A stretch of 64,000 nucleotides of DNA. Source: Gemmatimonadaceae bacterium. GTDB taxonomy: Bacteria; Gemmatimonadota; Gemmatimonadetes; Gemmatimonadales; Gemmatimonadaceae. The stretch is from positions 186,001 to 250,000 of the forward strand of contig JACVCD010000002.1 in NCBI GenBank assembly GCA_016742275.1. The letters are read 5' to 3'. Shown here piece after piece: positions 1 through 64,000 of this stretch. The notes beneath the pieces were generated by a model. The model worked only from the letters and a program-made list of their open reading frames with translations. It was not told the origin of the DNA and did not search any database. The position numbers and the translations under genes were made by a program. Positions within the stretch are counted from its first letter, which is position 1; every line of letters starts with the position of its first letter.

Positions 1-1
1 T

Positions 2-487
2 GGGCAGCTCACCAACGTCAAAGAGGGACGATTTGCAGGCGTTATCCATGAGCTCAAAGCCGTCAACGAAAGCCATCTTCGCTCTCTTCGTGATCTTGCC
101 GATCGACGAAAGGAGGGAGGTCAGGGCATCGCCGAGGCAATCAAAGGGGCCGCCTCATCGGTATTGGGCATGGGCGCGGCTGCAATCGACCTGGTGCGCA
201 GCGAAAAGTTGCCGAAGAATCTGCGCGACGACTATGCAGCGGTCTCTCTGGCAACCATTGGATACCTCATGCTGCACACGACGGCCGAAGCACTGAGTGA
301 TGCCGAGGTCTCACAGCTCGCACTGACGCACCTTCGCGATTATGCCAAAGCCACGATGACACTGTTCCATGCCGTGCCGGATTCGGTCGTCGCGTTTTTG
401 TCGGAAGAAGGCTTCCGCCCAGCCGACGGAGTCGCGAACCGCGTCAATGCGACCGCTGATGGCATCTGGCGATCGGGTGCATCCTGA
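2..487 (+). CDS. Helical-bundle protein, possibly ferritin-like (5' end outside window)
   Basis: The frame is open from the left edge of the window, so the start is missing; 161 residues are visible before TGA. They form a run of predicted helices: a charged segment containing VIHELKAVNESHLRSL, an Ala/Gly hinge (AIKGAASSVLGMGAAA), then a longer helical part with ATIGYLMLHTTAEAL and THLRDYAKATMTLFHAVP. His, Glu and Asp residues recur along the helices as in ferritin-like or YciE-type four-helix bundles, but a complete di-iron ligand set cannot be read from this piece. The gene converges on a chemotaxis receptor gene, with a weak hairpin in the 69-bp gap. Being a real coding frame is fairly sure; the ferritin-like label is only a suggestion. 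Confidence 0.55.
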   Translation, partial: GQLTNVKEGRFAGVIHELKAVNESHLRSLRDLADRRKEGGQGIAEAIKGAASSVLGMGAAAIDLVRSEKLPKNLRDDYAAVSLATIGYLMLHTTAEALSDAEVSQLALTHLRDYAKATMTLFHAVPDSVVAFLSEEGFRPADGVANRVNATADGIWRSGAS

Positions 488-505
488 GATCCTTGGCTAG
501 ACAAA

Positions 506-535
506 CGAGGGCAGACGCATGACGCGCTGCCCCCG
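506..535. terminator. Hairpin between convergent genes
   Basis: A 9-bp inverted repeat with one mismatch (cgagggcag / ctgcccccg) and a 12-nt loop lies between two convergent stops. There is no T-run on either side, so it is only a possible shared terminator. Confidence 0.35.
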
Positions 536-556
536 TGTAATCATGACAACAACGAG

Positions 557-2329
557 TCAATTCATCGCAAACGCCTGATGCGTCCGAACTCGCGGTGCAC
601 GAGCGACACGTCGTGAGCGAGCGGCAGGTGATACCGTCACACTTTCCGGTTCAAGCGTGAATGCCTCCACCTGCGTGCGCAGAATACCGGACTGTTCATC
701 AAGCGACTGACTGGCAGCGGACAACTCTTCAGCAAGCGCGGCATTCTGCTGATTGGTTGTCTCCATCGTGGCGACTGACGCGTTGACCTGTTCGATGCCG
801 GCGGACTGTTCCTGCGCGGCCGCGCTGATGCGTTCAATGAAGCCGGTCACTTCTTCCACCGCGGTGACGATGGTGTTCAAGGCGCCTGCGGTATCCCCAA
901 CCAGTCGACCACCCTCGTTCACACGCGACATCGTTTCTTCGATGAGTGCACTGATCTCCTTGGAGGCAGTGGCTGACCGAAGCGCCAGCCCGCGCACCTC
1001 TTCGGCGACCACCGCAAAGCCGCGCCCATGATCACCGGCACGCGCAGCCTCGACGGCTGCGTTGAGTGACAGCAGGTTTGTCTGAAATGCCAGATCATCA
1101 ATGACCCGTGTGATGGCGTTGATGCGCTTGCCACTTTCGCTGATCGCGGTCATGGCCGCCATGGCGTCCGACATCAGGCGGCCACTTTCCTGTGCGGCGG
1201 CACGTGTGCGCTGTCCCACCACATCGGCCGCCTGCGCGTGTTCGGCGTTGCGACGCACGCTGGCGGTCATCTCTTCCATGGCGGCGGCGGTCTCTTCGAG
1301 TGCACTCACCTGCGAACTGGTGCGATCGGAGAGGTCGGTTGTTCCTTCGGCCAACTGGGCAACCGATTCCTTCATGGACTTGGCAACGGCACTCACTTCC
1401 GTCAACGTCGCGGTCAGTTCATCGGCTGCGCGGTTGAGACTCGTGGCCATGCGCGCAAGTTCGCCATCGTAGGTGTTGCGAACTCGGCCCGTAAGGTCAC
1501 CATTGGCCATGCCCTCGAGCACTGAACCGGCTTCACCGACCAATGCCACGAGCGCACGCTCTGCTTCAACTTCAGTTGTAACATCCATGCACGCCTTCAC
1601 CACGCCCACCACACGACCGCGGGCGTCACGCAATGGATTGTACGAGCCCTGAATCCAGATCGTCGAACCATCCTTTCGTGTACGCGGATAGCGACCCGAG
1701 AACGTTTCGCCGGCGCGCAGTCGCTTCCAGAAATCCGCATAGTCGGAAGACGCGGCATACTGCGTATCACAGAAGATGCGGTGGTGCTTGCCAATCACTT
1801 CCGATGCGTCGTATTGCATGGCGCTCAGGAAATTGCCGTTCGCGTGGCGAACGATGCCATCGAGCGTAAACTCGATGATGGCCTGGCTGTGGTTCATGGC
1901 CGCGAGGTGGGATGCGGCTGAAGCGACTTCGCGACGATCAGCTGTGACGTCCGTTGCGAACTTGATGATGCGGGTGACACGACCGAATCGCCTGACCGGA
2001 TTGTATGACGCCTGCAGCCACACTTCGCTGCCATTCTTGTGTCGACGTGGATACAGACCCACATCACGATTGCCCGATCGCAATCGCGACCAGAACGCTT
2101 CGTATTCTGCGGACTCGAGCAACTCCGGATCGCACAGCACACGATGGTGTTGTCCGATCACTTCGTCGCGTGAGTAACCCAGTGTCTGGCACAGCTTGTC
2201 GCTGACCGCCAGGATATGTCCAGATGGTGCGAACTCGACCCACCCCTGCACATTGGCAATCGCCGACAACTTTGTTGCTGCTGATGACCCGCGCCAGAAA
2301 CTGAAAGTGTTGAACACGAAGTGCCTCAA
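557..2329 (-). CDS. Soluble methyl-accepting chemotaxis protein, PAS-PAS-HAMP-MCP signal
   Basis: This is a 590-residue chemoreceptor with no transmembrane segment. Two homologous PAS domains (about residues 20-130 and 145-252) each carry the motif HHR[VI][LF]CD and a later W[LI]Q[AG]SYNP strand, typical of the PAS repeats of BdlA- and Aer-like receptors. A HAMP-like segment follows (about 262-312, with [16 protein letters not shown]), then the MCP signalling domain whose hairpin tip (about 415-445) contains [16 protein letters not shown] and the CheA/CheW contact region [11 protein letters not shown]. There is no C-terminal CheR/CheB-binding pentapeptide. It probably senses an intracellular redox or metabolic cue through its PAS domains and modulates CheA. 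No che genes are nearby, so it is an orphan receptor locus. Confidence 0.93.
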
Positions 2330-2370
2330 TTCGTCATAGAGGTTCAGCGCCCCCCGTTGAGCGCCGAATA

Positions 2371-2407
2371 CCAGACGGCCGATCCGTGTAACGGACCGGC
2401 CGTCTGG
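2371..2407. terminator. Strong 16-bp stem hairpin
   Basis: Two 16-base arms, pairing throughout with one G-T wobble, flank a 5-base loop. The hairpin sits after the 3' end of the leftward XRE-cupin gene and upstream of the chemoreceptor gene. No T-run follows, so termination is inferred from stem strength and position. Confidence 0.5.
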
Positions 2408-2507
2408 TGTACGGAGGGGTCAGCTGTCCCCATCCGAAGACTTGGTATCGGATTATCATGAAAAAATCTTCATTCGTGTTTCGGACCACATTCTTGGACC
2501 GCTGTTC

Positions 2508-3074
2508 CTACCAGCTGGTACATCGAAAGAATCGCACGTCAGTCTCGGTGGCGTTTACGAATGCGTGCGTGCGCAGATTCTCGAGCAAATAGCCATCGCG
2601 CTCGATATCAACGCGCGAGTCATCGTACTCGATGGTCAAGCGACCTTCGACCACGAACAGCATAACGTGCCAGCCTTCCGGGTCGGCGCTGGCCTGATAG
2701 CGCTCACCCGGTTTGAGTGTCCACACCCACGAGTCGACCTCGCGCGTTGCGCGCAAACTCCACTGGAGTGTGCCACTGCCGCCATGATCCCCAACCCATC
2801 CGAGTCGTTCAACAACATGTCCGACTGGTGTTGATGGATCGCTGACCAGATCGGATAGTGTGGCATCGAACACGATGCCGATGCGGTCGAGTGTTGCCGT
2901 GCTGACCGTACTGGATCCGGCTTCGATCGCGCCAATCATGCGCAAGCTCACGCCCGACTGGTCGGCGAGTTCCTTCTGACTCAAGCCAGCGGCGAGACGG
3001 AGGCGACGCACATTGGCGGCCACGAAGGACAGGAAGTCTGGCGCCGCCTGACTGGGAGTGCGGTTGGCGTTCAT
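2508..3074 (-). CDS. XRE-family transcriptional regulator with C-terminal cupin domain
   Basis: A 188-residue regulator. Residues of about 15-70 form a Cro/CI-type helix-turn-helix (VRRLRLAAGLSQKELADQSGVS, here split as VRRLRLAAG and LSQKELADQSGVSLRMI), followed by a cupin barrel (about 95-185: WSLRATREVDSWVWTLKPG, then GWHVMLFVVEGRLTIEY). This architecture is common for regulators whose cupin binds a small effector. I place the start at the ATG read leftward from 3074 because the longer alternative from 3110 would begin inside a perfect 20-bp palindrome that looks like an operator. The gene is divergent from a serine hydrolase, which is the obvious regulatory target, together with its own promoter. 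Confidence 0.88.
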   Translation of the reverse strand: MNANRTPSQAAPDFLSFVAANVRRLRLAAGLSQKELADQSGVSLRMIGAIEAGSSTVSTATLDRIGIVFDATLSDLVSDPSTPVGHVVERLGWVGDHGGSGTLQWSLRATREVDSWVWTLKPGERYQASADPEGWHVMLFVVEGRLTIEYDDSRVDIERDGYLLENLRTHAFVNATETDVRFFRCTSW

Positions 3075-3106
3075 GGTCCAGGCATCATATGGTATCGGGG
3101 ATACGA

Positions 3107-3126
3107 ACAAGCAATATATTGCTTGT
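3107..3126. promoter_or_regulatory. Perfect 20-bp palindrome, likely XRE operator
   Basis: The sequence acaagcaata / tattgcttgt is a perfect palindrome without spacer. It lies between the preferred starts of the divergent XRE-cupin gene (3074) and serine hydrolase gene (3162), in a locally AT-rich patch where both promoters must sit. Size and symmetry fit a site for a dimeric helix-turn-helix protein. That it is bound by the adjacent regulator is inference. Confidence 0.6.
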
Positions 3127-3161
3127 CACCGCGTTTACATCCCATCCCGAACCCGAGACCC

Positions 3162-4244
3162 GTGGATCGACGCACCTTTGTCCTAGCCGCCACCGGTGCC
3201 GCGCTCTATCCGTATTCCCTGGCTCAACTGACACTGAGCGCATTCGTGGAAAAGCAGCTGGCCGGAACCGGGTTTGGCGGGGCCATCCTCGTAGCGCGTG
3301 GCAGCAGTGTGCTGCTGCGTTCCGGGTACGGATTGGCGAGTCGGGAATTCGATGTGGCCGTACGCCCCGAAACGGTATTTCATGTCGCCTCCATTACCAA
3401 GCTGTTCACGGCAACACTGGTGATGCAGCTGGTGAGTGAGAAACGGCTCACGCTCGACGATGTGATCGCGCGACATCTGCCGGTCTACAAGGGCGAGGGG
3501 GCATCCACGGTCACGATCAGGCAGCTGCTCAATCACACATCGGGTATCGAGAACTTCGACCGTGGTCTTACGAGCTACGCCGATGCGGCGCGCACGGGTA
3601 TGCCGACCTATCAATTGCCGCATACGCCGCGCGAGCTGATGGACCAATTCGCCAGCGGGAAGCTGGTGAATCGTCCCGGTGCTTCCTTCGACTACAACAA
3701 TGCGGACTACATCATTCTCGGCCAGATCATCGAGGCCGTTGAAGGTGCGTCATATGTAGATGTGCTGGCGCGGCGCATTCTGACACCGACGCAACTGGCG
3801 CACACCGGCATGTCGAGCGCCACGCGTATCCACGCCAATATGGCCAGTACGTACTATAAGGACGAAGACCGCGCGCTGCTGCGTGACATGCCTGTGTATC
3901 CGGAGAACTGGCATGCCGCCGGCGGTATGTACTCCACCGTGGACGACTTACGAGTGTTTGCCTCGGCACTCTACGGAAACCGTCTCGTATCAAAGGACGT
4001 ATTGACGACCATGCTCACGCCCGGGCTCGACGAGTACGGTTTGGGTCAGTGGGTTTCGTCGCTCAAGGTGGGCACCACACCGCATCGTTTTGCACAGCGA
4101 CCGGGTCGGATCATGGGAGCGAATGCGCTGCTGCTCCGCATGCTCGACGATGACATCATGGTGATCATTCTGGCGAACACCAATCTCGTGGACACCGATC
4201 GGCTAGGCTTTCAGATCGCGCGCCACGTGCTGAGTACGAGTTAA
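3162..4244 (+). CDS. Serine hydrolase of the beta-lactamase (class C / DD-peptidase) fold
   Basis: An exported hydrolase of 360 residues. The catalytic SxxK is in HVASITKLFTA, the YxN-type motif in FDYNNADYIILGQ, and a late glycine-rich strand (HAAGGMYSTVDDL) fits the third conserved element. These proteins act outside the cytoplasmic membrane as esterases, peptidases or weak beta-lactamases. I choose the GTG at 3162: it gives an N-terminus VDRRTFVLAATGAALYP, with a twin-arginine followed by a hydrophobic stretch, that is a Tat-like signal. The longer TTG start at 3123 would begin inside the palindromic operator. Substrate is unknown; a beta-lactam link is possible but not shown. A second relative lies at 20447. 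Confidence 0.9.
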   Translation: MDRRTFVLAATGAALYPYSLAQLTLSAFVEKQLAGTGFGGAILVARGSSVLLRSGYGLASREFDVAVRPETVFHVASITKLFTATLVMQLVSEKRLTLDDVIARHLPVYKGEGASTVTIRQLLNHTSGIENFDRGLTSYADAARTGMPTYQLPHTPRELMDQFASGKLVNRPGASFDYNNADYIILGQIIEAVEGASYVDVLARRILTPTQLAHTGMSSATRIHANMASTYYKDEDRALLRDMPVYPENWHAAGGMYSTVDDLRVFASALYGNRLVSKDVLTTMLTPGLDEYGLGQWVSSLKVGTTPHRFAQRPGRIMGANALLLRMLDDDIMVIILANTNLVDTDRLGFQIARHVLSTS

Positions 4245-4286
4245 TTTCACTGAGTCCTCACCTCCACGGCCGGAGTCGTCCAATGG

Positions 4287-4979
4287 ATGTTCGTGATGTC
4301 GGATGATCAGCGTGTCTACAGCGACGAAGAGTTTGCGGTCATTCTGCGCAAGGCTTCAGAACTCGCGAGTCAGGGAGAAGGGGCTCCCGCTGCTGCTGAT
4401 GGACTAACGTTGGCGGAGATCAAGGCCGCGGCGTCACAGGCCGGATTTGATCCAGTGTTGGTGGAGCGCGCAGCCAGACAGTTGGTGCGCAGCTCACCGG
4501 CTTCTCCCATCGAGCGGTTGATGGGTGGATCACTACGCCATCAGCTCGATTCGCATCTCGCTGTTACACTCGACGAAGAGAGCGCCGCAAAACTGTTGGC
4601 GGTCATTCGCATCGCGGCCGGTCAGACCGGAAGCTACGAGGGACACGCTAGCGCCATGGGTATCACCTGGCACGATGGTGGTGAACTCGAGGCTCTGCAT
4701 GTTTCGGCGCGAGCGGTGGAACATGGTACGAGGGTCTCACTTGTTCTCGATCGCCGAAGCACGCTGATGGTGACCACATTGTTCGGTGGTTTTGCGACGA
4801 TGGCCGTCGTGCTGTTCGGAGCGACGATGTACTCCGAGATTGGCCCTACCGTTGGCATGGCGATCGCGGTTGGTGGCGTTGGCGGAGTGCTGGCGACGGC
4901 GCGCGCCTTCTGGGCTTCATCTTCGCGGAAGGCGCGGGAGCGGATGCAGTCGATTCTGGATGCCATCACCACCAGGTAG
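4287..4979 (+). CDS. Conserved hypothetical membrane-anchored protein
   Basis: A 230-residue protein. Its acidic N-terminal part (SDEEFAVILRKASELA, then GLTLAEIKAAASQAGFDPVLVERAARQL) resembles a short helical module I recall from hypothetical proteins of Gemmatimonadota and related groups, where it precedes a membrane anchor. Two hydrophobic segments follow at about residues 168-185 and 193-210 (TLFGGFATMAVVLFGATMY; VGMAIAVGGVGGVLATARAF), and a basic C-terminus stays in the cytoplasm. The middle part is beta-rich. No enzymatic motif is visible. ATG codons at 4287 and 4296 are both usable. Confidence 0.72.
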   Translation: MFVMSDDQRVYSDEEFAVILRKASELASQGEGAPAAADGLTLAEIKAAASQAGFDPVLVERAARQLVRSSPASPIERLMGGSLRHQLDSHLAVTLDEESAAKLLAVIRIAAGQTGSYEGHASAMGITWHDGGELEALHVSARAVEHGTRVSLVLDRRSTLMVTTLFGGFATMAVVLFGATMYSEIGPTVGMAIAVGGVGGVLATARAFWASSSRKARERMQSILDAITTR

Positions 4980-5068
4980 GCCACTTCCAAGTGTTTGGTG
5001 GTGATCAACACGGATGACACTGGCTGGTTTTGATATGTGATGTGTCGCAAAATGGATTGAAAATCTGC

Positions 5069-5385
5069 ATGCTCAGCACTCTTTTTCGGGACCACAAACT
5101 GGAGTACGATGAAATCCTCCCGCATGTGCTAATGGGAGATGTAAGTCGACTTGCTCTAGAATTGACAGGGAACGCCCGGGAGGTTCTAAGTCATCTAGGG
5201 ATGCGCTCGAGCGTCTATTGCATGAGCTAGAAGAAGGCCTGATGGCTGGTGGGAAGTCTGTGGAAGAGTTGATGGTGGTGTCGTTCTCGGAAAACCTGGA
5301 CAAAGGCGATGTACGATTCTCCGACCTGAGCAGACTATTTGGGCCCAGGATGCGTTGGGAGTGGTCGCAACTAGACGATGCATAA
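5069..5385 (+). pseudogene. Frameshifted DUF7674-like gene
   Basis: Two frames together read as one small acidic protein. The first (ATG 5069, or GTG 5042) gives LFRDHKLEYDEILPHVLMGD followed by VSRLALELTGNAREVLSHL. It then runs into a stop at 5228. From about 5197 the next frame continues with DALERLLHELEEGL, then VEELMVVSFSENLD and LFGPRMRWEWSQLD, ending with TAA at 5385. As I remember the DUF7674 family, it has precisely this order: a PHV[LF].GDV motif, a helical linker, a VS.[LI]E.L motif and a final LGP segment. So a single indel at about 5190-5203 has broken the gene, unless it is a sequencing error. The function of the family is unknown to me. A clean hairpin terminator follows. Confidence 0.55.
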
Positions 5386-5392
5386 GCCTGAG

Positions 5393-5427
5393 AAATGGTC
5401 CCGATCTAAGGAGTGTCGGGACCATTT
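5393..5427 (+). terminator. Terminator hairpin after the broken DUF7674-like gene
   Basis: A perfect 12-bp stem (aaatggtcccga / tcgggaccattt) with an 11-nt loop starts 8 bases after the stop codon. The stem itself ends in TTT, and cgacttt follows. Confidence 0.65.
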
Positions 5428-5480
5428 CGACTTTCAGAGTCACGCTTGATCTCGAGCAACGCGGATCTCGAGATCACTGA

Positions 5481-5518
5481 CACGAACTAAGCAAGCACGA
5501 ACTAAGCAAGCACGAACT
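5481..5518. repeat. 15-bp tandem repeat, two and a half copies
   Basis: The unit cacgaactaagcaag occurs twice in tandem (5481-5495 and 5496-5510) and is followed by its first 8 bases. The unit is five codons long, so copy changes keep frame. It lies directly at the 5' edge of a small frame that has no normal start codon. Confidence 0.85.
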
Positions 5519-5660
5519 GACAATTCTAAACAACGCGCTCAACGAGATTTGTCATGGTCTCGACGTGTCAGAATTTGAAACGCGAGTAGGCGTCTCAAAG
5601 AGCGATGTCTTGAGGCTGTTGCATCAGGTGGCAGCGCTGTTGCAGCGCATAGAGGCATAG
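5481..5660 (+). pseudogene. Small start-less frame, probable gene remnant
   Basis: From the TGA at 5478 the frame runs open to TAG at 5660. Its second part has real protein character: ELTILNNALNEICHGLD, then VSEFETRVGVSKSDVLRLL and HQVAALLQRIEA, i.e. two or three amphipathic helices. No ATG, GTG or TTG precedes this conserved-looking segment; the 5' part is only the in-frame 15-bp tandem repeat. A strong terminator begins 16 bases after the stop, as expected for a former or present transcription unit. I read it as a short gene whose start region was rearranged by repeat slippage; use of a rare CTG at 5517 is an alternative. Confidence 0.4.
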
Positions 5661-5676
5661 GTGAGAACGACGTGCC

Positions 5677-5712
5677 ACAGGTCCGATCGGTGTAGATGCC
5701 GATCGGACCTGT
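5677..5712 (+). terminator. Intrinsic terminator
   Basis: A perfect 14-bp stem (acaggtccgatcgg / ccgatcggacctgt) with an 8-nt loop is followed by tgctttt. It is one of the clearest rho-independent terminators of the window and points rightward. Confidence 0.75.
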
Positions 5713-5819
5713 TGCTTTTCCGGCAGTCGAGATTTGACGCATCAATCATCGCCTCAAATGAGGATTGCATTTTCCCAATCTGCCCAGAGATTTGAGGCCT
5801 CCTCCACTTCGAGATCCAT

Positions 5820-6224
5820 ATGACTCTCACCGCCAGCGGCCCTTTTCAGGTCAAGCTCGTTCCTCAACCCGCTGACGCCTACGCCGATGGCGCCACGCTC
5901 GGGCGCATGTCCATCGACAAGGAATTCCACGGTGACCTGGAAGCGACCAGCAAAGGCCAGATGCTCACAGGTATGTCGAGCATGAAGGGATCAGCCGGCT
6001 ACGTGGCCATCGAGCGCGTCGATGGAACGCTCGCGGGACGCCGAGGAACGTTCATCCTGCAACACAGCGGCACCATGAATCGTGGTGCACCACAACTGAT
6101 CATCACCGTAGTGCCGGATTCCGGCACGGACGAGCTCACTGGACTTTCAGGTACCATGACAATCGACAATGTGAACGGACAGCATTCATACACGTTCACC
6201 TATGCGATTTCCGCCGACTCGTGA
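5820..6224 (+). CDS. DUF3224 domain-containing protein
   Basis: A 134-residue single-domain protein. Nearly the whole sequence matches what I know of DUF3224: IDKEFHGDLEATSKGQML, then GSAGYVAIERVDGTLAGR, GTFILQHSGTMNRGAPQL and PDSGTDELTGLSGTM. These proteins are small beta-barrels related to allene-oxide-cyclase-like folds; no reaction is established. There is no signal peptide, so it is probably cytoplasmic. It is a stand-alone gene ended by a GC-rich hairpin, and it converges on the amidohydrolase pair. Confidence 0.93.
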   Translation: MTLTASGPFQVKLVPQPADAYADGATLGRMSIDKEFHGDLEATSKGQMLTGMSSMKGSAGYVAIERVDGTLAGRRGTFILQHSGTMNRGAPQLIITVVPDSGTDELTGLSGTMTIDNVNGQHSYTFTYAISADS

Positions 6225-6246
6225 ATTGTCTGGTTACACAACAAGA

Positions 6247-6274
6247 CAGGGGGCGCCATCATCGGCGCCCCCTG
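6247..6274. terminator. Terminator between DUF3224 gene and amidohydrolase pair
   Basis: A perfect 11-bp GC-rich stem (cagggggcgcc / ggcgccccctg) has a 6-nt loop and is followed rightward by ttcgtttt. It best serves the DUF3224 gene. Confidence 0.7.
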
Positions 6275-6297
6275 TTCGTTTTCGCACCAGCGAAGTA

Positions 6298-7728
6298 TCA
6301 GCTCGCGATCTTCTTCTTCTGCTGGTTGATCTTCTCCATGTACTTCTTGAAGAACTGCTTCTGAATGTCGTTCATGTCGATCTCACGACCCTGGATGTAC
6401 GACTGGATGATGTTCGACGTCATATCCAGTGGTGTACCGGTCGTAATGAGCAGCGTGGCTTCCTTGCCAACCTCCAGCGATCCGACCTTGTCGGCAACAC
6501 CCATGAACTCGGCGGCGTTGATCGTCACCGCCTTGAGTGCTTCTTCTTCCGGCAGACCGAACGCCACCGCCACACCGGCATCCCACGGCAAACGGTAGCT
6601 GTACAGCGCGTTGCCTTCACCGGCAATCGCGAACCTCACACCAGCCTTGAAGAGCGCGGCCGGTGTGCTGTACGCACCATCGTATCCATCATCGCTGCGC
6701 GGCGGAGCCGACATCGTGGCCGTGAGAATCACCGGCACCTGCTCTGCCTTGAGACGGTCAGCCACATGAATGGCATCACGTCCACCACGAATCACCAGCT
6801 TCACGCCTTCCTGCTTGGCCCACGACACGGCGTCGTTGATCTGCGCCACGCCTTCCGCGGCAACCACAACAGGAATCTCGCCGTTGAGCGCGGGGATCAT
6901 CGCGGCATAGCGGGTATCCGTACGCACATTCTGTCCGCTCTTGAGCGCATCACGATACGCGCGTGATTCTGCGAAGAAGTTGCGTATCTCCTCCACCTGT
7001 TCGGCATACGTCTTGGGCGGAGTCTGCGGACGACCGCCCGGGCCGCCCGGAGGACCACCGCCGCCGAAGCGACGCGGACGTGCGTTCGGGTCCGGCCAGT
7101 TCACGTTGAGTGCAGCCGCACCCTTCATCGACATCTCTTCCCATGTCCAGCCTTCGAGCGAGATCGCCGAAGACAGACCGGAGATCACACCGCCGCCGGG
7201 CGTGGCAAATGCCACCAGCACACCCGCCGAACGCGTCGTGCCGATATGACGGCTCTCGGCGTTCACTGCCACTTCCGGCCGCACGTTCGGATTGAAATCA
7301 CCGGCTTCGTTGATGTCGTTGGACATATCAACTGAACCGATTTCCGAGATACCCACAGTGCTGTAGGCATCGACGAGCCCTGGGTAGATGTGCTTGCCCG
7401 TCACGTCCACGACCTTGGCGCCACGCGGCACCGCAACATCCGCGCCGCCAATGGCCGTGATCTTGCCGCGATCCATGACGATCACACCATTGGTGATCGT
7501 TCCCTTGGTCACCGTGTGAATGGTGGCACCACGCAGTACAACCGGCTGCGACTGTGCAGCCGTGGGGATCACGACCTGTGCATCAGCCACCGTTGGCACG
7601 AGCAGCGCGGTTGCGCCGAGTGCCATGGTAACGGAGGTCAGGCCAACCACGGCCCCCTGACGAATGCGCGTTGCAACGCGCGCAGTGGAGTGCATTGTTG
7701 GCGTCTCCGTTGGAGTAGTGTTTCGCAT
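6298..7728 (-). CDS. Exported amidohydrolase-family protein lacking the HxH metal motif
   Basis: A 476-residue protein of the imidazolonepropionase-like amidohydrolase superfamily. A hydrophobic export signal spans about residues 26-50 (GLTSVTMALGATALLVPTVADA is its core), followed by the small beta-sandwich strands (GVIVMDRGKITAIGG) and the barrel entry HIYPGLVDAYSTVG. In active members this last motif is PG[LF]ID.H.H; here the two histidines are replaced by A121 and S123. The typical C-terminal closing motif is present (LEVGKEATLLIT). A GGGAGG ribosome site 9 bases before the ATG at 7728 fixes the start, and the gene begins 2 bases after the stop of the upstream amidohydrolase, so the two are translationally coupled. 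A catalytically inactive partner subunit is my inference. Confidence 0.9.
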   Translation of the reverse strand: MRNTTPTETPTMHSTARVATRIRQGAVVGLTSVTMALGATALLVPTVADAQVVIPTAAQSQPVVLRGATIHTVTKGTITNGVIVMDRGKITAIGGADVAVPRGAKVVDVTGKHIYPGLVDAYSTVGISEIGSVDMSNDINEAGDFNPNVRPEVAVNAESRHIGTTRSAGVLVAFATPGGGVISGLSSAISLEGWTWEEMSMKGAAALNVNWPDPNARPRRFGGGGPPGGPGGRPQTPPKTYAEQVEEIRNFFAESRAYRDALKSGQNVRTDTRYAAMIPALNGEIPVVVAAEGVAQINDAVSWAKQEGVKLVIRGGRDAIHVADRLKAEQVPVILTATMSAPPRSDDGYDGAYSTPAALFKAGVRFAIAGEGNALYSYRLPWDAGVAVAFGLPEEEALKAVTINAAEFMGVADKVGSLEVGKEATLLITTGTPLDMTSNIIQSYIQGREIDMNDIQKQFFKKYMEKINQQKKKIAS

Positions 7729-7730
7729 GA

Positions 7731-10700
7731 TTACTTGCCTCCCGACGTGCGAGCGCTCGCCTTCGTTCCGCGACCACGCGCCGGTGCAGCAGGTGTCGGT
7801 GCTTCCGTGGCACCGGCGGCGATCACAGCCTGAATGAGCTGCGCGCGCTGCTTCGCGATCTGCTCACGCTGCACCTTGTCTTCATCGAGCGAGAAATACT
7901 TGCGGCCGTCGACCCAGGTCTGCTCGGCCTTGGTGAACTGAGACAGCGGGTTGCCGTTCCAGATCACGAAGTCGGCATCCTTGCCGGCTTCGAGGGAACC
8001 GATGCGCTTGTCGATGGCGATGGCCTTGGCCGCGTTGATCGTGACCGTATTCATGGCATCGATCTCGCTTACGCCGGAGCGCAGCAGTTTGCCGGCTTCC
8101 CAGTTCATGCGCGTAGAGATTTCGTTGTCGTCCGAATGCAGCGACGTCACGACTCCGGCTTCCAGCAGCAGTTTCGCATTGTATGACGTGGCGTCATACG
8201 CTTCGAGCTTGAACGCACCCCAGTCGCTCCACACGATGGCCGCCACACCCGATGCCTTGAGTTCGTCGGCAATCTTGTAGGCTTCCACACCGTGCTGCAG
8301 CGTCTGCACGCGGAATCCGAATTCTTCGGCCAGACGCACCAGCGCAAGGAATTCGTCGGCGCGATAGCCGTGCGACGCCACCAGCAGCTTCTGGTTGAGA
8401 ATGTCGAGAATGGCTTCCATGCGCAGATCGCGACGCGGCGGAATGCCCGTCTTTTCCTTCTCCCAGCGCTTCCATTCCTTCTCGTAGTCGCGCGCGGCAA
8501 GGAAGTGGTCGCGAATGATTTCCTGCACGCCCATACGCGTGTTGGGGTAACGCGTGGGGCTACGCTTGGGGTTTTCGCCAAGCGCGAACTTCACGGTGCG
8601 CGGTGCGCCCACGATCTTGTATTCATCGGGCAGTGAACCCCAGCGAATCTTGACGAACACATTTTCGCCGCCGATCGGATTGGCGGAACCATGCTTGATC
8701 ATGGTCGTGGTGAGACCGCCAGCAAGCTGGCGATAGAACCACACGTTGTTGTGTGTGATGACATCGCCCATCTGCACTTCGGGCACGATGGCAAAGCCGC
8801 TTTCGTTCACCGAGCTCACACCACCATGGGTGTGCGGATCGATGAGACCCGGCGTGACATGCTTGCCCGTGGCATCGATTTCCACGGCGCCTGCCGGTGC
8901 GCTGAGCTTCTGACCAACGCGCACCACCTTGCCAGCCTGCACGAGCAGGTCAGCATTTTCGAGGCGACCCTGTGCACCGGAGGTCCACACGGTCGCGTTA
9001 CGTACAATCACCGTCGCTGGCTGCACCGGCGGCGCGCTGCGTCCGTACTCCATGGACGGCCGAATGAACGGCAGGTCGATCTTGGGGACCTTTACCGCCA
9101 CCGTACCACGCGCCGCACCGGTGAACGGTTCGGTGCGCGTGCCGCGGTAGTTGGCATCGGTACCGTTTGGCAGCGCCAACCAGCCGAAGAACTCGTTGTC
9201 GCGCACGGAGCCGGCGAGCATCACCGAGCCTTCCAGACCGAGCGGTTCACCGTTGAAGGTGGCTTCGAGGCGACCCGTTTCGGCGATGATGCGCACACCC
9301 GTCAGATTCACCGGGCGACGGCTTCCTGCTTCGAACGTCCCGCGAATGCGATTGAGCGGACCCTCGAGACGCAACGTTGCCGTTTTGTACGTGCCGAGAT
9401 CGTCCGACGTGATGGTCCATGTGCCACGCGGATCGATCTGCGGCGGACGTGTCACACCATAGCGCGCACCCTGCACCCACACGTCACGAATGGCGCCTTC
9501 TTCGGTGAAGAGATCGCCTTCGCTGACAACAAAGTTCGCCACCTTGCCGGCAGCGATGGTGCCGTGCGTGCGCTCGAGGCCGAGCCAACCGGCCGGCACG
9601 GTGGTCAGTGCGGCGAGTGCCTTGTCGGGCGTGAGGCCACGCGCGACGGCGATTCGGAGATTGGGCAGGAACTGCGTGAGCGACGAGAGACCGTCGGACG
9701 TGATGGCAAACGGTACACCGGCAGTAGCCAGCTGCGCCGGATTGGTGGGCGCGAGATACCAATGGCGCAGATCACCAAGCGAAACACCGAGCGCGGCTTC
9801 CGGGTTGGAAACATTCGGTGCATCGGGGAAGGAGAGTGGTACGATAAGCGGCTGCGTGCGTCCCTTGAGCACGTCGACCAGACGATACTCCTGACCGCTG
9901 CCACGGAACCACGGCGTGAGCTTGTAGTCGGTCGCGAGCTTGTATGCGCGCAGATACTCCTCTTCGCTGTCCGTCTGGAAGAGCACGGACTGCTTGCCGG
10001 CGATGGCCTTGCCCAGTGCAGCAAGCGCTTCGCTGGTCTCCGGCGGCAGCGTTGCACGTCCACCCGCTTCATACGTCGACCACGCACGACCGTACCACTC
10101 GGCGTCGAGGAACGTCTGCTTCATCAGCGCGACCGTGCCCATCGTCGAGTTGGGATACAGACCGCCCAACTGGAACGAGCGCTGGAAGCCGATGGTCTGC
10201 AGCAGGTCGGGGCGCAGCACACGTTCACGCGCACCACCGTCGCCCAGATGCACGACTGACGCAGTACCGCGGAAGATGCCCTGATGCGGGACCGCGAGTG
10301 CAGTGCCGAATCCGAGTGAGCGGAGTGCAATGCGACGCGTGGAATCGTCCTTGAGATTGGCGGTGGTGCTGAACCACGCGCGCACCTGCGGATTCCAGTG
10401 CGTTGGTCCCACGTCACCACCCTGCGGGACGGCATCGAGACCGAGATCCGCGTGGCTGTCGATGAAGCCAGGGTAGACGGTGAGCCCCTTGAGGTCCCAC
10501 ACACGAGCGCCAGCGGGAGGTGCCACTGATGCGCCGACTGCGGTCACCACACCGTTCTGTACGACGATAGTGGCGTTTTCGAGCACCTGGCCGGGGGCCG
10601 TGACGACGCGGGCGCCGACCAAAGCGTGATAACCCGAGCCATTGGCACGAAGAGCCGTTACTGGCTCGGTGCGAGACGATTGCTGTGCCCCGAGTGTGCT

Positions 10701-10745
10701 GGCGGCCAGCACGGTGAGGCTCAACAGAGAACGAACGACTTTCAC
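7731..10745 (-). CDS. Exported tandem amidohydrolase (two amidohydrolase modules)
   Basis: A 1004-residue protein with a signal peptide (MKVVRSLLSLTVLAASTLGA) and two amidohydrolase modules. The first (about 40-430) has the barrel motif as YPGFIDSHADLG, with only one of the two histidines left (H98). The second (about 590-960) has an intact GLIDPHTHGG with H638 and H640, and ends with the usual closing motif (LEAGKDADFVIW, GNPLS). Between them lies a beta-rich linker (about 440-560). Activity is therefore expected mainly from the second module. Related proteins hydrolyse cyclic amides or act as peptidases at the cell surface; the substrate here is unknown. It is the first gene of a two-gene operon with the amidohydrolase-like gene downstream. 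Confidence 0.92.
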   Translation of the reverse strand: MKVVRSLLSLTVLAASTLGAQQSSRTEPVTALRANGSGYHALVGARVVTAPGQVLENATIVVQNGVVTAVGASVAPPAGARVWDLKGLTVYPGFIDSHADLGLDAVPQGGDVGPTHWNPQVRAWFSTTANLKDDSTRRIALRSLGFGTALAVPHQGIFRGTASVVHLGDGGARERVLRPDLLQTIGFQRSFQLGGLYPNSTMGTVALMKQTFLDAEWYGRAWSTYEAGGRATLPPETSEALAALGKAIAGKQSVLFQTDSEEEYLRAYKLATDYKLTPWFRGSGQEYRLVDVLKGRTQPLIVPLSFPDAPNVSNPEAALGVSLGDLRHWYLAPTNPAQLATAGVPFAITSDGLSSLTQFLPNLRIAVARGLTPDKALAALTTVPAGWLGLERTHGTIAAGKVANFVVSEGDLFTEEGAIRDVWVQGARYGVTRPPQIDPRGTWTITSDDLGTYKTATLRLEGPLNRIRGTFEAGSRRPVNLTGVRIIAETGRLEATFNGEPLGLEGSVMLAGSVRDNEFFGWLALPNGTDANYRGTRTEPFTGAARGTVAVKVPKIDLPFIRPSMEYGRSAPPVQPATVIVRNATVWTSGAQGRLENADLLVQAGKVVRVGQKLSAPAGAVEIDATGKHVTPGLIDPHTHGGVSSVNESGFAIVPEVQMGDVITHNNVWFYRQLAGGLTTTMIKHGSANPIGGENVFVKIRWGSLPDEYKIVGAPRTVKFALGENPKRSPTRYPNTRMGVQEIIRDHFLAARDYEKEWKRWEKEKTGIPPRRDLRMEAILDILNQKLLVASHGYRADEFLALVRLAEEFGFRVQTLQHGVEAYKIADELKASGVAAIVWSDWGAFKLEAYDATSYNAKLLLEAGVVTSLHSDDNEISTRMNWEAGKLLRSGVSEIDAMNTVTINAAKAIAIDKRIGSLEAGKDADFVIWNGNPLSQFTKAEQTWVDGRKYFSLDEDKVQREQIAKQRAQLIQAVIAAGATEAPTPAAPARGRGTKASARTSGGK

Positions 10746-11020
10746 GAGGGACTCCCATGACGACAGACACGCACGTGGTGCAGGCCTGTGGTCGGTGGCG
10801 GAGGGATGAAGGGAGAGCGTGGCACGCCCAGCGCAGAAATACGAGTTCGCCGGTCGCTCTATAGAATGCGGCCGAACGCGCGCGGAATCAAACGGACATT
10901 TGGGACAGGACGATTTGGCGCCTTTGGGGCTGGGCGGATACCGTAGTCACGCATACGCTGCTGGTAACGGACCGGTAGCCGACTATTCGAGCGGTCTCAC
11001 CATCTACGGGGTGCCGTCAA

Positions 11021-11476
11021 ATGCTGATGGTGAACGTCAGTGCGTATCGGTTTTTCGCTACAGGGATGCTGAGTAGCGCATTGATCGTTGGTTGCACGGA
11101 CAGAACGAGAGACACGACGCGCGCGCCGGTTACCGGCACCTATGCATGGAAGGGCGCGGCCGAATCCGGTTGTGTGCTCAAGGTTGCGGAGCAGGCGAGC
11201 GATAGTGCGCAGGTGCGGTTCGATTGTACACGTGGTGCGCCGTCGTACAACAGCGGTATGGCGGAAGGTGTTGTGGTGTTGGTAGACAATCAGGCTGCAT
11301 TGTCGATCACGGAGTACGGCAATCCCTGCACACTGAGTCTGCAGTTTTCGCGTGACACTATTGTGGTCGTTCAGACTGGGAGCGATGCAGACTGCGGATT
11401 CGGCTACGGAGTCTCGGCAGACGGTCGATACGCGCGCACGACGTCGGCGCGTCCGGATTTTGAGAGAGATCGGTAG
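11021..11476 (+). CDS. Small lipoprotein of unknown function
   Basis: A 151-residue protein with a lipoprotein signal: a hydrophobic stretch (FATGMLSSALIVG) ends in the lipobox LIVGC. The mature part has five cysteines besides the lipidated one and a beta-strand pattern (GTYAWKGAAESGCVLKV; PCTLSLQFSRDTIVVV), which suggests a small disulphide-bonded beta-sandwich attached to an envelope membrane. ATG codons at 11021 and 11027 are both possible. The 275 bases before it hold the promoter of this gene and of the divergent amidohydrolase pair; I see no clear motif there. Confidence 0.68.
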   Translation: MLMVNVSAYRFFATGMLSSALIVGCTDRTRDTTRAPVTGTYAWKGAAESGCVLKVAEQASDSAQVRFDCTRGAPSYNSGMAEGVVVLVDNQAALSITEYGNPCTLSLQFSRDTIVVVQTGSDADCGFGYGVSADGRYARTTSARPDFERDR

Positions 11477-11494
11477 TGTGTCACGTTTGATTTC

Positions 11495-12607
11495 CTAGCG
11501 CAGCCGATACCTGGAGAGGCGGACCACATCGTCTTCATCCATGGTGGCGACCACGAATTCGTCTCCGCGTGATACCACTGGTAAGGTGAGCACCGCGCGC
11601 ACCGGCAAAGTTACACGAAAGAGTGCTTTGCCAGCACCATCAAAGACGTCATACGTCGTGCGCTGCTCTTTCCACGGGGCGGTGTGCGCGACCCACAGAC
11701 GTCCATTGTCATCCACGTACACTTCGAAGATGCCGGATTTGGACGACGGGACATTCAATGCATTGAAATCGTTGATCTGATACTTGGTCAGATTCTTTTC
11801 GATGCTCTGAATGGCTTCATCACGTTCGGCTTTCTGAACTGGTATCAGGGGAATATCGAAGCTGGTACGTGCAATGGTGTCGGCCTTTCCATACGCGATG
11901 CGGGCGACACGAGTGCCTCTACTGGATGCGCACCAAAAGTGGCCGCGTCGATCTGCAGCGGGAAACATCCCTCGCGAGAATGGATAGGACGCGAAGTATG
12001 ACGGTGCTTCGCCACGAGTCCCGGCGGTAATGGTCGTCGGGGTTGATGTGCCGTCTGACCGGCCCGGACAATTGGGAAAAGGTATGGTGCCAAGCAGCTT
12101 TCCGTTGTTGTCGAGTCGGCGATAGCGGCTCTCTTTGCCAAGGTCCACCTCCACGAGTTCTCCCGAATGATCGAACCACGCACCCCATCGATACATGTAA
12201 CCCTTGAATGGCACGGTGATCGAGCGGACTGCCTTTCCGTCAGAGGCGAATACGGCGAAGCGCGAATTAGCCGGATCATTGACCCAGATACTTCCATCAG
12301 GTGCAAGCGCGAGCCCATTCGCGTTGCGCATTTCACCTGGGCCGCTTCCTTTGCGTCCGACCGATGGCAACGCCTTGCCGCGCGCGTCGTAGCGTCGAAT
12401 GATCTGATCCTTGAAGTCGAGCGCCCACAGTGTGCCGTCTTTCAAGAGCAGATAGTCGCCCAGTCGACCGAATGGATCACCGGATTCTGATCCATCCACT
12501 TGCCAGAGCAGAGTGGCTTGCCGAACGGCGGGCGATTGGGCACGCAGCGGCTGCACACACGCTGCAATTACCAACGACACAAGAAGAGAAACAAGAATTC
12601 GATTCAT
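11495..12607 (-). CDS. Exported six-bladed beta-propeller protein
   Basis: A 370-residue protein with a signal peptide (MNRILVSLLVSLVIAACVQP; the single Cys may be lipidated). The body consists of propeller-like repeats with the pattern D..G..W....N.RI..F: DGTLWALDFKDQIIRRYD, APDGSIWVNDPANSRFAVF, and DNGRLWVAHTAP near the end. NHL-like six-bladed propellers of this kind with a 6-bladed_2 profile are abundant in Gemmatimonadota and Bacteroidota and mostly uncharacterised; they usually mediate binding. It converges on the lipoprotein gene at 11021 with an 18-bp gap. Confidence 0.85.
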   Translation of the reverse strand: MNRILVSLLVSLVIAACVQPLRAQSPAVRQATLLWQVDGSESGDPFGRLGDYLLLKDGTLWALDFKDQIIRRYDARGKALPSVGRKGSGPGEMRNANGLALAPDGSIWVNDPANSRFAVFASDGKAVRSITVPFKGYMYRWGAWFDHSGELVEVDLGKESRYRRLDNNGKLLGTIPFPNCPGRSDGTSTPTTITAGTRGEAPSYFASYPFSRGMFPAADRRGHFWCASSRGTRVARIAYGKADTIARTSFDIPLIPVQKAERDEAIQSIEKNLTKYQINDFNALNVPSSKSGIFEVYVDDNGRLWVAHTAPWKEQRTTYDVFDGAGKALFRVTLPVRAVLTLPVVSRGDEFVVATMDEDDVVRLSRYRLR

Positions 12608-12713
12608 GCGGCGATTCTAGCGGCCGAGCCGGCGATTGGCCAGAAAACAACGATGCCCGCTGCGATAACGCACCGGGCATTGTATCTAACGAATTCGCAA
12701 CTGCACTGCGCGA

Positions 12714-13574
12714 TCAGATGAGCAGCAGCTTGTCGTTCACCGCCATCCAACCACCGGGCTCCTTCACGAGACCAGCGAGATTGTGCTGGCCGAACACGCG
12801 GGTCGCACCACGGCGAATGAACAGTTCCTGCAGAATGCGTGTGGCCGGACCTGTTCCGCTGCCGATTCCGCGAATACCGGAGAGCAAAGCCGTCTCCTGA
12901 TAGCAGCGCCAGTGGAGATCCATGGCTGTCATGGCGCACAAATTGGAGAACTTGAGCTTGATGCCCAGCTTCGCGCCTGCTGCCAGAACACCTGCGGTAA
13001 TGGACACCGCCGTGGAGCCGCCCCAGGGAATGGGTGACGCAACGGCCGCAGCAAACTGTCCGCCGCGTACCGCCGCCTTGAGCGCCTTCATCTTCATCAG
13101 CACGTCGATCCATCCGGAGATGGTTTCGCTCTGCTTGTAGCCCTTGGCAATGGCCTTGAACTTGATGAGGTGAGCGACCGTGGATCCGGTGGCATTGCCG
13201 TGCTGCACCAGGGCGCCGACGTCGGCCACCGTGGCCGCGGCCGCAAGCGCGCCAGCGACGGATACGGCCGCGCCGCCCAGCTGCATGCGGCCACGGTGCT
13301 TGAGATACGACTTCGTCACCAGCGACTCGATTTCGTCGTGCCCGTTCCAGACCATCCACGGGTTGGGGACGATACCGCCGGTCGCTGAGGTCACAGCCGA
13401 GAAACAGCCCTGAAGCGCCGAGTTGGCAGAACCGGCGATTGATGTACCGGTGGCTCCGTCAATGATGCTGGCCATGCCATCGGCAACGGCCCACAGGATA
13501 TCGGACTTTTCTGCACCGCCACCCGCCGCCTTCTTGATCTGCGCGCGAATATTCTCGTAGTACTTGTCGGGCAT
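12714..13574 (-). CDS. Ala/Gly-rich hydrophobic protein of unknown function
   Basis: A 286-residue protein that I do not recognise. It starts with a charged helix (KYYENIRAQIKKAAGGG), then has several long hydrophobic, glycine-rich segments without a signal peptide: about 48-70, about 97-122 (LGGAAVSVAGALAAAATVAD) and about 173-203 (GGQFAAAVASPIPWGG, STAVSITAGVLAAG). Basic lysine-rich helices lie between them (LIKFKAIAKGYKQ; VLMKMKALKAA), and the C-terminus is polar with a late WMAV segment. Hydrophobic hairpins framed by basic helices recall membrane-inserting effectors, but no secretion or immunity gene is adjacent. It is a single gene with its own region on both sides. Confidence 0.7.
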   Translation of the reverse strand: MPDKYYENIRAQIKKAAGGGAEKSDILWAVADGMASIIDGATGTSIAGSANSALQGCFSAVTSATGGIVPNPWMVWNGHDEIESLVTKSYLKHRGRMQLGGAAVSVAGALAAAATVADVGALVQHGNATGSTVAHLIKFKAIAKGYKQSETISGWIDVLMKMKALKAAVRGGQFAAAVASPIPWGGSTAVSITAGVLAAGAKLGIKLKFSNLCAMTAMDLHWRCYQETALLSGIRGIGSGTGPATRILQELFIRRGATRVFGQHNLAGLVKEPGGWMAVNDKLLLI

Positions 13575-13660
13575 TGCCGGGACCGAAGGTCAGGAAGGAG
13601 TGAAGAGGATGAGACAAAAATCACAGAACGGCGGACGGGAGAGTATACGATGGGCGTGAG

Positions 13661-14329
13661 ATGAATGCACCTGTGGCGCGGACGCTGCTAACCCGGTTGT
13701 CGTTCGGCTTGGCGGCGGGCGTGATCTCTTTCGCGCTCACCACTGTTCAAGGCGTGCTGCGGGACGGCTACGACTCCTGGCATCAGGCCATCAGTGCGCT
13801 CGCTCTGGGCCCCGGCGGCTGGTTGCAGATGCTCAATTTGACGGTGTTCGGTGCCGTACTTTTGACGACGGTGTCGCCGTGGCGCCGGATTCTTTCTGGT
13901 GGAATAGGAGCGGTGGCCTACCCCGCGCTCACCGCATTGGTTGGCGTCAGTTTCATGGTGCTCGGTCTCGTGCGTCAGGATCCTGCGCCGGGCTACGATC
14001 CTGAAGGTCTTGCTCATACGGTGCCAACCGCTGCAGGGCTGGTGCATCTCGCGATAGCTGGTGTTGCGGCGTTTTCGTCGGTGGCCTCACTGTTCGTGAT
14101 GGCCTCGCGTTTTGCCGCGAATGCGAACACCGACACGGCCTGGCCGCGTTGGGCGCTTTATTCGCGTGCTACGGCGCTGGTCGTTGTTGTTTGTGTCGTG
14201 GTGTATGGTGTCTGGAGTGTCGAGTCGAGCGGGTACGCTGGCACATTCGAGCGGATGGCCATGTTGGCGCCGATGGTCTGGATGTTTGCATTGCTGCGGC
14301 GATTGTATCGCGGCGTCCCAATCATGTGA
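13661..14329 (+). CDS. DUF998 family integral membrane protein
   Basis: A 222-residue protein with six predicted membrane helices. The pattern of DUF998 is visible: a first helix followed by the short exposed sequence DGYDSWHQAISALALGPGGW, and later a conserved PGYDPEGLAHTVP loop before helices four to six. Function of the family is not established. Its stop overlaps an ATG of the next frame (TGATG at 14327-14331), so it is transcribed with the following gene. Confidence 0.88.
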   Translation: MNAPVARTLLTRLSFGLAAGVISFALTTVQGVLRDGYDSWHQAISALALGPGGWLQMLNLTVFGAVLLTTVSPWRRILSGGIGAVAYPALTALVGVSFMVLGLVRQDPAPGYDPEGLAHTVPTAAGLVHLAIAGVAAFSSVASLFVMASRFAANANTDTAWPRWALYSRATALVVVVCVVVYGVWSVESSGYAGTFERMAMLAPMVWMFALLRRLYRGVPIM

Positions 14330-14340
14330 TGAGAGGATCC

Positions 14341-15711
14341 ATGCGCATTGTCACGACCAGTGTTCTGTTGGCGGTCGCGGGAGCTGTCATGCTGTTCGGT
14401 GCAACGCTGTTCGGTGCAATGCCGGCAAAGCTGGATGCCCGCATGCGATGCACCATGGCGCCTGCACCAACTCTCGCGGTGTTGCGGGTTGAGCGTGACA
14501 CGATGCTGCCGTATGGGGGCGGCCAGGCCGAGATGCAATCGTACACCAGTGTCTCTGGTCGTCAGGATACGCTACTCGCTCGGCCCGATACGCCAATGCC
14601 GGCGGCCCGCGTCCGCATGCTGCAATTGGATTCAGCTACGCGTGCCGTACTGGTTGGCCATGGCATCACTGACAGTCAGCCAACGGTCTTCATTCGTGCG
14701 GCCCCGTATGGCCCCGACTGTCGTGTGCGCCGTTGGAAGGACACGATACCCTTCGCGGTGACTGGCGAAGTGGGATTTGTGCGAGCGTCTCTCGTGCAGC
14801 GCGAATACTGGATCGGCGACACACCGGTGTTCGTGATACCAGAGGCGTGGTCCTATCCCTATCCGCGGCGCGGCCGGCCGTGGGATCTTTCACCAGATGT
14901 GCCCCTGGCTTCGGCGGAAGCGATGTTCGGATTGCAACGCAGTCTCGATCGTCCCTCTCTCGTGAACGGTGCCACGCGTGAGGATTATGAGGCGGCCGAG
15001 CAGGACGCTGCCAGACGCGCCATGGCCTGGGCGCGCGTCAACGCGAGTAACGCTGAGATGGAGCCCATTCGCACGATGATCCGTCAGGCGGTGCTGAGCA
15101 GCGACTGGCATGTGGTGCAACGTGAATTGAGCCGATTCCGCGGGACGTATCGCGTGGAGTTCGACATTGATGGGACACGGCATCAATGGTATTTCCGCAC
15201 CCAGCCGCAGTTGGCGTATCAATGGATTGCACCGGGCGCACATGCTACCACCGCCGCGGTACTCGCTTCACCGCACATCAGTGGGTATCGGTTGGTTGGA
15301 AACGCCGCCGACTCGGTCGGCGCCTTTCAGAGCGACACGGCCTTGCGCATGGATCCCGCCAACCGAAAACCGCTCGTATGGCTCGCGGTGAATGATCGGC
15401 CGACGACCGCAGGAAATGCTGCGCGTCGTGCCATCACCGGTATGCTCGAATTTCAGTTGAGTGCAACTCCCATGGCGACGTGGACTGCGCTCGAACGATT
15501 TGTTCCGCCGTTGTCGCGATCGGACAGTCTGATGATGACGCGTATGAACATTGCGCGCCCTCGTCGGGATCTGCAGCCACGCCTTCCGATCACACTGCAC
15601 ATGGACGCACGTGGGAATGTGCGCGCCGATAGCACATTCGAACGGGATGGGTATCGCGTGCGCGTCGCGGTGATGCGCGTCGACACCACGTCGGCGCGGC
15701 GACGATTCTAA
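14341..15711 (+). CDS. Secreted protein of unknown function
   Basis: A 456-residue protein with an N-terminal signal or anchor (MRIVTTSVLLAVAGAVMLFG). The rest is a mixed sequence without a domain I recognise. It contains an Arg/Trp-rich stretch (DIDGTRHQWYFRTQPQLAYQW) and a C-terminal strand region (ITLHMDARGNVRADS). The start at 14341 has GAGAGG four bases upstream; the in-frame ATG at 14329 overlaps the preceding stop and is the alternative. It seems to be the second gene of a rightward unit beginning with the DUF998 protein and probably running on to 18713. Confidence 0.72.
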   Translation: MRIVTTSVLLAVAGAVMLFGATLFGAMPAKLDARMRCTMAPAPTLAVLRVERDTMLPYGGGQAEMQSYTSVSGRQDTLLARPDTPMPAARVRMLQLDSATRAVLVGHGITDSQPTVFIRAAPYGPDCRVRRWKDTIPFAVTGEVGFVRASLVQREYWIGDTPVFVIPEAWSYPYPRRGRPWDLSPDVPLASAEAMFGLQRSLDRPSLVNGATREDYEAAEQDAARRAMAWARVNASNAEMEPIRTMIRQAVLSSDWHVVQRELSRFRGTYRVEFDIDGTRHQWYFRTQPQLAYQWIAPGAHATTAAVLASPHISGYRLVGNAADSVGAFQSDTALRMDPANRKPLVWLAVNDRPTTAGNAARRAITGMLEFQLSATPMATWTALERFVPPLSRSDSLMMTRMNIARPRRDLQPRLPITLHMDARGNVRADSTFERDGYRVRVAVMRVDTTSARRRF

Positions 15712-15726
15712 CATAGTGACCCTGCG

Positions 15727-16497
15727 ATGACAGCGACTGAGGGCTTGCCCTGCTCTGACCTGAGCGAACTTCCGGACGACGTGCAGCGTTTGGTGCGCAT
15801 CATGGCGTGCATGGCTGGTGTTGTTGCTGTGGCGCTCGGTGGATCGCGCGGCACAAGCGGTGCGCATGTCGGGAGTGACTGGGATCTCGCCGTGTACTAT
15901 CGCGGCACCATCGATCTTGAACCGCTTGCGCCCTATGGTGTGGTGCATCCGCCGGGATCGTGGGGGCGGCTCATGAATGGCGGGGCGTGGTTTCGTGTAG
16001 GCGACATCGATGTCGACGTGATTCTTCGCGATCTCGATGTGGTACTGCATTGGACGGAGCAGGCACGGCAGGGCATGTTCGAGCTCGACGCACTGCTCGG
16101 CTACATTGCGGGTATTCCGACCTACAGTCTTGCTGCGGAGCTCGCGTCAGGTCGCGTGTTGGCTGGTGCGCTGCCAGCTATCGGTGACATGCCATCGGCA
16201 TTGCGTACCAGCGCCCCAGCACGTTGGCGATTCTCGCGGGACTTCAGCCTGGAGTATGCGCGCATGCATGCTGCCCGAGGCAATGTGGCTGGTGTGGTTG
16301 GGCAGGTGGCCAAGGCGGCGATGGAAGAAGCGCACGCGCGTGTCTGTGCGCGTGGTGAGTGGACACTCAATGAGAAGCGGTTGCTCTCCATTGCGGGCCT
16401 TGACGCTGTGCAGGATGCATTCAGGGCGATCCCCGCTGATGTCGCGCAATTGGATGCGTGGATCGGTACGGTGGCCACGACACTTTCCCGCGAGTAG
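15727..16497 (+). CDS. Nucleotidyltransferase-domain protein (Pol beta fold)
   Basis: A 256-residue protein. The nucleotidyltransferase signature is clear: ALGGSRGTSGAHVGSDWDLAVY gives the G-G-S helix start followed by the D-x-D metal ligands (SDWDLAVY), and a third acidic strand appears in VGDIDVDVILRDLD. A helical C-terminal half (about 120-256) follows. Proteins of this class transfer nucleotidyl groups to small molecules such as aminoglycosides or to proteins; the acceptor here cannot be told. It sits 5 bases upstream of arr, a rifamycin-modifying enzyme, so a resistance-related role is worth considering but is inference from context. Confidence 0.88.
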   Translation: MTATEGLPCSDLSELPDDVQRLVRIMACMAGVVAVALGGSRGTSGAHVGSDWDLAVYYRGTIDLEPLAPYGVVHPPGSWGRLMNGGAWFRVGDIDVDVILRDLDVVLHWTEQARQGMFELDALLGYIAGIPTYSLAAELASGRVLAGALPAIGDMPSALRTSAPARWRFSRDFSLEYARMHAARGNVAGVVGQVAKAAMEEAHARVCARGEWTLNEKRLLSIAGLDAVQDAFRAIPADVAQLDAWIGTVATTLSRE

Positions 16498-16502
16498 GCA
16501 CG

Positions 16503-16889
16503 ATGTTCTATCACGGCACCAAGGCTGATCTCGCAATCGGTGATCTGATCGCGGTGGGTCATGTTTCCAATTATGGCTCGCGGCGACAGGCAAACTTCGT
16601 GTACTTCACCGCCACGCTTGATGCGGCCACCTGGGGTGCGGAACTGGCGGTTGGCGAGGGTCGTGGCCGGATCTACATCGTGGAGCCGACAGGTCCCTAT
16701 GAAGATGACCCCAACCTTACCAACAAGCGTTTCCCGGGAAATCCTACGCGGTCGTACCGTACGCGGGATGCGCTGCGTGTGATTGGCGAGGTGATCGACT
16801 GGACTGGACATACTCCGGAGCAATTGCAAACCATGCATGCACATCTCGAACGACTCAAGGAGCAGGGAGTCGAGGCAATCGAAGAATGA
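16503..16889 (+). CDS. arr: NAD(+)--rifampin ADP-ribosyltransferase Arr
   Basis: A 128-residue enzyme that ADP-ribosylates the C23 hydroxyl of rifamycins with NAD+ and so inactivates the drug. The match to Arr proteins is extensive: MFYHGTKADLAIGDLI, VYFTATLDAATWGAELA, GRIYIVEPTGPYEDDPN, TNKRFPGNPTRSY. The His-Tyr-Asp triad known from mycobacterial Arr is present as H4, Y34 and D69. With the ATG at 16503 the protein begins directly at the first catalytic motif; a GTG at 16458 would add 15 residues, but overlaps the upstream gene. The last base pairs overlap the next start (ATGA). It looks like a normal chromosomal gene, with no integron or transposon nearby. Confidence 0.95.
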   Translation: MFYHGTKADLAIGDLIAVGHVSNYGSRRQANFVYFTATLDAATWGAELAVGEGRGRIYIVEPTGPYEDDPNLTNKRFPGNPTRSYRTRDALRVIGEVIDWTGHTPEQLQTMHAHLERLKEQGVEAIEE

Positions 16890-17365
16890 GCAGGGCTTCC
16901 AATCAACAGGCAGAAGCGAAGACGGCAATGCTCATTCGTCGGCCGGTCACCGACATATTTTCCGCGATCGTTGAACCTGAGCAAATCACCCGATTCTGGT
17001 TCAGTCACGCGAGTGCGCCCTTGACGCCGTCCGCCATTGTCGAGTGGACCTGGGCGCCGTACAACGCGTCCGCGACGGTCAAAGTGTTGGAGTTTGAGGT
17101 CAATCGCCGCATTCTGACGGAATGGCCGAACGCGAGTGGTCCAACAAGAGTGGAATATCTCTTCCACGCGCAGCCCGACGGAACAACGTTTGTCGAGATC
17201 ACTGAGAGTGGATTTCACTCCAGTGGCATGGATCTGGTGCGAGAGGTGGCTGATTCAACGCAAGGTTTCACATTGGTGCTCGCAGGACTCAAAGCATGGT
17301 GCGAGCATGCCTTGCAGCTCAATCTCGTTTGGGATCGTTTTCCTAGTAACGTTGTGCGGAACTAA
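16886..17365 (+). CDS. SRPBCC (AHSA1-like) domain protein
   Basis: A 159-residue START/Bet v1-fold protein. The opening strand and helix (AMLIRRPVTDIFSAIVEPEQ), the ITRFWF motif, the central WTWAPYNASATVKVLE strands and the long C-terminal helix (TQGFTLVLAGLKAWCEHAL) are typical of the AHSA1-like branch. These proteins bind hydrophobic ligands; no catalytic residue can be assigned. Start and arr stop overlap in ATGA, so the two are translationally coupled. Confidence 0.88.
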   Translation: MSRASNQQAEAKTAMLIRRPVTDIFSAIVEPEQITRFWFSHASAPLTPSAIVEWTWAPYNASATVKVLEFEVNRRILTEWPNASGPTRVEYLFHAQPDGTTFVEITESGFHSSGMDLVREVADSTQGFTLVLAGLKAWCEHALQLNLVWDRFPSNVVRN

Positions 17366-17383
17366 CCGTTCTTGGCGTTCGCG

Positions 17384-17665
17384 ATGACCTCTTCACCATA
17401 CATCGTACGATTTCAGGCGAAACTCTGGCGCTATCCAGGCAAGGGTGGGTGGCACTTCGCACCTGTTCCAGAGGAGTATGCGCCGCAAGTCACGCATGGG
17501 TGGGGACGCACACCGGTACATGCCATCGTTGATGGTCATGCGTGGGATACGAGTGTATGGCGCGGCAAAGACGGTCGCACAATTCTCGCCGTCCCCAAAG
17601 CCGTTCGCGGAAAGAAGGGTGATGGCGATCCCGTTGAGGTGGAAATTCAGTTCACGGTGCTCTGA
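17384..17665 (+). CDS. DUF1905 domain protein
   Basis: A 93-residue single-domain protein. The opening RFQAKLWRYPGKGGWHF, the central HAIVDGHAWDTSVWRGKDG and the end ILAVPKAVRGK...GDPVEVEIQ match DUF1905, a small beta-barrel often found in one- or two-domain proteins with DUF5655/YdeI-like partners. Function is unknown. I use the ATG at 17384; a TTG at 17372 is the longer alternative. It lies 18 bases after the SRPBCC gene and 5 bases before the next gene, within the arr unit. Confidence 0.88.
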   Translation: MTSSPYIVRFQAKLWRYPGKGGWHFAPVPEEYAPQVTHGWGRTPVHAIVDGHAWDTSVWRGKDGRTILAVPKAVRGKKGDGDPVEVEIQFTVL

Positions 17666-17670
17666 TCAAG

Positions 17671-18195
17671 ATGAATCGAAACTCTGTAAGGGTATCCGCT
17701 CTGCTCTTTGCTCTGTCTCTGCTTCTCGCATGCGGCACGACGGAGTCTCGGCAAGCTGGCGATGAAGCCGATGCCGCGCAGTTTGTGCGTGGCGTCTACG
17801 CGGCCTATCTGCCGCGCAGTGAGCGGAGTGGTATTGGTGCACTCGATTCATTGATTCTTGAACAGCCGGAATCGTTTTCGGATTCCTTGCGTGCTGGTCT
17901 GCTGCGTGATGCGAGTCGACGCCGAGAGAATCCTGGGGAAATTGTCGGTCTGGATTTCGATCCGCTGCTGGCGAGTCAGGATCCATGCGAGGACTATGTG
18001 CCCGGAACGGCCATACGAGTCGACTCGCTGGTGCGCGTGGCCATTCACTCCGTGTGTCAGGGTGTGCGATCGGCCGATGCGGTGGTGGTTGCCGAAATGG
18101 TACGCCGCGGTACACAGTGGCAGTTCACCAACTTTATCTACGAGCCGTCGGCTGGTGATCTGCTGCAGATTCTCCATTCGAACGAAAGACGATAG
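17671..18195 (+). CDS. Lipoprotein with DUF3828-like mature domain
   Basis: A 174-residue protein with a lipoprotein signal (LLFALSLLLAC, lipid Cys about residue 21). The mature part begins with AAQFVRGVYAAYL and later has LGLDFDPLL-like and CEDY segments plus a C-terminal QWQFTNFIYE strand, a layout resembling the NTF2-like DUF3828 proteins (helix, then curved sheet). It is probably anchored in the periplasm. The stop overlaps the following GTG start by one base. Confidence 0.75.
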   Translation: MNRNSVRVSALLFALSLLLACGTTESRQAGDEADAAQFVRGVYAAYLPRSERSGIGALDSLILEQPESFSDSLRAGLLRDASRRRENPGEIVGLDFDPLLASQDPCEDYVPGTAIRVDSLVRVAIHSVCQGVRSADAVVVAEMVRRGTQWQFTNFIYEPSAGDLLQILHSNERR

Positions 18196-18713
18196 TGCGC
18201 ATCGCCATTTGTGGTGCCCACGCCACCGGCAAGTCGACGCTGATCAGCGAGTTGATGCAGCAGTTGCCGGACTACACCACGCTCGAAGAACCGTATCATC
18301 TGTTGTCTGATGAAGGACACATGTTTGGCGCGTTTCCGACGGTCGACGATTTTCAGTTGCTCTGTGAGTCGGCGAACAGCATGATGCGCACAACGGACGC
18401 GCGCGATGTGATTTTCGATCGTTCCGCAGCCGACTACCTGGCGTATCTGCTGATACTCGATGCCGAAGCGGATTGGCGACAGGAAGTGTCGGACACGCTG
18501 GATGCGCTGGCGACACTCGATCTGGTGGTGCTCGTGGGTGTGGAAGACCCGGATTTCATTGACGGTGTTGAGCGTCCGAAACTCCGTCGACGGGTCGATC
18601 GCAAGCTGCGTGAGATCCTCGCCAGTGATGAATGGGGACTGTCCGTTCCAGTCATTCGTGTGCGCGGTACGCCGGCGAAACGGGCGCAGCAGGTCCTGCG
18701 CGCCATGAAGTAG
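18195..18713 (+). CDS. Small P-loop NTPase (AAA_28 / NadR-like kinase fold)
   Basis: A 172-residue protein starting with GTG. The P-loop is CGAHATGKSTLI (residues 6-17), a Walker B-like DVIFDRSAADYLAYL follows, and the lid region contains RPKLRRRVDRKLREIL. This is the arrangement of the AAA_28 group that includes the kinase domain of NadR, so phosphorylation of a nucleoside or small metabolite is plausible. The acceptor is unknown. It ends the apparent transcription unit that begins with the DUF998 and arr region. Confidence 0.85.
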   Translation: MRIAICGAHATGKSTLISELMQQLPDYTTLEEPYHLLSDEGHMFGAFPTVDDFQLLCESANSMMRTTDARDVIFDRSAADYLAYLLILDAEADWRQEVSDTLDALATLDLVVLVGVEDPDFIDGVERPKLRRRVDRKLREILASDEWGLSVPVIRVRGTPAKRAQQVLRAMK

Positions 18714-18811
18714 CATGAAATAGTCGGTTCGGCGTTGCGCTACACCTGATGGGGCTCTCTGGGTGACCAGCAGTCCATGAGACAATCTCAGACCATCACG
18801 GAGCAATTCCG

Positions 18812-19321
18812 ATGAAAGACGCAATCACAATGAGTGGCACAGGTTTGCCACTGGTAGAAATCGACAAGGCGTGCGAAGTCTGTTCCGCACAGGGCACCGT
18901 AGGTCGCGTTGTGCGATTCGAAGAAGACGGTTCCGTGCTTGATATGATCCGACTGTGTGAGGCCTGCTGGCCAGAACACAGCGCCAGGTATACGGCGCGG
19001 TGGGACGAAGAGCATCGCGTAGCGATGGACGCGTGGGCTCGAGCATCGGTGCGCGAGTCGTTTCGTGACGCACGGGGCGCCAACGCCATCGTTGCCGCAC
19101 CACCCTCGCGAAATATCACACTGGAATCCGCCACCTGGCACGGCACACTGAAGCTCGTCAACGATACGTTGCTGGAGTATCGACGCCGTTGTAGCGCAGG
19201 GGACGATACGATGCGCGAAAAGGTGCGCGAGCTGGCAAAGGCCATTGCAGCGTATGCACCGTTTCGCGTGGGCGATATGCCTTTTGCGATCGAAAATCTG
19301 CTGCGGGAATACGCGAACTGA
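18812..19321 (+). CDS. Hypothetical protein with CxxC pair
   Basis: A 169-residue cytoplasmic protein of unknown function. The N-terminal third holds CEVCSAQG and CEACWPEH about 26 residues apart, which can form a four-cysteine zinc knuckle. The remainder is helical, with a long amphipathic stretch near the end (MREKVRELAKAIAAYAPF). Neither signal peptide nor enzymatic motif is visible. The 98 bases before it hold no obvious structure. Confidence 0.7.
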   Translation: MKDAITMSGTGLPLVEIDKACEVCSAQGTVGRVVRFEEDGSVLDMIRLCEACWPEHSARYTARWDEEHRVAMDAWARASVRESFRDARGANAIVAAPPSRNITLESATWHGTLKLVNDTLLEYRRRCSAGDDTMREKVRELAKAIAAYAPFRVGDMPFAIENLLREYAN

Positions 19322-19404
19322 AGCAGGGGAGCCTGGAGCCAGTGATCTGGTGACAACACCAGCATTCACGAGGTATCCCGATGCAACCTCTTTCGAGTGA
19401 CTCT

Positions 19405-20421
19405 ATGAATACTCTACTTCGTTCCAATGGGCGCATGGTTCTTGCTGCCCTGCTCGTTTCCGCTGCCGCATGCTCCGACAAGTCTACAGAGCCCGCGCCA
19501 AACCCGAATCCGCAACTCAGTATCACCTTCTCGGACGATCAGCCGTTCGAGCGAGATACGGTGCAAGCCACCGCGCGGGTTTCCAATGGCAATGGTGGCA
19601 ATGAGCCACCGCAGGCTCTTACCTGGTTGGTGAACGACACCACGCGCGCGGTCATTGATGCGCAGGGCCGGCTCATTCTTCGCGCACCGGGAGCTGTACA
19701 GATCACGGCCCGTTCGGGAGCGCTGCAGACCACTCGCACGCTCACGACGCAGCGACTCTCCGTGCAGAAGGTCACGTTCACTGTGGCTGTTGTGCAACTC
19801 GTGCAAGGTGATCTTTCGCAAATGGCTGTACGTCTTGAGGGCCGCGGCGGACGCGAACTGCCCGGACGTGAGATCGCGTATACGGTGGACAACCCGGCGG
19901 TAGCTCAGGTGGATGCCGCAGGACGTTTGCGAGCCGTGGCACCAGGTATCACCACGGTGCGCGCCAGCAGTGAGGGTGCAACGGGAACGGCACGAGTGGA
20001 GGTCATGCCTGTTGGTGCGGCACACGAGCTTTCGCGTGTGGACGGCACACGAGTGCCCATCCTCGTGCAGGCCGACTCCGTGGAGTGGGATGGTGTGCGC
20101 GAGTATCACGAGGTATGGCTTGAAGCCGGCCAGTTCAAAGTGACCAGTGGCACGCAGGCCAAGTACGAGATCGAGCTGAACTATGTGGAGTACGATATTC
20201 GTCAGGTGGACGGTCGCCGGCAGATGATTGTGCGCACCAGACAGCGCGAGTATGACCGCGGACGTGTGCAGTACGACACGCAGGGCGCTCTGCGCATGAC
20301 ATCGGACATCGTCTTCCCGCTGGATCACACGGCGACTTCGAACGCGGAAGGCATCACGGTCCGCTATCGCATCGCGGGAACCAACGATATTCTCACCCTG
20401 TTCTATCGTCCCAAGCTCTGA
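19405..20421 (+). CDS. Lipoprotein with Ig-like (BIG2) domains
   Basis: A 338-residue lipoprotein. The signal ends in the lipobox VSAAAC, followed by a Pro/Asn-rich linker (TEPAPNPNPQ). Two or more BIG2-like repeats follow; the most recognisable is NPAVAQVDAAGRLRAVAPG with ITTVRASSEG. The C-terminal third (about 220-338) is a beta-rich domain I do not know (EYHEVWLEAGQFKV; VDGRRQMIVRTRQ). I chose the ATG at 19405 because it leaves a normal signal length; one 24 bases upstream is possible. The protein is presumably exposed on the cell envelope. Confidence 0.85.
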   Translation: MNTLLRSNGRMVLAALLVSAAACSDKSTEPAPNPNPQLSITFSDDQPFERDTVQATARVSNGNGGNEPPQALTWLVNDTTRAVIDAQGRLILRAPGAVQITARSGALQTTRTLTTQRLSVQKVTFTVAVVQLVQGDLSQMAVRLEGRGGRELPGREIAYTVDNPAVAQVDAAGRLRAVAPGITTVRASSEGATGTARVEVMPVGAAHELSRVDGTRVPILVQADSVEWDGVREYHEVWLEAGQFKVTSGTQAKYEIELNYVEYDIRQVDGRRQMIVRTRQREYDRGRVQYDTQGALRMTSDIVFPLDHTATSNAEGITVRYRIAGTNDILTLFYRPKL

Positions 20422-20446
20422 CGACCCACCTGCTGCGCGACCTGCC

Positions 20447-21622
20447 ATGCGTCGGATACTGTGTTGTATTGCTGCCGCGATTGGCAGCACTCTGATACTC
20501 GGCATGCCGATCACGGCACGCGCGCAGCAGCAGGCCGGTATGCCGACGGCGCTGCAGCAACAGCTTGATACGTATCGTGCCCAGTCAGGATTTCCCGGCG
20601 CTGTGCTTGCTGTCGCTTTCGCCGATGGGCGGGTAGTCACCGTAGCCAGCGGTCAGTCCGATACCGCTCGACGCATGCCCATGCGCACCGATCACCGGTT
20701 GCTCATGGGAAGTGTCGGCAAGACCTATGTCGCGGCTGTCGCATTGCAGCTGTTACGCGAGGGGCGTCTCGACCTCGATGCACCAGTCGCCCGCTATGTA
20801 GGTGGGCAGGGGTGGTTTGACTCCGTTGCCAATGCGCCGGTCATTACGGTGCGGCAGATCATGACACACAGCTCGGGCGTCGTTCGCTACGAGTTCCGGC
20901 CGGATTTCACTGAGGCACTCACGCGCGACCCCAGTCGTGTGTGGGATCCGCGTGATCAGGTGCGCTATCTGCATGGTGCAACACCGCCATTCGCACCCGG
21001 CGCGGGTTGGGAATATTCCGACACCAACTACCTCATTCTCGCACTGGTGCTTGAGGCCATCACCAAGCGGCCGATCGATGAAGAAATCGCTCAGCGCTTG
21101 CTCGGTCCCTATCAGCTGCAGGCCACCATACCAAGCGACTCACGCAGACTTCCCGGTGTATCGCAGGGATACGCTGGTGCGCAGAACCCCTTCGGCGGTC
21201 GCGATGCGATGTTCGATGCCGATGGTTTGATGATTGTGAACCCGCAGTTCGAAGGCGCCGGCGGTGGCTATGCGGCCACTGCCGCCGATGCTGCCCGCTG
21301 GGGAGCGACCTTCTTTTCCGGGCGTGCCTTTGGTGAATCGCTTCTTCCTGTCGCCACAACCGGGCCGGCCGCGCGTCTCGGTCCTGGGACGCGTTATGGG
21401 CTCGGCATGATCCTTCGCGATTCCACTGTGGCCGGTCCCATGCGCGGCCACAGCGGATTCTTCCCCGGATATCTCACCGAGCTGCGTCACTATCCCGCGA
21501 GCGGTGTGACCGTCGCTCTGTTGGTCAACGCGAGCAACGTGCGCGCCACACCGCCGATGGCGCGATGGGTGGACGAATTGGTGGCTGGCTTGAATCAGCG
21601 GAACGACAGCGGCAACCAGTAA
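20447..21622 (+). CDS. Serine hydrolase of the beta-lactamase fold
   Basis: A 391-residue exported hydrolase. A signal peptide is followed by the catalytic motif LMGSVGKTYVAAV (SxxK), the tyrosine motif WEYSDTNYLIL (YxN), and the final HSG-type element RGHSGFFPG. The family includes class C beta-lactamases, DD-peptidases and esterases; without a closer relative the substrate is open. It follows the BIG2 lipoprotein by 25 bases and is probably cotranscribed. Its last 28 bases overlap the 3' end of the DUF5916 gene on the other strand. Confidence 0.92.
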   Translation: MRRILCCIAAAIGSTLILGMPITARAQQQAGMPTALQQQLDTYRAQSGFPGAVLAVAFADGRVVTVASGQSDTARRMPMRTDHRLLMGSVGKTYVAAVALQLLREGRLDLDAPVARYVGGQGWFDSVANAPVITVRQIMTHSSGVVRYEFRPDFTEALTRDPSRVWDPRDQVRYLHGATPPFAPGAGWEYSDTNYLILALVLEAITKRPIDEEIAQRLLGPYQLQATIPSDSRRLPGVSQGYAGAQNPFGGRDAMFDADGLMIVNPQFEGAGGGYAATAADAARWGATFFSGRAFGESLLPVATTGPAARLGPGTRYGLGMILRDSTVAGPMRGHSGFFPGYLTELRHYPASGVTVALLVNASNVRATPPMARWVDELVAGLNQRNDSGNQ

Positions 21623-24297
21623 CTCGCCTTGAGAGCAAGCACCTGGGTGCCATCGGCACTCAGGGCATCCCACAATGCACCGGGTTTGACGGTGAGACCA
21701 CGGGTGCGTTGCGCCGATCGATCCTGCTGCCATACCACAAACAGTGTGCAGCCCGGGCGCCATTCCCAGCGCATCACGGCGTTGCTGCGGAATGAACGCA
21801 GATTGAAGTCGTTGTTGCCGAGTGTGAATCGCGCGGCTCCATCCGTCACAACACGAGCACCTGTGCTGTCCGGTGCTGAAATCGTAGTGCCCTGTGTTCC
21901 ATAGGTACGCAGGTCCTTGTCCATCCGGGCGCCGAGCTCGCCGTACTCATGGTACCGGCCGCTCGCTGCAAAGGGCTCGGCGTACGTTTCGAATGTGAGG
22001 TTTGGTGTCAGGGCAAAATTCAATCGAAGACGCATGCTGTACTGCATCTGATCCACATGCGCGAAGATGTATCGCGAGCCAAATGTGGCCGCCGTGCCGC
22101 CCGACCGCGTGGACACATACTGACGGGCGTTCTCGTTGTGACTGACTGACGGAGTTATCGAGAGCTCGAGACGTGTTCCGGGTCGCAGTGTGACGGCACC
22201 ATCCACACCGAGGGAGTTGCCACCATCGCCGCTGGCGGATGTACCGGCAGATAGCGACCAGCTGGTGCGTGCACCACCACGACTCGAAATGCCGGCGTTG
22301 ATGGACTGGCCACCATAGGTGCGCATCATGGGGCCGCCGCGTGTCAGGTCATCAGAGATGGCAGGCAACTGAATGCCGGCTTCCACCCATGTGCGAATGA
22401 AATTCTTCAGCGTTTGATTGCTGTACAGTTCGAACCCACTGTAAGTGTTCACACCACCGAAGTTCCAGCCGGCATACTGTGATACACCCACATCCCAGTT
22501 GTGGAAGTACGCGCCGCGTTGGGTTTGACGGTACCGAAGATTGGAGGACTGACCAAGATCGTCTGTGCCGCCTAGACGTCCGGCGTCATTGATCTCGTAG
22601 CCGGGTGATTCGGCCGAGAAATCAATGTCCCACAGCCATGATCCACTCATCTTGCTGTGATTGATGCCGGCGAAATAGCCGTTCATCGACGTGAGTCCGG
22701 AATCTACGCGGACATACCCGGCGTCCGGCCGCTGAAAGAAACGGCGGCTCGATCGCTGCTGGGCCAGCATGGCCAGCGAATCACCCGCGATATGACTGAA
22801 ACCAACGAATGCGCTCACGTCGTACTTGCCACCTGCCCAGCGCAAGCGCGTATCGGCAAGACCGCTGTAGGCTCGCTGAGACAACACACGTTCCGCCAGG
22901 CTGCCGTCCTGCAGATTGCGCTCAACACCAGTGAACATGGCGTAGGCGGTGGAGCCGTCCTTGCCGAACTCCTGCTGAACCACGCCAATTCCGTACAGTG
23001 TGCGTGGTGCAACTTCGGCCGTGGTTTCCGTTTGCTGCGTGACATCGAACACACGCGCATTCTCTTGCGCGCTCAATGCGGTCAGACCAGCAAACGACAA
23101 CTTGGACGGGAGACGTCCCGAGACCTTGGCCGCGCCGAGAATGGTGGTGTTGTGCGGCACATCGGCGTAGCTGCCACCCGGATTGAGTGGTGGTGGCGCG
23201 CCAATGCGTCGCGAATAGAAGTTGCCGCGTGCATTGAGCAACTGTGTCCCTTCTGTGAAGAAGGGGCGCCGCTCCTGAAAGAATACTTCGAATGCTGACA
23301 GATTTACGACGGCCGGATCGGCTTCCACCTGACCAAAGTCCGGATTGATCGTGGCTTCGAGCGTGGCGTTGGGTCCGAGGCCGATCTTCACATCGGCACC
23401 CGCGCGCATCTCACTGCGCTGACGATAGTCGTACGGGTTCGCCGTATTCACTGTGCTCTTGGCGCGTGTATCACTTGCCACGTAGGGTAACACTTCGAGT
23501 CGCTGACGTGCTTTCACGCCGCGAATGCCCGTGAGCTGCCCCATACGCGACGACCAGCCTGTTTCATTGCGCTTGACCAGCATCCAATAATCCGACTCGT
23601 TCTTCTCGGGAACGAGTCGCACGATGTTCACACCCCAGATCTGCTCATCCGCCGCACTGAAACGCAGCTGCGAGAACGGAATGCGCATTTCTGCTGTCCA
23701 TCCCTGAGCGTCTACTGTAGTGCGTACTTCCCACACCGGATCGAAGGTGTAGTCACGCGAATTCTCGAAGTCGGAGCCGTGGTAGTAGTCCACGCGCACA
23801 CCACCCGAGGTCACGGAGAAAGTGTATGCCGTGCGACGATCCCCAAAAGTGTCGAATGACAAGACCAACTGCTCCGCGCTGCCTTCCTTGTCCCGTCGCG
23901 CCACCAATGGACGGATATGCTGCGGATTGCTGCTGTGCATTCGGGCGCCGATGTACAGCGCCTGGTTGTCGTAGACGAACGTTACTCGCGTTGAATCGCT
24001 GGCAGGTGAACCTTCACTTGGTTCTCGCTGTGTCAGTCCGGTGACATAGCGCGCGGTGGTCCATGCGGCTTCATCAAGTTTTCCATCGAGCTCAATGGGC
24101 ATTGATGTGCGCGAAGCTTCGGCTCGACCCGGCTCGGCGATGAACGCGACGGACGGACGTGGCAGCGCACCAGCAGGGCGGGCGGCGCTGGATGTGGTCG
24201 GTGAGATCGCCTGAGTGGACTGCGCAGCGGCAGACTGACACACGAGGGCTGTGAGCGCGGCAACGAGTGTTGCCGCGCGGCGAGAGAGGGGAGACAT
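21595..24297 (-). CDS. DUF5916 outer-membrane protein with N-terminal CBM9-like domain
   Basis: A 900-residue exported protein. After the signal peptide the CBM9-like domain begins with IELDGKLDEAAW and includes SEEQLVLSF-type and RTAYTFSVTSGGVRVDYYHG strands (about 60-260). From there to the end is the DUF5916 region, rich in alternating aromatic strands (about 290-900), that I read as an outer-membrane beta-barrel; the last residues SYWLPLSF end in Phe-Arg, close to the usual terminal aromatic. The start at 24297 gives a good signal (MSPLSRRAATLVAALTALVC); a longer frame would run into the upstream gene. It starts 13 bases after the HEAT gene and is the last gene of the BlaI operon. Confidence 0.9.
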   Translation of the reverse strand: MSPLSRRAATLVAALTALVCQSAAAQSTQAISPTTSSAARPAGALPRPSVAFIAEPGRAEASRTSMPIELDGKLDEAAWTTARYVTGLTQREPSEGSPASDSTRVTFVYDNQALYIGARMHSSNPQHIRPLVARRDKEGSAEQLVLSFDTFGDRRTAYTFSVTSGGVRVDYYHGSDFENSRDYTFDPVWEVRTTVDAQGWTAEMRIPFSQLRFSAADEQIWGVNIVRLVPEKNESDYWMLVKRNETGWSSRMGQLTGIRGVKARQRLEVLPYVASDTRAKSTVNTANPYDYRQRSEMRAGADVKIGLGPNATLEATINPDFGQVEADPAVVNLSAFEVFFQERRPFFTEGTQLLNARGNFYSRRIGAPPPLNPGGSYADVPHNTTILGAAKVSGRLPSKLSFAGLTALSAQENARVFDVTQQTETTAEVAPRTLYGIGVVQQEFGKDGSTAYAMFTGVERNLQDGSLAERVLSQRAYSGLADTRLRWAGGKYDVSAFVGFSHIAGDSLAMLAQQRSSRRFFQRPDAGYVRVDSGLTSMNGYFAGINHSKMSGSWLWDIDFSAESPGYEINDAGRLGGTDDLGQSSNLRYRQTQRGAYFHNWDVGVSQYAGWNFGGVNTYSGFELYSNQTLKNFIRTWVEAGIQLPAISDDLTRGGPMMRTYGGQSINAGISSRGGARTSWSLSAGTSASGDGGNSLGVDGAVTLRPGTRLELSITPSVSHNENARQYVSTRSGGTAATFGSRYIFAHVDQMQYSMRLRLNFALTPNLTFETYAEPFAASGRYHEYGELGARMDKDLRTYGTQGTTISAPDSTGARVVTDGAARFTLGNNDFNLRSFRSNAVMRWEWRPGCTLFVVWQQDRSAQRTRGLTVKPGALWDALSADGTQVLALKASYWLPLSFR

Positions 24298-24310
24298 GTA
24301 AGGGAGTGGT

Positions 24311-25399
24311 CTAGTCGCGCGATGCGTTCTCGCGCAGTTCGCCGAGTGCTTCTGCTGCCGCGCGGCGCACATCGGCGTCCGCGTCCTTGAGCAAGCGCAT
24401 CAGCGCGGGATTGGCTTTGATGGAACCGATTTCGCCCAGTGCTTCCGCCACCTGACGCCGCACATCGCGATCGTCCATGTCGGCAAGCGTGAGCAGTACA
24501 TCGAGTGTCGCGGGGTCGTGCAGATCAGCCAGCACGAGTGCTGAAATGCGCGCCAACTTACGATCGCTGGACTTCACCGCTGCAATCAACGCCGCCGGTG
24601 GATGCTCGAGATCGTCGAGTTCTCCAATGGCGCGGGCTGCTGCGTACTGCACTTCAGCGTCACGGTCGGCCAGTGCTTCACTCAGCGGGGTGAGTGAGCG
24701 AAGCAAGGCCAGCTCACCGAGAGCGTAGGCGGAGGCACGACGTACTCGCGCATCGCTATGGCGCAGCGAACGCTCAAGTGCAGGAGCCGACTCCGGATTG
24801 TCCTCTTCGGCCAACGCCCACGCGGCCATGGCGGCCTCTGCGGGACCGCGGCGCGCCAACATGTTTTCGAGCGGTCCACGTGCCACACGCTTCTCTCCAC
24901 TGCCAAGTGCAAAGGCGGCAGCTTCTCGTACCAACGGCGATTCGTGGTCCAACAGCGCCACGAGGCGTGATGTCTCGATGCGGCTACGGCCAAGCATTCG
25001 AGCGGCGGCGCGGCGCACACAGGAGTTCGGTGATGCCAGCCGTGCAATAAGCATCTGCTGCGTGCCCGCATGCGTAATGCGTCCGCTGAGCGAGTCCCTG
25101 GCCGATTGCAGCTCAGTGCGTGTATCAGCAAATCGTCCGATGCCACTGGAGCTGCTGCCCCACCAACCGTTGCCCATCTGATCGGCCACGATCTCGCATA
25201 CCAGCGGATCACCAGCTTCGAGTGTGGTCAGCAACTGTGCAACACGCGCCGAGTCCGGACCGGTGCGTTGCGATTGCTCTGCGCTCGTTTCTCCGCTAGT
25301 AGCCGACGACATACCCTTCGTCGGTTCGAGCGCCCGGACGCTCGTCCACACGGCCGCAAAAACGGCAGCCGTCACGAGACCAATGCGCGCGGGGCTCAT
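24311..25399 (-). CDS. Exported HEAT-repeat protein
   Basis: A 362-residue protein. A single N-terminal hydrophobic segment (GLVTAAVFAAVWTSV) acts as signal or anchor, followed by a Ser/Gly-rich linker. From about residue 115 to the end, HEAT/PBS-lyase type repeats of about 31 residues recur: VRRAAARMLGRSR, VREAAAFALGSG, VRRASAYALGELA, VQYAAARAIGELD, VRRQVAEALGEIG, VRRAAAEALGELR. Such arrays form curved protein-binding surfaces. Its start overlaps the M56 gene stop as TGATG, so it is translationally coupled to it. By topology the array is periplasmic, next to the HEAT part of the M56 protein. Confidence 0.9.
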   Translation of the reverse strand: MSPARIGLVTAAVFAAVWTSVRALEPTKGMSSATSGETSAEQSQRTGPDSARVAQLLTTLEAGDPLVCEIVADQMGNGWWGSSSSGIGRFADTRTELQSARDSLSGRITHAGTQQMLIARLASPNSCVRRAAARMLGRSRIETSRLVALLDHESPLVREAAAFALGSGEKRVARGPLENMLARRGPAEAAMAAWALAEEDNPESAPALERSLRHSDARVRRASAYALGELALLRSLTPLSEALADRDAEVQYAAARAIGELDDLEHPPAALIAAVKSSDRKLARISALVLADLHDPATLDVLLTLADMDDRDVRRQVAEALGEIGSIKANPALMRLLKDADADVRRAAAEALGELRENASRD

Positions 25400-27492
25400 C
25401 AGCGATTCCCCAGTGCCTCAGCGGCACGACGACGCACCACCGGGTCAGTGGATGTCAGCGCACCGCGCAGCGCTGTGCGTGCTTCTGTGCTTCGCAGTTC
25501 GGCCAGTGTTTCCACGGCCTGTTCGCGCACATGCCCGTCGCTATCCTCGAGCATTTTCTGAATGAGACTCACGTCTGCGAGCGATGGCTGTTCTTTCACA
25601 TACTCGAGAGCCGCGCGCCGCACGTCGGCCACCCCATCGGTCAAGAGTGCAGTCACCTCGCGTGCTGGCAACACGGCCTTGATTTCGCACAGCGACTCGA
25701 GCGCAGCCGTGCGCACTTCCGGAGACGTGTCGCCGAGCAGATTCTGAAGCGCCGATGCTGCGGAACGATCACCAATCTCCCCAAGCAATTCGGCCGCCTT
25801 GGCTCGAACGGCTGGACGACTGTCCTGTATGAACGGCGTGATCTGATTCGCGTCGAGTTCGTCGGCGAATTCGCTGAGCGCCTCAATGGCCTGGTGCCGT
25901 ACTTCTGGCACGGCATCACGCAGCGCACGTGTCAGTGCAGGTACGGCACGCGCATCGCCGATGTTACCGAGCGCTTCGCAAACAGCCTGGCGCACTTCCT
26001 TGTTGGCATCGCCAATAATCGCCATCAGTGCTGGAACGGCCGTCTTGCTTTCGAGATTGCCGAGCGCGTTGGCTGCCGCGCGACGTACACTGGCGTCAGA
26101 GTCTCTGAGGCGATCGATCAACGCCGCGATGACGGCCGGATCTTCGACAAGAGATTGCTTGCCCTGGTGGTCGGCAGGTTTGCGATTCTCCTGCAGGGCA
26201 AGGTTCACCAGTGCTTTCGCCTTTGCCGCCTCGAGACGTTCACGTGAAGTATCGGTGGCGCCACTCTGCGGTGTCGGCAGGTTCTCGCCATCCGTATCGA
26301 CGGGCTGCTGGAGTCGATTCTCCGATACCGGATTGCCGAGCAGCGGTGTCTCTGCGGATGATTGAATTAGCGCATTACTGGTGCGTACGGCCGGTGCCGC
26401 CGCCACCACTGTTGCCAGCATCACGGTGCCCGCGCCAATGGTCAGTGCACGGGAGAGCGGGGAACCGGTACGCTTGCCTTCGATAAGTCGCGCGATGCGT
26501 GTCACCAGTAGCGAGCGCTGTTCGGCCATACCGGCAACCGGCACACCAAGTGGCGAAGCTTCGATCCACTCGGCTACGCGCGCCAGGCAATGCGCGAGTG
26601 GAAGTCCGTTGCCAGTGCGCTCGGCAGCCCAGTCATCGCACAGGAACTCGGCGTTGCGCTGGATTTCGCGACGTGCCAGACGATTGAGCGGCTGGAAGAA
26701 AAACACACGCTCCATGATCGACGCCATGTCGAGCCACACGGGATCGCGGCGCGCGAGGTGTGCCAACTCATGCGCGAGCAATCCGCGCTGTTCGTCCGTG
26801 GTGAGTTCTGTAAGAGCGGCTTCTGGCACACAGATCTCACGAAGACCGAGGGCCACCGGACTCGAGATGGTATTCACCGATGTCAGAGCCACATGCGAGC
26901 GGAAGCCCACTGTGCGGCACAATGCATCGAGCATTGCCGGCAGTGCACCATCGGTGATGTGCTGACGGTTGGCGAGTCGCCCAACCAGCATGAGACGACG
27001 CGCTGTGTACGTGAGTGCCAGCATGAGGGCGATGAATGCCCAGCCGATCACAAGAAAGCGCTCGATCATCACGCGCGAAATGAATGGTGCAGATACATCC
27101 TCTGCATTCGCAGCAACAGAAGGCGCTACCAGATCAGACGAGGGCGTGATCGCGGATCCCGGCGTCGCGGGGCCGTCCGACACACTGGTGGCGTGATCAT
27201 CAATTGCTGCTGCGGGGTGGCCGATATCGCTATTGACTGCTTCAATCGATGGATCGCTCACCACGCTGCTCACGGATTGCAGCGCAAAGGAGCCCGACGG
27301 GCGCACATCCAAGGCGAGTTGCACGGACGATGTCACCAGCCCGCCAATCAACGCGACCTTCCAGATGAAGTCGACTGTGTGAATGGACAGCCGTGTGAAT
27401 CGGGAAACCAGCCACGCCGCGCTGAGCAGCACGGTGCTGTGAATGGCGTACGTCAGCAACCAGGCAAGCGCCATCTTGGTGATCGTTTCCAT
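25399..27492 (-). CDS. BlaR1-like M56 metalloprotease with C-terminal HEAT-repeat array
   Basis: A 697-residue membrane protein. Two helices (about 8-30 and 40-62), an outside loop of about 75 residues, a third helix (141-165), then the cytoplasmic zinc protease with HELAH (H241, E242, H245) and the downstream glutamate in RNAEFLCDDWA (E283 region), and a fourth helix (about 350-368). This is the BlaR1/MecR1 layout. After helix four BlaR1 has a penicillin-binding sensor domain; here about residues 430-697 are eight or so HEAT repeats (VRRAAANALGNLE, VRQAVCEALGNIG, VRTAALESLCEIK). Known family members cleave the BlaI-type repressor after sensing. The start overlaps the blaI-like stop as TAATG. 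Confidence 0.93.
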   Translation of the reverse strand: METITKMALAWLLTYAIHSTVLLSAAWLVSRFTRLSIHTVDFIWKVALIGGLVTSSVQLALDVRPSGSFALQSVSSVVSDPSIEAVNSDIGHPAAAIDDHATSVSDGPATPGSAITPSSDLVAPSVAANAEDVSAPFISRVMIERFLVIGWAFIALMLALTYTARRLMLVGRLANRQHITDGALPAMLDALCRTVGFRSHVALTSVNTISSPVALGLREICVPEAALTELTTDEQRGLLAHELAHLARRDPVWLDMASIMERVFFFQPLNRLARREIQRNAEFLCDDWAAERTGNGLPLAHCLARVAEWIEASPLGVPVAGMAEQRSLLVTRIARLIEGKRTGSPLSRALTIGAGTVMLATVVAAAPAVRTSNALIQSSAETPLLGNPVSENRLQQPVDTDGENLPTPQSGATDTSRERLEAAKAKALVNLALQENRKPADHQGKQSLVEDPAVIAALIDRLRDSDASVRRAAANALGNLESKTAVPALMAIIGDANKEVRQAVCEALGNIGDARAVPALTRALRDAVPEVRHQAIEALSEFADELDANQITPFIQDSRPAVRAKAAELLGEIGDRSAASALQNLLGDTSPEVRTAALESLCEIKAVLPAREVTALLTDGVADVRRAALEYVKEQPSLADVSLIQKMLEDSDGHVREQAVETLAELRSTEARTALRGALTSTDPVVRRRAAEALGNR

Positions 27493-27884
27493 TACTTGGG
27501 TTCCTCAGTGGACTTGGACGCCTTGTCGAGCATGGCGCGAATGCGCTGGCGATCACCAGGACTCATGTCCTGTGCGCTCAGCAGATGACTCACGAGGGCG
27601 GGCACGTCGCCTTCAAAGAGGCGGGCCGTCAATTCACTCACCATGGAGTGGCGCGCGGCGTCTTCGGAGACGACGGCGCGATACACGAATTGCCGCGCAC
27701 TGGTGCGATGCGCGACGGCGCCCCGCTTCTCGAGGCGCGACAGCATGGTCGCCAGGGTGGTCTGGGCGAGGCCCCGCTCATCATGCAGGGCCTCCCAAAT
27801 CTCGACCACGGTGGCTTCCCCGCGTTCCCAAAGAACGCGGAGAATGGAAAGTTGGAGGGCAGTAAAGCTGTGCTGCTCGGACAT
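27492..27884 (-). CDS. BlaI/MecI/CopY family repressor
   Basis: A 130-residue winged-helix repressor. The DNA-binding half reads LTALQLSILRVLWERG-like at the start (FTALQLSILRVLWERGEA) and continues with GLAQTTLATMLSRLEKRG; the C-terminal half is the dimerisation and cleavage region (ARLFEGDVPALVSHLLS). BlaI-type repressors bind TACAnnTGTA dyads and are inactivated by cleavage through the partner M56 protease, which is the next gene. Two such dyads lie 17-46 bases before its start. Confidence 0.95.
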   Translation of the reverse strand: MSEQHSFTALQLSILRVLWERGEATVVEIWEALHDERGLAQTTLATMLSRLEKRGAVAHRTSARQFVYRAVVSEDAARHSMVSELTARLFEGDVPALVSHLLSAQDMSPGDRQRIRAMLDKASKSTEEPK

Positions 27885-27900
27885 GGAAGGCTCCAGTTGG

Positions 27901-27927
27901 AACTACACGTGTAGTTTTACATGTGTA
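27901..27927. promoter_or_regulatory. Two tandem BlaI-type operators (TACAnnTGTA)
   Basis: A perfect 16-bp palindrome (aactacacgtgtagtt, 27901-27916) contains TACACGTGTA. One base further a second core, TACATGTGTA, occupies 27918-27927. Both fit the TACAnnTGTA core of known BlaI/MecI sites. They overlap the -10, the start point region and part of the spacer of the promoter below, as expected for repression. Confidence 0.85.
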
Positions 27928-27942
27928 GTTGAAAACTGTCAA
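27914..27942 (-). promoter_or_regulatory. Sigma-70 type promoter of the BlaI operon
   Basis: On the minus strand TTGACA (27937-27942, perfect consensus -35) is separated by 17 bases from TAAAAC (27914-27919, -10). It lies 30 bases upstream of the repressor gene, and both operators overlap it. Confidence 0.75.
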
Positions 27943-28000
27943 GAGCGCATTTCCAAGTCGGATGCCGTCCGGAGGGTCTGGGTTTACACGGCCGGCATTC

Positions 28001-31000
28001 CTACTTCACCCGTTCGGCGGTGAAGGTGGCCGTGATCGTCCAGCGCTTCGTTTCGGGGCGAGGCAGGACTTCGAGTGAATGGTCGAAGTCGCGACTGATC
28101 ACCGTGATGGTGCCGGTGGCGGTCGTTGGACCGAACGTGACGGTGATCTGCCGAGTTTCAAATGGGAACCAGAGTGTCAGTCCGTTGCCCTTGAAGGTGC
28201 TGAACTGCCAACTCCAGAATGTGGAAGACAGGGAGCCGCTCGTGACGGTGCCGGAGAAGTTGTAGCTCTCATTGAGCCCGGCGACGTCGGCGTCGCGGAA
28301 GGGCATGGCGGGGTTCGTGAACCAGTTCGCGCGAACTTGCGGCAGGCTGCTCGAATTGAGCGTGGTGCCGAATGGAGGCACGTCGAGGTATCGCAGCACG
28401 TTTGCTGCCGTGAGCGGCTGATCGGTATCGACGAAGTAGATACCGCGCCGCTTGAGTGTGGCGCTCCGTCCATTGGTGCCGAAGGTGGAGTCGCGCTCCA
28501 AGAAGAGCAGACCACCCTGTTTGATGCCGGCGGCAATCTGTGGCCACAACTCTTCAGGTCTGGTGAAGTGCTGCGTGCTCCCGATGGACGGATTGTTGAG
28601 CCACGGATTCGGTCCCGACTTGTCGATCTGCACGTTGAACGAGGTGAATCGCCACGTCGGAGGAATTTCACCAATCGTGTATTCCTGTTCGTCGACTCTT
28701 CCAATCGGTACAGCGATGCCATCCGCTTCCACCATGTTCACATAGGCGCTGACTTTGACAGTTCCCGCCTGCGTGAACGTGCGCGTGATGGTGAGCTCCG
28801 GCCCATCGGGATCTGCATTGACGCCACCACCGGAGATGCCCCATTCGATATTGCGATCCTTGATCGATGACAGATCAAACCCGACAGCCGAGAGCGTGAA
28901 TGTCACCGGCACACCGCGAGTGAGAAGGCCCGCTGCAGGAGAAATCACGAGATTGAGTCGGGTGAGACGAATGGCAGATACGCGCGCTACCAGCACACCT
29001 CTCGCGTCTTTCACCGATACGGTGAAGTTGGTGACACCCGGCTTCTTGGGTGTGAATTCGAATGTCAGACCCGTTGTCGTGACGTCTTCCGCACCATCAT
29101 CCGTATGCCAAGTGTAGGTCACACCCGGACCCGCCAGCGCACCGGGTTTGATGCGCCACGTCTCCTTCGTGGCCAGCATTGCGTGTTCCGTAGTCGGCTT
29201 CTCGATTTCGACGGGACTGTAGATCACCGTGAAGGGAATGGCATCGACTTGCGATGAGCGAGCAGGCACTACATCGCTGTTCGCCTCGAGCTCCGCGTAG
29301 TAGCGCGTGGTGCCTGGCTCATTCTCCGTAGCATTTCGCGCGATGTTCGACTGACCCTCGCCATCCCACAGATTGAGAAACTGCTCGTCGGCTGTGGCGC
29401 CGGTCGTCTTGCTCTTGCATCCGGGGCAGATGTGACGGAGCAACAACACCTTGCCGGTCGTGCGCACCGTATCGGTAAGACGCTCCCAGCTATCGGTCAA
29501 CTCATTGAAGCGCTCCACCCGATAGCTCGCTGGATACAACTCGTTACCCGCACGCTTCTGCGTGAATTCGTTCCACCGCTTCGACACATCAGCCATTGGC
29601 AATTCGGCGGAAACGGCGAGTGCGTAGGCTTTGGTGAATGTGATCTGCGGACCCTTTACACTGGTCGACAAGGCGAGTGGCGCCAGCGTGCCACCATCAA
29701 AGCGCATAGTGCGCGCAGCCTTGGGGAAATTGGGATCGACGAACGTGACCGTTGTGACCGCGGTCGCTGGATCATACGTTGCGGCTGTGGCGATCACCGC
29801 ATGACCCGCATCAGCGGCGATCAAACCAATAAGGACCGGCTGCTTGAGCAACTTGAGGGTGAGTACAATCCATTGCGGTGTGAGTTCTTCGAGTTTGGTA
29901 CCGCGTTGCGCGGCCGTCGCAATGAGTTTGTCGACCTGGTCTCCATGCTTGCGGAAATAGCGCGAGTAGTCCGCCTGCACCGCGCTGGCGTATCGCTCGC
30001 CCTGCACATTGTCGAGCAGATCGGTGAGGGACTTGTCGTAGCGATGGTACAGCGACGGCGCGCCATTGCGCTTCACGAAGTACCAGTAGTGCAAGGCCGT
30101 GATACTCATGCCTTCGCAACTGCCGTTCGGTGATGCGAAGTGTCCCTTGTTCTCGAATTCCCAGTTATCGCGTCCCGCTGCAAAATCCGAAGTGTGGGTT
30201 CCCGCCAATTGCGCGCGTGGTGTTTTCACCCACACGACTTTGACCGATCCGAAATCACGGATGCTGGCGCGCGAGGAAGTGGATGCGGCGCGCATGGCAC
30301 TCACTGTCGGATCCATGCCGGGAAGTGCCAGCAGATCGCGCGAAAAGTGCCGTGTGGCAAACGCCAGACGTCCCGCGCTGCGCTCGACAATCGGGATGGG
30401 TTCCAGATAGCCCGTTGCGGCATCGAAGTAGAATGGCGCAATGGCGTCATTCGATTCGGCCGTCGTAGGAATCGACATCGACAACATGCTGTCCGCGTAG
30501 GCGACGCCGTTGTCGATCGTGATGGTGGGGCCGACCTGCGAGAATCCCTGAGCCAGTGTGGGTCGCGCCACGGAATCGGCAGTGATGGTCCAGGTGGTGG
30601 CGCTGCTGTATGAGCCGGCGGGTACCGTCACGCTCATCCCGTCGAGCGGATCACCCGCTTTGCGATAGGTGATCGTGCCACCACTGCTCGACAGCACCGT
30701 GCGATCAATGAGCGTTCGCACCGCCGGACTAACGGCGATACTGCGGAATCGCACAACGGGCAATGAAGCCACTCTGGCCACGACGACGTTGTTGCCAACG
30801 GCGCCCAACGTCCACATGCCACTCGTTGCCACACCGTCCGTGTTGGTCACGGCACCGGCGCCGCTGAGGGTGCCGCCGCCCGAATCCACACTGAACTCGA
30901 CCGATACGCCGCTGAGCGGGGTGCCGGCGCTATTCCGGACCAGCACCGTGAGCGCATTCGGGAGACGTGTACCGGCTTCACCGGACTGCCCGTCGCCAGC

Positions 31001-31216
31001 CACAATCGCCAGCGAAGCCGGAGTGGTCGATGCCGGCGGGGTTGGCGGGTTGGGCGCCGGGGGATTCGGCGTGGTCGGTGTCCCAGTGGTGGGACTATCG
31101 CCGCTGCCGCCGCAGGCGCTGACCAAACCAGTGGCCAAACCGGCGACCAGGGTCCATTTCAGGAGAGCGGCACGACACGATATGCGGCGCGGTGTACGAA
31201 TCGAACGAACGGGCAT
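28001..31216 (-). CDS. Large lipoprotein with Ig-like domains and a papain-like cysteine peptidase region
   Basis: A 1071-residue lipoprotein. With the ATG read from 31216 the signal ends in LATGLVSAC, followed by a Pro/Thr-rich linker. A Big1-like Ig domain follows (VRNSAGTPLSGVSVEFSVD; TNTDGVATSGMWTLG). In the middle, NGSCEGMSITAL (C367), ADAGHAVIATAA (H472) and TFVDPNFP (D494-N496) occur in the order and context of a papain-like cysteine peptidase or transglutaminase-like fold. Later parts include PKD/Ig-like strands (TYTWHTDDGAE; FEFTPKKPGVTNFTVSV) and a C-terminal beta domain. Function is unknown; a surface protease or autoprocessing adhesin is plausible. Transcribed leftward, toward the BlaI operon, whose promoter lies 60-90 bases beyond its stop. 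Confidence 0.85.
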   Translation of the reverse strand: MPVRSIRTPRRISCRAALLKWTLVAGLATGLVSACGGSGDSPTTGTPTTPNPPAPNPPTPPASTTPASLAIVAGDGQSGEAGTRLPNALTVLVRNSAGTPLSGVSVEFSVDSGGGTLSGAGAVTNTDGVATSGMWTLGAVGNNVVVARVASLPVVRFRSIAVSPAVRTLIDRTVLSSSGGTITYRKAGDPLDGMSVTVPAGSYSSATTWTITADSVARPTLAQGFSQVGPTITIDNGVAYADSMLSMSIPTTAESNDAIAPFYFDAATGYLEPIPIVERSAGRLAFATRHFSRDLLALPGMDPTVSAMRAASTSSRASIRDFGSVKVVWVKTPRAQLAGTHTSDFAAGRDNWEFENKGHFASPNGSCEGMSITALHYWYFVKRNGAPSLYHRYDKSLTDLLDNVQGERYASAVQADYSRYFRKHGDQVDKLIATAAQRGTKLEELTPQWIVLTLKLLKQPVLIGLIAADAGHAVIATAATYDPATAVTTVTFVDPNFPKAARTMRFDGGTLAPLALSTSVKGPQITFTKAYALAVSAELPMADVSKRWNEFTQKRAGNELYPASYRVERFNELTDSWERLTDTVRTTGKVLLLRHICPGCKSKTTGATADEQFLNLWDGEGQSNIARNATENEPGTTRYYAELEANSDVVPARSSQVDAIPFTVIYSPVEIEKPTTEHAMLATKETWRIKPGALAGPGVTYTWHTDDGAEDVTTTGLTFEFTPKKPGVTNFTVSVKDARGVLVARVSAIRLTRLNLVISPAAGLLTRGVPVTFTLSAVGFDLSSIKDRNIEWGISGGGVNADPDGPELTITRTFTQAGTVKVSAYVNMVEADGIAVPIGRVDEQEYTIGEIPPTWRFTSFNVQIDKSGPNPWLNNPSIGSTQHFTRPEELWPQIAAGIKQGGLLFLERDSTFGTNGRSATLKRRGIYFVDTDQPLTAANVLRYLDVPPFGTTLNSSSLPQVRANWFTNPAMPFRDADVAGLNESYNFSGTVTSGSLSSTFWSWQFSTFKGNGLTLWFPFETRQITVTFGPTTATGTITVISRDFDHSLEVLPRPETKRWTITATFTAERVK

Positions 31217-31311
31217 GAGCGGGCGTCGGTGAGGGATATCCGACACGCGCAGGCACCGAACAGATCTTATCATTCCTGCTATCCACCCAGACTTCACGCC
31301 TGGCTGAGTCT

Positions 31312-32067
31312 ATGTCACGACCGTTGGGACGCCCATTTCTGACCGCGCAGTGGCTTGACCTGCTCATGCTCAACTATGAGGTCGAGCCGGCATTGCTCAT
31401 GCCGCATGTGCCCAGGGGTACGACGCTGGACTTCTGGGAGGGGCGTGCACTGGTGAGTCTGGTGGGGTTTCGTTTCGTCGACACACGGGTGCTGGGCATT
31501 CCCGTGCCCTGGCATCGCACATTCGAAGAAGTGAATCTCCGCTTCTATGTGCAGCGACAGGAGGGCGAGGAAACCCGCCGCGGTGTGGTGTTCATTCGTG
31601 AGCTGGTACCGCGGCGTGCCATCGCCTGGGTGGCGCGAACACTCTACAACGAGGCGTATCGTGGACTGCCCATGCGGCATACCGTTGGTGCGCCGCCGGC
31701 CAGTCGTACGGTGTCGTATGAATGGCGCGAGCGTGGGACCTGGGTGGGATTCGGTGCGCGCACCGATGGTGCGCCCAATAGCGTGATGGTGGGATCGGAA
31801 GCGGAATTCATCACCGAGCACTACTGGGGCTATACGCGTCAGCGTGATGGAAGCACAGTGGAGTATCGCGTCGACCACCCGCGCTGGCGGGTCTGGGACG
31901 CCACCGATGCGCACATTCTGGGGGATCTGTCCACGACATACGGTTCGGAGTTCGCAGCGCTGTTGCACGGCGCGCCGCGCACGGCATTTGTTGCCCAGGG
32001 TTCGGATATCATCGTGTATCCTCCGCGACATCTCGCGGATTCCTCCACCCAATCTGTGCATGCGTGA
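31312..32067 (+). CDS. DUF2071 (YqjF-like) protein
   Basis: A 251-residue protein. The DUF2071 features are clear: FLTAQWLDLLMLNYEVEP at the start, VPRGTTLDFWEGRALVSLVG, then EEVNLRFYVQR and RGVVFIRELVPR. These proteins adopt an acetoacetate-decarboxylase-like barrel; their reaction is unknown. No signal peptide. The 3' end overlaps the start of the fluoride channel gene by 8 bases, so both are on one message. Confidence 0.92.
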   Translation: MSRPLGRPFLTAQWLDLLMLNYEVEPALLMPHVPRGTTLDFWEGRALVSLVGFRFVDTRVLGIPVPWHRTFEEVNLRFYVQRQEGEETRRGVVFIRELVPRRAIAWVARTLYNEAYRGLPMRHTVGAPPASRTVSYEWRERGTWVGFGARTDGAPNSVMVGSEAEFITEHYWGYTRQRDGSTVEYRVDHPRWRVWDATDAHILGDLSTTYGSEFAALLHGAPRTAFVAQGSDIIVYPPRHLADSSTQSVHA

Positions 32068-32437
32068 CGTGCTGCTCGTAGGATGCGGCGGATTCCTCGG
32101 TGCCGTGATGCGCTACGGCATGTCGTTGATGATTGCACCCGTTGGTGCCGTGCGATTCCCGATGGCCACACTCGTGGTGAATGTGACCGGTTCACTGGTA
32201 ATCGGGTTTGTAGCTGGCTGGGGTGAGCGGACCGATCTGCTCTCACCAGCCATGCGACTCCTGCTCATGACCGGTATACTGGGTGGGTACACAACATTTT
32301 CCGCCTTTGCGCTGGAGTCTCAAACACTTCTTCGCAATCAGGCGGTGGCCGGTGCCATTCTGAATGTGATGGCGCATGTGGTACTGGGGTTGCTCGCGGT
32401 AGTGGCAGGCCATCGACTCGCGAATCTGGGGGCGTAA
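32060..32437 (+). CDS. crcB: Fluoride ion channel CrcB/Fluc
   Basis: A 125-residue protein with four membrane helices that works as an antiparallel dimer exporting fluoride. All family signatures are present: GCGGFLGAVMRYG in helix 1, NVTGSLVIGF in helix 2, and GILGGYTTFSAFALE with the break and Phe-box residues in helix 3. The ATG at 32060 lies within the end of the DUF2071 gene. No fluoride riboswitch is recognisable before that gene. Confidence 0.95.
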   Translation: MRDVLLVGCGGFLGAVMRYGMSLMIAPVGAVRFPMATLVVNVTGSLVIGFVAGWGERTDLLSPAMRLLLMTGILGGYTTFSAFALESQTLLRNQAVAGAILNVMAHVVLGLLAVVAGHRLANLGA

Positions 32438-32439
32438 CG

Positions 32440-32718
32440 ATGCACATGTTTGACACGCTGCACATCGACAGGCGTCGAGGAGCAACCCTTGTTGTATCCG
32501 CAACAGTACTCGCGGTGCTGGTCCTGGTTCTGTACCGCCTGGCCGCTGCGCCAATTCATGGCGTGAGCAGCATCGAGGATTGTGCGGACGCCTACGCCAA
32601 AGCGCGTACTCGCATGGACTCGGTGGCTGTGGATTTCACATCAATAGGCAACAGTAACAACCATCGTTGCGGCTATGAGCCGAGCCGCGTAGCGCAGGGC
32701 ACGAGTCCACTGCGCTAG
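32440..32718 (+). CDS. Small single-pass membrane protein, hypothetical
   Basis: A 92-residue protein starting 2 bases after crcB. One hydrophobic helix (about 16-36: LVVSATVLAVLVLVLYRLAA) follows a short basic N-terminus, so the rest, with two cysteines (EDCADAY; HRCGYEP), lies outside the cytoplasm and may be disulphide-linked. I recognise no family. Confidence 0.6.
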   Translation: MHMFDTLHIDRRRGATLVVSATVLAVLVLVLYRLAAAPIHGVSSIEDCADAYAKARTRMDSVAVDFTSIGNSNNHRCGYEPSRVAQGTSPLR

Positions 32719-32727
32719 CTCAGCGGG

Positions 32728-33000
32728 TTACCGGAGAAACCGCCTCGCGACCTGCTCCAGGCGATCATCTCCGGCCTTCTCCGCCTCGGCGAGCATGACT
32801 TCCACGTAGGGACGAAGCTGGGGCTCGCCCCAGTAGTAGCCGGTGGCGCGTTCGGCAAGTTGTGTTTCGCCGACACGCGCAGCTTCCAGCAACGCTCGCG
32901 CTGCGGCCCGATCAAAATCCGGATCGTCCCGTTCAGGCAAGTCGTAATTGCGACGCGGCATCTCGCCTTCCGCATCGTCCCGCAGAAACGCCATCGACAT
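32728..33000 (-). CDS. Small conserved-looking cytoplasmic protein
   Basis: A 90-residue acidic, helical protein of unknown function. Its start is supported by GAGGTGAG about 6 bases before the ATG at 33000. Sequence features are DLPERDDPDFDRAAARALLE, ATGYYWGEPQLRPYVEVML and a final DRLEQVARRFLR helix. It converges on the crcB-side small gene and lies 34 bases downstream of the exonuclease gene, with which it is probably cotranscribed. Confidence 0.68.
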   Translation of the reverse strand: MSMAFLRDDAEGEMPRRNYDLPERDDPDFDRAAARALLEAARVGETQLAERATGYYWGEPQLRPYVEVMLAEAEKAGDDRLEQVARRFLR

Positions 33001-33034
33001 CGGTACTCACCTCGTACAAACGAAACCGTGCGAA

Positions 33035-33832
33035 CTACTTGCCGAGCGTGATGCTGACTGGGCAATGATCGCTGCCCATCACATCGGCGTGAATATCCGC
33101 CGCTTTCACTGATTTCTGGAGTGCGGAGGATACCAGAACGTAATCAATTCTCCAGCCGACGTTCCGCGCGCGTGAGTTCGCGAAGTGACTCCACCAGGTG
33201 TAGTGCCCGTTGCCTTCACGGAAAATGCGCAGCGTATCCACGAAACCCGCATCGACAAACGCCTGGAATCCTGCGCGTTCCTCGTTGGTGAAGCCCTTCT
33301 TGCCGCGATTTGGCTTGGGATTGGCAAGGTCGAGTTCGGTGTGCGCGACGTTGAGATCGCCACAGAAAACAACTGGCTTCTTCTTCTCGAGCGCCTTGCA
33401 GTGATCGAGGAATGCAGGATCCCAGCTCTCCGAACGCAGCGGCAAGCGACTTAGATCGTCCTTGGCGTTTGGCGTGTAGACCGTGACCACATAGAACTTG
33501 TCGAATTCTGCCGTGATGACGCGGCCTTCGGTTTCGCTGTCCCGTCCGGCGTCGTCGACGAGTTGATAACGCTTGGAAATTGCCTTGGGAAATCCGTATG
33601 ACACCGACAGCGGCTCGGTACGACTGAAGATGGCCGTTCCCGAATAGCCCTTGGTGGTGGCTGAACTCCAATACTCGTGATAGTCCGGCAGGTCGATCTC
33701 CACCTGCTCACGCTCCGACTTGGTCTCCTGCAAGCAGAGAATGTCCGGCTTGTGCTCGGCCAGAAATGGCAGAAACAGACCTTTCTTGAGCACGGCGCGC
33801 AGGCCGTTCACGTTCCAGGAGTAAATCTTCAT
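33035..33832 (-). CDS. xthA: Exodeoxyribonuclease III (AP endonuclease)
   Basis: A 265-residue enzyme of base excision repair that cuts at abasic sites and trims 3' ends. All catalytic motifs of the EEP family are visible: WNVNGLRAVLKKG, LCLQETKS (metal-binding Glu), GYSGTAIFSR, VVFCGDLNVAHTELD (Asp/Asn), ARNVGWRIDYVLVS and the final GSDHCPVSI (Asp-His pair). The ATG at 33832 gives the canonical MKIYSWNVNG start; a longer frame to 33883 adds unconserved residues. Confidence 0.96.
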   Translation of the reverse strand: MKIYSWNVNGLRAVLKKGLFLPFLAEHKPDILCLQETKSEREQVEIDLPDYHEYWSSATTKGYSGTAIFSRTEPLSVSYGFPKAISKRYQLVDDAGRDSETEGRVITAEFDKFYVVTVYTPNAKDDLSRLPLRSESWDPAFLDHCKALEKKKPVVFCGDLNVAHTELDLANPKPNRGKKGFTNEERAGFQAFVDAGFVDTLRIFREGNGHYTWWSHFANSRARNVGWRIDYVLVSSALQKSVKAADIHADVMGSDHCPVSITLGK

Positions 33833-33965
33833 CGGAGGAGCAGAGTGATGTTCGGCGGATGGGGCGGCCAGGGCGTCAATCATTGCGGGTTGATCTTCGC
33901 GCTGTCAAATCTACGTCAGGACAAATTGTTGCGCGTCATTCATCACCGTTTGCACGGAGCGCCGT

Positions 33966-34391
33966 ATGTCCGGTTCGATCCGTATCATCCTGGCACTGCT
34001 GACGGGTCTTGTGGTGGGTGGCGTGGTGAACATGGGGTTGGTGATGCTCGGTCCGTCGCTCATCCCGCCGCCGCCGGGTGTGGACATGACAACCACCGAA
34101 GGGCTGCAGGCGTCGATGTCGTTGCTCGAGCCGCGGCATTTCATCATGCCGTTTCTTGCACATGCCGTGGGAACGCTGGTAGGCGCGATGGTTGGTGCAC
34201 TGATAGCCATTGAGCGGCGCGCGTTCGTGGCCTATGCCATCGGACTGGTGTTTCTGTGCGGTGGAGTGGCAGCGTGTTTCATGATCCCGGCACCGATGTG
34301 GTTCATGGTGCTGGATTTGCTCGCGGCATACATCCCGATGGCATGGATTGGGCTCAGTCTGGCGTATCGGATCAAACCCGCTTCAGCGTGA
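33966..34391 (+). CDS. Four-helix integral membrane protein, hypothetical
   Basis: A 141-residue protein with four predicted membrane helices (about 5-27, 55-80, 85-108 and 112-134). The first is followed by a PPPPGVDMTTTEGL loop, and a FIMPFLAHAVGTLVGA stretch lies in the second. The layout recalls small membrane proteins of unknown function common in Bacteroidota and Gemmatimonadota. No catalytic motif. Confidence 0.75.
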   Translation: MSGSIRIILALLTGLVVGGVVNMGLVMLGPSLIPPPPGVDMTTTEGLQASMSLLEPRHFIMPFLAHAVGTLVGAMVGALIAIERRAFVAYAIGLVFLCGGVAACFMIPAPMWFMVLDLLAAYIPMAWIGLSLAYRIKPASA

Positions 34392-34425
34392 ACTCTGCCA
34401 CGTTCTGGCGGTTCCTTGATAGTTC

Positions 34426-35211
34426 ATGAGCCCACGAAAACGCTTTCGCATTGACTCCGATGTGATCGGCAGTCCGTTTCTGACACGCGTAGGCATCAAG
34501 CCAGATCGTGTCGTGGAAGGCGAGCATCCGTTCACACTGCCAATTCTTTCCAACGGATTGTCACTCGAGTTCACGACGCCGGTCACCTTTCTTGTAGGAG
34601 AGAATGGGTCCGGTAAGTCGTCAGTGCTTGAAGCACTCGCATGGGCAACCGGATTTGGAGTGCAGGGCGGTAGTCGTGATCATCAGTTTGCCGATGATTC
34701 GGAGGGCAGCGCCCTTGGCCGCGCTCTGGCGCTGTCGTGGCGGCAGCGCATCAGCGACGGATTTTTTCTGCGCGCCGAGACCTTTCATCAGTTCTCCACG
34801 CACCTCGAGCAGGTCGACTCGAAGTTCTTCCGATACGGCGGCAAGTCGCTGCATCAGCGATCGCACGGAGAGGCATTTCTCGCATTGTTCGAGCATCGCT
34901 TCGATGAAGGCATCTATCTCCTGGACGAGCCCGAGGCTGCGCTCTCTCCGCAACGGCAATTGGCCTTCATGGCCATCATGCACGGATTGGCGAGGCAGCG
35001 CATTGCGCAATTCATCGTGGCAACGCACTCGCCGATTCTGTTGTGTCTTCCTGGGGCGCGTGTGCTCAGCTTTGAAGACGGTGTGATCAGCGAAACAGAC
35101 TATCAGGATACCGAGCATTATCGATTGACTCGCGAGTTTCTGATGGATCCGTCGCGGTACCTGCGGCATTTGCTGGCCGAGGACGAAGAGGACGATCACA
35201 GGGACGACTGA
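34426..35211 (+). CDS. ABC-type ATPase (AAA_21, RecF/SMC-like)
   Basis: A 261-residue soluble ATPase. Walker A is LVGENGSGKSSVLEAL, the signature motif is LHQRSHGEAFL, Walker B is GIYLLDEPEAALSP and the switch histidine is in IVATHSPILL. The DEPE form of Walker B and the late ATHSP motif are characteristic of AAA_21 stand-alone ATPases, which include OLD-like proteins but also many housekeeping homologues. No nuclease domain or partner gene is adjacent, so a defence role is not supported. The acidic tail EDEEDDHRDD is notable. Confidence 0.9.
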   Translation: MSPRKRFRIDSDVIGSPFLTRVGIKPDRVVEGEHPFTLPILSNGLSLEFTTPVTFLVGENGSGKSSVLEALAWATGFGVQGGSRDHQFADDSEGSALGRALALSWRQRISDGFFLRAETFHQFSTHLEQVDSKFFRYGGKSLHQRSHGEAFLALFEHRFDEGIYLLDEPEAALSPQRQLAFMAIMHGLARQRIAQFIVATHSPILLCLPGARVLSFEDGVISETDYQDTEHYRLTREFLMDPSRYLRHLLAEDEEDDHRDD

Positions 35212-35307
35212 CGAGCTGCACGAAAAGGGTGTTGGAGACGGCGGCAACCATCCGTTTCGGTGTGGGGTCAAAAAGGTATACGTTTCTGACACTCTTCCGG
35301 GTTCCCC

Positions 35308-36252
35308 ATGCTGCTGTCCCGCTGCTGGTTTCCTACGGCGTTCGTTGCCATCGCATTGGCTGCGCCAGCCGACGCCCAGTCGTGGCAGAATGTGCCGCGC
35401 GCTCCACTCGGCACGTTCTCCTACGATCAGCGCGCACCACTCGACTATCGCGAAGAGCCGGCGGCATCCGCGGATTCTTCCCTGCGTACGGCTTCCGTGA
35501 GTTTCAACAGCCCGAGCGCTGGTCGTGTGACTGGCTTGCTGATGCGACCGGCAAGTGCGGTCAATAACGGACGGACATTGGCCGGCATCGTGGTGCTACA
35601 TGGATTGCCTGGTGACGCGCGTGGTGCGTTGCGTTCGCAGGGACCTGAACTCGCGAAACGTGGCGCGGTTGTGCTGGCGATTGATGCACCGTGGGTACGG
35701 CGCAATGGCATGCCGGATATGACCACGCGCGACAGTGTAGAGCAGGTGCAGCTCATGCGCGATCTGCGCCGCGCTGTCGATGTATTGATAGCGCGCACCG
35801 ATGTCGATAGCACGCGCATTGGATATGTGGGCGGCAGCTACGGTGGCGCTATGGGTACACTCTTTGTAGCGCTCGAACCGCGACTGCGTGCAGCGGCGTT
35901 GTTCGTTGCGGATGGTGGACTCGTGGCCCACTCCACCGCGCCTGATGGTTCGGCGGTTGGCCCCCTGGCTTCACTCTCTGCGCGTGAGCAGGCGGCATGG
36001 CGCAATGCGATGTGGCCCATCGAGCCGCAACGTTTCGCCTCCTACATCACCCGAACACCGGTGCTGCTGCAGAATGGACGCAACGATACGATGGTTTCCA
36101 ATGAAGACGCAGAGTCATTGCACAAGGCGATCACGAGTCCCAAGGCCATCGAGTGGTATGACTCGGGTCATGGGCTGCCGCGCGCGGCGTTCAATGCACG
36201 GGTGGCGTGGTTGACTGCGCAGCTTGGTTTGAGGGCGGCTCAGAACCCGTAG
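35308..36252 (+). CDS. Exported alpha/beta hydrolase (dienelactone hydrolase-like)
   Basis: A 314-residue protein with a signal peptide ending in APADAQ. The alpha/beta hydrolase triad can be read: nucleophile in YVGGSYGGAMG, aspartate in NGRNDTMVSN, histidine in YDSGHGLPRAA. The oxyanion region is VVLHGLPGD. Such enzymes act as esterases or peptidases in the periplasm. The last 62 bases overlap the 3' end of the membrane protein gene on the other strand; that overlap includes a short copy-like relative of the repeat at 44056. Confidence 0.9.
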   Translation: MLLSRCWFPTAFVAIALAAPADAQSWQNVPRAPLGTFSYDQRAPLDYREEPAASADSSLRTASVSFNSPSAGRVTGLLMRPASAVNNGRTLAGIVVLHGLPGDARGALRSQGPELAKRGAVVLAIDAPWVRRNGMPDMTTRDSVEQVQLMRDLRRAVDVLIARTDVDSTRIGYVGGSYGGAMGTLFVALEPRLRAAALFVADGGLVAHSTAPDGSAVGPLASLSAREQAAWRNAMWPIEPQRFASYITRTPVLLQNGRNDTMVSNEDAESLHKAITSPKAIEWYDSGHGLPRAAFNARVAWLTAQLGLRAAQNP

Positions 36253-36817
36253 ATCCGGTGCGGGGCCGAGTGATTTGAACAGCGCACGCAGTTGAACCAA
36301 CTGTCCGATAATTCGAAGTCGGCGATTCGAGCAGATCAGCATCGTCCACCGCAAGTAGCTCCGCACTCTGCGCACGCCGCGCAATCAGCAACGACCCCGT
36401 CGCCGATGCGGTGCTGAACAACACGACCGGCGTGAAGATGATGGCCGCGTGTTTCCAGATCCCCAATCCATACTCGGCGATGCGCGCCGTATCGGTTAGC
36501 ACCATGAGGGCAGGCAGTGCCGCAAGCAGTGCGCCGCCCAGAGCTCCCCAGATGGCTACACTGCGCATCGACAACTCATGGAATCGTTTGCGACGCGCGA
36601 CGACGCCAACGATCGCCGCGTAGAACGCACCGGCGAAAAATCCCGGCACTCCCATGGCCGGTAGCGGTGCATCGAATACGCGAAAGAATCCATCCCACGG
36701 GAGGAACGGGAAGACGAGACTGCTGACTCCGATCAGCAGTCCGCCAAAGGCCCACGCCACCGCCCACGTGAGGGCAGTGCCAAGTATTCCGCGAATGCGG
36801 CGCAACACGGTCGTCAT
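36191..36817 (-). CDS. Membrane protein of unknown function
   Basis: A 208-residue protein with four predicted helices in its first 150 residues (about 12-35, 53-75, 87-110, 120-143; e.g. AWAFGGLLIGVSSLVF and VAIWGALGGALLAALPAL). The 50-residue C-terminal tail is polar and low in complexity (TGSTGSEPPSNQAAQSTTPP), and is encoded where the gene overlaps the convergent hydrolase gene; part of it derives from a repeat-like sequence. I recognise no family. Confidence 0.72.
   Translation of the reverse strand: MTTVLRRIRGILGTALTWAVAWAFGGLLIGVSSLVFPFLPWDGFFRVFDAPLPAMGVPGFFAGAFYAAIVGVVARRKRFHELSMRSVAIWGALGGALLAALPALMVLTDTARIAEYGLGIWKHAAIIFTPVVLFSTASATGSLLIARRAQSAELLAVDDADLLESPTSNYRTVGSTACAVQITRPRTGSTGSEPPSNQAAQSTTPPVH
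36269..36313. repeat. Short relative of the inverted-repeat element at 44056
   Basis: The sequence tttgaacagcgcacgcag is joined directly to ttgaaccaactg. At 44056-44213 near-identical ends (tttgaactgcgcacgcag and ttaaaccaactg) flank a longer inverted repeat. The copy here looks like the element with its interior deleted, placed in the tail-coding end of the membrane protein gene. Confidence 0.5.
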
Positions 36818-36899
36818 ACAGATTCCAGGGTCGGTGTTTATCGCACTTTACACTGCAAAGCACTTGCCGAACAGTCCCCTGGTGACGATACTCAACCGT

Positions 36900-37532
36900 A
36901 TGCCCCCCAATCCCAAGGAAACGCCCGCCCTCCATGATCGGGCGTTACAGGATTTGTCGTTTATTCGACGTACCATGGAGGGGGCAGCCTCCTTTACTGA
37001 TGTTCCAGGGTGGGGGCTGGTCGGAGTTGGCAGTACCGCATTGGTAGCAGCTCCGATCGCGGCTCAGCAATCCACACCGGTCCGGTGGATCAGTGTCTGG
37101 ATGATCACCGCCGTGGTGGCCGTCGGCTTTGGCAGCGCGGCCATGCTGCGCAAAATGCGACGCCGGGTGACGACGGGCGAGGCGCTGCAGTTCACGACGC
37201 CGACGCGGAAGTTTCTGTTTGGATTTTGGCCCGCCATTCTCGTGGGGGCCGTCCTGACAGCTGCGCTCACGGACCCTTTCACCCCCGGAATCGAAGCCCA
37301 TGTCACGTCGCGTCTCTTGCCGGGGCTTTGGCTTCTGCTTTATGGACTCGGTGTGATGACCGCTGGCGCGTACTCCATTCGCGCCGTGCCGCTCATGGGC
37401 ATGGTGTTCATGGCCCTCGGCACCATCACGCTTCTTGTACCTTTCGCGATTGGCGATGTGATGATGGCGCTCGGTTTTGGTCTGCTGCAACTGGCGTTCG
37501 GTATCCACATTGCCCGGAGACATGGTGGCTAA
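36900..37532 (+). CDS. Multi-spanning membrane protein paired with a winged-helix regulator
   Basis: A 210-residue protein with six predicted helices after a cytoplasmic N-terminus that contains ALQDLSFIRRTMEGAASFT, a motif I recall from membrane proteins encoded just before small transcriptional regulators. Helices include GWGLVGVGSTALVAAPIA, WISVWMITAVVAVGFG and LLPGLWLLLYGLGVMTAGAY. The function is not known. Its end overlaps the regulator start by 11 bases. Confidence 0.82.
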   Translation: MPPNPKETPALHDRALQDLSFIRRTMEGAASFTDVPGWGLVGVGSTALVAAPIAAQQSTPVRWISVWMITAVVAVGFGSAAMLRKMRRRVTTGEALQFTTPTRKFLFGFWPAILVGAVLTAALTDPFTPGIEAHVTSRLLPGLWLLLYGLGVMTAGAYSIRAVPLMGMVFMALGTITLLVPFAIGDVMMALGFGLLQLAFGIHIARRHGG

Positions 37533-37959
37533 GCGCGATGGCAACACCGCACGAGCCAGAACCTCGGCTCACGCGCCGACACCTGTATCAGCTTCCGCGT
37601 CAGCACCCGCCAAGAAGCGTGAGGAGAGTACGCCATTGTCGGCTATCGACGGAAATCAGTCCATTCCCATGGAGCTCGATCGGGTTATCCACGAGCGCAT
37701 GCGATTGGCTATCGTGAGTGCCCTGGCGGTACACGAGTCGTTGACGTTCAACGAGCTGAAGAGTCTTCTGGATGCATCCGACGGCAATGTGTCGGTGCAT
37801 GCCCGCAAGCTGGAAGACGCGGGATACATCACTTGCAGCAAGGGTTTCGATGGCCGAATTCCCCGTACGGAATATCGGTTGGCACCGGAAGGCCGAGCCG
37901 CACTCGAACGCTATCTCGCGCACATGGAAGCACTGATCAAGCGGGTTGGGGGCGCATGA
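37522..37959 (+). CDS. Winged-helix transcriptional regulator (MarR-like, HTH_27)
   Basis: A 145-residue regulator. A low-complexity Ala/Pro/Ser N-terminus (about 10-40) precedes the wHTH domain: RVIHERMRLAIVSALAVHES, LTFNELKSLLDASDGNVSVHARKLEDAG and the wing TEYRLAPEGRAALERYL. This is the HTH_27-type domain that often regulates the adjacent membrane protein gene. GGAGA lies just before the ATG. Start and stop overlap both neighbours (ATGA into uppS). Confidence 0.9.
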   Translation: MVAKRDGNTARARTSAHAPTPVSASASAPAKKREESTPLSAIDGNQSIPMELDRVIHERMRLAIVSALAVHESLTFNELKSLLDASDGNVSVHARKLEDAGYITCSKGFDGRIPRTEYRLAPEGRAALERYLAHMEALIKRVGGA

Positions 37960-38708
37960 AGCGCACTGCAGGTATTCCCTCGCACGTGGCCATCATCATG
38001 GATGGCAACGGCCGTTGGGCGAGCAGCCGTGGACGTCCGCGCTGGATGGGTCATGCGCGCGGTGCCCGCACTGCACGCGAAGTGGTGGCGCACTGCGCAC
38101 GACTGGGTGTGAAGGATCTTTCGCTGTACGCGTTCTCCAGCGACAACTGGAAGCGTCCGCGAGAGGAAGTGGGTTTCCTGCTCGATCTTTTCGCTTCACA
38201 CCTCGAGTCGCAACTGGCCGAGTTGGTGCAGCATGGTATTCGACTCAGCATTTTTGGTCGACGTGATCGTCTACCCGACGCGCTGGTGAAAGCCATCGAT
38301 GTCGCGGAAGCACGAACGGCACATGGACGACGCATGCATCTGCGCGTGGCCATTGACTACTCCAGCCGCGATGCCATCGAGCGTGCGTTTGCGGCAGGCG
38401 ATCAGCCGGAGCCAGAAACGCAGCATCAGTTGTTGCCGCCGGTCGATCTGCTCGTGCGTACTGGTGGTGAGCGTCGGTTGTCGGACTTCCTGCTGTGGGA
38501 GTGCGCCTACGCCGAACTGGCGTTTCTGGATGTGCACTTCCCGGACCTTAGCACCAATGATCTCGATGTCGTGTTCGCGGATTTCGCGAAGCGCGATCGA
38601 CGATATGGTGCAGCGCCAAAGGCGAGTGAGTCGGTTCGTCAGGTAGAGAACGATGCCGCTGACGTGCCAGCTGCGCGTCCGGTGACCCACGCCCAGAGAA
38701 AGTTGTAA
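37956..38708 (+). CDS. uppS: Isoprenyl (undecaprenyl) diphosphate synthase
   Basis: A 250-residue cis-prenyltransferase that makes the C55 lipid carrier for cell-wall synthesis. Conserved motifs are HVAIIMDGNGRWA (catalytic Asp), GHARGARTAREVV, LSLYAFSSDNWKRP, RTGGERRLSDFLLWE and AYAELAFLDVHFPD. The usual RISNFLLWQ appears as RLSDFLLWE, still with the pyrophosphate-binding arginines. The start overlaps the regulator stop (ATGA), an unusual neighbourhood; most uppS genes sit next to cdsA, so a second copy elsewhere is possible. The last 70 bases overlap the convergent flavoprotein gene. Confidence 0.94.
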   Translation: MKRTAGIPSHVAIIMDGNGRWASSRGRPRWMGHARGARTAREVVAHCARLGVKDLSLYAFSSDNWKRPREEVGFLLDLFASHLESQLAELVQHGIRLSIFGRRDRLPDALVKAIDVAEARTAHGRRMHLRVAIDYSSRDAIERAFAAGDQPEPETQHQLLPPVDLLVRTGGERRLSDFLLWECAYAELAFLDVHFPDLSTNDLDVVFADFAKRDRRYGAAPKASESVRQVENDAADVPAARPVTHAQRKL

Positions 38709-39883
38709 CCACCGATCGGGCCGAAGGCGTCGAGCACTTCGCCACAGAGAAACAATCCCGCGTGCCGCTTGCTTTGCATGGTGCGCGGGTCGATTTCGGC
38801 GAGTGGTACTCCACCGCCCATGACTTCGGCCTTCTTGTAGCCTTCGTCGCCATTCCATGGCAGCACGCCGCGCACCAGTGTGTCAATCAGGCGGCGACGC
38901 TCCTCGCGTGTGAGCTCCGCGAGAGTGCGTGTGGGATCGACCTGCGCCTGCGCGAGCAGCACGGCGCTCAGGCGATCGGGCAATTCATTGCGCACGACGG
39001 TGCTGACCTGACGTGTGCCGTGTCCGCCTTTCTCCGGTCGCAAGCGCGTGTCCCATGCCGCTTCGTCGAGATCGGTCCACTGCACACGAAGCACGGCTGG
39101 TGGATTGGCATTCTCGAGACGTGAGCGCACGAGCACATGTGAGACATTGAGCGCCGATGGGCCGCTGTAGCCGCGATGCGTAAACAGAAAGCCACCGCTT
39201 GCCTTGGCGTCGCGGCCCGCACCGCGCGCATCAAGTGTCACGCTGAATGAAATGCCCGAGAGCTCCGCAAACACCGGATCATTCGACGTGATGGGCGTGA
39301 GCGCTGCATAGGTGGGATGCAGGGTGTGGCCCAGGCGTTCGAGAATGCGAAGGCCAGTTCCATCGCTGCCGGTGTTGGGCACTGAGAGTCCACCGGTGGC
39401 GACAATCACCGCGTCGGCAATGATGGGCGCGTCGGTCGTGGTGTGCACAGCCCACCGATTGTCTTCGCGCACGATGCCCGTGACGAGCGTTTCCATGCGC
39501 AGCTCTACACCACGACGCGTGGCCAATGCGAGCAGTCCATCGCGCACATCACGCGCTTTGTGCGAAGACGGAAACATCTTGGCTGACTCCACTTCTTCTT
39601 CGAGCGAGATACCGACTTCGTTTTCGAAGAACAATTTCTGTTCCGCCAGCGGCCACGCGCGCACGATCTTGCGCAGCGTGTTGGGCGAGGAGTCGGTCAC
39701 GAAGCGCGATTCATCGAGACGTGCGGGCAGCACATTGCACCGCCCACCGCCGCTGATGAGAATCTTTCGGCCACCATCGCGCGTGCGCTCGATCAGCACC
39801 GTGTCGGCGCCTCCGGTTGCTGCGAAGATGGCGGCCATGGTGCCGGCGGCCCCTGCTCCTATCACTACGACGCGCCGCTTCAT
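38639..39883 (-). CDS. HI0933-family FAD-dependent oxidoreductase
   Basis: A 414-residue flavoprotein of the aminoacetone oxidase / BaiN-like group. The FAD motif is VVVIGAGAAGTMAAIFAA, then GRKILISGGGRCNVLPA, and the C-terminal FAD contact is CGEVLDAFGPIGGYNF. A second nucleotide-contact stretch is DAVIVATGGLSVPNTGSDG. The exact substrate of these proteins is unsettled. I start it at the ATG at 39883 (MKRRVVVIG), the conserved edge; a frame open to 40066 would add an unconserved polar stretch, with an ATG at 39979 as alternative. Confidence 0.9.
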   Translation of the reverse strand: MKRRVVVIGAGAAGTMAAIFAATGGADTVLIERTRDGGRKILISGGGRCNVLPARLDESRFVTDSSPNTLRKIVRAWPLAEQKLFFENEVGISLEEEVESAKMFPSSHKARDVRDGLLALATRRGVELRMETLVTGIVREDNRWAVHTTTDAPIIADAVIVATGGLSVPNTGSDGTGLRILERLGHTLHPTYAALTPITSNDPVFAELSGISFSVTLDARGAGRDAKASGGFLFTHRGYSGPSALNVSHVLVRSRLENANPPAVLRVQWTDLDEAAWDTRLRPEKGGHGTRQVSTVVRNELPDRLSAVLLAQAQVDPTRTLAELTREERRRLIDTLVRGVLPWNGDEGYKKAEVMGGGVPLAEIDPRTMQSKRHAGLFLCGEVLDAFGPIGGYNFLWAWVTGRAAGTSAASFST

Positions 39884-40059
39884 GCGTTCGAGTACCCGCT
39901 TTCGTTGCCGTTGGTCTTTCGTATCCTGCGAGGAACTTGGCGAGTTCCGGCCCATTGGGGAATTGCTGCTATCGGTCATCGTCAGATGGCCGTTGGCCCC
40001 GTCAGTGCTGACATTGCGTGCGATGCCCCATTGAATGCGGATTTTCCCGAGGAGATCCC

Positions 40060-40653
40060 GTGTCATTTGGTCGAGTTCTGCGGTACGCGGTATGTGTCGG
40101 TGTGCTGGTCATTCAGGCACCGGCGCTTGTCGCGCAATCCGCTGCTTCCGCTTCCGCTTCAGCGCCCGCGCCGGCATCCACCCCAACCCCAGATCCTGCA
40201 GATGTCGCGTCCGTCGACGCGATCATCACCGCACTCTACGCGTCAATCTCCGGCCCCAAGGGCGCGCCGCGTGATTTCGATCGCCTGCGCACACTCATGG
40301 GTCCCAACGCACGCTTTGTTCCCACCGGTGTGACGCAGGCGGGAGCCTCATGGCTCCGCAACTGGAGTGTGGAGGAATACATCACCGCCGCAGGTCCGGG
40401 TCTCATGGCGAATGGCTTCTTCGAGAAAGAGATCGGGCGACGCAGCGACAAGTTCGGACAGGTCACGCATGTGTGGAGCGCGTACGATTCGCGCACCACG
40501 CCAACGAGCGAGCCGTTTCAGCGTGGCATCAACAGCATTCAGTTGTTCAACAATGGGAAGCGGTGGTTCATTCTGTCGGTCATGTGGGATTCCGAACGAG
40601 AGGGGAATCCGATTCCGGCTGATCGATTGGGATCGAAGGGGGAGGAGGATTAG
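40060..40653 (+). CDS. Exported NTF2/SnoaL-like protein
   Basis: A 197-residue protein. The GTG start at 40060 is preceded by GAGGAG with 5-base spacing, which decides it. A signal peptide (LRYAVCVGVLVIQAPALVAQ) is followed by an Ala/Pro/Ser linker and a nuclear-transport-factor-2-like domain: ALYASISGPKGAPRDFDRL, MGPNARFVP, VEEYITAAGP, then the strand end KRWFILSVMWDSE. Such domains bind small ligands or act as enzymes; no catalytic pair is evident. Confidence 0.85.
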   Translation: MSFGRVLRYAVCVGVLVIQAPALVAQSAASASASAPAPASTPTPDPADVASVDAIITALYASISGPKGAPRDFDRLRTLMGPNARFVPTGVTQAGASWLRNWSVEEYITAAGPGLMANGFFEKEIGRRSDKFGQVTHVWSAYDSRTTPTSEPFQRGINSIQLFNNGKRWFILSVMWDSEREGNPIPADRLGSKGEED

Positions 40654-40677
40654 AGGGAAAAGATGGCGCGAGGATCA

Positions 40678-40772
40678 GAGGATTTGAGGATAAGAGTGCG
40701 GGCCCTGGGGGCACCTGATGTTGCAAGGTGTCCCCAGGGCCCGCTCTCCTGTCCTCAGATCCTCAAATCCTC
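40678..40772. repeat. Composite inverted repeat / terminator between 40060 gene and katG
   Basis: Inner arms of 19 bp (40698-40716 and 40726-40744, one G-T wobble) with a 9-nt loop are enclosed by outer arms of 14 bp (gaggatttgaggat at 40678-40691; its complement at 40759-40772). Further GGATC/CCTC-rich copies of the outer motif continue on the right. It lies between convergent stops and can terminate both genes; the nested build suggests an interspersed chromosomal element. Confidence 0.7.
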
Positions 40773-40803
40773 ACGCCATCTGTTCCTCGGATCCTCAGCA
40801 ACC

Positions 40804-43104
<2,301 letters not shown>

Positions 43105-43141
43105 TGGGGTTTCATCTATATGAGACATAGGTGTTATCTAT
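43105..43141. promoter_or_regulatory. OxyR operator between katG and oxyR
   Basis: ATAGgTgttAtCTAT at 43127-43141 fits the OxyR half-operator ATAGnTnnnAnCTAT at every fixed position. Exactly 22 bp away, 43105-43119 keeps the right half (T..., A, n, CTAT) of a second copy, so the two CTAT/ATAG sets are separated by 7 bases as for a tetramer site. It ends 5 bases before the oxyR ATG, which allows autorepression, and abuts the katG -35. Confidence 0.85.
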
Positions 43142-43146
43142 AGCTC

Positions 43147-44034
43147 ATGGACAGCATCCTACTGCGGGCTTTTTTGGAGACAGCGGACGCGGGCTCTCTG
43201 AGTCGGGCGGCGAGCCAGCTGGGATTGTCTCAGCCCTCGCTGACGGCGCAGATCCAGCGTCTCGAGAAGCATCTGGGCACGCCACTGTTTGCGCGGCACG
43301 GTCGTGGTGTGACGCTGACGGACGCAGGACGTGCGTTGTATCCGCGGGCGAGGCGTCTGCTCGATGAATTGCGGGCTACGGAAGATGCGGTCAGGCGCGA
43401 AGGCGCCGATGGCGTGGGGACGCTGAGTGTGGGAGCCATTCCTACGATTGCGCCCTATGTGTTGCCGGCCGCGCTGCGTCGATTGCGGCTACGACACGCG
43501 ACGCTGCGGGTGGATCTGCGCGAGGACTACAGCGCGGTGCTGGCGCGGTTGCTCTTGGACGGTGAACTCGATGTGGTAATTGCCGCGCAGCCCTATGCGT
43601 TCGAGCATCTCGAGACAGAGGTGTTGGGTTCGGATGCACTGGTGGTGGCGGTTCCGGCCTCGCATGCCGCGGCGCGCGCGGGGCGCATCACGTTGGCGCA
43701 GCTGCGGGATACGCCGGCGGTGACTCTCGATCCGGCGCATTGTCTTGGCGAACAAGTCGCAGGGTTTTGCTCCAGTCATCAGGTGCTGCCATCAGTGGTG
43801 TGCCGGAGTGCGCAGCTGGCGACGGTGCTCGAGCTGGTTGGGGCCGATGTGGGGTTGTCGATTGTGCCAGCCATGGCGGCGGCGCGGCACAACACGCCGC
43901 AGTGTGCGTATGTGCCGCTCGTGGATCATGTGTTGCAGCGGGAGATCGTGGCCGTCTGGCGGCGAGGCGCAGAGCAGGCGGTACACGCGCGGGCGTTTGT
44001 GGAGTGTGTGCGGGATGTGGTGAGGGGGTGGTGA
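43147..44034 (+). CDS. oxyR: LysR-family peroxide sensor OxyR
   Basis: A 295-residue LysR regulator. The N-terminal helix-turn-helix reads LLRAFLETADAGSLSRAA, then LSQPSLTAQIQRLEKHLG. The regulatory domain contains HCLGEQVAGFC, matching the redox-active disulphide loop of OxyR, with cysteines at positions 199 and 208, the same numbers as in the E. coli protein. Oxidation of this pair by hydrogen peroxide switches OxyR into an activator. The divergent gene is katG, and the operator lies between them, so target and role follow directly. Confidence 0.95.
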   Translation: MDSILLRAFLETADAGSLSRAASQLGLSQPSLTAQIQRLEKHLGTPLFARHGRGVTLTDAGRALYPRARRLLDELRATEDAVRREGADGVGTLSVGAIPTIAPYVLPAALRRLRLRHATLRVDLREDYSAVLARLLLDGELDVVIAAQPYAFEHLETEVLGSDALVVAVPASHAAARAGRITLAQLRDTPAVTLDPAHCLGEQVAGFCSSHQVLPSVVCRSAQLATVLELVGADVGLSIVPAMAAARHNTPQCAYVPLVDHVLQREIVAVWRRGAEQAVHARAFVECVRDVVRGW

Positions 44035-44055
44035 GTCCGGTTGGGCGGCGAGCTG

Positions 44056-44213
44056 GTTTGAACTGCGCACGCAGAGGCGCAGAGAGCCGCGGAGTCGCAG
44101 AGGGGTCGACGCACTGACAGAGACTCAATTCAAAAATTCATTGCTGCAGTTGCTGTTCCTCTGCGACTCTGCGTTTCTCCGCGGCTCTGCGTGAGCGGTT
44201 AAACCAACTGGCG
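44056..44213. repeat. Long imperfect inverted-repeat element
   Basis: The arms 44068-44103 and 44158-44193 pair over about 36 bases with a few mismatched blocks, both made of short variants of cgcagag/ccgcggag modules. The pairing continues outward (ggtttgaactgcg against the complement of gagcggttaaacc). The 54-nt interior is AT-rich. Similar module-built elements are a known sight in intergenic DNA of Gemmatimonadota genomes as I recall. It fills most of the 242-bp gap between oxyR and the S41 gene and may act as a terminator. Confidence 0.75.
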
Positions 44214-44276
44214 TATCGATCCAAACCTTCCAGACCGCACAAACATCCAAGAGACACCCTCCCTCCTGGATACTAC

Positions 44277-45737
44277 GTGCGTCTAGTTCGCGTCCTTCGA
44301 TTGACCCGCCGAGTCTGCGGCCTGCTGGTTGTCGCCTCTTCGGCTCTCCCCGCGCAGGCGCCGCAACAGCAGTGGTCCGTCCCGCAGATGCAGGAAGACC
44401 TCGACGTTCTCCGTCGCGCGATGGAGGAAGCCCACGGCGGTCTGCATCGTTGGTTGACGCCTGCGGATTTGGACAAGCGCTGGAACGCGCATCGTGCGGG
44501 CCTCACCACTCCGCTGACCACTACGGCCTTTGCGGCTCGTGTCTCGGAGTATGTCGCGGAGGTGCGTGATGGTCATCTGCGATTGGAGTACGACTCGCTG
44601 ACCAATGCCGCGCTGGTGTCGGCTCGTGTGCTGCCACTCCGTGTGGCGCTCGAGGATGAACGTCTCATTGTGCGATTCAATGATTCGCCAACTGACACGA
44701 CCATTCGTCCGGGCATGGAGATCGTCCGCATCAATGGGCGATCCAGCCAAGCGCTCGTGAAACAGTTGTTGCCAACAATATCGGGCGATGGATTCATCGT
44801 GACCGGTCGTCGTGCGCGTCTCGCGCAGAACTTTGCGCCGTTGCATTGGTTGTTCGTGGAGCCGACCGATCGCTATCGCGTGGTTGTGCGCCGCGATGGT
44901 GGCGCTGAGCAGGAGACTATGCTCGAAGGCATCGAGGAGTCACGTCGACGGTCGATCGTGAATCCCGCCAACGCAACATTGCAGACTGCGCTCTCGCGTC
45001 TTGAAGCACCACCAGGTCTCGTATCGCTCGACTTTCCAGGTGGGTCGGGTACGGCGAGGCTTCGTATACGGGCATTCGATGGTCAGGCGTTTCCCGCCAC
45101 ACTCGATAGCGCGTTCCGTGTGATTCGTGAGCGTGGTGTGACACATCTCGTGCTCGATATGCGTGGCAATGGGGGTGGCATAGACCAGTACGGTGCGCTG
45201 CTGGTGTCGTATCTGGTCTCCAAGCCATTCAACTACTTCGACTACATCCACCTCACGTCTATTGCGCCATCATTTGCGACGTGGCTGCCGCGCACATTTG
45301 AATCCACACGCAATGCCACCGTGCCACACGCGGGCGGCGGATTTCGTGTAACCAAGGCGAGCCACTCGGGTGTCGGTGAACAACAGCCTGCAGCACAGCC
45401 CTACACCGGTACACTGCATGTCCTGATTGATGGCGGCAGTTTCTCCACCACCGCTGATGTGGCCGCGCAACTACGCTCACAAGGACGAGCCGTGTTCATT
45501 GGCGAAGAAACGGCGGGCACATACGAAGGCAATACGTCCAACCTCAATGCCATGATTGTGCTGCCCAACTCGCGTCTGCGTCTCAAGATCATGATGTACG
45601 GGTACTGGAATGCGGTAAAGCCACAGCCCGGTGGCCGCGGGACCATTCCCGAGCACACGGTGCCAACACGAGTCGCCGACCAGCTGCAGGGTCGGGATCG
45701 TGCCATTGAACTCGCGCAGCAGATACGAGACAAGTAA
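44277..45737 (+). CDS. S41 family peptidase (exported)
   Basis: A 486-residue C-terminal-processing-type serine peptidase. A signal peptide ends in SALPAQA. A helical N-terminal part (about 35-120) leads to a PDZ-like piece (IRPGMEIVRINGRSSQALV), followed by the peptidase core: THLVLDMRGNGGG, then LIDGGSFSTTADVAAQL with the nucleophile serine, and FIGEETAGTYEGN. Such enzymes degrade peptides in the periplasm. The start is GTG at 44277. The gene stands alone. Confidence 0.92.
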   Translation: MRLVRVLRLTRRVCGLLVVASSALPAQAPQQQWSVPQMQEDLDVLRRAMEEAHGGLHRWLTPADLDKRWNAHRAGLTTPLTTTAFAARVSEYVAEVRDGHLRLEYDSLTNAALVSARVLPLRVALEDERLIVRFNDSPTDTTIRPGMEIVRINGRSSQALVKQLLPTISGDGFIVTGRRARLAQNFAPLHWLFVEPTDRYRVVVRRDGGAEQETMLEGIEESRRRSIVNPANATLQTALSRLEAPPGLVSLDFPGGSGTARLRIRAFDGQAFPATLDSAFRVIRERGVTHLVLDMRGNGGGIDQYGALLVSYLVSKPFNYFDYIHLTSIAPSFATWLPRTFESTRNATVPHAGGGFRVTKASHSGVGEQQPAAQPYTGTLHVLIDGGSFSTTADVAAQLRSQGRAVFIGEETAGTYEGNTSNLNAMIVLPNSRLRLKIMMYGYWNAVKPQPGGRGTIPEHTVPTRVADQLQGRDRAIELAQQIRDK

Positions 45738-45795
45738 GTCGCCAGCAGAGCGGTGGAGGCATAAGTTGCATGTCTCCCCTATCCCCTGGCACGCG

Positions 45796-46371
45796 ATGGC
45801 AGCAAACAGCCCGCAGGACATGATGGCCGCCGTGATCAGCTCCATGAGAGAGCGCACGGGAAAGTCACTCGAACAGTGGATCACACTGGTCAAGAAGAGC
45901 GGCGTGGATCCGCTCGATCAGAACGCGGTGCGCAAGTGGCTCAAGAGCGAACACGGTGTGTTGCAGAATTCGCAGTGGGCCATTGCCGATGCGGCGGCGC
46001 GTGCGGCTGGATGGAAGGAGCCATCGGTCGAGGAATACGTCGATCAGCAATACGCCGGGCCTAAGGCGGGGCTGCGTCCGATCTTTGACAAACTGCGCGC
46101 CATTGTCGAATCACTGGGAGATGACATCAGCGTCGAAGGTCGTTCGACTTATACACCGTTCGTGCGACGCCGTCAGTTTGTCGCGATTGCCGCAGCAACC
46201 AAGACGCGGGTGGATGTCGGTTTGCGCTATACCAAGGTGCCCAAGTCCAAGTTGCTGGTAGAGTCGACGGCGCCAGGACAGGCCACACATAAGTTGTCGC
46301 TGGCGTCGGTGGGTGATGTGAATGCTGATGTCGAAAAGCTGCTGCGTGCTGCCTACGAACAAAACGGCTGA
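45796..46371 (+). CDS. DUF4287 and DUF5655 domain protein
   Basis: A 191-residue protein of two small domains. Residues 5-65 form a DUF4287-like helical module (ISSMRERTGKSLEQWITLV; WLKSEHGVLQNSQWAIA), and residues 80-190 a DUF5655 domain (LRPIFDKLRAIVESLGDDIS; SRTYTPFVRRRQFVAIA-like strand; DVGLRYTKVP). Pairs of these domains are widespread and uncharacterised. ATG at 45796 places the DUF4287 module normally. A terminator overlaps its stop codon. Confidence 0.9.
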   Translation: MAANSPQDMMAAVISSMRERTGKSLEQWITLVKKSGVDPLDQNAVRKWLKSEHGVLQNSQWAIADAAARAAGWKEPSVEEYVDQQYAGPKAGLRPIFDKLRAIVESLGDDISVEGRSTYTPFVRRRQFVAIAAATKTRVDVGLRYTKVPKSKLLVESTAPGQATHKLSLASVGDVNADVEKLLRAAYEQNG

Positions 46372-46400
46372 CAAAATCGCGAAGATCTCGTCAGCCGTTT
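46362..46400. terminator. Bidirectional terminator
   Basis: A perfect 11-bp stem (aaacggctgac / gtcagccgttt) with a 17-nt loop overlaps the stop of the DUF5655 gene. The A-rich left and T-rich right flanks allow termination in both directions for the two convergent genes. Confidence 0.7.
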
Positions 46401-46423
46401 GATTTACACGGACACGATGTAAC

Positions 46424-49400
46424 TCAGCGTCTCCGCGATGGGCGCGTTTGCGGTGGCGGTGTCACCCGCTTGACACCCTGGACGTCCACGGCCTTCAGCA
46501 CTTCGGTCACCGCGCGCTCGAGCTGCGGATCGCGACCGGCTGCCACGCTCTTCTCGTCCATCAGCACTTCGATATCCGGCGGCACGCCTTCGTTTTCGGC
46601 GATCCACTGATTGTTGATCGGATCGAACACGCGACTCACCGGTGCCGTGACACTGAGTCCATTCACCATGGGGTAGTGCGACGCGGCACTCACAAGACCG
46701 CCCCAGGTGCGTGTGCCTACGATCACGCCCGCTTTCTGCTGACGGAACGCCCACGGGAAATAGTCGCCACCACTGCCGGCCCGCTCGTTCACCAGCAGCG
46801 CCTTGGGACCCAGCACGCCCTGCGGCAACAGCCACGGCGTGCCACCGGGTACACCATTGGTGATGGCGCCACGCAGTGTGCGCGTGAGATGATCCACCAT
46901 GTAGTCGTCGAGTGATCCACCGCCGTTGTAACGCTCATCGATCACGGCGCCCTGCTTGTCCTGCTGCGCAAAGACGTAGCGATCAAAACTCGTGGTGCCC
47001 GGCGCGCTGGTGTTGGGAATCCATGCATACGCCAGACGACCTTTACTGAGTGAATCCACCGCACGACGATTGTCTTCCACCCACGCGCGCTGACGCAGCG
47101 CCGTTTCGTTGTTGCCCGGCGTCACGGTGATGCTCCACGCGCTGTCGGTCGCCGGGCGTGAGTTCACGAGCAGCGTGGTCTGACGATCAGCCGTGCCGTC
47201 GAGTAGACGATAGGGATCGTCGTTGGCGGTGATTGGCTGACCATTCACGGCAAGCAAATAGTCGCCGGCCTTCACGCGGAGGCCCGGGCGATCGAGCGGC
47301 GCACCAAGTCCAGGGTTCCAGCTTTCACTCGTCAGGATGCGCTTGATACGCCAGCGTCCGTTTTCGAGTACGAGATCCGCGCCCAGTGTGCCAACGCGTG
47401 AAGTGTCGACTGGTGGCAAGTCACCAGCGCTCACGTAGCTGTGACCGACGGACAATTCGCCATTCACCAGGTCCACGACATACGCGAGATCCGACTGATG
47501 ACGAATCCACGGCACCAGCGGACGATAACGCTCACGTACGGCGTTCCAGTCGTTGCCGTGCATGTTGGGGTCGTAGAACAGATCGCGCTCGAAGTGCCAC
47601 ACTTCATCAAACACCTGACGCCACTCCGCCTGGCGATCGAGCTGCATGCGGAGCGCTACCGTCACGGCACCTTTGCCGGCTGCGGGCGGAGCCTCTGTGC
47701 CGGTCACGGTCCATTGCTGCCCGGACTGCATCAACACCTTCTTGCCGTCCTGCGACACTGAGAAACGCGTGACACCGCGCGTGAAGACATCGGTCTTGGC
47801 GTCGGCCATCGTGAACTTGTGTACCGTCACGCCGGGCTGATTCTCCACCCGCTCGGTCACGAATACCATGCCACGTGTTGCCGCCTGCACATCGGCGTAG
47901 CGACGCACGGGGAGTGATGTGGCAATGATACGACGCTGAATACCGTCGACATCGATGCGCACCTGCACAGCGCCAGTGTCCGGCTTGGGCGGCGGCGGTG
48001 CGGCTTCTTCGTCGCTCTTGTGCGGGAACGGCGAGCTATCGGTGTTCCGCAGCACCACCACGTACAAGCCGTACTGCGGGTCTGCCATGCCGGCGCTGGT
48101 ATTGGCCCAGCCACTGCCAAGACCAAGGTTGGTGCTGGCGAGGAACCAGAGATGACGTCCGTCCTTGTCGAACGCCGGGCGAATGGCATGTGCCATCGCG
48201 TCCGTAAGTCGAATGACTGCGCCCGATTCGACCGACCACGCCGTGATGCGACGGAAATTGTTGGGATACGACTTGCTGTAGGCCAGCCACCTGGAGTCGG
48301 GTGACCAGGTGAGTCCCATGCCACCGCGATCATTGTATGCGCCGCCCACATCGGCAGTGGTGATACGACCGGTGGCAATCTCCACGACCCGCACACGCGA
48401 TACGTGATCAACAAATGCGAGACGCTTGCCATCGGGTGACCACGCGGGTTCCCACGCCATCTTGGATTCGCCGAGTTCGATGGCGCGTGGTGCGGCGACA
48501 GCATCCTGATTGGCGATCAAGAGCTTGTAGCCCGACCCGTCGTCGCTGAACCACGCGACCTGCTTGCCATCGGGAGCCCAGGTGGGTGCGCGATCGGCGG
48601 CGCCACTCGAGCGCGTGAGATTGCGTGTGTCACCCTGCTCAACCGGCACGGTGAAAATCTCGCCGCGCGCTTCGAGCAGAATGCGCTTGCCGGTTGGGGA
48701 CAGCGATGCGGCCGAAATCGAACGTGTCACGTCTTCCCAACGCGTGGCGGCCCACGGGAAGTCACCCTGTACCGTGATATTCACCCGTCGATGCTGACCG
48801 CTGGTCGGATCGAGCGCATGAATGTAACCGTCCTGCTCGAATACCAGTTGCCCGCCACCGGCGCCGAGTGATTTGACATCGACATCGCGGAATTTCGTGA
48901 TCTGAGCGAGTGCCTTGGTCGACACATCGTACGACCAGACGTTGCTCACCCAATCGCGGTCGGAAATGAAGAAGACCTTGTTGCCCACGAACTGCGGCTG
49001 CAGGTCGGTGCTGCGATCGGTGTTGGGGATGAGCACTTCATCCTTGCTCGCCACATCGAGAATGCGCAGCGGGATGTTCTGTCCACCGCGATAGGAACGC
49101 CATTCGGGATCCCAGCGTGTCATGCGATCGACGGCCACATGCTTGCCGTCGGGTGACCAGCTGCCGTCAAAGCCCCAGCCCGCCGTGATCTGCGTGGATG
49201 GACCACCGGTGCGCGCCACCGACCAGAGTCTATGGTAAGGCGAAGGTGCCGTGCCGTAGTTCGTGGCGTACAACACGCGCTGGCCATCGGGGCTCCAGCC
49301 GCGTGCGAGCGCCGGTGCTGGATACCAGGTCAGTCGCGTCGGCTCGCCGCCCTGCGCGCTCACCACATACACGGCCGGCGTGCCGCTGCGATTGGAGGTG

Positions 49401-49651
49401 AAGGCAATCCACTGGCCGTCTGGCGAAAGTCGTGGATCGCTTTCCACGGCGGCGGTGCTGGTGATGCGACGTGCCACACCACCGGCGCGATCGACAATCC
49501 ATACGTCAGCGCCATAGGTGAATGCGATATGTGTGGCGGACGCCGATGGCTGACGCAACAAACGGGTGGACTCGCCCGTGGATTGGGCGAGCAAGGCGGT
49601 CAAGGGAGCGGCGGCGAACAGCAGGGCCAGCGCGGGTGTGAGCGGATGCAT
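46424..49651 (-). CDS. Tricorn-like S41 protease with WD40/TolB propeller
   Basis: A 1075-residue exported protease. A signal peptide is followed by TolB-like propeller repeats (RLSPDGQWIAFTSNR, GWSPDGQRVLYA, SWSPDGKHVAVDR, TWSPDSRWLAYSK) covering about residues 30-640, then a tricorn-type C1 helical domain, a PDZ domain (LRVKAGDYLLAVNGQPI) and the S41 core with VIDERYNGGGSLDDYMVDH and the nucleophile in NERAGSGGDYFPWAF. Tricorn-type enzymes degrade oligopeptides released by other proteases. I use the ATG at 49651 because it starts a normal signal peptide (MHPLTPALALLFAAAPL). Confidence 0.95.
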   Translation of the reverse strand: MHPLTPALALLFAAAPLTALLAQSTGESTRLLRQPSASATHIAFTYGADVWIVDRAGGVARRITSTAAVESDPRLSPDGQWIAFTSNRSGTPAVYVVSAQGGEPTRLTWYPAPALARGWSPDGQRVLYATNYGTAPSPYHRLWSVARTGGPSTQITAGWGFDGSWSPDGKHVAVDRMTRWDPEWRSYRGGQNIPLRILDVASKDEVLIPNTDRSTDLQPQFVGNKVFFISDRDWVSNVWSYDVSTKALAQITKFRDVDVKSLGAGGGQLVFEQDGYIHALDPTSGQHRRVNITVQGDFPWAATRWEDVTRSISAASLSPTGKRILLEARGEIFTVPVEQGDTRNLTRSSGAADRAPTWAPDGKQVAWFSDDGSGYKLLIANQDAVAAPRAIELGESKMAWEPAWSPDGKRLAFVDHVSRVRVVEIATGRITTADVGGAYNDRGGMGLTWSPDSRWLAYSKSYPNNFRRITAWSVESGAVIRLTDAMAHAIRPAFDKDGRHLWFLASTNLGLGSGWANTSAGMADPQYGLYVVVLRNTDSSPFPHKSDEEAAPPPPKPDTGAVQVRIDVDGIQRRIIATSLPVRRYADVQAATRGMVFVTERVENQPGVTVHKFTMADAKTDVFTRGVTRFSVSQDGKKVLMQSGQQWTVTGTEAPPAAGKGAVTVALRMQLDRQAEWRQVFDEVWHFERDLFYDPNMHGNDWNAVRERYRPLVPWIRHQSDLAYVVDLVNGELSVGHSYVSAGDLPPVDTSRVGTLGADLVLENGRWRIKRILTSESWNPGLGAPLDRPGLRVKAGDYLLAVNGQPITANDDPYRLLDGTADRQTTLLVNSRPATDSAWSITVTPGNNETALRQRAWVEDNRRAVDSLSKGRLAYAWIPNTSAPGTTSFDRYVFAQQDKQGAVIDERYNGGGSLDDYMVDHLTRTLRGAITNGVPGGTPWLLPQGVLGPKALLVNERAGSGGDYFPWAFRQQKAGVIVGTRTWGGLVSAASHYPMVNGLSVTAPVSRVFDPINNQWIAENEGVPPDIEVLMDEKSVAAGRDPQLERAVTEVLKAVDVQGVKRVTPPPQTRPSRRR

Positions 49652-49931
49652 GGCGCAGCGGTGGGGAGGAGGGAAAGGAATACGTTTCAACCTTTGCCCG
49701 CCCCGCCGTACCGGCAAGGGTCACCGTCCTCACCGGCAGGCTTCTCGTCCCACAGGCGCAATATTTCTGCATCCCGTTCATATCCCATCCATTCGGCGAT
49801 TCGGGCTGTCGAAATCACCGTGGCTCGTTCGACGCATGAATGAGGCCCATGGCGTACCGGCTGGGGAAGGTCTGAAATTCGGTCGGTGCCATTGGCTGTG
49901 CCTCGTCTCATTCATTGCATAGGAGCGCAAC

Positions 49932-50309
49932 ATGCGGTTCATGATGTTCATCAAGCACCCGAAGGACTACGGCGATCTTCAGGTGCCAGAGGCGCTGTAC
50001 GGCGCCATGGGTGCCTTCATCGAGGAGCACGCAAAGAAGGGGCAGTTTATCGATGGAGCGGGCTTGCTGCCGCTGGCCAAGGGGACGCGCGTGCGATTGT
50101 CCAAGGGCAAGATCACCGTGGTGGATGGCCCTTTTGCCGAGGCGAAAGAAGTGGTCGGTGGGTACGGCATCATCGAAGCGGCATCGCATGCCGAAGCGGT
50201 GGAGCTGGCAACCAAGTTCATGCAGGTGCACCTCGACCATTGGCCGGAATTCGAAGGAGAATCCGAGGTTCGTCCGTTCGAGCTGATGGAAGGGCCGCCG
50301 CCGGGTTGA
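49932..50309 (+). CDS. YciI/YCII-related protein (DGPF domain)
   Basis: A 125-residue ferredoxin-like-fold protein. MRFMMFIKHPKDY at the start and VVDGPFAEAKEVVGGYGI in the middle are typical of the YCII-related DGPF proteins, often encoded near ECF sigma factors, though none is here. No reaction is established for this branch. AGGAG precedes the ATG by 8 bases. Confidence 0.94.
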   Translation: MRFMMFIKHPKDYGDLQVPEALYGAMGAFIEEHAKKGQFIDGAGLLPLAKGTRVRLSKGKITVVDGPFAEAKEVVGGYGIIEAASHAEAVELATKFMQVHLDHWPEFEGESEVRPFELMEGPPPG

Positions 50310-50410
50310 GTGTTCTCTGCGAGACGCAGGAAACCCGCACCTAATCCACGCCGTAGTGCCCGGATTGCATTGCTCCCCCGGGGTCACGTCTTCATTTCCA
50401 GGGCCGCGTG

Positions 50411-51214
50411 ATGGATCGTCAGCAACTGTGGAAGCGCATTCGTCAGGTCTGGATCACCGCTGGCCTGGTGTTCACCGTTGTGTTCACGGTGTGGTCGCTT
50501 ATCGCGTATCGGGCGTCTGATGATGCAAAGGCCGCGATCGTTTCCGACCCCGATGTACTCGTGCAGTACGATGGCGGTGTGTGGTCGTTCTCGCGCGACT
50601 CTGTCTCCAATGCGGATGATCTGCCAGCGCTGGTGTTTTTCCCGGGAGCGCTGGTGGATCCCGTCGCGTATGCACCGCTGGCGCGCGCGGTGGCTGCCGC
50701 CGGCTATCCGGCATTCATCATCGAGATTCCGCGCCGCGCGGCGTTTGGCGGTGCGACGTCTCCCGAACTGCGCACACGGCTTACGCGTGTGCTGACGCAG
50801 CCCACCACGCCGCGGCGGTGGGTTGCGGCGGGGCATTCTCGTGGCGCGGTCGTGGCGTCGGATGTGGCCGCGTCGTCGCCGGCCGGACTCAGTGGTGTGG
50901 TGCTGATTGGCTCATCGCATCCACGTGATGTGGATTTGAGCGGATTGCATGTGCCGGTGGCCAAGATCGTCGGGACACGCGACGGGCTGGCAAGTCGCGA
51001 AGAAGTGGAAGCCAATCGCGGCAAGGTTCCGGTGTCGACCCGCTGGGAGTGGATTGAAGGTGGCAATCACTCGCAGTTTGGCTGGTATGGTTTTCAGCCA
51101 GGGGATCGTCCGGCGACTATCGATGCAGAAACGCAGCGTGCGACGATGATTCGTGTGATGCTCGAAGTGTTGGCGGGTATAGCCCACGCCAATGCGTCGG
51201 TGCCGTCTGCGTGA
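50411..51214 (+). CDS. Membrane-anchored alpha/beta hydrolase
   Basis: A 267-residue protein with one N-terminal helix (about 13-34: ITAGLVFTVVFTVWSLIAY) that anchors the hydrolase outside. The catalytic serine is in AAGHSRGAVVA, aspartate in GTRDGLASREE and histidine in EGGNHSQFGWYG. The oxyanion region is LVFFPGALVDP. The Arg after the nucleophile and the context of the final His motif resemble the alpha/beta hydrolases of Pfam group DUF3530-like or abhydrolase_5. Substrate unknown. A GTG one codon earlier is possible. Confidence 0.85.
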   Translation: MDRQQLWKRIRQVWITAGLVFTVVFTVWSLIAYRASDDAKAAIVSDPDVLVQYDGGVWSFSRDSVSNADDLPALVFFPGALVDPVAYAPLARAVAAAGYPAFIIEIPRRAAFGGATSPELRTRLTRVLTQPTTPRRWVAAGHSRGAVVASDVAASSPAGLSGVVLIGSSHPRDVDLSGLHVPVAKIVGTRDGLASREEVEANRGKVPVSTRWEWIEGGNHSQFGWYGFQPGDRPATIDAETQRATMIRVMLEVLAGIAHANASVPSA

Positions 51215-51289
51215 GCGTCGCAAACGAAAAGGCAACTGATTCACGCGGAGTACGCGGACAAGAACGGAAACTACAGGATTGAGCGACGG

Positions 51290-52921
51290 TCACTCCTGTT
51301 GTTTCGGCGCCATTCCGTGGAATCCGTGATAATCAGTCGGTACGACGCCCACGAAATGCCGCACTTGCGGGGCGTTGTCACCGCGATGAAAACGACGAAC
51401 GCGTTCCTGAATGTCACGGTCGCTTCCCGTGACCCGATCATGCTGCCGCAGATGTTCATCCCATGATGGGACACTGAACCATTCCACGAAGACCGTGGAT
51501 TGTTCGAGGTCGCGCTGCAATGTCCAACGATGGGCGCCACCACGCAGGCGCGCATGGCGTAGATCGTCCATGGCGACAACAAACGCCGCGACGTCGGATT
51601 CATCGACGATGTAGGTGGTCATGACCGTCACTTCGCGCGTCGTGCGCTCTGATGCCGGCACGAGATCAGCCGCATGTGTTGGCCAATGCTGCGACGGTGT
51701 GCGGTCGTGACGCGTGGTGCTATCCAGCGCGTACCAGGGAGCGAGCACAAGTCCGGCCAAGAGACCGCCGGCCGCCACGATGAATGCCAATGGGACGTTG
51801 GTGCGATCGGCGAGTATGCCCCACAAGAGAGAGCCGGCCGCTTGCCCGCCAAAAAAGATCATGAGATACGTGGCCAGCGCGCGTCCACGCACCCATGAAG
51901 GAACGCTCAGTTGGGCTGCGGTCTGGAATGTCGACAGCAGCGCCAGCCACGCCATGCCAGCCACCACCAGCACTGCGCACAGGAGGAAGTAGTTGCGCGA
52001 CGTCGCGATGACGAGCAGCACGCCGGCATACACCACGGTGGCCAGACGCACGAGGCGTTCCGCACCAATTGCAGCGCGCCATCGGGACAGCAGTGCCGTG
52101 GCGATCAGCGCGCCGACACCGATGGCGCCGAGCATCATGCCGTATCCCAGCGCACTGACGCCGAGCAGTCGTCGCCCGACGATGGGAAGCAGCGCCCATA
52201 GGGCACTGCCACAACTCATGAACACCAGCGTGCGTACCAACACCGCGACCAATCCGGCGTCGTGTCTGACGTAGCGTACGCCAGTGCGGAGTGCCATGCC
52301 GATCGGTTCTGGTGGCACATCGCTTTGCGCCGATGTGCGCGACCAGGAAGCCAGCGCACCGCTCACTCCGAGAAATGTGAGTGCGTTGGCGATGAATGCG
52401 GCGGCAGGCCCAAGCGCCGCGACAATGACACCACCAATGGCGGGACCAACAGCGCGCGCCACATTGATACCGGCGCTATTGAGTGCTACCGCCCCCGCTA
52501 CTTCGCGTGGTTCGACGAGTTCGGGCACGATGGCCTGCCACGCGGGTCCCGTGAGTGCGTTACCAATCCCCAGCGCGAACAGCAGGAGAAGGACAACGGG
52601 TGCGGTGGCAGCACCCGTCAGTACCGCCGTGGCCAACAGGGCGGCGGCGACGGCCATCCAGAGCTGCGCGAAGAGCAACACATGGCGTCGATCGAACACA
52701 TCGGCCAGTACGCCAGCCGGCAGTGCCAGCAACAACACAGGTAATGTGGAGGCGGTCTGCACCAACGACACCATGAGCGGCGATGGTGTGAGGTCGGTCA
52801 TGAGCCAGGCCGCACCAACATCATGAATCCATGTGCCGACACCGGACAGCACACTGGCTGACCACAGCAAACGAAAGGTTGGTCGTTTGAGTGGCGCCCA
52901 TGGTGACACAGCTGATGACAT
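51290..52921 (-). CDS. MFS transporter (MFS_3 / EntS-like) with C-terminal monooxygenase-like domain
   Basis: A 543-residue transporter. The first about 400 residues have twelve helices with FRLLWSASVLSGVGTW, GVLADVFDRRHVLLFAQ and LGIGNALTGPAWQAIVP, the pattern of the MFS_3 group that includes the enterobactin exporter EntS. The C-terminal about 105 residues (MTTYIVDESDVAAFVVAM; WSFVEWFSVPSWDEHLRQH-like) form the ferredoxin-like domain that MFS_3 members often carry. I use ATG 52921 because MSSAVSPWAPLKRPTFR is the usual N-terminus. It follows dps by 31 bases and is probably cotranscribed with it. Confidence 0.9.
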   Translation of the reverse strand: MSSAVSPWAPLKRPTFRLLWSASVLSGVGTWIHDVGAAWLMTDLTPSPLMVSLVQTASTLPVLLLALPAGVLADVFDRRHVLLFAQLWMAVAAALLATAVLTGAATAPVVLLLLFALGIGNALTGPAWQAIVPELVEPREVAGAVALNSAGINVARAVGPAIGGVIVAALGPAAAFIANALTFLGVSGALASWSRTSAQSDVPPEPIGMALRTGVRYVRHDAGLVAVLVRTLVFMSCGSALWALLPIVGRRLLGVSALGYGMMLGAIGVGALIATALLSRWRAAIGAERLVRLATVVYAGVLLVIATSRNYFLLCAVLVVAGMAWLALLSTFQTAAQLSVPSWVRGRALATYLMIFFGGQAAGSLLWGILADRTNVPLAFIVAAGGLLAGLVLAPWYALDSTTRHDRTPSQHWPTHAADLVPASERTTREVTVMTTYIVDESDVAAFVVAMDDLRHARLRGGAHRWTLQRDLEQSTVFVEWFSVPSWDEHLRQHDRVTGSDRDIQERVRRFHRGDNAPQVRHFVGVVPTDYHGFHGMAPKQQE

Positions 52922-52952
52922 CGGTGGCTTGCCAACCTCCGCAGTCACGGCA

Positions 52953-53432
52953 TCATCCCGGTGCGAGGTGTGACTCCACCAGCCATAGTTGCTTGTCCAG
53001 ATCGCGCGAGACTCCCGTGAAGAGATCGGCCGTATCGGCGTCGCCTGCGGTATTCGCGATCTCAATGGCTTCGCGTACCTGCGTGCCGCACGATACCAGT
53101 GCCTGGGTCAGCGCTTCGATATGCGCGCGCGAGCCGGCAGCCTCGTCCGGATAACGCGTGAGCGTCGTCGCCGAAGACACCATGTGCAACGCCCCTCGCG
53201 CCACACCGCCCAATTGCACGGCGCGCTCCGCCATCAGATCCACATGTTCTTCTACGGCGTCGTATACCGCATCGAACAGTGTATGCAGTGTGTAGAACGC
53301 GGGGCCTTTCACATTCCAGTGGGCCTGCTTCGTTTGCAGCATGAGATCGATACTATCGGCCAGTCGCGCGTTGAGCAGCGCAATCATGCGTTCGCGCGTG
53401 GCCTCAGGCAGGGTATTGCGAGTTGTCAGCAT
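52953..53432 (-). CDS. dps: DNA starvation/stationary phase protection protein Dps
   Basis: A 159-residue ferritin-family protein that forms 12-mers, oxidises and stores iron and shields DNA from oxidants. The inter-subunit ferroxidase ligands are visible in KQAHWNVKGPAFY and HTLFDAVYDAVEEHVDLMAER; the C-terminal helix contains ADLFTGVSRDLDKQLWLVE. AGGA lies 8 bases before the ATG. In many bacteria dps is under OxyR control; only a weak half-site (CTAT) is seen upstream here. Confidence 0.96.
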   Translation of the reverse strand: MLTTRNTLPEATRERMIALLNARLADSIDLMLQTKQAHWNVKGPAFYTLHTLFDAVYDAVEEHVDLMAERAVQLGGVARGALHMVSSATTLTRYPDEAAGSRAHIEALTQALVSCGTQVREAIEIANTAGDADTADLFTGVSRDLDKQLWLVESHLAPG

Positions 53433-53476
53433 GACAGATTCCTGATCGGTTGACTATGTGAAATGATGTGAAAAGA

Positions 53477-55297
53477 TCAGAACACGAAGCAATCGCACCC
53501 CGACCCCCATACCGGATGATGAGAAAGTGTGTGGTGATGTGCGTGGTGATGCGTAGCGTGATGCGTAGCGTGATGCGTAGCGTGATGCGCATCATTGCGA
53601 TGCGAGTCTTTCCGATGTGCCACGGGAGACCACGACGGACTCACGGGCGGTAACGGCGGCGCGAGCGGCGCGAAGTCCTGTGCTCCATACACCACCTGCC
53701 CGTCAACGATGGTGAGTAGCGATTGCAGTGAGGCGATCTCGTCTGCGGGAATGGCGAAATAGTCGCCGGTGAGTACGCAGAGATCGGCATACTGTCCGAC
53801 AGCCAACGTGCCTTTGAGCGATTCCTCGCCGGAGAACCACGCGCTGCCTGAGGTCATCGATCGCAGCGCCTCCTCTCGGCTGAGACGCGACTCCTCAGGA
53901 TACAGCGTGAGCCCGCCAACAGTCTTTCCGGTCACCAGCCAGGATAGTGCGACCCAGGGATTGTGACTGGCGACGCGTGTGGCATCGGTGCCAGCACCAA
54001 CCGGCAGTCCCATGTCCAGCATACGGCGTACCGGAGGCGATGCGGCAGCGGCATCTGCGCCATAGCGCGCCACGAAGTGCTCACCCTGATACGCCATACG
54101 ATGTTGAATGGCAATGCCACCGCTGAGCGCCGCCGTGCGTTCGAGGTTGCGCGTGGAAATGGTTTCCGCGTGATCGAACCACCACCGCAGTCCACTGAAT
54201 GGCGTATCCCGATTGACGCGCTCGAATACGTCGAGGAATCGTGTAATGGATTGATCGTAGGTGGCGTGCAATCGGAACGGCCACCGTTGCTCCACGAGGT
54301 GACGCACCACGGCCTCGAGGTCTTTCTCGAGTGAAGACGAAAGGTCCGGACGGGGTTCGAGGAAATCCTCAAAATCGGCCGCCGAAAAAACCAGCATTTC
54401 TCCGGCTCCATTCATGCGATAGAACGGTGTGCCGTCTCCTGGCTTTACGAGACCACTCCAACGTGTGAAGTCGTCGAGTTCGTGGCCCGGTCGCTGCGTG
54501 AACAAATTGTAGGCGATACGCACCGTGAGCTGCTTCTCGCGATGCAACGTCTCCACGACCCGATAGTCGTCCGGATAATTCTGAAATCCACCGCCGGCGT
54601 CGATCACACTGGTGACGCCGAGTCGATTGAGCTCGCGGTTGAAGTGACGCGAGGAGTTGAGTTGATCCTCGAATGCGAGCTTGGGGCCCTTGGCGAGCGT
54701 AGAGTACAGAATGTTGGCGTTGGGGCGCGCGATCAGGAGACCCGTGGGATTGCCCTGTTTGTCGCGCTGAATTTCTCCCCCTGGTGGATTCGGCGTGTCC
54801 CGCGTGTATCCCACCGCAGCAAGTGCTGCGCGATTCAGCAGGGCAAAGCCATAGAGGTAGAGAATGAAGACCGGGGTGTCCGGCGCAGCAGCATTGATCT
54901 CTTCGAGCGTCGGTAGTCGCCTTTCGGCGAACTGAAACTCACTCCATCCGCCAACGACCCGAACCCACTGCGGCGCTGGTGTGCGCTCAGCCTGCGTTCG
55001 TAGCAAGCGCATGGCGTCGGCCAGCGATGGCACACCATCCCATCGCAGTTCGAGGTTGTAATTGAGCCCCCCGCGAATGGTGTGAATATGCGAATCATTG
55101 AGGCCGGGAATGACCGTGCGTCCGCGGGCATCGATGACCCGGGTTGACGCACCCTGCCAGGCGAGGATTTCGTCAGTACTTCCCGTCGCGACAATGCGTC
55201 CGTCACGCACGGCCAGTGCATCCACGCGTGGCGCTTTGGTATCCAGTGTGTGGATTCGCCCGCGAATGAGCAGCAGGTCCGCAGTAGCGTGGGTCAT
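53477..55297 (-). CDS. YtcJ-type amidohydrolase with His-rich repeat tail
   Basis: A 606-residue metal-dependent hydrolase of the Amidohydro_3 group. The metal motif is VIPGLNDSHIHTIRGG, further ligand regions are FRLHATYDQS and WWFDHAETIS, and the end motif is VGQYADLCVLTGD. After residue about 540 an extension follows with AHHATHHATHHATHHHAHHH, then a final GCDCFVF. The His stretch is encoded by a 12-bp tandem repeat. A Cys/His-rich extension ending in CxC-aromatic is something I recall from other members of this group, so it may be a metal-handling tail. It is 13 bases downstream of the YcaC-like gene and probably cotranscribed. Confidence 0.92.
   Translation of the reverse strand: MTHATADLLLIRGRIHTLDTKAPRVDALAVRDGRIVATGSTDEILAWQGASTRVIDARGRTVIPGLNDSHIHTIRGGLNYNLELRWDGVPSLADAMRLLRTQAERTPAPQWVRVVGGWSEFQFAERRLPTLEEINAAAPDTPVFILYLYGFALLNRAALAAVGYTRDTPNPPGGEIQRDKQGNPTGLLIARPNANILYSTLAKGPKLAFEDQLNSSRHFNRELNRLGVTSVIDAGGGFQNYPDDYRVVETLHREKQLTVRIAYNLFTQRPGHELDDFTRWSGLVKPGDGTPFYRMNGAGEMLVFSAADFEDFLEPRPDLSSSLEKDLEAVVRHLVEQRWPFRLHATYDQSITRFLDVFERVNRDTPFSGLRWWFDHAETISTRNLERTAALSGGIAIQHRMAYQGEHFVARYGADAAAASPPVRRMLDMGLPVGAGTDATRVASHNPWVALSWLVTGKTVGGLTLYPEESRLSREEALRSMTSGSAWFSGEESLKGTLAVGQYADLCVLTGDYFAIPADEIASLQSLLTIVDGQVVYGAQDFAPLAPPLPPVSPSWSPVAHRKDSHRNDAHHATHHATHHATHHHAHHHTLSHHPVWGSGCDCFVF
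53546..53593. repeat. 12-bp tandem repeat encoding ATHH
   Basis: Three exact copies of gtgatgcgtagc (53546-53581) and a fourth changed copy (53582-53593). Read leftward each gives Ala-Thr-His-His within the C-terminal tail of the amidohydrolase, so copy changes keep frame. Confidence 0.92.
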
Positions 55298-55310
55298 GAT
55301 CTACTCGCGG

Positions 55311-56012
55311 TCAGCTGTGCCTGGGAGCCGGCGGATGATAGGGCGCGTGGTTGGTGGCGGGCGCATCATGCACCATGGTGTAGGCATACTCCACGCCGGC
55401 GCCGTAGGCTCCACCGTGTGTGCGCACGATGTCCATCACTGCGTCATACGTTGGGCGAATCGCCCAGTCGCGCTGCCACTCGAGCATGACAGACAGTGCG
55501 GTGACAGGTTTGGCGCCGGCCTGAATGACGCGCTGCATGGCATTGGTATGGGCAAGTGGACTGACGTCGCCGCAGCAGTCCTCCACCACATACACCTCGT
55601 ATCCGTCATGCATGGCCTGAATGGTGGGCAGGGCCACGCAGGTCTCTGTCCAGAGTCCGGCCAATACGATTTTGCGTTTGCTGGTGGCGGTCACGGCAGA
55701 GACGAAAGCCGGATCATCCCACGCATTCATGGTGGTGCGTTCAATGGGGTCCTGCTCGGGAAAGATCGACTGGAGTTGCGGTGACATGAGTCCACTGAAG
55801 GCGCGCGATTCCACGGTGGAGAGCACGACCGGCACGTTGAAGACACGAGCCGCCTTGGCCAGCAGCAGCGTGTTGTTGATGAGCGACTGACGGTCCATGC
55901 CATTGACGCCGAAAATCATCTGCGGCTGGAAGTCGATCAACGTCACCACACAATTGGTGGGAGTGAGCAGACCCTTCTCGCTCAATGCCGGGCGGGTGTA
56001 GACGTATTCCAT
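55311..56012 (-). CDS. Isochorismatase-family (YcaC-like) cysteine hydrolase
   Basis: A 233-residue alpha/beta hydrolase. The triad can be read: aspartate in VVTLIDFQPQMIFG (D27), lysine in TSKRKIVLAG and the nucleophile cysteine in AGLWTETCVALPTIQ. Sequence around NGMDRQSLINNTLLLAKAA and GYEVYVVEDCCGDVSP agrees with the YcaC branch. Its substrate is unknown. C-terminal about 30 residues are His/Pro-rich (NHAPYHPPAPRH). It stands between the LuxR regulator and the amidohydrolase in one leftward group. Confidence 0.92.
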   Translation of the reverse strand: MEYVYTRPALSEKGLLTPTNCVVTLIDFQPQMIFGVNGMDRQSLINNTLLLAKAARVFNVPVVLSTVESRAFSGLMSPQLQSIFPEQDPIERTTMNAWDDPAFVSAVTATSKRKIVLAGLWTETCVALPTIQAMHDGYEVYVVEDCCGDVSPLAHTNAMQRVIQAGAKPVTALSVMLEWQRDWAIRPTYDAVMDIVRTHGGAYGAGVEYAYTMVHDAPATNHAPYHPPAPRHS

Positions 56013-56030
56013 GGTAGATGAGAGAGAATG

Positions 56031-56693
56031 TCAGTCGAGGCGGATAAAGCCGCGCCGAAGTGCTGTGGTCACAGCCTCGGTGCGATCATGAACGTCGAGT
56101 TTCTGCAGGATGTTCTTGAGATGCACTTTGACCGTGCCTTCGGTTCGCCCAATGCGCACGGCCACTTCAGCATTGCTCAATCCATCCGCCACAAATCGAA
56201 GGACTTCGAGTTCGCGCGGCGTCAGCGCAATACGCGGCATGTGTTCGGCGAGTCGCGCGGCGATTGGCGCGGGAATGCCACGCTGTCCGCGGCGCACACT
56301 GCGGACGACCTCCAGTAGATCGGTGCGTAGCATGTCTTTCAGCAGATAGCCACGGGCACCGGCTGCGAGTGCGCGATGAATGTCTTCATCGCCATCATAG
56401 GTGGTGAGCATGATGATGCGCGCATCGGGATCCTCGGCGAGGATGGCGCGCGTGGCAGCCAGTCCATCCATGACCGGCATCCGCAGATCCATGAGCACAA
56501 TGTCGGGGCGCAAGCGGGCGTACGCCTCGAGTGCTTCTTCGCCATTGGATGCTTCGGCCACGACGACCATATCCGGTTCCCCACGCAGAACGGCAGCGAG
56601 CCCTTCGCGAATGAGCGGATGGTCGTCAGCGGTCAGAATATTGATGCGCGCGGATTCGGAGTTGGACACCGGATACAGTCTATCGGTCGCCAT
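56031..56693 (-). CDS. NarL/LuxR-type response regulator
   Basis: A 220-residue response regulator. The receiver domain holds the acidic pair in ILTADDHPLIREGL and the phosphorylated Asp in DIVLMDLRMPVMDG; the C-terminal HTH reads LTPRELEVLRFVADGLSNAEV and TVKVHLKNILQKLDV. ATG codons at 56693 and 56705 are possible; AGGAGG lies 13 bases before the first and one base before the second, so neither spacing is ideal, and I prefer 56693. It is divergent from the propeller histidine kinase and is the clear partner. Confidence 0.93.
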   Translation of the reverse strand: MATDRLYPVSNSESARINILTADDHPLIREGLAAVLRGEPDMVVVAEASNGEEALEAYARLRPDIVLMDLRMPVMDGLAATRAILAEDPDARIIMLTTYDGDEDIHRALAAGARGYLLKDMLRTDLLEVVRSVRRGQRGIPAPIAARLAEHMPRIALTPRELEVLRFVADGLSNAEVAVRIGRTEGTVKVHLKNILQKLDVHDRTEAVTTALRRGFIRLD

Positions 56694-56755
56694 TCTACAG
56701 GGCATCCCTCCTTTGGGGTATGTCGTTCACAGACGCTGGCGTACACCATGCATCC

Positions 56756-59700
56756 ATGCGAGCATTCCCGCTCATGAGGGTGCGAATTCTGCGGATGATC
56801 TGTTCGGTGGTGCTGTTGGCGATATGGGCGCCTGCGGCGGCGACACAAGTGCCGGCGCGAGCCGCGGCACCGTACCGCCCGCTCTCGCATTGGCATCACA
56901 CGAGTTGGGGAGAAGAAGACGGGTTGTCACCCAACGCGCTCGGCAGGCTGATGCGCAGCTCCGACGGCTATCTCTGGTTGGGTGGCGACGGTCCGTTGAT
57001 GCGATTCGACGGCGTACGGTTCACGCGATTCGATGGGACCACTCAACCAGAACTCAAGAGCGCGGAGGTTGGCTCGCTCAGACTGGAGATGGTGGATCGT
57101 GAGGGCACATTGTGGATCTCGCGTCCGGATGGTGCCCTCGTGCGGTATCGGAACGGCCGTTTTCAGTTGGTGCTCCCACCGAATACTGATGCCCGTCGCG
57201 TGACTGCCATGGCGCAGGACGGTCTTGGTCGCCTTTGGCTCACGGGACTCACGAAGCTCGGGCTACATCGACTGGAAGGTGATTCCTTGGTGCATGTGGC
57301 GCTGCCGGTGCACTTCCAGCATCTGCGGCTTCTCGGTGTGATTGCCGATATTCGTGATGGGATCTGGGTGGGAACGTACACGGAGGGGTTATTGCATGTC
57401 ACACCTCGCGGTGTGTCGATGCACCTCAATCCGACACTCGGTGACCCTGGCGCACGGCCACTGGTACAAACGGCCGATGGTACGGTGTGGACGTTCGGTG
57501 ACGGACTGCAGCTGCTGAAGGACGGGCAATGGTCTACTCTGGCGTCGCCGGAAGACGGAGCGAAGCTGATTCCTCCTACTGCATCGGTCGGACCGGATGG
57601 CGCCGTCTGGGTGGGAACACGCGGTTACGGTGTAGTGCGGTTTCAGAACGGCGCGGCCGAACTGTTCACCGAACGTCATGGACTGTCTGACGCCGTGGTC
57701 GCGTCGGTGCTCGCCGACCACGAAGGCAACGTCTGGGCAGTGACCAATGCCGGACTCGATCGCCTCCGCCTCGCGCCATTCAGTGTGCTCACTCAGGGGA
57801 GCGATGGTGTGCACTTCGATTCGCCCCATTGGATGGCGGCGGATGCGAAGGACGGCATCTGGGCGTTGTCCTATCAAGGTCAGTTGGTAAGTCACTTCAC
57901 TGGCGGCTATGTGAGTGGGAAGCCCGGAATGGTGACCACGCACACGCTGCGCAACCCAGGCAACAGTCGCCTTCACCCCGACGCGTCATCGATGCGTGGT
58001 GGCGTCCTGCTTCGCGACGACCGCGGCAACGCCTATCATGCCACGTCGACCACCATGAACAATCTGGGTGCCGCTTTTGCGGACACCACAAATCGGCGGT
58101 GGCGAGAGGACAGTACTGGTCAACGATGGGTGACCTACTTCCCCCAGGGACTCGCACGCGAGGTGAACGGTCGACTCGAACGGGTGGTGTTCCCCCCTGA
58201 TCTCGGTTCGCCGAATGTCGGTGACATTGTCAGCACGCGTGAAGGGCGTACTGCCATGGCCGTCAATTCAGCACCGGCGCTGCTGATTCTCGAGCAGGGG
58301 AAAATCGTACGACGCTACGGACCTGGCGACGGATTGGCACATCCCGTTGCGCGTGTCGTCTTTCAGAATCGCGACACGCTTTGGGCAGTAGATCATCTGG
58401 GTTCGCTGCTTCGCATCGTTGACAGGCAGATCCGGCAGATCCCGGCAGATCGGCTGGGTGGACTGCTGCGATCAGGTAGCATCGTGGTCATGCCCGATGG
58501 TCCGCGCATGATTCTCGCGAGTACTGCCGGCATCGTGTGCATCAACATGGCGGACCTTCACGCCGCGCTCGACGGCAAGGGGCCAGTGCCAACCCCGTGG
58601 CGATTCTCCGCGCTCGATGGCATTCGCACGGCGCGACTGACGACCCACAATACGGCAGCAGGCGCCCGAGCGGCGGATGGACGCATCTGGTTCAGTACAC
58701 CCAGCGGACTCGCAGTTTTTGATCCGCGAAACATCGTGCGCAACACGGTGGCGCCGCGTGTGCATCTCGAATCGGTGATGATAGGGGACTCGGCCCTGTC
58801 GCACGAGCCAACGGCAGAGATCCCACCTGGCACGCCACGTGTCACATTGCAGTTCACGGCCACGGCACTTCGCGTACCGGAGCGTGTGCGTATCGAGTAC
58901 ATGCTGGACGGAGTGGATGGCGGCTGGCGTCTTGCCGATGCCACGCGATCTGCCACCTACACACAGTTGCGTCCAGGGCATTACACCTTTCGTGTCCGTG
59001 CGTGGAACGAAGATGGCGTAGCAGGAGTGAATGAAGTGTCACTGCCCGTGCGCATGTTGCCGGCATGGCACGAAACCTGGTGGTTCATGGTGTTACTCGT
59101 GGCCACCTTGGCCGGCGGGACCGCCTGGGTCGTCGTCTGGTGGCAGCGCGCCCGCAGTCGTGATGCCGCGCGACGTCTTGCGGAGCGATTTGAAGCCACG
59201 CTGACAGAACGCACGCGATTGGCAGGCGAGTTGCACGATACGCTGTTGCAAGGGTTTACCGGTATCACCTTGCAGTTGCAGGCGCTTCGTCGCCGGATCA
59301 GTGAAACACCTGCGGAAGCGGAAGTTGAATTGTCGCGGGTGCTGTCCGTGGCTGACCGAACGTTGCGCGAGGCACGTTCGATGGTGTGGGATATGCGTAC
59401 GCCAGAACTCGATGGGCGCGATGTAGCGGATGCGCTCGAGGAAGCGGCACGTCAGGCCATTGCCAGTGCGCATGCCCAATCACCGTCACCATCGCCGGTT
59501 GTTCTCGAGGTTCAGGTGGGTGGTGATCGTCGTCGCGTTGCGCCGGTCATCGAAACCACCGCGCTTCGCATTGGGAGGGAAGCGGTCACCAATGCGGCGC
59601 GTCACGCCAGGCCATCACGTATCACACTGGCATTGGTGTTCGAGTCGCATCGCCTGTTCGTTCGCGTGCATGACAATGGCGATGGCTTCGATACGGTTGC

Positions 59701-59878
59701 GGCATCACAGGCCCGTGAAGCCGGCCATTGGGGGTTGGTGGGAATGGACGAGCGTGCTCAACGCGTGGGTGGCACGGTCTCCGTCACCAGTACCCTGGGA
59801 GAGGGCACCACGGTGGATATGATGCTTCCAATCGAACCTCGCGCTACATCGTCAGCGGAGTGGCCACACCCGGAGTGA
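56756..59878 (+). CDS. Histidine kinase with periplasmic two-component-regulator propeller
   Basis: A 1040-residue hybrid-type sensor without receiver. A signal anchor (ILRMICSVVLLAIWAPAAA) is followed by Reg_prop propeller repeats (LMRSSDGYLWLGGDGPLMRF, DGIWVGTYTEGLLHV, DGAVWVGTRGYGVVRF), a Y_Y_Y domain (RIEYMLDGVDGGWRLAD, RPGHYTFRVRAWNEDG), one membrane helix (MVLLVATLAGGTAWVVVWW), a HisKA_3 helix (AGELHDTLLQGFTGITLQ) and an HATPase domain (REAVTNAARHARPS, HDNGDGFD, GLVGMDERA). The architecture fits sensing of a sugar or envelope polymer. ATG at 56756 is chosen; others at 56720 and 56774 exist. Divergent from its likely LuxR partner. Confidence 0.94.
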   Translation: MRAFPLMRVRILRMICSVVLLAIWAPAAATQVPARAAAPYRPLSHWHHTSWGEEDGLSPNALGRLMRSSDGYLWLGGDGPLMRFDGVRFTRFDGTTQPELKSAEVGSLRLEMVDREGTLWISRPDGALVRYRNGRFQLVLPPNTDARRVTAMAQDGLGRLWLTGLTKLGLHRLEGDSLVHVALPVHFQHLRLLGVIADIRDGIWVGTYTEGLLHVTPRGVSMHLNPTLGDPGARPLVQTADGTVWTFGDGLQLLKDGQWSTLASPEDGAKLIPPTASVGPDGAVWVGTRGYGVVRFQNGAAELFTERHGLSDAVVASVLADHEGNVWAVTNAGLDRLRLAPFSVLTQGSDGVHFDSPHWMAADAKDGIWALSYQGQLVSHFTGGYVSGKPGMVTTHTLRNPGNSRLHPDASSMRGGVLLRDDRGNAYHATSTTMNNLGAAFADTTNRRWREDSTGQRWVTYFPQGLAREVNGRLERVVFPPDLGSPNVGDIVSTREGRTAMAVNSAPALLILEQGKIVRRYGPGDGLAHPVARVVFQNRDTLWAVDHLGSLLRIVDRQIRQIPADRLGGLLRSGSIVVMPDGPRMILASTAGIVCINMADLHAALDGKGPVPTPWRFSALDGIRTARLTTHNTAAGARAADGRIWFSTPSGLAVFDPRNIVRNTVAPRVHLESVMIGDSALSHEPTAEIPPGTPRVTLQFTATALRVPERVRIEYMLDGVDGGWRLADATRSATYTQLRPGHYTFRVRAWNEDGVAGVNEVSLPVRMLPAWHETWWFMVLLVATLAGGTAWVVVWWQRARSRDAARRLAERFEATLTERTRLAGELHDTLLQGFTGITLQLQALRRRISETPAEAEVELSRVLSVADRTLREARSMVWDMRTPELDGRDVADALEEAARQAIASAHAQSPSPSPVVLEVQVGGDRRRVAPVIETTALRIGREAVTNAARHARPSRITLALVFESHRLFVRVHDNGDGFDTVAASQAREAGHWGLVGMDERAQRVGGTVSVTSTLGEGTTVDMMLPIEPRATSSAEWPHPE

Positions 59879-60668
59879 GCCAGGTCAGCGGTGGCACCGC
59901 GTGCACAAACGTACGCTCAACCACAGCCTTCGCTTCGAGAAAGTGCGACCAGCCATCGACGTGAATGGGCACGATGGTATGCGGACGAATGTTCGCGAGA
60001 AATCGCGCCGCGTCATGGGCGGTAAAGGTGTAACGCAGTGGACCAGTCAGCGGAAATCCGACACCACCCAAATGCACAATGGCCAATCCGACATCGAGAT
60101 GTTGTGGCAGTGCATTCAGGGCACGATGGGGTACCGTGTCTCCGGAAACCCAGAGCGCACCGTGTTGCTGCCCTTCCCACGTAAGACCAAAGCCAATCAC
60201 ATCGCCCGAGACATGATGCAGCACCGGCGGACCGTGCTGGCATGGCGTGGCCAGAATATCGAGCGGTGGCGCACCTGGCTTCTCGAGTCTGGTGCGCTGC
60301 CACGGATCGAGGCCACGTACGCTGGCGAATGCACGAAGCCGAATGGCGCCAGAACATGTGGTGACAACCACTGACGCCTGCGGCAACAGCGCACGACCCG
60401 CATCGTCGAGGTTGTCGGCGTGCTGATCGTGGGAGAGCAGCACAGCATCAATGGGCGGCAGGTCCGACGCCGAGAGAGCGGGCCCAATGAGTTTGCGTGA
60501 TGACGTGCCCAGCGCAAACGCATAGCGACGACCAGGAGGATCGAATGTCGGATCAGTCAACAGACGCCATGGGCCGACCTCGATCAACATGGTCGGCCCA
60601 CCAATGTGCGTGAGGCGCACCTGGCTCATGTCCCACACGCCGTTGTGAACCTCACGCCCATCGTTCAT
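59844..60668 (-). CDS. MBL-fold metallo-hydrolase (UlaG-like)
   Basis: A 274-residue metallo-beta-lactamase fold protein. Metal ligands are in VLLSHDQHADNLDD, CQHGPPVL, WVSGDTVPH and the final PIHVDGWSHF. This order matches the UlaG/beta-lactamase_2 group acting on phosphorylated lactones or unrelated esters. ATG at 60668 is 10 bases after the upstream hydrolase gene; 60629 is a shorter choice. The 3' end overlaps the kinase gene by 35 bases on the other strand. Confidence 0.92.
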   Translation of the reverse strand: MNDGREVHNGVWDMSQVRLTHIGGPTMLIEVGPWRLLTDPTFDPPGRRYAFALGTSSRKLIGPALSASDLPPIDAVLLSHDQHADNLDDAGRALLPQASVVVTTCSGAIRLRAFASVRGLDPWQRTRLEKPGAPPLDILATPCQHGPPVLHHVSGDVIGFGLTWEGQQHGALWVSGDTVPHRALNALPQHLDVGLAIVHLGGVGFPLTGPLRYTFTAHDAARFLANIRPHTIVPIHVDGWSHFLEAKAVVERTFVHAVPPLTWLTPGVATPLTM

Positions 60669-60678
60669 GTCTGCATCC

Positions 60679-61491
60679 TCAGGAACGAACCTGCTTCTCT
60701 GCCCAGGCCAGCGCGTAGTCGGCCACGTCATGCCACCCCTTTTCGGCGGGCATCAGATGTGCACGACCTTCGAATTCCTTGATCTCGGTCAGCGTTGTCT
60801 TGCCCTTGTAGTGCGCGGCATTGGAACGCTGCACTGCAGGCGGCATGAGATTGTCCGAACCGCCGGAGATGAACAGCAGAGGCGGGCGCGACTCGTTGTG
60901 ATAGTCGACGTACGTTTCCTGCGGACCCGGAATGAAGTTGGCGAGAATGCTGCCGAACAGCACGTGACCTGATGCCGGCACATGGTAACGGTCATACATC
61001 GCCTTCGAATCGGCGTCCGTGAATGTGTTGGTGAAGGCGTAATGCCACTGTTCGTGTGTGAACCCTACCGCCTTGTTGCGGTTGGCCGGGTTCTTGAGCA
61101 CGGGGAACGTGGACTTGAGCTGTGTGAGTGGTACGACCACCACGCCTTCAGTCGGTGCGGAATTCATGGCTACGCCGCAGGCGCCAAGTCCCTTGTCGAG
61201 CAGCAGCTGCACCATGACACCACCAGCCGAATGACCCATGAGGATGGGCGGTTGATCGAGCTCGCGGATAATGCCCTCAAGCTTGGCGATGATCTCCGGC
61301 ACTTCGAGATGCTCGATAGGCGAAGGGTCCGCGCGCAGCGATTCCACTTCGGCTTCAAATCCCGGGTAAGCCGGCGCGATGACCTTGTATCCCTTCTGTT
61401 CGTAATACGGAATCCAATGCTCCCAGGAACGTGGAGTCACCCAGAAGCCGTGAATTAGCACAATGGTGGGGCGGGAATCCGTGGATGACAT
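60679..61491 (-). CDS. Alpha/beta hydrolase
   Basis: A 270-residue cytoplasmic alpha/beta hydrolase. Oxyanion region VLIHGFWVTPRSWEHW, nucleophile elbow LMGHSAGGVMVQLLL, aspartate in ISGGSDNLMPPA and histidine in FEGRAHLMPAE are all visible. No signal peptide. It is upstream of and probably cotranscribed with the MBL hydrolase. Both may act on one small substrate, but none can be named. Confidence 0.92.
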   Translation of the reverse strand: MSSTDSRPTIVLIHGFWVTPRSWEHWIPYYEQKGYKVIAPAYPGFEAEVESLRADPSPIEHLEVPEIIAKLEGIIRELDQPPILMGHSAGGVMVQLLLDKGLGACGVAMNSAPTEGVVVVPLTQLKSTFPVLKNPANRNKAVGFTHEQWHYAFTNTFTDADSKAMYDRYHVPASGHVLFGSILANFIPGPQETYVDYHNESRPPLLFISGGSDNLMPPAVQRSNAAHYKGKTTLTEIKEFEGRAHLMPAEKGWHDVADYALAWAEKQVRS

Positions 61492-61516
61492 GAGATCTCC
61501 AAGAGGGCGGGTAGAA

Positions 61517-61551
61517 GAAGAGCGCCACAGGATGTCTCCGTGGCGCTCTTC
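61517..61551. terminator. Terminator of the beta-helix gene
   Basis: A perfect 12-bp stem (gaagagcgccac / gtggcgctcttc) with an 11-nt loop lies between the stop of the beta-helix gene and the upstream region of the hydrolase gene. It suits leftward transcription from the former; the leftward flank is ttctaccc, not a long T-run. Confidence 0.6.
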
Positions 61552-61612
61552 ATCGCATCTACTCTTTGGGGATTCTTTGTCTAACCCGTTCGGGGAAGGT
61601 GAATGCTTCGCT

Positions 61613-64000
61613 CTATCGCTTGATCACCTGGCTGGCACGTACGGGAACCGTGCGTGGTACGCCACCGAACTCGAAGGCGCCTATGTCACAGGTGCCAACG
61701 CGTGGTGCGCCGCGCTGATCCGTGGTGGTGCAGGTCGCCGGGTTGCCGGCATTGATGGCAGCGCTGCCAGTGAGCAACGCATGCGTTAAGGTCGGACCAC
61801 CGTTGTTGGCCAACGTGGCGTTGAGACCGGATGCGGTGTTGGCCTTATCACCCGTCTGGGTCATCCATAGGCAGGTGGCATCATTGCCGAGGTTGTAACC
61901 TTCGGAGACGAACTGTCCGAGGCCTTGCGCCGTACAGTTGGACGGCGCGGCATTCACCAGATTCGATGCGAGAATGGTGTTGCTGATGCGCGCCATGCCC
62001 TGATCACTCGAATGGAGTCCGCCGCCGACGGATGTGGCGCGGTTGTTGACGATGGTGCTGTTGCTGATCGTCACGGCACGTCGCGTGGCCACTCCAGCAC
62101 CGATGGACGCCGTGTTGCCGGAGACGGTGCTATTGCTCAGGGTCACCGTACCGAAGTTGGTGACAAAGATGCCACCACCGGAGCTCGCCGAGTTGCCGGA
62201 GATCGTGCTGTTGGAGATGGCCAGCGAGCCGGCTGCGGCAAATCCTGCGACTGCGATACCACCACCACCGTCTTCAGAGCCCGACGCACCCGTTGGCACC
62301 ACGTTGTCGGAAACAACTGAATTGGTGAGTGTTGATGTGACCAGACTGCCAATGTAGATGCCCGCGCCTACTGTTCCCGATCCGGCGGATGGTACGGTAG
62401 AAAGGAGTCGATTGCCGATCACGCGCAGATTGCTCATGGAGATGGTGGTATTGCGCGTGACCTGAATGCCTCCACCCTGCGAAAAAGCTTCGTTGTTTTC
62501 GAGCGTCGTGCCGTTGATCGTGACGGTGGCGCGTTCAGACAACGTCGTGGTACCAGCGCCAATGAGTATGCCGCCGCCGACACTGCTGGTTCCGGTGCCG
62601 ATGTTGTTACTCACCACACCACCTTCCACCTCCAATGTGCTGCGGGACCAGGCCGCGATTCCGCCGCCGCCAAACGCGGAACGATTCCCGGTGATGGTGA
62701 CATTGCTGAGGCGAATCGTGCCACCTTCGGTACCGATGCCACCTGCGCCACCAATCGTCGCCACGTTGTTGGTGATGGATCCACCGCGCACAATGATCGT
62801 GGCGCCTTCGATGGCACCCATACCACCGCCGCCGATGGTCGTGGGTGTTTCAGACCGATTCTCGGTCACGATGCAGTTGGTAGCGGTGAGTGTGGCGCCA
62901 CTGCGCACCGCAACGCCGCCGCCGCCGATGAACAGCGCCGTATTGTTTCGTATGACGGCGTCGTTCAGTGTCACATTCGACGTGGCGCCGCGTATCCGCA
63001 TTCCCGCGCCTTCATCAGAAATGCCACCGCGCAGCGTGACTCCGGAGATGAGCACTGCGCCCGCGCTATTCACGTCGAAAACCCGTCGCTGCGCGCCATT
63101 GGTCGCACCGGCATCGATCGTGAGTTGTGCTGCGCCTGGGCCGATGATGGCCATTGGTGTGGCAATCGTGGGCAGTGTCGCCGTGAGTGTGATCGTGCCT
63201 GTCAGGGGTGCTGCGGTGATGCCGAGCCGGATGGTATCTGCATCGATGGCCTGACTGGCCACGGTGAGCGCTTCACGCAGTGTGCAATGCGTCCACGTGC
63301 AAGTGCCGTCATTCGTGTCGCCAGTGTTGTTCACGACGAGATCCGGACGTACCGACAGCGTGGTGGTCGTGCGACGGCTGGTATCACTGCGGCTCGTTGC
63401 GGTCACGGTGCAGTTGCCCGCTTCAGCCGGCGCATTTACGACAAATCGCTGATGTGTGGTGGTGCCATTGCCGCAGGTGGACGCCCATGACACGGAGTCG
63501 TACGCGGCCGCCGCGCCCGTTACCGTGGCGGTGAGTGTCACCGGCTGACCGCGGAACGGTGTGGTCGTGCTCGACGCAATTGTGAGCGCTATGGGCGTAA
63601 CGGCGAGACTCACACTATCGCGGCGCGTGGCGTCGAGCGCGCTGATGGCACGCACGACGTAACTGCCGCTGCGACTCGGCGCTTGCCATGTGGTCGTGCG
63701 GCCGGAGCCAACGATCGTCCCACCGGTGGTCTGCCAGGTAACTGACGAGTCCGCACTGCCCGAGACCGTGGCCGTGAGCGCGGTCGTACCACCGGTCGGA
63801 ACTGTGGCAGACTGCGCAGCGAGGCTGATCACAACCGGTGTGACCGTGACCGTCGCCGTGGCAGAGCGCGTGGGATCTGCCACGCTGGTGGCCGTAATGG
63901 TGGCCGCGCCGCCGGTCGGTTGTGCGGTCCAGGAGACGGTGGCACCACTGGTGGCGCTCAACGTGCCATTGGAAGCCATCCAGCGGAGCTCGGTATTGCT
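61613..64000 (-). CDS. Secreted right-handed beta-helix protein with Ig-like domains (5' end outside window)
   Basis: The frame is open to the right edge of the window, so the N-terminal part is missing; 795 residues are visible. The first about 210 are Ig-like repeats (WTAQPTGGAATITATSV; TVPTGGTTALTATVSG; PFRGQPVTLTATVTG). A CSLREA-like motif follows (NDGTCTWTHCTLREAL), then a long beta-helix with repeating N-N-T/S and GGGI turns (VIRNNTALFIGGGGVAV; TISNSTIVNNRATSVGGGLH). The end carries the choice-of-anchor Q features NNGGPTLTHALLTGSAAIN and RGAPRVGTCDIGAFE. Such proteins are adhesins or polymer-degrading surface proteins. An ATG at 63979 lies inside the Ig repeat pattern and is not the start. 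Confidence 0.9.
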   Translation of the reverse strand, partial: SNTELRWMASNGTLSATSGATVSWTAQPTGGAATITATSVADPTRSATATVTVTPVVISLAAQSATVPTGGTTALTATVSGSADSSVTWQTTGGTIVGSGRTTTWQAPSRSGSYVVRAISALDATRRDSVSLAVTPIALTIASSTTTPFRGQPVTLTATVTGAAAAYDSVSWASTCGNGTTTHQRFVVNAPAEAGNCTVTATSRSDTSRRTTTTLSVRPDLVVNNTGDTNDGTCTWTHCTLREALTVASQAIDADTIRLGITAAPLTGTITLTATLPTIATPMAIIGPGAAQLTIDAGATNGAQRRVFDVNSAGAVLISGVTLRGGISDEGAGMRIRGATSNVTLNDAVIRNNTALFIGGGGVAVRSGATLTATNCIVTENRSETPTTIGGGGMGAIEGATIIVRGGSITNNVATIGGAGGIGTEGGTIRLSNVTITGNRSAFGGGGIAAWSRSTLEVEGGVVSNNIGTGTSSVGGGILIGAGTTTLSERATVTINGTTLENNEAFSQGGGIQVTRNTTISMSNLRVIGNRLLSTVPSAGSGTVGAGIYIGSLVTSTLTNSVVSDNVVPTGASGSEDGGGGIAVAGFAAAGSLAISNSTISGNSASSGGGIFVTNFGTVTLSNSTVSGNTASIGAGVATRRAVTISNSTIVNNRATSVGGGLHSSDQGMARISNTILASNLVNAAPSNCTAQGLGQFVSEGYNLGNDATCLWMTQTGDKANTASGLNATLANNGGPTLTHALLTGSAAINAGNPATCTTTDQRGAPRVGTCDIGAFEFGGVPRTVPVRASQVIKR

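Follow-up and report, generated by a model that had tools for sequence, protein, structure and literature searches.

Four genes, all on the minus strand, were located in the window (the whole 64 000-nucleotide stretch of Gemmatimonadaceae DNA that was analysed) at the place where the original prediction had put them: a BlaI/MecI-type repressor (130 aa, 27492..27884, PF03965, E 4.5e-30), an M56 membrane protease with a C-terminal HEAT array (697 aa, 25399..27492, PF05569 and HEAT_2), an exported HEAT solenoid (362 aa, 24311..25399, HEAT_2, E 1.9e-36) and a DUF5916 protein (900 aa, 21595..24297, PF19313, E 5.1e-58). The junctions were reread in the sequence and are, as had been reported, TAATG, TGATG and then a gap of 13 bp. 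The 3′ end of the DUF5916 gene shares 28 bp with a convergent PF00144 serine hydrolase gene of the β-lactamase fold (20447-21622, plus strand); the claim that classical BlaI targets (β-lactamase or PBP) are absent is correct for the operon, which this gene adjoins. The PF00144 gene was rejected as a BlaI target: it points the opposite way, so that the operators described below cannot serve it, it has no operator of its own, and a comparison with the genes that come after BlaI at 60 related loci gave no match to it. Its NCBIfam scores lie far under every class C β-lactamase cut-off. A BlaI–M56–PF00144 row is present elsewhere in the family (L237). A search of Rfam gave no match.

A promoter absent from the original prediction was read at the end of the region (27904-27942, minus strand). 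It consists of the −35 box TTGACA (27937..27942), a 17 bp spacer and a weak −10 box TAAAAC (27914-27919), which was not called by a consensus scanner because it is without the final T. Two BlaI-type operators, TACACATGTA (27918..27927, minus strand, touching the −10 box) and TACACGTGTA (27904..27913, minus strand, 14 bp away centre to centre), lie over the −10 and start region of the repressor's own promoter; both are perfect TACANNTGTA-type dyads and are predicted binding sites. The motif occurs twice in the window versus 0.06 times expected by chance, and the tandem pair at 27904-27927 is the only such pair in the 4.57 Mb genome. Two further single TACAYRTGTA sites in this genome, the first within a reading frame and the second lacking a −35 box, were taken as chance because a reversed control gives 12. 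The operators are kept in the promoters of related loci, at most of which TTGACA precedes them, and tandem operators of this type (type 1) are nearly absent from genomes without a window-type BlaI.

The repressor matched PF03965 over residues 8–120 of 130 (104.8 bits, cut-off 22.6) and was aligned with MecI (1okr) without gaps over its full length (E 6.8e-8). The cleavage pair of BlaI, Asn101–Phe102, aligns with His–Leu in the window protein, and HLL or QLL is kept at this position in most of the clade. The CopY-type model TIGR02698 was matched with E 3.9e-18, but its score of 66 bits is under the cut-off of 121.95; as there is no Cys among the 130 residues, and hence no CxC metal site, the protein does not qualify as a CopY/TcrY copper repressor. 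Repressor superfamily and operator consensus (KACANNYGTM) are the same as in the CopY/CopR systems (PMC7253601), from which the window system differs in lacking the CxC site and in being paired with an M56 protease; no copper genes were seen.

The M56 protein (PF05569, 69.7 bits, cut-off 31; HEAT_2, E 6.6e-48) has four hydrophobic helices at about residues 7–30, 35–61, 146–170 and 351–369, and its HEAT repeats at about residues 455–697. Its zinc motifs, H241ELAH245, D250 (+9) and E282FLCD286 (+41), have offsets equal to those of BlaR1, for which residue numbers were taken from PMC9834060. The proposal that a HEAT array replaces the β-lactam sensor was borne out by position, the array following the fourth membrane helix, which is the place of the penicillin sensor in BlaR1. 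No penicillin-binding (transpeptidase-like) sensor was detected: all matches beyond residue 440 are to HEAT/Arm-type repeat families, and the blaR1_generic model is matched at protease positions only (35.5 bits versus 400). Tyr261 of BlaR1, a catalytic-site residue described as near strictly conserved, is represented (+60) by His in the window and mostly by Lys, Arg, Thr or Ser in the clade, so that control of the protease may differ. With the BlaI–BlaR1 and MecI–MecR1 systems of Staphylococcus and Bacillus (PMC9834060, PMC3305447) the window system thus has in common a PF03965 repressor encoded next to its protease, M56 gluzincin motifs at equal spacing, a protease flanked by the third and fourth of four membrane helices, and TACA/TGTA operators; it differs in its HEAT array, in the Tyr261 equivalent, in the cleavage-site residues and in its target, which would be the DUF5916 barrel and the secreted solenoid rather than a β-lactamase or PBP. 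A single clade of HEAT-bearing M56 proteins was rejected (p-AU 1.9e-7), and the comparison shows that M56 receptors took up a repeat solenoid as their sensor on more than one occasion.

The exported HEAT solenoid carries an N-terminal cap with invariant Cys68 and Cys127 and a GNxW loop. This cap is common to the secreted HEAT proteins, although the HEAT-bearing M56 proteins do not form one clade. The Cys/GxW-capped HEAT solenoids point to a new family of secreted proteins. Where such a repeat protein follows the M56 gene, it matches the repeat type of the M56 protein (HEAT with HEAT, SDGD with SDGD), and a WPWPxPRPxP tail is mostly common to both arrays in type 2. HEAT arrays are general scaffolds and gave no hint of a ligand.

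The DUF5916 protein (PF19313, 197.6 bits, cut-off 22.6) consists of a signal peptide (judged by eye), a CBM9-like domain and a predicted outer-membrane β-barrel. In its AlphaFold2 model (pLDDT 77.8) strands extend from 249 to 892, and fold matches were obtained with CBM9 (Z 18.4) and with the outer-membrane barrels FimD, TonB-dependent receptors and MtrB (Z 12–14); the signal peptide, the long antiparallel closing strands of the model and these matches are those of a predicted outer-membrane barrel. A PDB sequence search gave a single, weak match, a CBM9 xylanase module (E 0.026). The window protein is a PF19313 member of the DUF5916/CBM9-type outer-membrane proteins (PF19313, PF06452), a relative also scores for CBM9_1, and there are about eight paralogues per genome (147 matches in 18 genomes). 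The literature searched contained no mention of DUF5916, of a function or regulator for such proteins, or of BlaR1 with HEAT repeats; by placing the window protein under BlaI/M56 control, the present analysis would give DUF5916 a regulator.

Conservation of the gene order beyond close relatives was confirmed for the three-gene core of BlaI, M56-HEAT and HEAT protein, which was found in 19 other Gemmatimonadota genomes of two families. The four-gene order recurs as a class, but strict orthologues of the whole operon are limited to the window and a second genome in the genus; G019 is the only other member of the window's lineage in which DUF5916 takes fourth place. The order BlaI, M56, repeat protein, DUF5916 recurs on separate M56 lineages, twice with HEAT and once with an "SDGD" repeat, and at four loci (L234, L280, L292 and L294) BlaI, M56 and DUF5916 are kept without a separate secreted array. 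DUF5916 was found in cis at five of 44 M56 genes (18 genomes) versus 0.26 expected, and at 12 of 34 usable loci of a second BlaI group versus 0.20 expected; these expectations assume independent loci, and the second group is favoured because the BlaI from which its probe was started belongs to a DUF5916 operon. That probe, used only for finding loci, was a composite (the start of the L233 BlaI, the rest consensus-like) and not a real protein. Most type-1 genomes have neither DUF5916 next in cis nor a detected tandem operator in trans, so that DUF5916 cannot be called an obligate partner in that group.

In 298 genomes, four places not linked to BlaI carry exact tandem type-2 operators (those in G021, G212 and G246 among them), and all four are at the promoter of a DUF5916 gene, one of which is decayed. 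The sole credible type-1 operator in trans is a triple operator at a DUF5916 gene in G044 (G044:C3); the BlaI operons of G044 and G246 are without an internal DUF5916 gene. Among the DUF5916-bearing loci checked for operators before other paralogues, only G044:C3 has them. Four further candidates were set aside: a single-mismatch site at a DUF5916 locus (G044:C7) that looks like chance, a GC-rich type-1 pattern in G125 that does not rise above the reversed control (3 genomes), a type-1 pattern in G242 that follows the M56 gene close to the end of a contig, and a one-mismatch type-2 site in G019 that precedes a 239-aa protein of unknown role. Recurrence in cis on separate M56 lineages, together with the trans operators, argues that the link to DUF5916 is not a local accident and makes it stronger than the original prediction could have known. 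The notion that DUF5916 was merely inserted behind a conserved BlaI–M56–HEAT unit in this genus could appeal to G019 being alone in the lineage, but is largely contradicted by that recurrence and by operators of two specificities before unlinked DUF5916 genes, and is scarcely credible.

The unique tandem operators, the conserved core and the recurrent link to DUF5916 lead to an autoregulated BlaI/M56 circuit with the DUF5916 barrel and the secreted solenoid as output. From the sequence evidence, the probability that a BlaI/M56-solenoid switch controls DUF5916 is put at about 0.72, a figure that refers to the circuit and not to its ligand. The regulatory link is strongly supported, whereas the ligand is a matter of inference. 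BlaI dimers would occupy the two operators and repress the whole operon, and in some relatives, judging from the trans operators, BlaI would also repress a DUF5916 gene elsewhere. Hydropathy and motifs give the M56 protein a BlaR1 layout with a presumably periplasmic HEAT array; by analogy with BlaR1, engagement of this array would cause the cytoplasmic zinc site to cut BlaI and turn the operon on. The original prediction is supported in part, for an autoregulated operon of BlaI type, HEAT repeats at the sensor position, and a periplasmic repeat protein and an outer-membrane protein as output. In the likeliest ligand model, itself tentative, the membrane-bound and secreted arrays would share one periplasmic ligand, either a portion of the DUF5916 barrel or whatever the barrel imports; the secreted array would carry or buffer this ligand and, once it was saturated, engagement of the M56 array would yield more barrel and more buffer.

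Substrate-induced uptake is a rather unlikely reading, in which the HEAT arrays answer a nutrient (for example, a glycan bound through the CBM9-like domain) imported by DUF5916, and M56 induces the importer. The CBM9 fold, the receptor-size barrel and a paralogue number that would suit many substrates speak for it, but no gene for a carbohydrate-degrading enzyme, a SusD-like protein or a transporter was recognised in the operon, none appeared as a conserved neighbour (most neighbours being unannotated), and HEAT solenoids usually bind proteins rather than sugars. Direct contact between the arrays, as originally suggested, would make the secreted array the ligand of the M56 array, with the operon monitoring the protein it secretes or the freeing of that protein from a client. 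The repeat types matched in separate lineages and the type-2 tail are consistent with this, but shared tails equally fit a shared third partner, and the four loci without a separate secreted array make the contact model unlikely. That the switch still answers β-lactams or peptidoglycan fragments, with PF00144 as bystander or helper, is improbable: the repressor is of BlaI/MecI ancestry, peptidoglycan dipeptides act on BlaI of Bacillus licheniformis (PMC3305447), and a PF00144 gene adjoins both this operon and the pair at L237, but the neighbour here is disqualified as a target as described above, and all credible trans operators are at DUF5916 genes, none at a β-lactamase or PBP.

Annotations commonly treat BlaI and M56 proteases as regulators of antibiotic resistance. 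In the present case these components appear to govern a family of outer-membrane barrels with no known function, and at such loci in environmental genomes an annotation as β-lactam resistance is misleading. Because of the trans operators, the regulon can be tested directly. It is conceivable, though doubtful, that BlaI/M56-solenoid systems form a general class of outer-membrane-barrel sensors in Gemmatimonadota, in which solenoid twins compete for a barrel-linked client and repressor proteolysis adjusts barrel supply; penicillinase-repressor parts would then do a sigmaE-like job with interchangeable solenoid sensors.

Two related arrangements were also recorded. A contig of a Myxococcaceae MAG (L153) carries BlaI, M56-HEAT and a HEAT protein with a Cys/W cap but without the TACA operators, and may reflect transfer or wrong binning. 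The window's own genome contains a BlaI–M56–TonB pair (G000:C9, L002), likewise a BlaI beside an M56 protein with a periplasmic add-on; this M56 protein has two TonB-like C-terminal domains (by eye) instead of HEAT repeats, and its gene lies at the end of a contig, where any downstream partners would fall outside.

The operon lies on the minus strand of the window (approximately 21595-27942), and the four leftward genes of the original prediction were all found with the coordinates and junctions claimed for them: a BlaI repressor, an M56 protease with a C-terminal HEAT array (M56-HEAT), an exported HEAT protein and DUF5916 (PF19313), whose ATG start at 24297 follows the HEAT stop codon after 13 bases. 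A convergent gene (20447-21622, plus strand, 28 bp overlap with the DUF5916 3' end) encodes a PF00144 serine hydrolase of the beta-lactamase fold, which scores far under class C beta-lactamase cut-offs. The genome (4.57 Mb; the window sits in contig 4) carries a second BlaI-M56 pair (L002 / L247, G000:C9:1-3402), the M56 protein of which has, by eye, two C-terminal TonB-like domains.

The BlaI promoter (TTGACA, 17-base spacer, TAAAAC) is covered in its -10 and start region by two perfect dyads, TACACATGTA and TACACGTGTA, whose centres are 14 bp apart. Their sequence is that of the known BlaI, MecI and CopY operator (TACANNTGTA; CopY version refined to the core KACANNYGTM, PMC7253601). Because the 10-base core by itself predicts binding poorly (PMC7253601), tandem pairs rather than single sites were used as the criterion. 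The pair occurs once in the window's genome and recurs with equal spacing in promoters of related loci. A degenerate pattern of the pair was present in 24 of 298 Gemmatimonadota genomes, nearly always at the promoter of an orthologous BlaI (reversed-pattern control: matches in 3 genomes).

A BlaI search of the same genomes separated about 65 orthologues from the remaining matches by a sharp score drop. The joint occurrence of all four genes, put forward in the original prediction as a check, was borne out for the core of BlaI, M56-HEAT and HEAT, contiguous in 19 other genomes from two families; within this orthologue group, DUF5916 takes the fourth position in the window and otherwise only in G019, a genome of the same genus. 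A DUF5916 gene lies just past the unit on the opposite strand in G044 and G110.

Operators in trans give the strongest grounds for regarding DUF5916 as a true target rather than an accidental neighbour. The operator of a second BlaI lineage (type 2) consists of two TGnTGAnnnnTCAnCA dyads, 17 bp apart, 3' of TTGACA. Its exact tandem form was found at 19 places in the 298 genomes (reversed control: none), 15 of them BlaI promoters; the other four (G021, G023, G212 and G246) all lie directly 5' of a DUF5916 gene and count as three independent cases, since G021 and G023 share a genus. For the window's own operator (type 1), the sole credible site off BlaI is a triple dyad 5' of a DUF5916 gene in G044. 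A random site would have a chance of about 0.0004 of falling in the 200 bp before a DUF5916 start. In G044 and G246, whose BlaI operons lack DUF5916, the trans gene seems to take the place of a cis copy. The operator and promoter in G023 (L318 1501-2393, C5) are intact before a decayed DUF5916 remnant, of which only pieces of both ends are left. A type-2 operator with one mismatch (L319 1501-2261, G019:C1) precedes the gene of a 239-aa protein that has a single hydrophobic stretch close to its start, a possible extra target.

The same layout recurs on other BlaI lineages. The order BlaI, M56-HEAT, HEAT, DUF5916 is found in a second operon of G019 (L233) and in G021, G023 and G244. In G213, G158 and G285 the M56 protein after BlaI bears SDGD repeats, and the genes that follow encode one or two secreted SDGD proteins and then DUF5916; a separate secreted array is absent from L234, L280, L292 and L294 (BlaI, M56-SDGD, DUF5916). 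At L229 (2210-8674, G213:C19), the SxxSDGDKxxVL repeats of the M56 and secreted proteins are covered by no Pfam model and possibly form an undescribed family. DUF5916 came next on the same strand in 12 of 34 usable loci of the second BlaI group (40 taken, 6 too near a contig end; 0.20 expected), the probe itself having started out as a BlaI from a DUF5916 operon, and close behind 5 of 44 above-cut-off M56 genes (18 genomes, window's gene counted; 0.26 expected); both expectations are optimistic, with loci taken as independent. L237 (1563-5040, G086:C18), from the same family, is closer in layout to classical BlaI systems: its BlaI and M56 genes are followed directly by a beta-lactamase-family gene (PF00144).

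In a quick tree, HEAT-bearing M56 proteases did not form one clade (constraining them to a single group lowered the log-likelihood by 423 units, p-AU 1.9e-7), and association with DUF5916 changed no fewer than 9 times. By contrast, the secreted HEAT proteins of the two lineages have the same cap, in which a Cys is followed by G-x-W and a second Cys; in type 2 a WPWPxPRPxP tail is mostly common to the M56 and secreted arrays. On the simplest reading, solenoid sensors were joined to M56 proteases more than once, with a matching secreted partner each time.

The window's BlaI aligns with MecI over its full length without gaps. The M56 protein, whose named relatives are Gemmatimonadaceae and Gemmatimonadales records (which would place the window in the phylum Gemmatimonadota), has four hydrophobic stretches with HELAH between the third and fourth; its zinc-site offsets are those of BlaR1, but Tyr261 of BlaR1 is not conserved. 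Its HEAT repeats (approximately 455-697) follow the last membrane helix and, since BlaR1 is N-out and C-out, would by analogy face the periplasm. The third protein is an exported HEAT solenoid (signal peptide assigned by eye) whose N-terminal cap lies outside all Pfam models; Cys68 and Cys127 are invariant, as are parts of a GNxW motif, and in the predicted structure, likewise a solenoid, a floppy loop joins the two Cys-bearing helices. The DUF5916 model combines a CBM9-like domain (Z 18.4 against 7nwn) with an outer-membrane barrel that matches FimD, TonB-dependent receptors and MtrB at Z 12-14. Beside the observed gene order, operators, motifs, recurrence and trans operators, a mechanism modelled on BlaR1 (PMC9834060) may be proposed: the HEAT array would act as periplasmic sensor, the protease would cleave BlaI, and cleavage would relieve repression. 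We further suggest that the membrane-bound and secreted arrays may bind one common client in the periplasm that is connected with the DUF5916 barrel.

A literature search that included few subscription papers returned neither "DUF5916" nor "BlaR1" with "HEAT repeat", which is not proof of absence. The families of the parts are already known; their combination, the target and the secreted partner family look undescribed.

In one genus (L223 10835-12964, L224 9735-11888), an exported HEAT protein with a C-terminal cyclophilin-type prolyl isomerase domain (Pfam match on the L223 copy) is encoded divergently from the BlaI operon; a Ser/Thr-kinase-like gene and DUF5916 lie just beyond its gene, which in L224 is separated from the operon by a small gene. 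A Myxococcaceae MAG contig (L153 3232-7732) carries BlaI, M56-HEAT and a HEAT protein with a Cys/W cap, without TACA operators, and may reflect transfer or misbinning.
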